From: Bacillota bacterium
GTDB lineage: Bacteria; Bacillota; GCA-003054495; Carboxydocellales; JAJZTU01
Assembly (NCBI GenBank): GCA_021848765.1
Contig: JAJZTU010000004.1
Coordinates: 1-33,854, forward strand
Reading direction: 5' to 3'
Length of the DNA stretch: 33,854 bases
Positions 1 through 33,854 of this stretch are shown piece after piece. The position numbers and the translations under genes were made by a program. Below the pieces are notes generated by a model. The model was given only the letters and a program-made list of their open reading frames with translations. It was not told the origin of the DNA and did not search any database. Every line of letters begins with the position of its first letter. Within the stretch, counting starts at the first letter, position 1.

Positions 1-80
1 GAACACCCCATCTCCTCCCGACCCCAGATAAGAATTGGACGGTAATTAAACAAGGTTTACCCAGGCAGTGGGATTGCTAG

Positions 81-110
81 GTATGATTTCCCCGTAGTCC
101 TGCCATACTA
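81..110 (+). promoter_or_regulatory. sigma-G/sigma-F-like forespore promoter
   Basis: GTATG (81-85) - 18 nt - CATACTA (104-110). Compared with sigma-G GMATR-N18-CATNMTA: exact -10, exact spacing, one -35 mismatch that fits sigma-F GYATA. Lies 29 bp upstream of the ATG at 139. Confidence 0.55.
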
Positions 111-138
111 CATAGGTAAGGGACAGGGGGAATTTTTC

Positions 139-552
139 ATGTGGGCTATTTTAGCCGGTTTATTGGCAGCTGTGGCTTCATGGCTGGCTAATGGGCAGAT
201 TGCTGACCGGTTCGGACCGCGAGGTATTGTATACCTGGTTCCCGCTGTGGAAGAACTGTCTAAAACCTTGTTAGCGTTGGCTTTTAATAGTTCCGTCTTC
301 CTGTCCCATGCGGTTTTTGGCACGGTTGAGGCTGTGTACGATACCCTGGTTACCCGCAAGACCGGGGTATGGGCAGGGCTGGCCAGTTACTTGGGACATA
401 TGGCTTTTGGCCTGATAACCCTCGGGCTTTACCGGCTTTCAGGGTATGCCCTCATCGGCCTCACCGGGGGCTATCTGGCCCACCTGGCCTGGAACTGGTT
501 GGTCTTAAAGCCTGTGCCGGCAACCGGAACACACCACCGCAGGGAGGGATAA
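139..552 (+). CDS. small polytopic membrane protein, PrsW-like (putative glutamic intramembrane protease family)
   Basis: 137 aa hydrophobic ORF with motif order VEELSK, FGTVEAVYD, LGHMAFGLITLGLY, LAHLAWNW, resembling the PrsW/CPBP motifs EExxK, FxxxE, HxxxG and HxxxN. Confidence 0.6.
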   Translation: MWAILAGLLAAVASWLANGQIADRFGPRGIVYLVPAVEELSKTLLALAFNSSVFLSHAVFGTVEAVYDTLVTRKTGVWAGLASYLGHMAFGLITLGLYRLSGYALIGLTGGYLAHLAWNWLVLKPVPATGTHHRREG

Positions 553-554
553 CC

Positions 555-791
555 ATGAGGCTGATTTACTTTTGTGACTGCTGCCAGGAAATCCTGGAGG
601 ATGTAGATGTCGGGGATATAGAAAACCCGGAACAGGATGATTCCTTGACTGAAGAAGAGTGGCAGGGTATAATGAAAATGCACGAAAACCAAGGAACACA
701 GCGATTTGTCAGCACCCTGTGCCATGACTGTATCCAGGAGATGGGCCTGGGAGACGACGGGGGAATAACCTACAAGGCTTTGCTTCATTGA
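555..791 (+). CDS. fin: anti-sigma-F factor Fin (YabK) family protein
   Basis: MRLIYFCDCCQEILEDVDVG...LTEEEWQGIMKMHENQGTQRFVSTLCHDCIQEMG; two Cys pairs; located immediately upstream of mfd as in B. subtilis. Start at 555 (SD AGGGAGGG), not 369. Confidence 0.8.
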   Translation: MRLIYFCDCCQEILEDVDVGDIENPEQDDSLTEEEWQGIMKMHENQGTQRFVSTLCHDCIQEMGLGDDGGITYKALLH

Positions 792-815
792 CAGTAGTAA
801 CCCCTCGAGTGTACA

Positions 816-846
816 GCTTTAGCCCTTTTGATGCTAAAGCTTTTTT
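816..846 (+). terminator. rho-independent terminator
   Basis: GCTTTAGC-loop-GCTAAAGC followed by TTTTTT. Confidence 0.75.
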
Positions 847-879
847 GTGTTTTATTTTTGTATGGAGAAGGAGAGAAGA

Positions 880-3800
880 ATGGCCCGAGGATTATTATTG
901 CCCCTGGAAAATTCCGGAGAGATGAAAGCCATTTGGCAAGGGGTACAGCGGGGTTATCAGCAATTAGTTTACGGGGTGAGCGGCACTCAAACCAACTACC
1001 TTTTGGCGGGGATAAAAGCCAGATGTCCGGGTCCGCTCCTGGTGGTTACCGCCAGTGCCCTCCAGGCCCGTAAGACCATCAGTGATCTGGAGACCTTCCT
1101 CCCGGAGAAGGAAGCGCTCTTTTTCCCCGCCCCGGAGATTATGCCTTATGACATCCTGGCTCACAGTAAAGAACTTGCCGCTCAGAGACTAAAAGTGCTG
1201 GCGGGTTTGGCCCAAGGCAGGGAAATTGTGGTTGTGGCTCCGGTAGAAGCCCTATGCAAACGGTTGATGCCTGCCATAAAATTTCGGGAGAACTGCGTGA
1301 GCCTTGTAGTGGGCGGAGTAGTTGAGCTCGATAAGCTGGCTGCGTTGCTGACCAGCCTGGGTTACGAGCGTGTCCGGCAGGTTGAGGGAATGGGTCAGTT
1401 TAGTATCCGGGGAGGGATTGTCGATATCTTTCCCCTTGACCGGGGGGACCCGGTTCGTTTAGAGCTTTTTGATGATGAAATTGATTCTATTCGCTCCGTT
1501 GATGCGGCTTCCCAGCGCTCCCTGGAAAAACTGGACCGGGTGGAGATTATTCCGGCCCGCGAACTGGTACTCACTGAGGAAAGCTGGCAGACAGCCCTAG
1601 TGCGGATTAAAGCTGACTGGGCTCAACAAAACAAGAAACTGGAAAAACTGGGCCGCAGGGAAGCCCAGTCGGCCCTGGAAGCAAAAATGGCCCACTGCCT
1701 GGAACAGGTAGAGGAGCACATTTTCTTTGAGGGCTTGGAGCAGTTTGGGGGGTATTTCAATCCCGAAGGAGTAACCCTGCTGGACTACCTGCCCAAATTA
1801 ACGCCTGTTTGCGTGGATGAGCCTGGAAGGGTTAAGGAGAGCGCAGAAAACACTGAGCGGGAGCAGGCGGAGAATTGGGCCAACTGGCTGGAAAAAGGAC
1901 TGGCTTTACCTGGCCAAGCCAGGGATTATGTGGATTTTGTGACCCTCTTTAAAGAAATGCAAGCTTATTCCTTAACCGGGTTTGCCCTGTTGCCCAAACA
2001 GCCCGGCAACTGGAAACCGCGAAATATTGTCAGTATCCCGGCCAAAAGCAACCCTTCCCTGCGCGGGCAGATCAACATTTTGGTAGAAGATTTACGGCGC
2101 ATGCGGAAAAATGAGTATGCTGCGGTTATTATGGCTGACACCCGGGAGCGGTGCCAAAAAATACTGCAGACTCTGCGGGATGCCCGGCTTGATGCTTTGT
2201 ACTTAAGCCGCTTAGACCAGGAGGTCCGCCCGGGAAACATCATCATCACCGAGGGGACTCTTCAGAACGGATTTGAGCTCACTAACAGTAAAACAGTATT
2301 CTTCACTGATGCAGAGATTTTTGGAACTCAGAAAAAGGGACGCAAAAAAACCGGAACCCGCCAGGGTTCTAAGCTTGCAGCATTTGCCGACCTCAATGTG
2401 GGAGATTATGTTGTCCATGTTAATCACGGTATAGGCATTTACCAGGGAGTTCAGAAACTGGATGTTGCAGGGATTCAAAAGGATTACCTGCTGGTAAAAT
2501 ATGCAGGCGAAGACAGGCTCTATGTGCCTAATGACCAGGTGGGAATGCTCCAAAAATACCTGGGCGCAGAGGGGCACAGACCCAAGCTGTCTAAGCTGGG
2601 GGGAACCGAGTGGGCCAAGGTAAAGAGCAGGGTCAAAGAGTCGGTCCAGTCCATGGCCCAGGACCTAATCCAGCTGTATGCTGCCAGGCAGGGCCTGAAG
2701 GGCTATGCTTTTGGACCGGATACCGTCTGGCAAAAGGAATTTGAAGAAGCCTTCCCGTTTGAGGAAACCCCTGACCAGATCCAGTCAGTTGCGGAAATAA
2801 AGGCTGACATGGAGCGGCCTAAGCCCATGGACCGGCTGCTTTGTGGTGACGTAGGATACGGGAAGACTGAAGTTGCAATCCGGGCGGCCTTTAAAACAGT
2901 GATGGAGGGTAAGCAAGTGGCTGTACTCGTACCTACCACCATCCTGGCTCAGCAGCATTACAATACCTTCCGCCAGCGCTTTACTAATTTTCCCGTTACC
3001 ATTGAAATGCTCAGTAGATTTCGTTCAGCCAAGGAACAGCGCCAGACTTTGAACAAACTTGCCCAAGGCCAGGTGGATATTGTGATTGGAACCCACCGCC
3101 TGGTACAGGAGGATGTGGTTTTTAAGGACCTGGGACTGGTAATTGTAGACGAAGAACAGCGCTTTGGGGTTGCCCACAAAGAACGGCTGAAGCAGCTCAG
3201 ACATTCGGTAGATGTGCTTACCCTAACCGCTACCCCCATCCCCCGGACTTTACACATGTCCTTAATTGGGGCCAGGGACATGAGCCTGCTGGAAACCCCG
3301 CCGGAGGACCGCTATCCTGTCCAGACCTATGTAGTGGAATTCAACTACCAGGTCATCAGAGATGCAATTTTACGGGAATTGAACCGTGGGGGCCAGATAT
3401 ACTTTGTTCATAACCGGGTTTTGGACATTGACCAGGCCGCAGAGGCCCTGCAGTCTCTTATACCTGAGGCCCGGGTAGCTGTGGCCCACGGGCAGATGAA
3501 AGAGGAAGACCTGGAAAGTATCATGCTGGATTTTTTGGAAGGTGAATTGGACATCCTGGTTTGCACTACCATTATCGAAACAGGGCTGGATATTCCCAAT
3601 GTAAATACGATAATCATTGATGAGGCTGACCATATGGGCCTGTCTCAATTGTACCAACTCCGGGGCAGGGTGGGACGGACCAACAGACTGGCGTATGCCT
3701 ACCTGACCTACAAGAAGGACAAGGTCTTGACCGAGGTGGCTGAAAAGCGTCTTCAAGCCATCCGGGAATTTACTGAATTCGGCTCCGGGTTTAAGATTGC

Positions 3801-4425
3801 CATGCGCGACCTGGAAATCCGGGGGGCCGGCAATATCCTGGGGCCGGAACAGCATGGTCAGATTATGTCCGTAGGGTTTGAAATGTACTGCCGGCTTCTG
3901 GAGGAAGCCGTTCAAGAGCTCCAGGGTAAGCAGGTTGCAGAGTTGCAGGAGCCCTCTGTGGAAATCCCCATCGATGCCTATATCAGTGATGATTACATCC
4001 CGGACCAGGCCCGGAAAATGGAAATGTACCGCAAGATCATGCTCAGCCGCCTGGAGGAATCTGTGGAGGAAGTGGGCGAGGAATTAGTGGACCGGTTTGG
4101 GGACCCCCCTGAACCCGTACTTAATCTGCTGGCTATTGCCAGAATTAAAGCCCTTTGCCTGGAGCAGGGCCTTTCCGGGGTTTCTCTCAGTGGGGGTTAC
4201 CTGACTTTCAGATTCAATGAGAAACCGGCGGTGTCAGGGCAGCAGTTAGTGGAACTGGCAGCCAAGTATCGCAATCTTTCCTTCGTGGCCGCACCCCAGG
4301 TTCAAATGAAGCTGGCTGTCCGGAAGCTGGGTCCGGAGAAAATTTTAAGCGAAGCCCTGGAAGTGCTCACCCATATAAAGAAGGATTTACTTACCCGGAC
4401 AAATTGTGAGCAGGGCAGGCTATAG
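880..4425 (+). CDS. mfd: transcription-repair coupling factor Mfd
   Basis: UvrB-like N-terminus, CarD-like RID (VGDYVVHVNHGIGIYQGVQ), helicase motifs GDVGYGKTEVA, DEEQRFGV, RGRVGR. SD GGAGAAGGAGAG precedes the ATG at 880; the 847 GTG overlaps the terminator tail. Confidence 0.97.
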   Translation: MARGLLLPLENSGEMKAIWQGVQRGYQQLVYGVSGTQTNYLLAGIKARCPGPLLVVTASALQARKTISDLETFLPEKEALFFPAPEIMPYDILAHSKELAAQRLKVLAGLAQGREIVVVAPVEALCKRLMPAIKFRENCVSLVVGGVVELDKLAALLTSLGYERVRQVEGMGQFSIRGGIVDIFPLDRGDPVRLELFDDEIDSIRSVDAASQRSLEKLDRVEIIPARELVLTEESWQTALVRIKADWAQQNKKLEKLGRREAQSALEAKMAHCLEQVEEHIFFEGLEQFGGYFNPEGVTLLDYLPKLTPVCVDEPGRVKESAENTEREQAENWANWLEKGLALPGQARDYVDFVTLFKEMQAYSLTGFALLPKQPGNWKPRNIVSIPAKSNPSLRGQINILVEDLRRMRKNEYAAVIMADTRERCQKILQTLRDARLDALYLSRLDQEVRPGNIIITEGTLQNGFELTNSKTVFFTDAEIFGTQKKGRKKTGTRQGSKLAAFADLNVGDYVVHVNHGIGIYQGVQKLDVAGIQKDYLLVKYAGEDRLYVPNDQVGMLQKYLGAEGHRPKLSKLGGTEWAKVKSRVKESVQSMAQDLIQLYAARQGLKGYAFGPDTVWQKEFEEAFPFEETPDQIQSVAEIKADMERPKPMDRLLCGDVGYGKTEVAIRAAFKTVMEGKQVAVLVPTTILAQQHYNTFRQRFTNFPVTIEMLSRFRSAKEQRQTLNKLAQGQVDIVIGTHRLVQEDVVFKDLGLVIVDEEQRFGVAHKERLKQLRHSVDVLTLTATPIPRTLHMSLIGARDMSLLETPPEDRYPVQTYVVEFNYQVIRDAILRELNRGGQIYFVHNRVLDIDQAAEALQSLIPEARVAVAHGQMKEEDLESIMLDFLEGELDILVCTTIIETGLDIPNVNTIIIDEADHMGLSQLYQLRGRVGRTNRLAYAYLTYKKDKVLTEVAEKRLQAIREFTEFGSGFKIAMRDLEIRGAGNILGPEQHGQIMSVGFEMYCRLLEEAVQELQGKQVAELQEPSVEIPIDAYISDDYIPDQARKMEMYRKIMLSRLEESVEEVGEELVDRFGDPPEPVLNLLAIARIKALCLEQGLSGVSLSGGYLTFRFNEKPAVSGQQLVELAAKYRNLSFVAAPQVQMKLAVRKLGPEKILSEALEVLTHIKKDLLTRTNCEQGRL

Positions 4426-4485
4426 TGCATTTGCGGGGCTGGAATTAGTTGCTTTGCAGGGCACAAACAAGCGGGGCAAAAAAGC

Positions 4486-4514
4486 TTGGCATAGGGGAAA
4501 TTATTTTGTATAAT
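4486..4514 (+). promoter_or_regulatory. sigma-A promoter
   Basis: TTGGCA - 17 bp - TATAAT, upstream of the ATG at 4546. Confidence 0.75.
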
Positions 4515-4545
4515 GAGTTTATAACAGGAAAGGGGTTGTGAAATA

Positions 4546-5613
4546 ATGAACAAATGGCGCAAAGCTACCAGCTTTGTTTTGGCAGTTGTCATGGCAGCAA
4601 CTGTCGCCGGCTGTACCAAGAAGCCCGGAAGCGAGGCGGTAGCAACGGTAAACGGGGAGGAGATTACCCGGGCGCAGTTGGACAAGCGTCTGGCTAAAAT
4701 GGTGGAAGTTTACAAAAGCCAAGGCCTTGATTTTACTACCGAGCAGGGAAAAGGCATGAAAAAAGCCCTTGAACGTCAATTGCTGGACGGAATGGTAGAG
4801 GAAAAGCTGCTTCTGCAAGAAGCCAAGAAACAGGGTGTACTGCCCTCTGATTCTGATATAAAGGCCAAGGTTGAGGAAACTAAAAAGAAGTTTGATTCCG
4901 AAGAAAAATTCCTGAATGCCTTAAAGACCTACAATATGGATATCAAGGAATTTGCGGACTGGACTAAACAAAATATCGCCTTGGATGCACTGTTTAACAA
5001 AGTAACCAAGGATGTAACAGTTTCCGATGCCGACATTAAAAAATATTATGATGAGAACAAAGAAACCTTTAAGCAAGGCGAAAAAGTAAGGGCCCGCCAT
5101 ATTCTCATCAAATTTGATACCCCCAATGAAAAGGTTGGCCGGACCACCGACCAGGCTAAGCAGGAAATCTTAGCTGTTCTCGACCGGATTAACAAGGGTG
5201 AGGATTTTGCCAAGCTGGCCAAAGAAAAATCCGAAGATCCCGGTTCCAAGGACAAAGGCGGCGAGTACACTTTTGGCCGCGGCGAAATGGTGAAGGAATT
5301 TGAGGATGCCGCCTTTAGCCTTAAGCCCGGGCAGGTTACTAAGGAACCGGTAAAGACCGTCTATGGATTTCATATCATTAAGTTGGAAGAAAAGATTCCT
5401 GCCAAGTCTAAGAGCTTCGAAGAGGTAAAAGGCGAGCTTCAGGCCAGTCTACCCCTCCAGAAGAAGCAGGAAGTCTTTGCGAAATACACCAGTGACCTGA
5501 AAAGCAAGGCCACAATCGACATAAAGTTACCTAATCCTCCGGCTCCCGCACCTGGTACAGGGCCTGCCGGACAAGGCGGTGCTAAAGGCGAAAAACCCCC
5601 TGGTCATCCCTAA
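4546..5613 (+). CDS. peptidylprolyl isomerase lipoprotein (PrsA/SurA-type foldase)
   Basis: Lipobox VAGC, SurA_N-like region, parvulin domain (VRARHILIKFDT...GGEYTFGRGEMVKEFEDAAFSLKPGQV...YGFHIIKL). Confidence 0.9.
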   Translation: MNKWRKATSFVLAVVMAATVAGCTKKPGSEAVATVNGEEITRAQLDKRLAKMVEVYKSQGLDFTTEQGKGMKKALERQLLDGMVEEKLLLQEAKKQGVLPSDSDIKAKVEETKKKFDSEEKFLNALKTYNMDIKEFADWTKQNIALDALFNKVTKDVTVSDADIKKYYDENKETFKQGEKVRARHILIKFDTPNEKVGRTTDQAKQEILAVLDRINKGEDFAKLAKEKSEDPGSKDKGGEYTFGRGEMVKEFEDAAFSLKPGQVTKEPVKTVYGFHIIKLEEKIPAKSKSFEEVKGELQASLPLQKKQEVFAKYTSDLKSKATIDIKLPNPPAPAPGTGPAGQGGAKGEKPPGHP

Positions 5614-5660
5614 AATAAATGCTTTTTCTTGAAAAAATTTGCAATCTACTGGTAAAAAAT

Positions 5661-5690
5661 GAATAATTCCCTCCAGGTGGATATATACTA
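5661..5690 (+). promoter_or_regulatory. sigma-G-like promoter of spoVT
   Basis: GAATA - 18 nt - TATACTA; one mismatch to GMATR-N18-CATNMTA. Confidence 0.65.
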
Positions 5691-5746
5691 TCTGTGAAAA
5701 GAAGTTCTCCTAAAATCCACCAAGAAAAGGAGGGAAGGAAGAAGTA

Positions 5747-6310
5747 ATGAAAGCAACAGGAATTGTACGGCGAATTGATGATCTGGGCAGAGTTGTCATT
5801 CCCAAAGAAATCCGCAGAACCCTCAGAATCCGGGAAGGAGATCCCCTGGAAATCTTTGTGGACCGGGAAGGGGAGGTTATCCTAAAAAAGTATTCACCTA
5901 TAGGCGAGTTGGGTGATTTTGCCAAGGAATACGCTGACTCCTTACACGAGGCTATTGGGCATATTGCCTGTATAGCCGATAGAGATACCATTATAGCGGT
6001 GGCGGGAGCGCCCAAAAAGGAATTCCTGAACAAACCTTTAGGTGCGGCTGTGGAAAAGGTGATGGAAGAACGGAATGCGGTCCTCATAAATCGTCCGGGA
6101 GAGCACCCGCATTGTAAAGGCTGTCTTACCGAGGATGATCAAGACACATGCAAGTTCTCGGCTGAAGTCATAGCCCCCATTATAGCTCAGGGTGATCCAA
6201 TCGGCGCAGTAATTCTCCTTTCTAAAGATGCTAACATCCAAATGGGTGAAATGGAGCAAAAACTAGCCGAAACAGCTGCGGGATTCCTGGCTAAGCAAAT
6301 GGAACAGTAA
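5747..6310 (+). CDS. spoVT: stage V sporulation transcriptional regulator SpoVT
   Basis: AbrB-type N-terminus MKATGIVRRIDDLGRVVIPKEIRRTLRIREGDPLEIFVDREGEVILKKYSP plus GAF-like C-terminal domain. Confidence 0.96.
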   Translation: MKATGIVRRIDDLGRVVIPKEIRRTLRIREGDPLEIFVDREGEVILKKYSPIGELGDFAKEYADSLHEAIGHIACIADRDTIIAVAGAPKKEFLNKPLGAAVEKVMEERNAVLINRPGEHPHCKGCLTEDDQDTCKFSAEVIAPIIAQGDPIGAVILLSKDANIQMGEMEQKLAETAAGFLAKQMEQ

Positions 6311-6316
6311 GTTTCA

Positions 6317-6349
6317 AAGGGTAGCGTACTCCGTATGCTACCTTTTCCT
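6317..6349 (+). terminator. rho-independent terminator
   Basis: GGTAGCGTAC-tcc-GTATGCTACC followed by TTTTCCTTTT. Confidence 0.75.
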
Positions 6350-6380
6350 TTTACCTAATGCTGATTATGGAGGCAGAGAT

Positions 6381-7919
6381 ATGACTGAACAGCGTATTGC
6401 CAAGCAAACAGATGCAAACCGGCCGGACATAACTATTGTCGGCCTGGGGCCGGGGGGGCTGTCCGGTGTCCCCCTGGGGACGTACCGTTTGCTAAAGGAG
6501 AGTAAACGGACGTGGCTGCGGACAGGGGTGCATCCGGCAGCTGAGGAGCTTAAGGCCGGGGGTGTAGGGTTTGCTACCTTTGACGAGCTTTATGAGCGTG
6601 CAGAAGCGTTTGAGGAGGTTTACGCCGGGATTGCCCGGCAGATTTGTGCGGAAGCCAGGCAAGGTGAGCTTATCTACGGTGTACCCGGGCATCCCCTGGT
6701 GGCTGAACGGTCTGTGCAGGAGATTTTAAACTTGGCGCAGGAGTTGGGACTCCAGGTGGCAATAGTGCCGGCTATGAGTTTTTTAGATGTGCTGCTCCCG
6801 GTGCTAAACATAGACCCGGTGCAAGGGTTTTGCCTGCTGGATGGATTGACCCTGGATGAACAGCCTGTCGTAACCTCATTACCCACAGTTATTACCCAGG
6901 TTTACAGCCAGGTAGTGGCTTCCGAGGTTAAACTCAGACTTATGGAGTGCTATCCTGACGAACATATGATTACTGTGGTCAGGGCCGCCGGGGTACCTGG
7001 GGAGGAACGCCGGGAACAGCAACCGCTGTTTGAGTTGGACAGGTTGCCTTGGGTGGACCACCTGACCAGTGTGTTTGTTCCGCCGCTGGCCAGTGGGGAT
7101 TGGGCAGCTGAGAACTGTGAATATGCCCTGGATTCTTTGGTCAATGTCATGGCCCACCTGCGTAGTGAGGGGGGATGTCCCTGGGATAGGGAGCAGACCC
7201 ATGAGAGTCTCAAAAAGTATATGATAGAAGAAACCTATGAGGTCCTGGATGCTATTGATTCAGGTAATGTGTATAAAATATGTGAAGAATTGGGAGACTT
7301 ATTACTGCAAATAGTCTTTCATGCTCAAATTGCCAGGGAAAATGCATACTTTGACATCAACGATGTCATAATGGAAATAACAGAAAAAATGATCCGCCGG
7401 CATCCTCATGTATTCGGCACTGCAGAGGTTTCCGGCAGTGCCGATGTAGTAGTCAATTGGGAGCGGATTAAGGCCGGGGAAAAGGTTGCCAAGGGCGAGG
7501 CCGGGGAGTCCGTCCTGGATGGAATTCCCCTGGGATTACCGGCCTTAATGCGGGCGGAAAAGCTTCAGTCCAAGGCCGCGAAAGTGGGTTTTGATTGGCC
7601 TGATTACCGGGGAGCCTGGGAAAAGGTTCTGGAAGAAGTCCAAGAGGTTAAAGAGGTCCTGCACCAAGCAAAACAAGCCCTGCAGGAAGACAAGCTGGTA
7701 CACCTTAAAGAAGAACTGGGAGATTTGTTGTTTGCAATTGTGAATGTAGCCCGCTTCTTTAAAATTGATGCTGAGGAGGCATTGGTGGTAACGAATAACA
7801 AGTTTATGCGACGGTTTGCATACATAGAACAACAAATTACGTCCCGGGGAAGGAGTTTAAAGGAAACAACTCTGGAGGAACTGGACAAGATATGGGAGGA
7901 GAGTAAGATAATGGAATAA
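6381..7919 (+). CDS. yabN: YabN-like fusion: tetrapyrrole methylase domain + MazG nucleotide pyrophosphohydrolase
   Basis: N-terminal ITIVGLGPGGLSGVPLGTYRLL...YGVPGHPLVAERSV; C-terminal GGCPWDREQTHESLKKYMIEETYEVLDAI...EELGDLLLQIVFHAQIA. Confidence 0.95.
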   Translation: MTEQRIAKQTDANRPDITIVGLGPGGLSGVPLGTYRLLKESKRTWLRTGVHPAAEELKAGGVGFATFDELYERAEAFEEVYAGIARQICAEARQGELIYGVPGHPLVAERSVQEILNLAQELGLQVAIVPAMSFLDVLLPVLNIDPVQGFCLLDGLTLDEQPVVTSLPTVITQVYSQVVASEVKLRLMECYPDEHMITVVRAAGVPGEERREQQPLFELDRLPWVDHLTSVFVPPLASGDWAAENCEYALDSLVNVMAHLRSEGGCPWDREQTHESLKKYMIEETYEVLDAIDSGNVYKICEELGDLLLQIVFHAQIARENAYFDINDVIMEITEKMIRRHPHVFGTAEVSGSADVVVNWERIKAGEKVAKGEAGESVLDGIPLGLPALMRAEKLQSKAAKVGFDWPDYRGAWEKVLEEVQEVKEVLHQAKQALQEDKLVHLKEELGDLLFAIVNVARFFKIDAEEALVVTNNKFMRRFAYIEQQITSRGRSLKETTLEELDKIWEESKIME

Positions 7920-7989
7920 AAATTTAAATAAATAGCAAAAAAAGAAAAAAATGCAGGAAAAATTTACTGATTAGCAGGAAATGCAAGGA

Positions 7990-8009
7990 TTTTAGCGAAT
8001 ATGCTAAAA
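7990..8009. repeat. perfect inverted repeat upstream of hup
   Basis: TTTTAGC-gaatat-GCTAAAA, 36 bp upstream of the hup start codon. Confidence 0.6.
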
Positions 8010-8045
8010 CGAAATACTTTACTTAAATTACAGGAGGGATTTGTT

Positions 8046-8318
8046 GTGAACAAATCAGAACTGGTAAGCAGTGTTGCTGAAAAATCCGAACTGACTAAAA
8101 AAGATGCCGAAAAAGCCGTAAACGCTGTTTTTGCTTCCATCGAAGAAGCACTGTCCAAAGGTGATAAGGTTCAACTGGTTGGCTTTGGTACCTTTGAAGT
8201 GCGCGAGCGTGCTGCACGCAAGGGTAGAAATCCTCAAACCGGTGCAGAAATTGAGATCGCTGCTGCCAAGATTCCTGCTTTCAAGGCCGGCAAAGCCCTC
8301 AAGGATGCTGTTGAATAA
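8046..8318 (+). CDS. hup: DNA-binding protein HU
   Basis: [29 protein letters not shown]...[24 protein letters not shown] start with SD GGAGGG. Confidence 0.96.
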
Positions 8319-8360
8319 GTCACTTGACCCCACACTACATAAAATGAGTTATTAAGCAAA

Positions 8361-8389
8361 AAATCAGGTTCATACGGACCTGATTTTTG
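8361..8389 (+). terminator. rho-independent terminator
   Basis: AAATCAGGT...ACCTGATTT followed by TTG. Confidence 0.75.
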
Positions 8390-8409
8390 TTCATCTAAGG
8401 GGGATTACC

Positions 8410-8652
8410 GTGAGACTGGATAAATTTCTTAAGGTATCACGCATTATCAAAAGACGCACAGTAGCCAAAGAAGTCTGTGACCGTGGTAATGTTTTAATTA
8501 ATGACAGACCGGCCAAAGCTTCCAGCGAAGTCAAGGCCGGGGATGTCCTGCAAATAGATTTCGGCCAGAGGAAAATCCGGGTGGAAGTGCTAAGCGAGGC
8601 CGAGTCCGTGAAGGCACAAGATGCCAAAGAGCTTTACAAAATATTAGATTAA
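8410..8652 (+). CDS. rqcP: S4-domain RNA-binding protein RqcP (YabO/Hsp15-like)
   Basis: MRLDKFLKVSRIIKRRTVAKEVCDRGNVLINDRPAKASSEVKAGD; conserved position after mazG/hup. Confidence 0.9.
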   Translation: MRLDKFLKVSRIIKRRTVAKEVCDRGNVLINDRPAKASSEVKAGDVLQIDFGQRKIRVEVLSEAESVKAQDAKELYKILD

Positions 8653-8690
8653 AATTCAAAACACTAAGCCATGAGCATAATTTGCCACTC

Positions 8691-8731
8691 TCCGGTTAAA
8701 ACTTAAATAGAATTAAAAAACTTTTACCGGA
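8691..8731 (+). promoter_or_regulatory. long-loop inverted repeat that includes part of the spoIID-like gene's SD
   Basis: TCCGGTTAAAA ... TTTTACCGGA (10 bp with one bulged T); the 3' arm runs into the SD CCGGAGGG. Confidence 0.5.
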
Positions 8732-8741
8732 GGGATAGCAA

Positions 8742-9701
8742 GTGAGGATTAAGCAAATTGTAGTTCTGGGTTTGATTCTATCGATACTGGTTGCAGGTTC
8801 TACCGGCTGCCTCAGGAGAGCTCAGCAAAAACCCATCCCGGGCCCACGGGTCGAGGATACGAATAAGCCTGAGCCAAAGATCAGCTTGTTTGTGAATGCT
8901 AGCGGGGAAAAAAAACAAATTGGCATTGAAGAATATATTGCCGGAGTGGTAGCGGCCGAGATGGACACCTCCTGGCCGGTGGAAGCCCTGGCGGCTCAAG
9001 CTATCCTGGCCAGGACTTTTACTATGGAAAACATTAAGACAGGACGGGTCAAAAAACTGCATGGGACAGATGCATCTACCAGTGTTGAGGAGTTTCAGGC
9101 CTATGCACCGGAAAAAATCAATGCCAATGTGCGCAAAGCAGTGGCTATGACCAGGGGAGAAGTGGTCCTGTACAAAGATAAATATATTCATGCCTGGTTT
9201 CATGCCTGTGACGGTGGAAAAACCGCTACAGCTGCAGAAGGACTGGCATATTATAAGGAACCTACCCCCTATGTGAAGGTAGTGGAGGACGGCTGCCTGA
9301 AAATTACTGTTCCCGAAAACCGGTGGTGGACAGCCAAGTTTTCTACGCAACAGGTCCGGCAGGCAGTCTTAAAAAGCACAGGGAAGGACCCGGGCGAATT
9401 TTCCCAGGTGCGGATAGCCAAAAAGGGTCCCTCGGGCCGGGCGGAGTTAATCAAAGTAGGTGGCGAGGTACTCAGCGGACCGGCATTACGACTGGCTTTG
9501 GGCAGCGAAGTTGTCAGGTCCATGAAGCTGGATAACCTCTATGTTCAAGGCAATATGGTTGTTTTTCAAGGTAAGGGCTTCGGGCACGGGGTAGGTCTCT
9601 GCCAGTGGGGGGCTAATCAGCTGGCCAGGTCTGGGAAAGCCCCGGAGGATATCGTTAATTATTATTTCAAAGACATTGCCATTAAAAAACAGTGGAAATG
9701 A
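8742..9701 (+). CDS. SpoIID/LytB-domain lipoprotein
   Basis: Lipobox STGC; GIEEYIAGVVAAEMDTSWPVEALAAQAILARTF...GKGFGHGVGLCQWGANQLARSGKAPEDIVNYYF. Confidence 0.9.
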   Translation: MRIKQIVVLGLILSILVAGSTGCLRRAQQKPIPGPRVEDTNKPEPKISLFVNASGEKKQIGIEEYIAGVVAAEMDTSWPVEALAAQAILARTFTMENIKTGRVKKLHGTDASTSVEEFQAYAPEKINANVRKAVAMTRGEVVLYKDKYIHAWFHACDGGKTATAAEGLAYYKEPTPYVKVVEDGCLKITVPENRWWTAKFSTQQVRQAVLKSTGKDPGEFSQVRIAKKGPSGRAELIKVGGEVLSGPALRLALGSEVVRSMKLDNLYVQGNMVVFQGKGFGHGVGLCQWGANQLARSGKAPEDIVNYYFKDIAIKKQWK

Positions 9702-9764
9702 TAACCTTACCGGTAAGAGCAGTGAAAAGGAAACCATGCCAATCGGGCGGCGGGAATGACAGTT

Positions 9765-9788
9765 GGGGCGGAAGCCCCTTTTTTTTTG
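9765..9788 (+). terminator. rho-independent terminator
   Basis: GGGGC-GGAA-GCCCC followed by a run of about 10 T. Confidence 0.8.
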
Positions 9789-9806
9789 GCCCTTTTTATA
9801 CTCCTC

Positions 9807-9836
9807 GCATACAGATGAAAGCCTGGGCATATCTAT
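9807..9836 (+). promoter_or_regulatory. possible sigma-E promoter of yabP
   Basis: GCATACA - 14 nt - CATATCTAT, a partial match to sigma-E -35 (ATA core) and -10 (CATACAnT), upstream of a gene that is sigma-E-dependent in B. subtilis. Confidence 0.4.
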
Positions 9837-9869
9837 GAAAAGAAAGAAAAGATGACAGGGGGTTAGTCC

Positions 9870-10163
9870 ATGGAAACCAAAGGAGGAGTAATTAAGCACC
9901 GGATAACCATTACTGACCGTGGCTGGACATCGGTTGAAGGGGTGGAACATGTCAGCAGCTTTGATGAGGCGGAAATCATCCTGGACACCAAAATGGGTGT
10001 TTTAGTTCTAAAGGGAGAAGGTTTACACATTACCCAACTGAACCTTGATGAGGGCAGCCTGGTGGTGGAAGGATTTGTTGTGGCTGTTGACTATACCGAC
10101 GAGAAGGGTGGTAAAGGCTTTAAAACCAAGGGTAAAGGTTTTTTGGAAAGGATCCTGAGATGA
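9870..10163 (+). CDS. yabP: sporulation protein YabP
   Basis: HRITITDRGWTSVEGVEHVSSFDEAEIILDTKMGVLVLKGEGLHITQLNLDEGSLVVEG; position before yabQ. Confidence 0.93.
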   Translation: METKGGVIKHRITITDRGWTSVEGVEHVSSFDEAEIILDTKMGVLVLKGEGLHITQLNLDEGSLVVEGFVVAVDYTDEKGGKGFKTKGKGFLERILR

Positions 10164-10194
10164 GGTAAAACCGCTGGCAGAGAGGTGGGTGCAC

Positions 10195-10764
10195 ATGGTT
10201 TCCCTTTATGAGCAGTTTAATTCCTTTTTGGTCACCGTGAGCACCGGACTAATCATGGGCCTGGTATATGACATTTACTGGCTGTTAAGGTACTACCTGC
10301 ACTTTCGTAAAATCGGGACAGGAATTGGTGACCTGATTTTTTGGTCTATAACTACCGCCCTGGCCTTTTTTCTGCTTCTGGTAGGGAACTGGGGCGAGGT
10401 CAGGCTTTATGTTTTCCTTGGAATCTTGGTTGGGCTGGGGCTGTATTTGCGCTGGCTTAGTCCGGTGGCACGCAGGCTTCTGGTCGGTTTGGTCCAAGTC
10501 CTGGTGAAGTTGATTACAATCATAGTCACAGTGATTTTGTGGCCGTTTCGACTCCTCAGGAAGCTTGTTCTGGTACCGCTGGGTTTTTTGGGAATGGCCT
10601 TACACCGGGTATTATCGGGAGGTAAAAGGGTTACCCGCCGGTTTGTGGCAGACCCGGTGGCCCGGGGCATCCAGCGGCATAAGCAGTGGCAGCGTAAACA
10701 CATACGGGGAGTCAAGGCCAGGCTGCATTCCCTGTGGAGCAAGCCTAAACCACCGGAGGAGTAG
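10195..10764 (+). CDS. yabQ: sporulation membrane protein YabQ
   Basis: N-terminal transmembrane region (SLYEQFNSFLVTVSTGLIMGLVYDIYWLLRYYLHF) and basic C-terminus; order yabP-yabQ-divIC. Confidence 0.85.
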   Translation: MVSLYEQFNSFLVTVSTGLIMGLVYDIYWLLRYYLHFRKIGTGIGDLIFWSITTALAFFLLLVGNWGEVRLYVFLGILVGLGLYLRWLSPVARRLLVGLVQVLVKLITIIVTVILWPFRLLRKLVLVPLGFLGMALHRVLSGGKRVTRRFVADPVARGIQRHKQWQRKHIRGVKARLHSLWSKPKPPEE

Positions 10765-10888
10765 GTCTTCTCTACTATAACTTTTGCAGAAATATTAGCG
10801 GAGAGGCAGGAGAAAACTCAACGATGTAGAAAACATGTAATAGATTTGTACACAGTTTGTACTAAAATCGTAAAAGTTAGTCACAGGG

Positions 10889-11008
10889 TGTGGATAAGTT
10901 GTGGATAATCCCTGGGTAACCTTGGGGTAACCTTGGGGTAACCTTGGGGTAACCTTGGGATAAGCTTGGGATAAGCTTGGGATAAGCTTGGGATAAGCTT
11001 GGGATGAT
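10889..11008 (+). repeat. 11-bp direct repeat (iteron-like) array with two perfect DnaA boxes
   Basis: TGTGGATAA at 10889-10897 and 10900-10908 (reverse-orientation TTATCCACA, 11 bp apart), CCTGGGTAAC 10911-10920, CTTGGGGTAAC x3 10921-10953, CTTGGGATAAG x4 10954-10997, partial unit 10998-11008. Confidence 0.95.
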
Positions 11009-11280
11009 TGCTGAATAACTATGCTGATGGGGCTGACCAATTTATGCAGATAGAGATCCGGGGAGCGGAAAAGCTCAGCTTCCGGGAGAGACAGGTAGTT
11101 ACCTTGAAAGAAATGGGCTATTCCAACGAAAAGATTGCCAAACAGTTGAAGTTGAGCGCCTCCACAGTGGCAACCTTATTTAATCGTGCCCGGACTAAGG
11201 GCTATGATGTGGTAATCGTCATCCCGGGACAGGCCTTGGGCCTGTTTGGTGTTGGTGATGATGAAGAGGACGGTGATTGA
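11008..11280 (+). CDS. small HTH (LuxR/sigma-70 region-4-like) protein
   Basis: LSFRERQVVTLKEMGYSNEKIAKQLKLSASTVATLFNRARTKGYDV is a typical HTH; acidic tail. Start uncertain (TTG 11008 or ATG 11044). Confidence 0.8.
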   Translation: MLNNYADGADQFMQIEIRGAEKLSFRERQVVTLKEMGYSNEKIAKQLKLSASTVATLFNRARTKGYDVVIVIPGQALGLFGVGDDEEDGD

Positions 11281-11283
11281 TGC

Positions 11284-11742
11284 GTGAAGTCCAAAAATAG
11301 CGGAGCGGGATTTAGGCAAAAAAATAGCGGAATAGACAAAGACAAGGTGTTAACCATGAGCTCCGTGGGCCGGCCAAAGGGACGGGGAGGTAAGGGGGAC
11401 AAGCCCCGCAGCTCCCGGGGAAAAAGGACTTGGAGCAAACTATTGGCAGCTGCTGCATTAGCCTATGGATTTGTAATCATTATGTCTTTTGGGGAGCAAT
11501 TCATGCAGTTGCGGAGCATCAACCGGAATATAGACCAGGTTCAGCAGAAAATCCATTACATGCAGCAGAAAAACAAGGAACTTACCCTGGAGATCAAGCG
11601 GCTCCAGAGTGATGCCTATGTAGAGAGAATTGCCAGAGAAAAACTTGGTCTTGTAAAGCCTGGGGAAACGGTGCTTTTACAGGCAGAGGTAGGGAAGGGC
11701 CGGCCTCTGCAGAAGAGCAACAAAGTGGATGATACTGAATAA
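11284..11742 (+). CDS. divIC: septum formation initiator DivIC/FtsB family
   Basis: Basic N-terminus, one TM (LLAAAALAYGFVIIMSFG), coiled coil, VERIAREKLGLVKPGETVLLQ. Confidence 0.88.
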   Translation: MKSKNSGAGFRQKNSGIDKDKVLTMSSVGRPKGRGGKGDKPRSSRGKRTWSKLLAAAALAYGFVIIMSFGEQFMQLRSINRNIDQVQQKIHYMQQKNKELTLEIKRLQSDAYVERIAREKLGLVKPGETVLLQAEVGKGRPLQKSNKVDDTE

Positions 11743-11760
11743 TTGGAAAACTGACCTATC

Positions 11761-11790
11761 TTGACAATGGCAGGGTTCCTTGGGTATAAT
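11761..11790 (+). promoter_or_regulatory. sigma-A promoter
   Basis: TTGACA - 18 bp - TATAAT, both hexamers consensus, upstream of yabR. Confidence 0.85.
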
Positions 11791-11833
11791 CTTCATAGAC
11801 ATTGACAAGTATACAGGGAGGAAATTTTTGTTT

Positions 11834-12214
11834 ATGACAATCGAGGTAGGGAGCATATTAGAGGGAGTAGTTACGGGTATTACTAATTTCGGCGCCTTTG
11901 TGGAACTACCCGGCGGAGTTACTGGATTGGTTCATATTTCAGAGGTGGCTGATGCCTACGTAAAAGATGTGCGGGATTATTTAAAAGACCAGGATAGGGT
12001 AAAGGTAAAGGTAATCTCCGTCGATCCAAAAGGTAAAATCGGACTCTCCATCAAACAGGCTAACCCTACTGCGCGTCGTCAGGAACGCCGGGTACCACAG
12101 GTTTCTTTTGAAGATAGGTTGGCTAAATTCTTAAAAGATAGCGATGAGCGCCAGCAGGATATTCGTAGAAGCACCGACGCTAAACGCGGTGGACGGGGCG
12201 GAGGCCGGAATTAA
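11834..12214 (+). CDS. yabR: S1-domain RNA-binding protein YabR-like
   Basis: VGSILEGVVTGITNFGAFVELPGGVTGLVHISEVADAYVKDV; SD AGGGAGG before ATG 11834 (downstream of the promoter, so the 11780 start is unlikely). Confidence 0.9.
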   Translation: MTIEVGSILEGVVTGITNFGAFVELPGGVTGLVHISEVADAYVKDVRDYLKDQDRVKVKVISVDPKGKIGLSIKQANPTARRQERRVPQVSFEDRLAKFLKDSDERQQDIRRSTDAKRGGRGGGRN

Positions 12215-12326
12215 TCAGGTAAATTAAGCAGGTCTTTAGTCCTGGAGGATTCAGTATTCGATTTATATCATTCAGATTTTGGACTTATACTATTTAGATA
12301 TTTTAATTATAAAATAGCAGTACTAA

Positions 12327-12354
12327 AGCATTCCTGGACATGGAATGCTTTTCT
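12327..12354 (+). terminator. rho-independent terminator
   Basis: AGCATTCC-tggacat-GGAATGCT followed by TTTCT. Confidence 0.7.
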
Positions 12355-12375
12355 GTTGTACTTTAGGAATTTTCA

Positions 12376-12417
12376 TCGAAAATCCTTGAGTATAAATCGA
12401 AAATCCCTGAGTATAAG
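12376..12417 (+). repeat. tandem 21-bp repeat in the ppx leader
   Basis: TCGAAAATCCTTGAGTATAAA / TCGAAAATCCCTGAGTATAAG (19/21 identical). Confidence 0.9.
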
Positions 12418-12431
12418 AGGAGGAACTTGGC

Positions 12432-13313
12432 ATGAGAATGGCCACAATGGATGTTGGGACCAATTCAACCAGACTGCTGGTAACAGAAATCAGGGAAGGC
12501 CAAAGCCCGGCCCTGTTGTACCAAACGTTATGTACTACCAGGATTGGAGAAGGAATGGAGCAAAACGGAGGAATATTAACTCCTGCGGCCATTAAGCGAA
12601 CTGTCGAAGCATTGCAGCAGTTTTCTGCCATCGCGGCTGAATTCTCTGTGGAAAAACTTGCTGTGGTGGCTACCGCTGCTGTACGGGAAGCACAAAACGG
12701 CAGCGAACTGGTGAAGCTTGCTTGGGAAAAGGCCGGATTGGAGGTTAGGATCATCCCGGGTGAAGAGGAGGCCAGGCTTAGTTATTTGGGTGTTATCAAA
12801 GGTCTGCCTGAAGCGCCCGTAGATGCTGTAGTCATCGACGTAGGCGGTGGTAGCACAGAATTTATCTGGCCCTCCGGAGCAGGCCGGATGGAGGTGGCCA
12901 GTGTCCCTCTGGGGGCAGTCCGGGCCACGGAAGCCGGACTAAACGAGGAACAAATTTTGCGAAGACTCGACGCGGTTCTGACCAGGGTCACCAAGGTCAG
13001 GCCTCGGTACCTTATCGGGGTAGGCGGTACTGCTACCACCCTGGCGGCTATGAACCTAAGGCTGGAGCTATATGATCCCATACGGGTCCACGGCTGCCGG
13101 CTTAAAAAAACGGACATAAACTCCTGGTACCGGCGACTTTCCGAAGCGTCTCCCGAACAACGCAAGACCATTCCGGGACTGCAGTCCCAAAGGGCCGATA
13201 TCATCGTAGCGGGAGTAGCCATAGTAAAAACCGTGCTGGAGAAACTGGACCTGGATGAACTAACCGTAAGCGAAACTGACCTCCTCTGGGGCCTCATCTA
13301 TGAAGAAGGATAA
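12432..13313 (+). CDS. ppx: Ppx/GppA phosphatase (exopolyphosphatase-related)
   Basis: MATMDVGTNSTRLLVTEI...VVIDVGGGSTEFIW...LIGVGGTATTLAAM. Confidence 0.9.
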   Translation: MRMATMDVGTNSTRLLVTEIREGQSPALLYQTLCTTRIGEGMEQNGGILTPAAIKRTVEALQQFSAIAAEFSVEKLAVVATAAVREAQNGSELVKLAWEKAGLEVRIIPGEEEARLSYLGVIKGLPEAPVDAVVIDVGGGSTEFIWPSGAGRMEVASVPLGAVRATEAGLNEEQILRRLDAVLTRVTKVRPRYLIGVGGTATTLAAMNLRLELYDPIRVHGCRLKKTDINSWYRRLSEASPEQRKTIPGLQSQRADIIVAGVAIVKTVLEKLDLDELTVSETDLLWGLIYEEG

Positions 13314-13372
13314 AGAAGACTTGGCTTATACTTCATTCCCCTAAGCGTCTTATCAATTCCTGAAGTAAACCG

Positions 13373-13418
13373 ACAACCCTGTTAAGCTAACTAACAGCTT
13401 GCAGGGTTGTTTATTTTT
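13373..13418 (+). terminator. rho-independent terminator
   Basis: ACAACCCTG...CAGGGTTGT followed by TTATTTTT. Confidence 0.75.
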
Positions 13419-13426
13419 ATCCTTTA

Positions 13427-13491
13427 TGTCGAAAGAAAATCCCGTGTTGCCAGCCATATTGACAATTATTGCCAGCGGCTTGTACTATAAT
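13427..13491 (+). promoter_or_regulatory. Spo0A-type spoIIE promoter
   Basis: 0A box TGTCGAA 13427-13433; TTGACA 13459-13464 - 21 bp - TATAAT 13486-13491; the -35 region AATTGTCAAT (complement) also resembles a 0A box. Confidence 0.8.
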
Positions 13492-13538
13492 TAACTTTAT
13501 AAAGAAAGGACAACTAAAATGGGGGTGAATGCTGTTTC

Positions 13539-15764
13539 ATGGACCAATTTGAGATCTACCCATATCGCCGGACTACTCCACCCCCCAGGACGGAAAAAGC
13601 CGGGAAGGGCCCCCTCTGGAGGCGGGTCGCCGGTGAGTTGCGCAAGGGTCAGGCCTCGGTATGGGAAGGGCTAAAACAGTTGCTGGCCTGGCACAGCCTG
13701 GTGGTGTTCATTATAGCCTTCCTGAGCGGAAGGGCGCTGCTGCTCCAGGAACTGCATCCTTTCGCTCCGGCCTATGTGGCAGCAGTCTACAGCATAGCTC
13801 CGGTCTATACCGTTGCAGCCATAGCGGGAACAGGTTTAGGGCTGTATTCTGTCGCTCAGGGCGCAGTTTTTTGGGGTGGAATAGCTAACCTGTTTTTTGT
13901 GTGGATTATTCTAAGACTGGTAGGCTTAGGGGAAAGAAGCGGGAATTTTGCCCTTCCCGTCCTGGTGTTTGCCTCAACCATCATAGTTAAGACCGTGACT
14001 GCCAGCTTTAGTTCGCCGATATTGTATAACTACGTAGTAGCCATGATAGAGGCCGTGTTTGCCGGGGCGCTTACTTTCATAGCCAGGAAAGGCCTGGAGG
14101 CCGGAAGGGATGCTGCGCCCCTGCACTCCCAGCCCCTGGACAGCAAGCTCTGTCTGAGTGTCCTGGCGCTGGGCGCTTTAACCGGGCTGAAGGGACTGGA
14201 AATATACGGGCTCACTCTGTTGGGGATTTTCAGCCAGGTTATTCTTTTGCTGGCTGTGCGCAACGGAGGGGTGGGAATTGGAGCAATAAGCGGTACTGTG
14301 GTGGGCCTGGTTCCGGGGGTTGCAGGTGGGACAACTTTTCCCGTAGCTGTGGGTGTGTATGCATTTAGTGGATTAATGGCAGGTGTGTTTTCGCGTTTTG
14401 GCCGTCTGGGAGCCCCCCTGGGGTTACTCTTAAGTAATATTTTTTGGTCCATGTATCTCTCCACTCCCGACAAACTGCTGCTGGTAATGGGGGAAACCTT
14501 AATAGCTATTATCCTGTACCTGTTAATGCCCCCATTGGTGCTGCTGGCCCCCAAACAAGGGAACGCAGAGCCTAAAGCCTCTCCAAAGAAAGAAAAGGGT
14601 GATGATTTTACTGCCCGGCGGCTGAACCGGTTTGCCAAAGTCTTTGAAGAGTTGGCAGAGACTTTTGCTCAACTGGCCAGTGAAGGCCGGATGGCTCAGC
14701 TGCGGGAAGAAAATGTTGTGGACAAAATCGGAGAACACGTCTGCCTCAACTGCAGTAAAGCCCGGGTGTGTTGGGAAAACAACGCCAGCCAAACCCGTAA
14801 AGCCCTGTGGAATTTAGTTTCTCTGGTGGAGTTGGAGGGCGCCGGGGTTGCTGTTCAATCAGGAAGAGGGGCAACTGGCCACTGTATCCACCCCAGGGAG
14901 CTTTTGGTAGCCGTCAAGTGCATGGTAAGTAACAAGCAAAACAATCAGTACTGGCAAAAGCGGCTTCAGGAAAGCCAGGAACTGGTTTCAGGACAACTGC
15001 GGGGAGTATCCTGCCTGATGGAAAACCTGGCTCACGAGACTGATGCCGGCGGGGAACTGGGACCGGAGATTGATGATCCTGAGCTTCCCCTGGGAGTAGA
15101 GCTGGGTATCGCCAGAGTGGCTAAGGATGGCGCTATGATTTCCGGAGACAGCCAGGCAGCTTTTTTTCTCAGGAAGGGAAAATATGTAGTAGCTTTAAGT
15201 GACGGTATGGGGGCAGGGCCTGAGGCTGCCGAAGAAAGCAGGGCTACTGTCAGTCTCCTGACCCGGCTGCTGGAAACAGGTTTTCAGGAAGATTTGGCGG
15301 TTAAAACTGTAAACTCTGCCCTGATGCTGAGGGCTCAGGAAGATAGTTTTGCCACACTTGACCTGACCGTCATTGACCTACACCATGGAGATACTGATTT
15401 CATCAAAATTGGAGCAGCAGCCAGCTTTATTAAAAGAGGTGAAAACATCGGAATCATCAAGTCCACCTCATTGCCAATCGGGATACTTCAGCAGATGGAA
15501 GCTGATGTTATCCGGCAGGAACTCCAGCCGGGGGACATTATAGTCATGATGACTGACGGGCTGCTGGAATCTGCAGAGGACAGGGTTGACAAGGAACAGT
15601 GGATTGTAGATGTTTTGGCCGGGTGCCGTACCGGGGATCCTCAGAACTTAGCGGATTATTTGTTGAACAGAGGCAGGCAAAATGCCGGGAATTCCGTACC
15701 TGACGATATGTCGGTCATAGTGATTAAGATTACTGAGAACCAAAGTTCCGGCCCGCTCCAATAG
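13539..15764 (+). CDS. spoIIE: stage II sporulation protein E (membrane PP2C phosphatase)
   Basis: Multi-TM N-terminus, middle region, C-terminal PP2C domain (VVALSDGMGAGPEAAEESRATVSLL...GDIIVMMTDGLLES...DDMSVIVIKI). Confidence 0.96.
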   Translation: MDQFEIYPYRRTTPPPRTEKAGKGPLWRRVAGELRKGQASVWEGLKQLLAWHSLVVFIIAFLSGRALLLQELHPFAPAYVAAVYSIAPVYTVAAIAGTGLGLYSVAQGAVFWGGIANLFFVWIILRLVGLGERSGNFALPVLVFASTIIVKTVTASFSSPILYNYVVAMIEAVFAGALTFIARKGLEAGRDAAPLHSQPLDSKLCLSVLALGALTGLKGLEIYGLTLLGIFSQVILLLAVRNGGVGIGAISGTVVGLVPGVAGGTTFPVAVGVYAFSGLMAGVFSRFGRLGAPLGLLLSNIFWSMYLSTPDKLLLVMGETLIAIILYLLMPPLVLLAPKQGNAEPKASPKKEKGDDFTARRLNRFAKVFEELAETFAQLASEGRMAQLREENVVDKIGEHVCLNCSKARVCWENNASQTRKALWNLVSLVELEGAGVAVQSGRGATGHCIHPRELLVAVKCMVSNKQNNQYWQKRLQESQELVSGQLRGVSCLMENLAHETDAGGELGPEIDDPELPLGVELGIARVAKDGAMISGDSQAAFFLRKGKYVVALSDGMGAGPEAAEESRATVSLLTRLLETGFQEDLAVKTVNSALMLRAQEDSFATLDLTVIDLHHGDTDFIKIGAAASFIKRGENIGIIKSTSLPIGILQQMEADVIRQELQPGDIIVMMTDGLLESAEDRVDKEQWIVDVLAGCRTGDPQNLADYLLNRGRQNAGNSVPDDMSVIVIKITENQSSGPLQ

Positions 15765-15765
15765 C

Positions 15766-15849
15766 CTACGCTCCAGGAGTACAAGAATTTGTGTGGATTG
15801 TCATCCCGGATATAACTACAAAAATACTGGTAAGTTTGGAGGATATTAA
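15766..15849 (+). pseudogene. relic of the 3' end of a multiheme cytochrome
   Basis: Reads LRSRSTRICVDCHPGYNYKNTGKFGGY*; 15766-15807 is 35/42 nt identical to the 3' end of the intact cytochrome (17099-17140, LRSKSTSICMDCHP). No start codon or upstream coding sequence; it begins right after the spoIIE stop. Confidence 0.8.
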
Positions 15850-15910
15850 TAAATAATGTCGAACTATAATTATAACTAAGAGAAGTGGGGGTTTTGTCAG
15901 GGGGATTTTT

Positions 15911-17146
15911 ATGGCAAAAAAGATTCTTTTATTGGTCACCCTGGTTATGCTGGTTACTTTGATGCCTACTCCGACCTGGGCCTCCACGTCTTCTAAACAG
16001 GTACAGGTTGATCATACTCCTAACGGAACTGATGCCAATGCTACGGATGTCCGGGTTAAGTGGTTATTCGCTGCCGGTGATGTAATCGAGAAGTCTGTTG
16101 ATGGCCAAACCTGGCAGGTAGTTTCCACAGTAACGGATGGAGAAGCAGTAATTACCGGTGTACCTAACTGGTCCGTACTTTATTTTCGCATCCGGGACAG
16201 CGCCAACAACTTAACACCTTTTGCCGTATTTCCTCCTAACCAAAACGCCCATGATACCTATCTGACGAATACTGAACTTTGTGCCGGCTGCCATTCCACC
16301 CACACCGGGGAAGGGGCTAAGTTAATAAAAAAATCCTCGATTAAAGAGCTTTGCCGTTCCTGTCACGGCTACCTCAATACCGGTAGTCGTTATAATACTG
16401 ACAATGGCGCTGTGCTTGCTGCCGGAACCAAGGATCCGGATACCGGTCTGGTAACTGCTATCACCTGGGAAAAATCTTTGGCCGGACCCTTCTTCAGCAA
16501 TGATTTAGAAGTTTGGGGAGCGGGAGCGACAGTTACTTCTAATCATACCATTGAGGGTCCGGATGGGACTATCCCGCCGGCCGGCACCGGTCCCCTTTCA
16601 CCTGTACCCGGTGGAGACAGCAGTTGCAATCGCTGTCATGACTTGACTTGTACCAGTTGTCACTTGGTTCACGGTGGTAATGGTACTTATCGTAACCTAG
16701 ACCCTTATTATGCTACGGTTACTGCCTACGCTTATAATGCTACAGGTAACGCTGTTGAGAAGCCTAAATACATCAGCGGGATGACTCAATTTTGCGGTTT
16801 CTGTCATAATGTGGTGTTAAAGCCCGAGGGCAGCGCAACCACACTTACGGGAACGCTGGATCCTTATCATGGTTTTTGGGGCACTTATCCGGAGAGTAAA
16901 TACCGTCATGCCACCGGCGTGGACCTGACATATACCGGCCCTGATGCTGTGCCTGTAACGGTTAATCCGACAATCTATCCGACAGAAGGCAGTCCTCCGA
17001 CAGTGTCCTGTATTACCTGTCACTTTGCACACGGGACAGTTTCCCCGGCCAGTTATCAAACCAGTTTTCCTACCCGTGGTACCAGTGGTTCCATGCTTTT
17101 ACGCTCCAAAAGCACATCAATTTGTATGGATTGTCATCCCAAATAG
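15911..17146 (+). CDS. secreted multiheme c-type cytochrome (7 CXXCH)
   Basis: Signal peptide ...TLMPTPTWA; CAGCH, CRSCH, CNRCH, CTSCH, CGFCH, CITCH, CMDCH; doubled-CXXCH-like spacing. Confidence 0.93.
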   Translation: MAKKILLLVTLVMLVTLMPTPTWASTSSKQVQVDHTPNGTDANATDVRVKWLFAAGDVIEKSVDGQTWQVVSTVTDGEAVITGVPNWSVLYFRIRDSANNLTPFAVFPPNQNAHDTYLTNTELCAGCHSTHTGEGAKLIKKSSIKELCRSCHGYLNTGSRYNTDNGAVLAAGTKDPDTGLVTAITWEKSLAGPFFSNDLEVWGAGATVTSNHTIEGPDGTIPPAGTGPLSPVPGGDSSCNRCHDLTCTSCHLVHGGNGTYRNLDPYYATVTAYAYNATGNAVEKPKYISGMTQFCGFCHNVVLKPEGSATTLTGTLDPYHGFWGTYPESKYRHATGVDLTYTGPDAVPVTVNPTIYPTEGSPPTVSCITCHFAHGTVSPASYQTSFPTRGTSGSMLLRSKSTSICMDCHPK

Positions 17147-17153
17147 CAAAATG

Positions 17154-17190
17154 AAGGCAGCTTAGGTCTTCCGCCTAAGCTGCCTTTTTA
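17154..17190 (+). terminator. rho-independent terminator
   Basis: AAGGCAGCTTAGG-tcttccg-CCTAAGCTGCCTT followed by TTT; 13-bp perfect stem. Confidence 0.88.
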
Positions 17191-17239
17191 TAATAACCTG
17201 AAATTGCGACTGTTTTGATATGTATAAACTACGACTGTT

Positions 17240-18250
17240 TTAATAGCCATAAATAATAACTCTATTGTTGGCTCTGTCAGTAACCAAAATCCTACTCGAA
17301 TAAGTAGCAATACCATTAGGATAATTGAGTTGACCCGGGCCTGAATCTTGTTCCCCAAAGGTGAAAAGTATCCCGGGCTTTTTTGTGTCCGGGGTGATTG
17401 CTATAACTTTGTTGCCAAAGGTATCCACGACATACAACCGGTTAAGTTCATCAATATCTACGCCGCGGTTAAGCGCAAAAGCAATGTCCAAAGTTCCTGC
17501 AGGACCGTAGATTTGACTGAAATGCCCCTGGGCATCAAAAACCTGAACTCTGGTGTTGTTAGAATCCGAGACATAGATATTACCCTGTTTGTCCACGGTA
17601 ACGTCATTGGGATAAAGGAATTGTCCGGCGGCCTTACCCGGCTTGCCGAAGTATAACAGAGGTTCCCCTGCCGGACTTAATTTGACTACCCGTTGATAAA
17701 AAACATCTGTCAGATAAATATTATCTGCAGAGTCTACGTCGACTCCCACCGGTCGAAGAGCTCCGATTCGTTTAGCAAGTTTAGTATTAAGCAGGTCTCT
17801 CAGGTATTTGCCCTGGAGGTCGAATTCTTGAACTCGCATGGTCACTGAGTCGGTTACATAAATGCGCTTGGATGCAACAGCAATGCCTACCGGGGCCAAA
17901 AATTGACCCGGGCCCTTGCCCCGCTCACCAAACTTAAACAGGAATTTGCCGGACAGATTAAAGACTTTGACCTGACTCCCCCCGGAATCCGCAATATAGA
18001 TATTACCATTGGCGCTCACATCTACATCTAAAGGTTCCAGTAACTCCCCCCTGTCGTCACCGGAATCACCGATAGTAAAAAGAAATTCCGGTGGGTCTTG
18101 ACCGGCTACCATAGGCCAAGTCTTGACTACTTCCAGGGGAGAAATTTGCCGGGTATACAGCCAAACCATCAATAGGGAAATTAAGATGAAGATTATTAAC
18201 AGTGTGGTGATTAAGTAAGTAAGTTTGATTTTTTTCTTGCCTGGATTCAT
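17240..18250 (-). CDS. membrane-anchored NHL-repeat beta-propeller protein
   Basis: N-terminal TM plus about six repeats of the type GQFLYPNDVTVDKQGNIYVSDSNNTRVQVFDAQG. Confidence 0.9.
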   Translation of the reverse strand: MNPGKKKIKLTYLITTLLIIFILISLLMVWLYTRQISPLEVVKTWPMVAGQDPPEFLFTIGDSGDDRGELLEPLDVDVSANGNIYIADSGGSQVKVFNLSGKFLFKFGERGKGPGQFLAPVGIAVASKRIYVTDSVTMRVQEFDLQGKYLRDLLNTKLAKRIGALRPVGVDVDSADNIYLTDVFYQRVVKLSPAGEPLLYFGKPGKAAGQFLYPNDVTVDKQGNIYVSDSNNTRVQVFDAQGHFSQIYGPAGTLDIAFALNRGVDIDELNRLYVVDTFGNKVIAITPDTKKPGILFTFGEQDSGPGQLNYPNGIATYSSRILVTDRANNRVIIYGY

Positions 18251-18423
18251 ATTGTTACCTCCGTAATACCTGATAATTAAATAATATAGGGAATACTTTC
18301 CGAATACAAGTTCTATATCTTTTACCTGCCCGGTTAGTTTGAAAAAATAAGCAGAATGGGATAATAGAGACAGGAAACCTGCAACGCCATGTCGAATTGC
18401 ATGGTGAGTCAGGAGGTTCAGAA

Positions 18424-19191
18424 ATGAAAGACGGAGTTGACGAAGTTCTGGAACTGGTAATGCTGGCCGGGGAAATCCTGCTTAAAAACGGAGCTGAAAC
18501 CTACCGGGTAGAAGATACCGTGGAGAGAATTGGCCTGGCCGCAGGAATGAGGCAGGTGGAGGCCTTTGCAACACCTACCGGAATAGTAGTAACCTTGGAG
18601 CATCCCCTGGGTTTTGCCCGGACCAAAGTACGCAGAATTCGGGAGCGGGGAATCAGTCTCAACAAGGTTGCTGCAGTTAATGAGGTTTCCCGCCAGATGG
18701 TGAACGGGAAGTTGTCCGCTGCTCAAGCAGCTTTTGAACTGTCGAAGATTCAGCAAAATTCCAACGCTTACCCGCCCTGGGTGCACTTGGTAGCCGCAGG
18801 TATTGGGAGTGGCTGCTTTGCCTACCTCTTTGGCAGCAACCTGAAAGAGTTTTTCCTGGCGGTGGTTGCCGGACTGGTGATTCACTGGTTCCGCCTGAAG
18901 GCTGCAGGTTGGGGCTTTAACCGCCTCTTCGGGAGCTTCCTCGGAGGGTTGATTGCAGCGGCTACGGGAGTTCTGGGGCAATTAAGCCTGCTAGAAGTAA
19001 CGGCAGACAAGGTGATTATCGGAGCCATCATGACTCTGGTGCCGGGTTTGGCCATTACTCATGCTGTGCGGGATGTAATTTACGAGGATCTGCTTTCCGG
19101 GGTATCCCGCGGAGTGGAAGCAGTGCTGGTCTCGGTAGCGGTTGCGGCAGGAGTAAGCCTTGTCTTGGGACTCTGGCTGGGGGTGGGATAA
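18424..19191 (+). CDS. threonine/serine exporter family protein (ThrE N-terminal half, DUF1212-like)
   Basis: AGEILLKNGAETYRVEDTVERIGLAAG...ATPTGIVVTLE; C-terminal TM segments. Confidence 0.88.
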   Translation: MKDGVDEVLELVMLAGEILLKNGAETYRVEDTVERIGLAAGMRQVEAFATPTGIVVTLEHPLGFARTKVRRIRERGISLNKVAAVNEVSRQMVNGKLSAAQAAFELSKIQQNSNAYPPWVHLVAAGIGSGCFAYLFGSNLKEFFLAVVAGLVIHWFRLKAAGWGFNRLFGSFLGGLIAAATGVLGQLSLLEVTADKVIIGAIMTLVPGLAITHAVRDVIYEDLLSGVSRGVEAVLVSVAVAAGVSLVLGLWLGVG

Positions 19192-19194
19192 CCG

Positions 19195-19614
19195 GTGACT
19201 GTGGCAGCGGCTTTTTTAGCATCGATTCTGTTTGGGGTTATTTTTGATGTTCCGCGAAAAGCGCTGGCAGCAGCCGGAGTGGCCGGGACAGTCGCCTGGG
19301 TGGGCGCCGATGTACTGCAAAGGCTGGGGATGAATGCGTTAGGGGCAGTATTTCTGGCTACCCTGGTCTCCAGCTGCTATGGAGAGATGATGGCCAGGTT
19401 TACCCGCAACCCGGCGAGCATCTTTGTTGTTCCCGCCATTGTCCCTCTGGTGCCGGGAGCGGGAGCTTATTTTACCATGTTTCATTTTGTTAAGGGGGAA
19501 TTTACCCTGGGGTTGGCCAAGGGAATGGAAACCTTGTTCATGGCAGGAGCCATTGCCGCAGGGGTAGCCCTGGTCTCGTTGATTTTCAGGTTTATCAAGG
19601 GCAGGTCAAAATAA
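19195..19614 (+). CDS. threonine/serine exporter family protein (ThrE C-terminal half, DUF3815-like)
   Basis: Hydrophobic ORF with RNPASIFVVPAIVPLVPGAGAYFTMFHFVKGE; GTG start 3 bp after the previous gene. Confidence 0.85.
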   Translation: MTVAAAFLASILFGVIFDVPRKALAAAGVAGTVAWVGADVLQRLGMNALGAVFLATLVSSCYGEMMARFTRNPASIFVVPAIVPLVPGAGAYFTMFHFVKGEFTLGLAKGMETLFMAGAIAAGVALVSLIFRFIKGRSK

Positions 19615-21014
19615 TGCTGGAAAAAATAAAACAAACTGTGAATAAATATCATATGATATCTCCCGGGGACCGGATAATAGTGGCAGTATCCGGGGGTGCG
19701 GATTCGGTGGCCCTGTTATATTGTCTAATGGACTTGGCAAGCGAACTGGGCTTCCAACTGTATGTGGTCCATGTGAATCACATGTTGAGGGGAACTGAGG
19801 CTGAAGAGGACGCAGGATATGTAGCGGAACTGGCCGAAAAGCACAATTTGCCCTGCGCAATCCGCCGGGTTGATGTTGGTTATTTGGCTAAGATGATGCC
19901 CACATCTAAACAGGATGCGGCCAGAGCCCTAAGATACGGCATTCTGGAAGAAGAAGCCGCTAACTGGGGGGCAAACAAGATTGCCCTGGGTCACCATGCT
20001 GATGATCAGGCTGAGACCATCCTGCTTCACCTCCTGCGGGGAACCGGGCTGGAGGGCTTGGTAGGAATGCAGCCGGTTAGGGATGGCCGGTATATCCGGC
20101 CCCTTTTGGAGGTAACCCGGCAGGAAATTGAAAATTATTGTAGCGAAAGCAACCTGAAATTTCGCACTGACCGCAGCAATCTCGAACCGGTTTACCTGCG
20201 CAACCGGATTCGTTTGGAATTGATGCCCCTGCTGCAGAGGGAGTATAATCCGGCGCTGGTCCGGGGCTTAAGCCGTCTGGCCAACCTTGCCCGGGAGGAA
20301 AGCAATTTCTTAACTCAGGAAGCCGGCAAGGCTTTTGAACAAGTTGCCACTGTACAAAATGATGAGCGGGTTGTTTTGGATATAGCTGAACTGTCCGCCC
20401 TGCCAATGGCTCTGCAAAGAAGAGTATTGATTATGGCCTGGAAAAAGGTCTCGGGAGAGCACGCTAACCTGGAATTTGAACGGGTGGATGAAGCCCTTGA
20501 TTTAGCCTTTCACGGGCTTACCGGCCAGGGCCTTGAGCTGCCCCGCAGGGTCTATCTGGAGAAATCCTACGGTGCGTTGATTGTGCGGCTCAATTTGGGG
20601 CATAATGGAGTAGACCAGGAATTTGCCTACCTGCTCCCGGTACCGGGGAAGATAACAGTACCGGAACTGGGCCTGGCAGTGCGGGCCGAGTTGATGCCCT
20701 GTTGCCCGGATGATTCCAACCGGTCAGGCAGCGATACCTTTAGAGTTTTCCTGGATGCGGATAAAATAACCTCTCCCTTGGTGGTCCGCAACCGCCGGGC
20801 GGGAGACAGGTTTTATCCCCTGGGAGCACCGGGGCACAAAAAACTTAAGGACTTCTTTATTGACGCCAAGATTCCCAGGGAATTCCGCCAAAAAGCCCTG
20901 TTAGTATGCAGTGGGGAAAAGATTGTGTGGGTTGCCGGAGTGAGGTTGGCTGAGCCTTACCGGATAAGTTCCGGTACCGGAAAAATTCTAGCCCTTACAG
21001 TGGAAAAACCCTGA
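19614..21014 (+). CDS. tilS: tRNA(Ile)-lysidine synthase
   Basis: PP-loop RIIVAVSGGADSVALLYCL; HVNHMLRGTEAEEDAGYV; start overlaps the preceding stop (TAATG). Confidence 0.96.
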   Translation: MLEKIKQTVNKYHMISPGDRIIVAVSGGADSVALLYCLMDLASELGFQLYVVHVNHMLRGTEAEEDAGYVAELAEKHNLPCAIRRVDVGYLAKMMPTSKQDAARALRYGILEEEAANWGANKIALGHHADDQAETILLHLLRGTGLEGLVGMQPVRDGRYIRPLLEVTRQEIENYCSESNLKFRTDRSNLEPVYLRNRIRLELMPLLQREYNPALVRGLSRLANLAREESNFLTQEAGKAFEQVATVQNDERVVLDIAELSALPMALQRRVLIMAWKKVSGEHANLEFERVDEALDLAFHGLTGQGLELPRRVYLEKSYGALIVRLNLGHNGVDQEFAYLLPVPGKITVPELGLAVRAELMPCCPDDSNRSGSDTFRVFLDADKITSPLVVRNRRAGDRFYPLGAPGHKKLKDFFIDAKIPREFRQKALLVCSGEKIVWVAGVRLAEPYRISSGTGKILALTVEKP

Positions 21015-21034
21015 ACAATTTTTGGGTTGTCAAA

Positions 21035-21063
21035 TTGAAATCAGCATGGTACTGTGGTACAAT
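21035..21063 (+). promoter_or_regulatory. sigma-A promoter of ftsH
   Basis: TTGAAA - 17 bp - TACAAT. Confidence 0.7.
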
Positions 21064-21110
21064 ATATAAATGCGAGTGTCTTTTTTCCACCTACGCCGAG
21101 AGGAGTGACT

Positions 21111-22922
21111 TTGTTGAACAGGGTTTTTAAGAACTTTAGCATCTATCTGCTCATAATCCTGATAGTGGTTGCTATAATGAGATATGCAGCCACAGAACCC
21201 ACTAACGTTAAACCCTTAACCTATGATAAATTCATCGATGCCCTGGAGCAAGGCAGAGTTAAATCTGTGACCATCCAGACCGATCGCCTGACTAACATTA
21301 TTAACGGTAAATATGCGGATAATACCAAGTTCAGCCTTTATGGACCTGTTCAAGATGACCAACTCATTCAAAAGCTGTTGGAAAAAGACGTTGAATATGA
21401 ACATAAGCCTGCTCCTGAACAAGCATGGTGGATCACTATTGCTTCTTCGGTCCTGCCTGTGCTTTTATTAGTAGGGATAATGTTTTTCTTTATGCAGCAA
21501 ACCCAGGGTGGCGGAAACCGGGTCATGTCCTTTGGTAAAAGCCGGGCCCGGCTGCATACCGACGAACGACTCCGGGTCACTTTTGCCGATGTGGCCGGGG
21601 CGGATGAGGCCAAGGAAGAACTGGAAGAAGTAGTTGAGTTTCTAAAACACCCCAAGAAGTTTAGTGAGCTGGGAGCCAAAATTCCCAAGGGGGTTCTGCT
21701 CTTCGGACCTCCCGGAACGGGTAAGACCCTTTTGGCCCGTGCTGTAGCCGGGGAGGCGGGGGTGCCATTTTTCAGCATCAGTGGTTCCGATTTTGTGGAG
21801 ATGTTTGTAGGGGTGGGAGCTTCCCGGGTGCGGGACCTCTTTGAGCAGGCTAAGAAGAACTCGCCTTGCATTGTATTTATTGATGAAATCGACGCTGTGG
21901 GCCGGCAGAGAGGCGCCGGTCTTGGCGGTGGACATGATGAGCGGGAACAAACCCTGAACCAACTGCTGGTTGAGATGGACGGTTTTGCCCCTAATGAGAG
22001 CATTATTATCATTGCGGCTACCAACCGGCCGGATATTTTGGATCCTGCCCTCCTGCGTCCGGGACGTTTTGACCGTCAGGTCACAGTGGATCGCCCTGAC
22101 GTGGTGGGGCGCAGGGAAATTCTCAAAGTTCACGTGAAGGGCAAGCCGCTGGCGCCGGAAATCGATTTAGATGTGCTGGCCAGAAGGACACCCGGTTTTA
22201 CCGGCGCTGACCTGGCCAACCTGGTCAACGAAGCAGCTCTTTTGGCGGCCCGCTTCAATAAGAAGCAAATCACCATGAATGAGTTGGAAGATGCTATCGA
22301 AAGGGTTATTGCCGGACCGGAGAAGAAGTCCAAGGTCATCAGTGAAGATGAGAAAAAACTGGTTTCCTACCACGAAGCCGGGCATGCTGTGGTTGGCTAC
22401 CTGCTGCCCAATACCGACCCGGTACACAAGGTTTCCATAATCCCCCGGGGCCGGGCCGGAGGCTACACTCTGTTATTGCCCAAGGAAGACCGCTACTATG
22501 CTACCAAGTCCCAGTTGCTTGACCAGGTAACTATGCTCCTGGGGGGCCGGGTTGCAGAAGCTCTGGTGCTCAAGGAAATCAGCACCGGCGCCCAAAACGA
22601 CTTAGAACGGGCTACCGGTCTCGTGCGCAAAATGATTACCGAATTTGGGATGAGTGACGAATTGGGACCTTTGACCTTTGGACACCGGTCTGACCAGGTG
22701 TTCCTGGGCCGGGACATTTCCCGGGACCGCAACTACAGTGAAGATGTGGCCAAAGCCATCGACCGGGAAGTCAGGAACATGATAGAGCAGAGTTACAATA
22801 AGGCCAAAACCATCCTCGAGCAAAACCGGGCTAAACTAAACCTGATTGCCGAAACCCTGATGGACAAAGAAACCCTGGAGGCCACCGAATTCGAAGAACT
22901 GATGAAGCAGGGAGCTGTCTAA
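21111..22922 (+). CDS. ftsH: ATP-dependent zinc metalloprotease FtsH
   Basis: Two TMs, Walker [15 protein letters not shown], Walker [20 protein letters not shown] start with SD AGAGGAG; the 21054 GTG lies in the -10 region. Confidence 0.97.
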
Positions 22923-22993
22923 TCTGCCGGACTCTTTTGGTCTGGCGGTACATACTAAAATAAGAGACAAAAGATTAGGAGGAGTTTGAGCTA

Positions 22994-23443
22994 ATGGAAA
23001 GGACTTATGTTATGGTCAAGCCCGATGGGGTACAGCGCAACCTAACCGGCGAGATTATCGCCCGCTATGAAAAAAAGGGCTATAAGCTGGTGGCTATGAA
23101 GCTAATTCGCTTGACCAGGGAAATAGCGGAAAAACACTATGCTGAACATATCGGTAAAGGCTTCTTCGAAGGACTGGTTGAATATATCACCTCCGGCCCG
23201 GTGGTAGCCATGGTTCTGGAGGGCAAAGACGTGGTCGCCGGAGTGCGTGCCATGAACGGCGCCACTAATCCCGCAAACGCCGCCCCCGGGACCATCCGTG
23301 GCGATTTGGCCATCGAAGTAGGCCGCAACGTAGTACACGCTTCCGACTCCGTAGCCAGTGCCGAGCGTGAAATCGCGATTTATTTCGGCCCTGAAGAGCT
23401 TATCAGCTATGAAAAGAACGTAGACGGCTGGTTGTACGAGTAA
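22994..23443 (+). CDS. ndk: nucleoside diphosphate kinase
   Basis: [32 protein letters not shown]...[20 protein letters not shown]. Confidence 0.97.
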
Positions 23444-23473
23444 TTAGGCTTACTGATATAGCAAAGGTGGAAC

Positions 23474-23503
23474 AAGGAGATTCCCGTGCGGGGGTCTCCT
23501 TTT
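23474..23503 (+). terminator. rho-independent terminator
   Basis: AAGGAGA...TCTCCTT plus T tail. Confidence 0.65.
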
Positions 23504-23701
23504 ATGTTGCTCCGGCCGAACTTCCTTTGTCGACCGTCGGGACTACCTGCCGGTTCGTCGTTCCACGCTCCGTACCTGGCAGGTCTAAGCTCAGTGTGCT
23601 AACAAAATCGACCAAATGCCGGGATAATTAATTTGCCAATCTCAAAGCAGGAATTTTCTGAAACCGGCAGAATAATAATACCAGAATGGAGGTGTTTTAA
23701 T

Positions 23702-24091
23702 TTGGAAAGGGTAAAAGTAGGAATTAAAGGAGAAGCTAAGGTACAGGTTAATGAAACTAACACTGCTATAGCCTATGGCAGTGGAGGGGTGGCGGTATTT
23801 GCCACACCGGCCATGATCGGGCTCATGGAGAAGGCGGCTTTGGAATCCATCGATAACGTGCTTTCGGCCGGCCTCTCGTCGGTTGGTACCAGGGTTGATG
23901 TAAAACACCTGGCAGCTACTCCTGCCGGCATGAGTGTGGTGGCCAAATCAGAACTGCTGGAAGTGGATGGTAAGCGTTTAGAGTTCAAGGTGGAAGCTTA
24001 TGACGAATCCGGTCTGATCGGAGAAGGAACCCACCAGCGCTACATCGTCGACCTGGAAAAGTTTATCTCTAAGGCTCAGGCCAAAAAATAG
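23702..24091 (+). CDS. hotdog-fold thioesterase, fluoroacetyl-CoA-thioesterase (FlK)-like
   Basis: SGGVAVFATPAMIGLMEKAALESIDNVLSAGLSSVGTRVDVKHLAATPAGMSV...GEGTHQRYIVD; TTG start with SD GGAGGTG. Confidence 0.85.
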   Translation: MERVKVGIKGEAKVQVNETNTAIAYGSGGVAVFATPAMIGLMEKAALESIDNVLSAGLSSVGTRVDVKHLAATPAGMSVVAKSELLEVDGKRLEFKVEAYDESGLIGEGTHQRYIVDLEKFISKAQAKK

Positions 24092-24194
24092 CCAGACAAA
24101 ACAACGGAATTTTTCAAAATATTGTGGATATAGGAGCAGGAAAAATCCTCAATACAGCGAATAATATACCACTGTGACCAAGTTATAGATGGGG

Positions 24195-24256
24195 AGAGGT
24201 TGAAAAACCTCTTAAAGGGTGGCAACACCCTATAAAAGAAACCTAATAAGAGGAGG
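24195..24256 (+). promoter_or_regulatory. structured 5' leader of fhs with two GNRA-capped hairpins and SD-complementary arm
   Basis: AGAGGTT-GAAA-AACCTCT (24195-24212) and AGGGTG-GCAA-CACCCT (24216-24231); CCTCTT (24208-24213) is complementary to AAGAGG (24248-24253) overlapping the SD. Confidence 0.75.
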
Positions 24257-24264
24257 ATGGTATT

Positions 24265-25935
24265 GTGAAGTCTGATATCGAAATCGCATTGGCGGCGGAG
24301 AAGGACCCCATTACTGAAGTGGCTAAGCAAATTGGCCTTGAGGGGGACGACATTGAGCTGTATGGCAAGTATAAAGCCAAAATCTCCGCTGATGTGTGGA
24401 ACCGGGTTAAAAACAATCCCGATGGCAAACTGATTCTGGTTACCGCTATTAACCCCACTCCTGCCGGTGAAGGCAAGTCTACCACTACCGTTGGTTTGGG
24501 TGATGCTCTTAACCGTATGGGTAAAAAAGTAGTTATTGCTCTCCGTGAGCCTTCCCTCGGACCTTGCTTCGGCGTAAAAGGTGGAGCCGCAGGTGGCGGA
24601 TACGCCCAGGTAGTTCCTATGGAAGATATCAACCTGCACTTTACCGGTGACTTCCACGCAATCACCACAGCCCATAACCTCCTGGCTGCTATGCTGGATA
24701 ACCACCTCCAACAGGGCAATGAACTGGGAATTGACCCCCGCCAGGTGCTGTTCCGCCGGGTTGTTGACCTCAATGACCGTGCTCTCCGGAACATTGTTAT
24801 CGGTCTGGGTGGTAAAGCTCAAGGTGTTCCCAGACAGAACGGATTCGATATCACCGTTGCTTCCGAGATTATGGCTATTCTCTGCCTGGCCAATGATATC
24901 AAAGACCTGAAGAAGCGGCTGGGCAACATTCTGGTAGCTTATACATATGATAACAAGCCCGTTTATGCCCGGGACCTCAAGGCAGAAGGCTCCATGACCG
25001 TACTGCTTAAGGATGCTATTAAGCCTAACTTGGTACAAACTCTCGAGCACACTCCTGCCTTCATTCACGGCGGTCCTTTCGCTAATATCGCCCACGGATG
25101 TAACAGTGTTCAGGCTACCAAGTACGGCCTGAAGCTTGCCGATATCGTTATTACTGAAGCCGGTTTCGGTGCTGACCTGGGCGCTGAGAAGTTCTTCGAT
25201 CTCAAGTGCCGCTTTGCAGGGCTGAAGCCTGCCGCTACGGTAATTGTAGCTACAGTACGCGCTCTGAAGTACAATGGCGGCGTAGCCCGGGCCGACCTGG
25301 GACAAGAAAATCTCGCTGCTTTGGAAAAAGGTTTTGCCAACCTGGAGAAGCACATTGAGAACGTTGCTAAGTTCGGTGTGCCTGCAGTGGTAGCCATTAA
25401 CCGTTTCCCCACTGATACCGAAGCAGAACTGAACCTCATTCGCCAGAAGTGCGAGGCTGCAGGCGCTGAAGTTGCCCTGTCCGAAGTATGGGCTAAGGGT
25501 GGCGAAGGCGGTATCGAACTGGCTGAGAAGGTTCTTAAGACCATCGAGAATAAGCCTTCCAACTTTAAGCCGCTCTATGAGCTGGAAGTACCTGTTAAAG
25601 GAAAGATCGAAACAATTGCTAAAGAAGTATATGGCGCTGACGGTGTACTGTTCACCAAGGAAGCTGAGAAGAGTATCGCTCTCTTCGAATCCCTCGGTCT
25701 GGGTAATTACCCTATCTGTATGGCCAAAACCCAGTATTCTCTCTCCGATGACCCCGCCTTACTGGCACGGCCTACCGGATTTACCATTACCGTGCGGGAA
25801 GTCCGGGCTTCTGTTGGAGCAGGTTTCCTGGTAGCCATTACCGGTGAAATTATGACCATGCCTGGTTTGCCCAAGCGTCCGGCTGCTGAAGTAATTGACA
25901 TCGACGACAACGGGGTTATTACCGGCCTGTTCTAA
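24265..25935 (+). CDS. fhs: formate--tetrahydrofolate ligase
   Basis: [70 protein letters not shown]. Confidence 0.98.
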
Positions 25936-25952
25936 AATCCAGAGAGACAAGG

Positions 25953-25984
25953 ACAAGTGGAGTATAACTCCACTTGTTTTTTTC
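25953..25984 (+). terminator. rho-independent terminator
   Basis: ACAAGTGGAGT-ata-ACTCCACTTGT followed by TTTTTT. Confidence 0.9.
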
Positions 25985-26012
25985 TTTATTGACCTCAAGG
26001 TGGGGTGAAAAA

Positions 26013-26516
26013 ATGAACGATGCCAGAATTAAGGCCATCTTAAACAACACTCAGTACCAGGAGTATATCCGGAAAAACCAGGACCGGGAGCAGCAGCGGA
26101 AATATTGTAAACATGGGTGGGAGCATAGCTTTGATGTAGCCAGGGTCGCCTATATTTTGGCTCTGGAGGCCGGTAGAGATCAGATAGCGGTATTGAATAA
26201 AGAGCTGGTTTATGCAGCGGCCTTGCTGCATGATATTGGTCGCTGGAAGCAGTATGATAACGGGGTTGACCATGCCCGGGTGGGTGCTGAACTGGCCGGG
26301 GAGATTTTACAGGAGGCCGGTTTTAATGAGGAGGAAATCCATACCGTCCGGGAAGCAATCCGCTGTCACCGGCGGCCGGAACAGGCTGCCTGTATTCTGG
26401 GGACTATTCTTTACCGGGCAGATAAAACTGTCCGCCTTTGCCGCCAGTGTACTGCCAGGGATGATTGCAATAAATTTAGTGAAATGGAAATAATTCAAGA
26501 AGGAAGAGTGTATTGA
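26013..26516 (+). CDS. HD-domain phosphohydrolase-like protein
   Basis: HGWEHSFDVARVAYILALEAG...ELVYAAALLHDIGRW; Cys-rich C-terminus CRQCTARDDC. Confidence 0.85.
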   Translation: MNDARIKAILNNTQYQEYIRKNQDREQQRKYCKHGWEHSFDVARVAYILALEAGRDQIAVLNKELVYAAALLHDIGRWKQYDNGVDHARVGAELAGEILQEAGFNEEEIHTVREAIRCHRRPEQAACILGTILYRADKTVRLCRQCTARDDCNKFSEMEIIQEGRVY

Positions 26517-26546
26517 TTGTAGGAAGGACTAAAGGGAGGCAGACAA

Positions 26547-27731
26547 ATGGGCGGAAATCCCAGAGTTATTTTCATTAACAACCTTCAGGAGGCCCGGGAC
26601 GAGATTGCCAGGATTGGTTCTGAGGAAAGCGGCATCAAACTCATGACCGGCAAGGCGGTCTTTTATGCTCTAAAAGTCGAAAGCATTCCCGGTATAGCAG
26701 CAAATATACTTAAACAGGAGATGCTGTCCAAAGGAGGAGATGCAGCAATAGCCAGGGGAGCCTTGGTCCAGCCCCACGACCCGACCGATGTGCTGATTAT
26801 GGGAACCGTCAAACAATACAAGCACTTGGCAGCAAAGCTCAAAATGCAACCCTTTGGCTTAGCAAAGCTTGCCGAAGCGATTCTAGCCGTAATCAAAAAC
26901 CTGCAGGGATTCGCTCCTTATGACCTAAAATGCGGCCCCTATGCTTTGCCTCTAGGCCGCCGGACCCTGGTAATGGGAATCCTGAATGTTACCCCTGATT
27001 CTTTTACCGACGGGGGAAAATTCTATGCTTTGGACAGCGCTATCGAACAAGCAAAGCTAATGGTTGCTGACGGAGCTGATATCATCGATGTCGGTGGTGA
27101 GTCCACCAGGCCTAATTCAACTCCCCTGGAGGAAGAAGAGGAGTTGCGCCGGGTACTGCCGGTGGTGGAGAAACTGGCCAGGGAGATTTCAGTTCCCATC
27201 TCTGTTGATACCTATAAGGCTTCGGTAGCCAGGCAGGCAGTGGACAAGGGTGCGGTTATAGTTAACGATGTGTGGGGCCTGCGCAAAGACCCGGACATGG
27301 CTAGAACCGTTGCCGGCCTGGGAGTGCCCTATATTATGATGCATAACCGGCAGGGGACGGAATACCGGGATTTGATGGGGGACATGCTGGCCTTTTTCCG
27401 GGAGGGAATTGCTATGGCAGAGGCTGCCGGGATTAGTCCGGAAAATCTGATTTTAGACCCGGGAATAGGTTTTGGTAAGACTTATGAGCATAATCTGGAA
27501 GTAATGCATAGGCTGGGTGAACTGCGTTCCCTGGGTAAGCCCATTCTGCTGGGTACATCCAGAAAATCTATGATCGGCAATACCCTTAATCTGCCGGTTA
27601 CCGAAAGGGTGGAAGGAACTGCTGCTACTGTGGCCTTGGGCATTGCTTACGGGGCCGATATTGTCAGGGTCCATGACGTCAAGGAAATGTCCAGGGTGGC
27701 GAAGATGACCGACGCTATGGTACGCAGGTAA
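26547..27731 (+). CDS. folP: dihydropteroate synthase with N-terminal extension
   Basis: LVMGILNVTPDSFTDGGKF...DIIDVGGESTRPNS...LDPGIGFGKTYEHNLEVM; about 130 aa before the catalytic domain. Confidence 0.95.
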   Translation: MGGNPRVIFINNLQEARDEIARIGSEESGIKLMTGKAVFYALKVESIPGIAANILKQEMLSKGGDAAIARGALVQPHDPTDVLIMGTVKQYKHLAAKLKMQPFGLAKLAEAILAVIKNLQGFAPYDLKCGPYALPLGRRTLVMGILNVTPDSFTDGGKFYALDSAIEQAKLMVADGADIIDVGGESTRPNSTPLEEEEELRRVLPVVEKLAREISVPISVDTYKASVARQAVDKGAVIVNDVWGLRKDPDMARTVAGLGVPYIMMHNRQGTEYRDLMGDMLAFFREGIAMAEAAGISPENLILDPGIGFGKTYEHNLEVMHRLGELRSLGKPILLGTSRKSMIGNTLNLPVTERVEGTAATVALGIAYGADIVRVHDVKEMSRVAKMTDAMVRR

Positions 27732-27780
27732 CAACATTGCAAAACAGGCCAGGTACCCTTTATCAGCACAAACGGGAGTG

Positions 27781-28152
27781 ATGACAATGGACAGGATTTT
27801 AATGCAGGGGTTGGAGTTTTATGCTTATCATGGGGTTATGGAAGAGGAGAAAGCGCTGGGGCAGAGGTTTATCATTGATTTGAGCCTTGCGCTGGACCTC
27901 CGGGAAGCCGGGCAGCAAGACAATTTGACCAAAACTGTGAACTACGGGGAAGTTTATGCAACGGTCCGGGAAATTGTTACCGGAAATAAATTTGATTTAA
28001 TCGAGGCTTTGGCAGAGCATCTGGCCAGGGAGATTTTGGGCCGGTATCGGGTGAATTCAGTCACGGTTAAAATCCGCAAACCCCAGGCGCCTATTCCGGG
28101 AATTTTTGACTATGTAGGCGTTGAAATTGAAAGGGAGCAAAAAAGGCCCTAA
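27781..28152 (+). CDS. folB: dihydroneopterin aldolase
   Basis: MDRILMQGLEFYAYHGVMEEEKALGQRFIIDLSL...TVNYGEVYATV...FDLIEALAE. Confidence 0.95.
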   Translation: MTMDRILMQGLEFYAYHGVMEEEKALGQRFIIDLSLALDLREAGQQDNLTKTVNYGEVYATVREIVTGNKFDLIEALAEHLAREILGRYRVNSVTVKIRKPQAPIPGIFDYVGVEIEREQKRP

Positions 28153-28222
28153 ATCAACAGGGAAGAAACAGGGCCCATTGAAAAGGGCAGAATTTGCCAG
28201 GTAAGCGAAAGGGTGCGAAAAA

Positions 28223-28714
28223 TTGGTTACTGCCTATGTGGGATTGGGTTCGAATCAGGGTGATTCTCCGGAAAACATACGCCAGGCCCTCCGGAAACTG
28301 GACTGTAACCCCGGGGTCAGCGTGCAAGAGGTAGCCGGCTTATACAAGACTGCCCCTGTGGGTTATCTGGAGCAGGACTGGTTTGTAAATACTGTAGCCC
28401 GGATTGAAACCTCGTTGAGTCCTGATGGACTGCTTAAACTTTTGCTGACCATCGAGGATGAATTGGGTAGGGTAAGGACTATCCGTTGGGGGCCCCGGAC
28501 TTTGGATTTGGACCTGCTTCTTTACGCAGGAGAGGTAATTGACAGTCCGGAGCTAACTGTGCCCCATCCGAGAATGCAGGAAAGGGCCTTTGTCATGGTC
28601 CCCCTGGCTGAAATTGCGCCCGATTTGCTGATAAAAGGACAGCGGGCCGAACAAATAGCGAAGATTCTGAAAAAGAATCAAGAAATTGTTGGCACTGGGC
28701 AAAAAGTGTGGTAA
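28223..28714 (+). CDS. folK: 2-amino-4-hydroxy-6-hydroxymethyldihydropteridine diphosphokinase
   Basis: AYVGLGSNQGDSPENIRQAL...WGPRTLDLDLLLYAGEVIDSPELTVPHPRMQERAFVMVPLAEI. Confidence 0.96.
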   Translation: MVTAYVGLGSNQGDSPENIRQALRKLDCNPGVSVQEVAGLYKTAPVGYLEQDWFVNTVARIETSLSPDGLLKLLLTIEDELGRVRTIRWGPRTLDLDLLLYAGEVIDSPELTVPHPRMQERAFVMVPLAEIAPDLLIKGQRAEQIAKILKKNQEIVGTGQKVW

Positions 28715-28717
28715 AAT
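28689..28717 (+). promoter_or_regulatory. sigma-A promoter at the end of folK
   Basis: TTGGCA - 17 bp - TAAAAT. Confidence 0.7.
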
Positions 28718-28742
28718 GGACTTGCATTATTAGAGTTTGAAT

Positions 28743-28985
28743 TTTTAACCATTAGTTTTAACCATTAGGTAGTATCTTTTTAGAACTGCACTAGTTGGTT
28801 AAATGAGCAAGTATTACACTAAACAACAACAAAATCCGCTTGGAGCCGGGTGGACCGAGACGGAGAGGGAACACAGCCAAATTATGCAGCCTATGTCCAA
28901 CGGTAGGCTATTTGCCTGCCAGGTAAGTGGGACTGGCTGCCTTGCAAGGTGTTTAGCCCTTCGGATTCGTCCGGAGGGTTTTTAT
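28743..28985 (+). ncRNA. candidate structured cis-regulatory leader with terminator, upstream of the DUF2520-panBCD operon
   Basis: Tandem 13-nt repeat TTTTAACCATTAG x2 (28743-28768) with complement CTAGTTGGTTAAA (28791-28803); hairpin 28835-28864; possible three-way junction 28874-28939; terminator CCCTTCGGA-ttcg-TCCGGAGGG-TTTTT (28957-28983). Confidence 0.65.
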
Positions 28986-29032
28986 GTTTGGTTCAGCGTT
29001 TCGAGGGTACTCTGAGTAAAGGGGGAAGCCAA

Positions 29033-29917
29033 ATGTCCAAACCCGGATTCTGTATTGTGGGAGCAGGGGTAGTAGGAACAGCGGTAGCAACCCTCCTGAC
29101 CGCCCAGGGATATCGCCTGGTAGGTGTGGCCAGCAGAAGTTTGTCTGCCGCTCAGGGGTTAGCCGAAAGGCTGGGAATCAAGGAAGCCGTATCCCAATCT
29201 CCCTGGGAAGTCACCAGGGGAGCGAAGCTGGTTTTTATAACTACTCCTGACAAAGCTATTTACGAGGTTTGTGCGGCCATCCAAAAGCATGGGGGTTTTT
29301 CACCGGAGATGATAGTTATACATATGAGCGGGGCTTTGGCCAGCGATAGTCTGGCGCCCGCCAGAGAAGCGGGAGCACGGGTGCTGTCCCTGCATCCCCT
29401 CCAATCCTTTGCCAGGGTGGAGGAGGCTGTGGCCAACCTGCCCGGTTCCGTATTCACGCTGGAGGGAGACCAAGAGGCCGGAGAATGGGGTTTCGCCATT
29501 ATCAGGGATTTAGGAGGACAAGGCTTTGCCATTTCCAAAGCAAACAAGGCTCTCTATCACGGAGCTGCAGTAATAGCTGCCAATTACCTGGTGAGTTTAG
29601 CCCATCTGAGCACGAGTATTCTGGAGGAGATTGGGATTCCCCGGGAAAAGGGGGTAGAGGCCCTGGTCCCGTTGATGGAAGGGGTTTTGAAAAATATCAA
29701 AGCCCTGGGTCCGGCTAAGGCCCTGACCGGGCCAATTGCCCGGGGTGATGCGGAAACTGTTGAGAAGCATGTGAGCTACCTGGCCAAGCTGCCGGGAGAG
29801 TATTTAACAATATACAGGGAACTGGGAGCTTATACTGTGAACGTAGCCCTGGAAAAGGGCACCATAGACCGGGAGGCGGCCGGCAAGCTGCTGGCAGTGC
29901 TTAATAAGGAGGAATAA
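29033..29917 (+). CDS. Rossmann-fold/DUF2520-type protein
   Basis: GFCIVGAGVVGTAVATLLTAQGYRLVGVASRS...LHPLQSFA; first gene of the pan operon. SD AAAGGGGG before ATG 29033. Confidence 0.88.
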   Translation: MSKPGFCIVGAGVVGTAVATLLTAQGYRLVGVASRSLSAAQGLAERLGIKEAVSQSPWEVTRGAKLVFITTPDKAIYEVCAAIQKHGGFSPEMIVIHMSGALASDSLAPAREAGARVLSLHPLQSFARVEEAVANLPGSVFTLEGDQEAGEWGFAIIRDLGGQGFAISKANKALYHGAAVIAANYLVSLAHLSTSILEEIGIPREKGVEALVPLMEGVLKNIKALGPAKALTGPIARGDAETVEKHVSYLAKLPGEYLTIYRELGAYTVNVALEKGTIDREAAGKLLAVLNKEE

Positions 29918-29920
29918 AAA

Positions 29921-30751
29921 ATGGCGAGAGTGACAACTACTTCTTTACGCCGAATGAAGGAAGAAGGCAGGAAAATTTCGGTCCTGACAGCCTATGATTA
30001 TTCTACAGCCAAGATTCTGGACGCAGCCGGAGTGGATGTGTTGCTGGTGGGAGACTCCCTGGGGATGGTAATGCTGGGTTATGACTCCACTCTTCCCGTG
30101 ACCATGGCCGACATGCTTCATCACACCAAAGCTGTTGCCAGAGGGACCCGGAACGCTATGGTAATTACCGATATGCCCTTCATGTCCTACCATATCTCTG
30201 TTGAGGAGAGTGTGCGCAATGCCGGCCGGTGCCTCCAGGAGGCAGGGGCCCAGGCGGTTAAACTGGAAGGCGGCCGGGAGATGGCCGATACTATTAAAGC
30301 CATTATCCGGACAGGAATTCCCGTAATGGGACACCTTGGCCTGACTCCCCAGCAGGTCCACCAACTTGGCGGATTTAGTGTCCAGGGGCGTGACGAGGCC
30401 CAGGCCCGCAAAATTCTGGAGGATGCACAGCTTCTGGAGGAGGTAGGGGTTTTTTCCTTAGTATTGGAGTGTGTACCCGCCCCGCTGGCCAAGCTGGTTT
30501 CGGAAACCGTCAAGATTCCCACAATCGGCATAGGTGCAGGGGCTGGCTGTGACGGCCAGGTTTTGGTCATTCAGGACCTCCTGGGCCTTTACAGCGACCT
30601 GACCCCCAAGTTTGTTAAACAGTTTGCTAAGCTTAATGAACCCATGACCGCGGCGGTCAAACAATATATCAAAGAGGTACAGGAGGGTGTCTTCCCGGGG
30701 CCGGAGCACACCTTTGGCATGGAGGAAAGCCTGCTCAAAAAGCTTTACTAA
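29921..30751 (+). CDS. panB: 3-methyl-2-oxobutanoate hydroxymethyltransferase
   Basis: ISVLTAYDYSTAKILDAAGVDVLLVGDSLGMVMLGYDSTLPVTMADMLHHTKAV. Confidence 0.97.
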   Translation: MARVTTTSLRRMKEEGRKISVLTAYDYSTAKILDAAGVDVLLVGDSLGMVMLGYDSTLPVTMADMLHHTKAVARGTRNAMVITDMPFMSYHISVEESVRNAGRCLQEAGAQAVKLEGGREMADTIKAIIRTGIPVMGHLGLTPQQVHQLGGFSVQGRDEAQARKILEDAQLLEEVGVFSLVLECVPAPLAKLVSETVKIPTIGIGAGAGCDGQVLVIQDLLGLYSDLTPKFVKQFAKLNEPMTAAVKQYIKEVQEGVFPGPEHTFGMEESLLKKLY

Positions 30752-30819
30752 CTGCTTCGTGTAGGGCGGGGTTCCACGCACTACCCTTACGTAGACAACT
30801 AGACTCGGGAGGACATTAA

Positions 30820-31665
30820 ATGCAGATAATCAAGACGGTTGCCGAGATGAAAGACTTTGTACACAAGATTAAAGCCGCGGGTAAAAGCCTGGCCCTGGTC
30901 CCCACCATGGGTTACCTCCATCAGGGCCACCTGACCCTCATGAGGGAGGCCAAAGCTGCTTGTAATACGGTGGTAACCAGTATTTTTGTGAATCCCTTGC
31001 AGTTCGGGGTAGGAGAGGACTACGAAGAATATCCCCGGGACCTGACCAGGGACGCCCAGCTAGCGGAGCCGGCCGGTGTCGATGCTATTTTTGCTCCTGC
31101 TGTGGCTGAGATGTACCCTAAAGGCTATCATACTTTTGTAGATGTTGAGGAAATTACCAACCACCTGTGTGGGCGCTCCCGTGCCGGTCATTTCCGCGGG
31201 GTTACCACAGTGGTTAACAAGCTGTTTAACATTGTCCAGCCGGACAAGGCTTTTTTCGGACAAAAGGATGCCCAGCAGGTTCTGGTCATTAAGCGAATGG
31301 TAGCCGACCTCAATATGAACCTGGAGATAGTCACCGTCCCCATTGTCCGGGAAGAGGACGGCCTGGCCATGAGTTCCCGGAACGTATATTTAACCCCGGA
31401 GGAACGCCGGGCAGCCCTGATGCTCAACAGGAGCCTGCAACAGGCCAAAGCAGCAATTGAGGCAGGTGAGCGAAGGGGCAGCGCAATCCGGGACATGATT
31501 GTCCAAACCATAGAGACGGAAAAGCTGGCCAATATCGATTACGTCGAAGTAGTAGCCATGTCCAGCCTGGAACCCCAGGAAAAACTCGAGGGCGAAATAT
31601 TAATCGCTCTGGCAGTACGTTTTGGCAAGACCAGGCTGATTGACAATATTATGCTTACTGTTTAA
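30820..31665 (+). CDS. panC: pantoate--beta-alanine ligase
   Basis: LALVPTMGYLHQGHLTLMREAK...SIFVNPLQFGVGEDYEEYPR...FFGQKDAQQ. Confidence 0.97.
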   Translation: MQIIKTVAEMKDFVHKIKAAGKSLALVPTMGYLHQGHLTLMREAKAACNTVVTSIFVNPLQFGVGEDYEEYPRDLTRDAQLAEPAGVDAIFAPAVAEMYPKGYHTFVDVEEITNHLCGRSRAGHFRGVTTVVNKLFNIVQPDKAFFGQKDAQQVLVIKRMVADLNMNLEIVTVPIVREEDGLAMSSRNVYLTPEERRAALMLNRSLQQAKAAIEAGERRGSAIRDMIVQTIETEKLANIDYVEVVAMSSLEPQEKLEGEILIALAVRFGKTRLIDNIMLTV

Positions 31666-31708
31666 CCGGGGATTCCCGTGAGAAAATGCATGTGTGGGGG
31701 GAAGAGTT

Positions 31709-32092
31709 ATGTTTCGCACAATGTTCAAATCCAAAATCCACAGGGCCACTGTAACTGAGGCCAATCTTAACTATGTTGGCAGCATCACCATTGATTCCCT
31801 GCTGATGGAAGCAGCAGATTTACTGCCGAATGAAAAGGTTCAGGTAGTAAATAATAATAACGGGGCCCGCTTGGAAACATATGTTATCGAGGGGGAGCCC
31901 GGGTCCGGGGTAATCTGCCTTAATGGCGCCGCTGCCCGCCTGGTCCAGCCGGGGGATTCTGTCATCATCATTTCCTATGCTCTGGTAAGTGATGAGGAAG
32001 CACGAACCCTTAAGCCGAAGGTGGTTTATGTCAATGAGCGCAATCAAATGGTGGAAACCGCTAACAAGGAAAATCACGGGGATATCCGCTAA
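31709..32092 (+). CDS. panD: aspartate 1-decarboxylase (pyruvoyl precursor)
   Basis: [29 protein letters not shown] with the G-S processing site; [15 protein letters not shown]. Confidence 0.96.
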
Positions 32093-32113
32093 CAAGGAAA
32101 ATCATCGGGATAT
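32058..32113 (+). repeat. 28-bp tandem duplication across the panD stop codon
   Basis: CCGCTAACAAGGAAAATCACGGGGATAT / CCGCTAACAAGGAAAATCATCGGGATAT. Confidence 0.95.
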
Positions 32114-32129
32114 CCACTAAGCATATAAC

Positions 32130-32159
32130 TTGACAAGGCTCCCGGTGAATGGATAGAAT
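32130..32159 (+). promoter_or_regulatory. sigma-A promoter of nadA
   Basis: TTGACA - 18 bp - TAGAAT. Confidence 0.7.
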
Positions 32160-32207
32160 TAGGGTGGTATAGAGTACTTCTAACGGACGCAGTAAGGAGC
32201 TGAAATC

Positions 32208-33140
32208 ATGGAATATACCATTAGTAAAGAAAAGTTCGACCGGTTGAGCACTGATATCGCCCGGCTCAGGGAAGAACGCAAGGCAGTAATCTTGGCCCAC
32301 CTGTATCAACGCCCGGAGATTCAGGATGTGGCTGATTTTATTGGTGATTCCCTGATGTTGGCTCAAAAGGCAGCGGCAACAGATGCGGAAGTCATAGTCT
32401 TCTGTGGGGTTCACTTTATGGCCGAAAGTGCTGCAATATTGTCCCCGGACAAAGTAGTCCTGCTGCCGGAAGAGCGGGCAGGCTGTCCCATGGCGGATAT
32501 GATCACGGCTGAAGCCCTGCGGGAGAAAAAACGCCGGCACCCTGAGGCTATTGTGGTCTGTTATGTGAATTCCTCTGCTGATGTAAAAGCGGAAAGTGAT
32601 ATTTGCTGTACTTCTTCGAATGCCGTCAAGGTGGTGGAGTCTCTACCGCCTGATCAGCCAGTTTTATTTGTGCCTGACCAAAACCTCGGACACTGGGTTG
32701 GCCTGCAGACCGGACGGAAAATCATTCCCTGGGAAGGCTACTGTAATACCCATGACCGGGTGACCGCCCACGATATCGAAAAAGCCCGGGTCCTCCACCC
32801 CGAGGCGCCGGTTTTGGTACATCCGGAATGTAAGCCGGATGTGGTGGCTTTGGCTGACGGTGTTTTCAGTACAGCCGGGATTATCAAATATGCTCAGGCC
32901 AGTGAGGCCCGGGAGTTTATTATTGGAACAGAATGCGGAATCCTGCACCAGCTGCACAAGACTTGTCCCGGTAAAGAATTTCACTTGGTTACCAATAAAT
33001 TGGTGTGCCCTAACATGAAATCCACTACCCTGGATAAAGTCCAATGGTGCCTGGAAGAAATGCAACCCAGAATTACTGTTTCCGATGATATTCGTCAAAA
33101 GGCCAATGCAGCTTTAGATCAGATGCTGGCACTTAGCTGA
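32208..33140 (+). CDS. nadA: quinolinate synthase NadA
   Basis: VILAHLYQRPEIQDVADFIGDSLMLAQKAA...GVHFMAESAAILSPDKVVLLP...AGCPMADMI. Confidence 0.96.
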   Translation: MEYTISKEKFDRLSTDIARLREERKAVILAHLYQRPEIQDVADFIGDSLMLAQKAAATDAEVIVFCGVHFMAESAAILSPDKVVLLPEERAGCPMADMITAEALREKKRRHPEAIVVCYVNSSADVKAESDICCTSSNAVKVVESLPPDQPVLFVPDQNLGHWVGLQTGRKIIPWEGYCNTHDRVTAHDIEKARVLHPEAPVLVHPECKPDVVALADGVFSTAGIIKYAQASEAREFIIGTECGILHQLHKTCPGKEFHLVTNKLVCPNMKSTTLDKVQWCLEEMQPRITVSDDIRQKANAALDQMLALS

Positions 33141-33157
33141 TTCGGGAGGATACATTG

Positions 33158-33854
33158 GTGGTTGGAAGATACGCTGTCAATTTTGAACTGAGTGGCCTCC
33201 CCTCGGAAACCACTGACTATCTGGTGATAGGTAGTGGCATAGCCGGACTCTATAGCGCTCTGAAGGCCAGTAAACTAGGTCAGGTTATCCTGCTGACCAA
33301 AAAGAAATTGGCAGACAGTAACACTGAGCATGCCCAGGGAGGCATCGCTGCCGCTATAGATGAAGAGGACTCCCCTGACCTGCATTTTGAGGACACAGTG
33401 GAGGCCGGAGCGGGGCTGTGTGACCCCAAGGCTGTCGACATACTGGTTAACGAAGGACCGGATAGAGTCATGGAACTTTTGGAGATGGGGGCTAATTTTG
33501 ACCGGGAGGGCAACAGTATTGCCCTGACCAGGGAAGGAGCTCACAGCCGCCGGAGGGTCCTGCATGCCCATGGTGATGCTACCGGCGGAGAAATCCACAG
33601 TACCCTGGTTAGAGAGGTGCGCCGGGAAGGCTTGGTCCACATCAGGGAAGATCATTTCGTAGTAGACCTGCTGACTGATAAAGACAGATGCTTTGGAGTG
33701 CTGGCTATAGATGGAAAGGGCAGGCTGATTGCCTACCTGGCCAAGGTAATAATCCTGGCAACCGGAGGAGCCGGTCGTTTGTTTAAAAATACGACTAATC
33801 CGGAGGTGGCCACCGGTGACGGTATAGCCATAGCCTACCGGGCAGGGGCACAAC
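33158..33854 (+). CDS. nadB: L-aspartate oxidase NadB (truncated by window end)
   Basis: Open + frame absent from the ORF track because it runs off the end: VGRYAVNFELSGLPSETTDYLVIGSGIAGLYSALKASKLGQVILLTKKKLADSNTEHAQGGIAAAIDEEDSPDLHFEDTVEAGAGLCDPKAVD; SD GGGAGGA. Confidence 0.93.
   Translation, partial: MVGRYAVNFELSGLPSETTDYLVIGSGIAGLYSALKASKLGQVILLTKKKLADSNTEHAQGGIAAAIDEEDSPDLHFEDTVEAGAGLCDPKAVDILVNEGPDRVMELLEMGANFDREGNSIALTREGAHSRRRVLHAHGDATGGEIHSTLVREVRREGLVHIREDHFVVDLLTDKDRCFGVLAIDGKGRLIAYLAKVIILATGGAGRLFKNTTNPEVATGDGIAIAYRAGAQ

Follow-up and report, generated by a model that had tools for sequence, protein, structure and literature searches.

A conserved, 11-bp-phased repeat array with DnaA boxes upstream of a small HTH gene and divIC in Bacillota

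Between yabQ and a small HTH gene that precedes divIC, the stretch of Bacillota DNA analyzed here (33,854 nucleotides; hereafter the window) carries an array of 11-bp units that includes perfect DnaA boxes and that recurs upstream of the same gene pair in relatives. With a little better than even confidence, we interpret the array as a composite operator, phased with the DNA helix, on the predicted promoter of the HTH gene and divIC; DnaA would bind its 3' units, and the HTH protein probably its TGT/TGTA units. We favor this interpretation because the 3' units are DnaA boxes and because there are loci that lack boxes or in which the array stays linked to the HTH gene.

Architecture of the array and its predicted promoter in the window

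The genes of the region are arranged in the order yabP, yabQ, array, a 78-residue HTH gene, divIC, an S1-domain gene, ppx, and spoIIE. In the window sequence, 12 units follow one another in unbroken 11-bp phase and in a single orientation from 10889 to 11018. The first two are perfect DnaA boxes (TGTGGATAA at 10889 and 10900), and the two strands of the window hold no other perfect box (0.26 expected). They form a double DnaA box, TGTGGATAA-GT-TGTGGATAA (10889–10908, forward strand), with a 2-bp gap and an 11-bp period. A lineage-specific tandem extension (10911–11018, forward strand) continues in the same phase with units that match the DnaA box at up to 7 of 9 positions: CCTGGGTAA (10911), three copies of TTGGGGTAA (10922, 10933, and 10944), four copies of TTGGGATAA (10955–10988), TTGGGATGA (10999), and then the weak GCTGAATAA (11010). 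The first-pass annotation of this DNA had described two perfect boxes followed by same-orientation 11-bp units, and a 7/9 likeness of TTGGGATAA to the DnaA box; both descriptions hold, with 12 units in phase from 10889. Tandem Repeats Finder gave the array a period of 11, 9.4 copies, and a score of 134, the top score in the window. When its own assembly (3.33 Mb, 83% complete) was searched by pattern, the array unit pair was found at a single place with up to three mismatches allowed, and the perfect double box occurred once. The annotation had taken many copies across the genome as evidence against its reading, and this assembly contains no second copy.

The identical copies of TTGGGGTAA and TTGGGATAA look like recent tandem duplication, and a relative from the same order (G003, locus L011) has a short array without them. 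Judged by this comparison, the seven units of the CTTGGGRTAAS type, the CTTGGGGTAAC and CTTGGGATAAG repeats, arose by local tandem expansion. Units like TTGGGATAA recur in three other loci (L062, L069, and L072), so that an added role as weak sites is possible. The three and four identical copies are also what would be expected of a neutral minisatellite whose likeness to DnaA boxes is due to chance. That explanation stands for 10911–11018, but it fits the 3' extension only and is refuted for the core of the array, which is conserved across many families; as an account of the element it is scarcely credible.

Where the first-pass annotation placed the start of the array, at 10889, the block itself stood but the start did not, as further TGT units lie upstream and a sigma-H-type promoter is included. 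On the evidence of these motifs, the 10889 array forms the 3' portion of a longer element, which begins at about 10826, inside a predicted sigma-H-type promoter (10808–10832, forward strand) with a -35 element AGGAGAA (10808–10814), an 11-bp spacer, and a -10 element GTAGAAA (10826–10832). The 5' phased units CATGTAATAGA TTTGTACACAG TTTGTACTAAA (10834–10866, forward strand) are the best match in the window to a three-unit block that could be fitted in all 75 loci compared below. Their TGT trinucleotides, at 10836, 10847, and 10858, are spaced 11 bp apart but are shifted by 2 bp relative to the phase that begins at 10889 (31 bp from 10858 to 10889). Model R1 matched here (G000:C86:10835-10861, E 5e-5) and nowhere else in the genome. 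The 5' units of the window agree with the DnaA box at only 4–5 of 9 positions, and we propose that they are the conserved core of the array and a site for the HTH protein.

Of the 75 loci, 34 have the motif AGGA-N13-17-G[TC][AC]GAA, which we take, by consensus, to be that of a sigma-H promoter, immediately 5' of the array (32 with identical spacing); the surrounding DNA, 614 kb, holds 21 occurrences. The -10 element itself falls in the phase of the array in many loci, TGTAGA being the commonest fourth unit counted from the 3' end. As would be expected of a DnaA-regulated promoter region, the array overlaps the predicted sigma-H-type promoter and leader. In six loci (L062, L069, L072, L084, L086, and L155), TATAAT is embedded beside a TGTGGAT or TGTTGAT array unit, and several of these also have TTGATT 17 bp upstream of TATAAT, which suggests that some lineages have a sigma-A promoter inside the array.

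Given its position 3' of the predicted start, the array could instead act as RNA in the 5' leader, through structure or an RNA-binding protein, and the leader in the window does fold better than shuffles (z -3.6). However, the fold comes mainly from the CTTGGGRTAAS repeats of this locus, which form no array in the relatives examined, an Rfam search returned no match, and the exact 11-bp spacing suits helical phasing on DNA. We regard an RNA-level element as very unlikely.

Conservation of the phase and association with the HTH gene

The small HTH gene (11044–11280, forward strand, ATG at 11044) encodes 78 residues and is of the GerE/sigma-70 region 4 type according to Pfam (Sigma70_r4_2, 1.4e-8; GerE, 3.9e-8). 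An AlphaFold2 model made with 38 homologues had a mean pLDDT of 87.8; its closest PDB entries were GerE and NarL-type DNA-binding domains, at nonsignificant E-values of 0.06 or worse. The recognition helix is strongly conserved. The protein was found in 74 further loci, with divIC directly downstream in nearly all of them, and it is present in 118 of 299 genomes of the phylum. In the window, divIC (septum formation initiator; Pfam DivIC, 6.9e-19) occupies 11356–11742 on the forward strand. A plasmid iteron would lie on a plasmid beside an initiator gene, and does not fit neighbors that are chromosomal (yabP, yabQ, divIC, and spoIIE). Elsewhere in the region, a perfect sigma-A promoter (TTGACA-18-TATAAT, 11761–11790) lies upstream of the S1-domain gene, two copies of a 21-bp tandem repeat, ATCGAAAATCCCTGAGTATAA, lie just 5' of ppx (12375–12416), and 2.2 copies of a 28-bp tandem repeat (32058–32120) lie at the 3' end of the open reading frame 31694–32092.

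We compared the window with the 74 database loci (75 in all) and then added 20 more, giving 95 HTH-bearing loci; the control set consisted of 40 yabQ-divIC loci without the HTH gene, mostly of other families. The relatives are phylogenetically non-independent, and many are incomplete metagenome assemblies. Among the 95 loci, the distance from one TGT to another was 11 bp in 239 instances and 22 bp in 166, whereas each other distance from 6 to 24 bp occurred 0–10 times. Identity at lag 11 was 0.364 upstream of the HTH gene and approximately 0.27 in control DNA. A 33-bp block, TTTGTAxTAA / TTTGTACACAA / TTTGTGGATAA, was fitted in 75 of 75 loci, with scores from 47.8 down to 17.3. The unit classes keep an order from 5' to 3': TGTAGA (the -10 element), TGTAGT or TGTACT, TGTCCA or TGTACA, and then TGTGGATAA, so that the series runs from the -10 element to TGTGGA at the 3' end of the array. 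At least three consecutive TGT units were present in 77 of the 95 HTH loci, in none of the 40 HTH-less loci, and in 0.13% of shuffles (Fisher value for 77/95 against 0/40, 1e-20, uncorrected for shared ancestry). The first-pass annotation had named absence or scrambling of the array in relatives as grounds for rejecting it; what we found was an array conserved in kind upstream of HTH-divIC across broad Bacillota lineages.

A model-free pattern of five TGT units, run over the 299 genomes, also matched simple microsatellites at other places, and its reversed control was uninformative, because TGT reads identically backwards. Among other Bacillota genomes, 11-bp TGTTTAACYAT / TGTTAAACYAT minisatellites were seen at G030:C1:92836-92981, G168:C59/C62/C109/C130, and G107:C1:497235; one of them is approximately 2.5 kb from the remnant of the HTH gene in G030.

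Several loci depart from the usual pattern. In 24 of the 95, no DnaA box was found within one mismatch; as a group these loci keep the phase (TGT pairs 11 bp apart 50 times and 22 bp apart 32 times), with units TGTAGT, TGTAGA, and TGTACT. DnaA alone is an insufficient explanation, because these loci keep the phase without it. In L079, we detected neither divIC nor yabQ nor the S1 gene within 5 kb, and the HTH gene still has the array. In G030 (L164; G030:C1 approximately 1560–1680), an array unit is joined to the middle of the HTH gene, and the promoter and the C-terminal half of the gene remain; one deletion appears to have taken the array together with the N-terminal part of the gene, which would make this genome a natural HTH-loss mutant. 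G049 (L155), the single genome in which the HTH gene is lost and DnaA boxes are retained, has a promoter and the boxes TTATCCACA, TGTGGATAT, and TGTGGATAA directly before divIC, and no TTTGTA units. The box-less phased loci, the poor match of the 5' units to the DnaA box, L079, and G030 all suggest that the array has a second ligand, the HTH protein.

These observations would also be explained if the array were an operator for the HTH protein only, made of tandem 11-bp sites with a TGT core and serving autoregulation, with the likeness to DnaA boxes a by-product of the preferred site. The phase that persists without boxes fits this explanation, as do the array retained beside the HTH gene in L079 and the company that the array keeps (77 of 95 loci with the HTH gene and 0 of 40 without it), a comparison that still contains clade effects and has G049 as its exception. 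Co-presence of the two could reflect shared ancestry, because the loci are phylogenetically non-independent. A genome usually has a single strong site, as would be expected if the regulator were dedicated to it; the PhoB pho box and the PhoP box are likewise tandem 11-bp operators with one TGT-containing site per helical turn, but they serve regulators with many targets, whereas the site described here stands beside a GerE-type HTH gene. Against an operator for the HTH protein only, perfect TGTGGATAA boxes greatly exceed chance, share one orientation, have the spacing of DnaA sites, and are concentrated in the 3' units, and G049 carries TTATCCACA and TGTGGATAT/TGTGGATAA boxes although it has no HTH gene. 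We consider this alternative possible, at perhaps one chance in a few.

DnaA boxes and comparison with known DnaA-binding regions

The upstream DNA of the 74 database loci, 11.8 kb in total, holds 42 forward copies of TGTGGATAA and none of its reverse complement; the remaining 652 kb contains 9 forward and 2 reverse copies, which corresponds to an upstream enrichment of approximately 250-fold over the surrounding DNA. At least two boxes at a cooperative spacing are found, as in DnaA-box clusters, both in the window (2-bp gap) and in relatives, in which neighboring perfect boxes are 11 bp apart in eight cases and 12 bp apart in one. E. coli DnaA prefers pairs of boxes that are 2–3 bp apart (PMC11317965), and the arrays of E. 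coli oriC have 2-bp gaps and graded sites (PMC6070618).

We searched the 299 genomes with a sequence model of the three-unit block, accepting E-values up to 0.005. Among the 94 matches listed, 75, in 63 genomes, are just upstream of the HTH gene. Matches were also found at 17 other places, eight of them upstream of dnaA, two upstream of ywlC, which DnaA targets directly in B. subtilis (PMC4447404), and one before divIC in a genome that lacks the HTH gene. The dnaA and ywlC matches support the identification of the 3' units as DnaA boxes, but they are partly expected and non-independent, because the model itself contains a DnaA box.

The array has likenesses to the DnaA-box clusters of B. subtilis at sda, ywlC, and dnaA-dnaN (PMC4447404, PMC8203912), which also have several boxes in a promoter region: its 3' units match the consensus and spacing, and ywlC is matched by the array's own model. 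It differs from them in lying upstream of divIC, in continuing in exact 11-bp phase into TGT units that are not DnaA boxes, and in having a dedicated HTH gene. In the open-access literature, we did not find divIC among the DnaA targets of B. subtilis, nor a description of this phased element upstream of divIC.

The same-orientation 9-mers 2–3 bp apart, strong beside weak, recall the low-affinity DnaA-ATP arrays of E. coli oriC (PMC6070618) and "double DnaA boxes" (PMC11317965), and every unit could in principle be a strong or weak DnaA site, loaded cooperatively from the perfect boxes. Consistent with this explanation, the 2-bp gaps and graded sites have the E. coli oriC geometry, G049 keeps boxes before divIC without an HTH gene, and a similar order of boxes, facing xxxxCACA and then TGTGGATAA boxes 2–3 bp apart, occurs upstream of dnaA (oriC) in the same genomes, where these groups are the second-best model matches in several of 17 genomes. 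However, no TTTGTAGTAA units were seen in the dnaA-upstream regions examined, and those groups have no strict phase (identity 0.308 at period 11 and approximately 0.30 at 10 and 12). The 4–5/9 agreement of the 5' units and the 24 box-less loci also argue against DnaA as the ligand of every unit, which we consider improbable.

Unlike E. coli oriC, the array is downstream of a predicted promoter and has neither a run of at least three DnaA-trios nor, in the box block, an AT-rich unwinding region. The longest TA(A/G) run is 2, compared with runs of 3 and 4 at the dnaA loci of this genome and of G001, and the box block is 47.5% GC. The TAGTAA sequences of the 5' units, which might be read as DnaA-trios, are not contiguous. 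The ectopic origin that the first-pass annotation had considered is not borne out. Its other suggestion, a site for DnaA titration or loading that grew from DnaA boxes, is not supported as the main explanation, given the small number of boxes, their position within a predicted promoter, and the phased loci without boxes; a titration site would have many high-affinity boxes away from promoters, and here two perfect boxes lie next to one. Given DnaA boxes at the preferred spacing, the best reading is still that the array regulates divIC and/or the HTH gene, as was also proposed there, but DnaA as the sole cause is not sustained.

A proposed link between replication and division

In the composite operator that we favor, the array overlaps and follows the start of the predicted sigma-H-type promoter that would drive the HTH gene and divIC. 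DnaA would bind the 3' units of the array (TGTGGATAA, in most cases after a facing TTGTMCACA half), whose 2–3 bp gaps are of the size that lets it bind cooperatively. The 5' units (TTTGTAGTAA / TTTGTACTAA), which share the phase of the -10 element TGTAGAA, would most likely be bound by the co-encoded HTH protein, leading to autoregulation. Because all units are on one face of the DNA at or just past the promoter, occupancy of the array would block or modulate transcription, so that DnaA status and the level of the HTH protein would jointly set divIC expression. Several observations weigh against this reading: the 24 box-less loci, the 2-bp offset between the two blocks of the window, the absence of divIC from the B. 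subtilis DnaA targets in the literature consulted, and the limitation of HTH loss with retained boxes to one genome. We infer both binding events, repression by binding, the divIC output that would follow, and its physiological role from the arrangement of sites and genes.

More tentatively, and with less than even confidence, we suggest that the HTH protein and DnaA share one phased lattice on a sigma-H divIC promoter, where they compete or cooperate, and that replication status may thereby gate septum formation, possibly also when cells divide asymmetrically for sporulation, in much of the spore-forming Bacillota. The coupling of replication initiation to division is an open question, and in many lineages the element brings DnaA boxes to the predicted promoter of a division gene, which suggests that the replication status of the chromosome may help to control division. 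The natural variants, in which the boxes are lost, the HTH gene is lost, or the HTH gene is away from divIC, make a link between DnaA and divIC directly testable in cultured members of these lineages.
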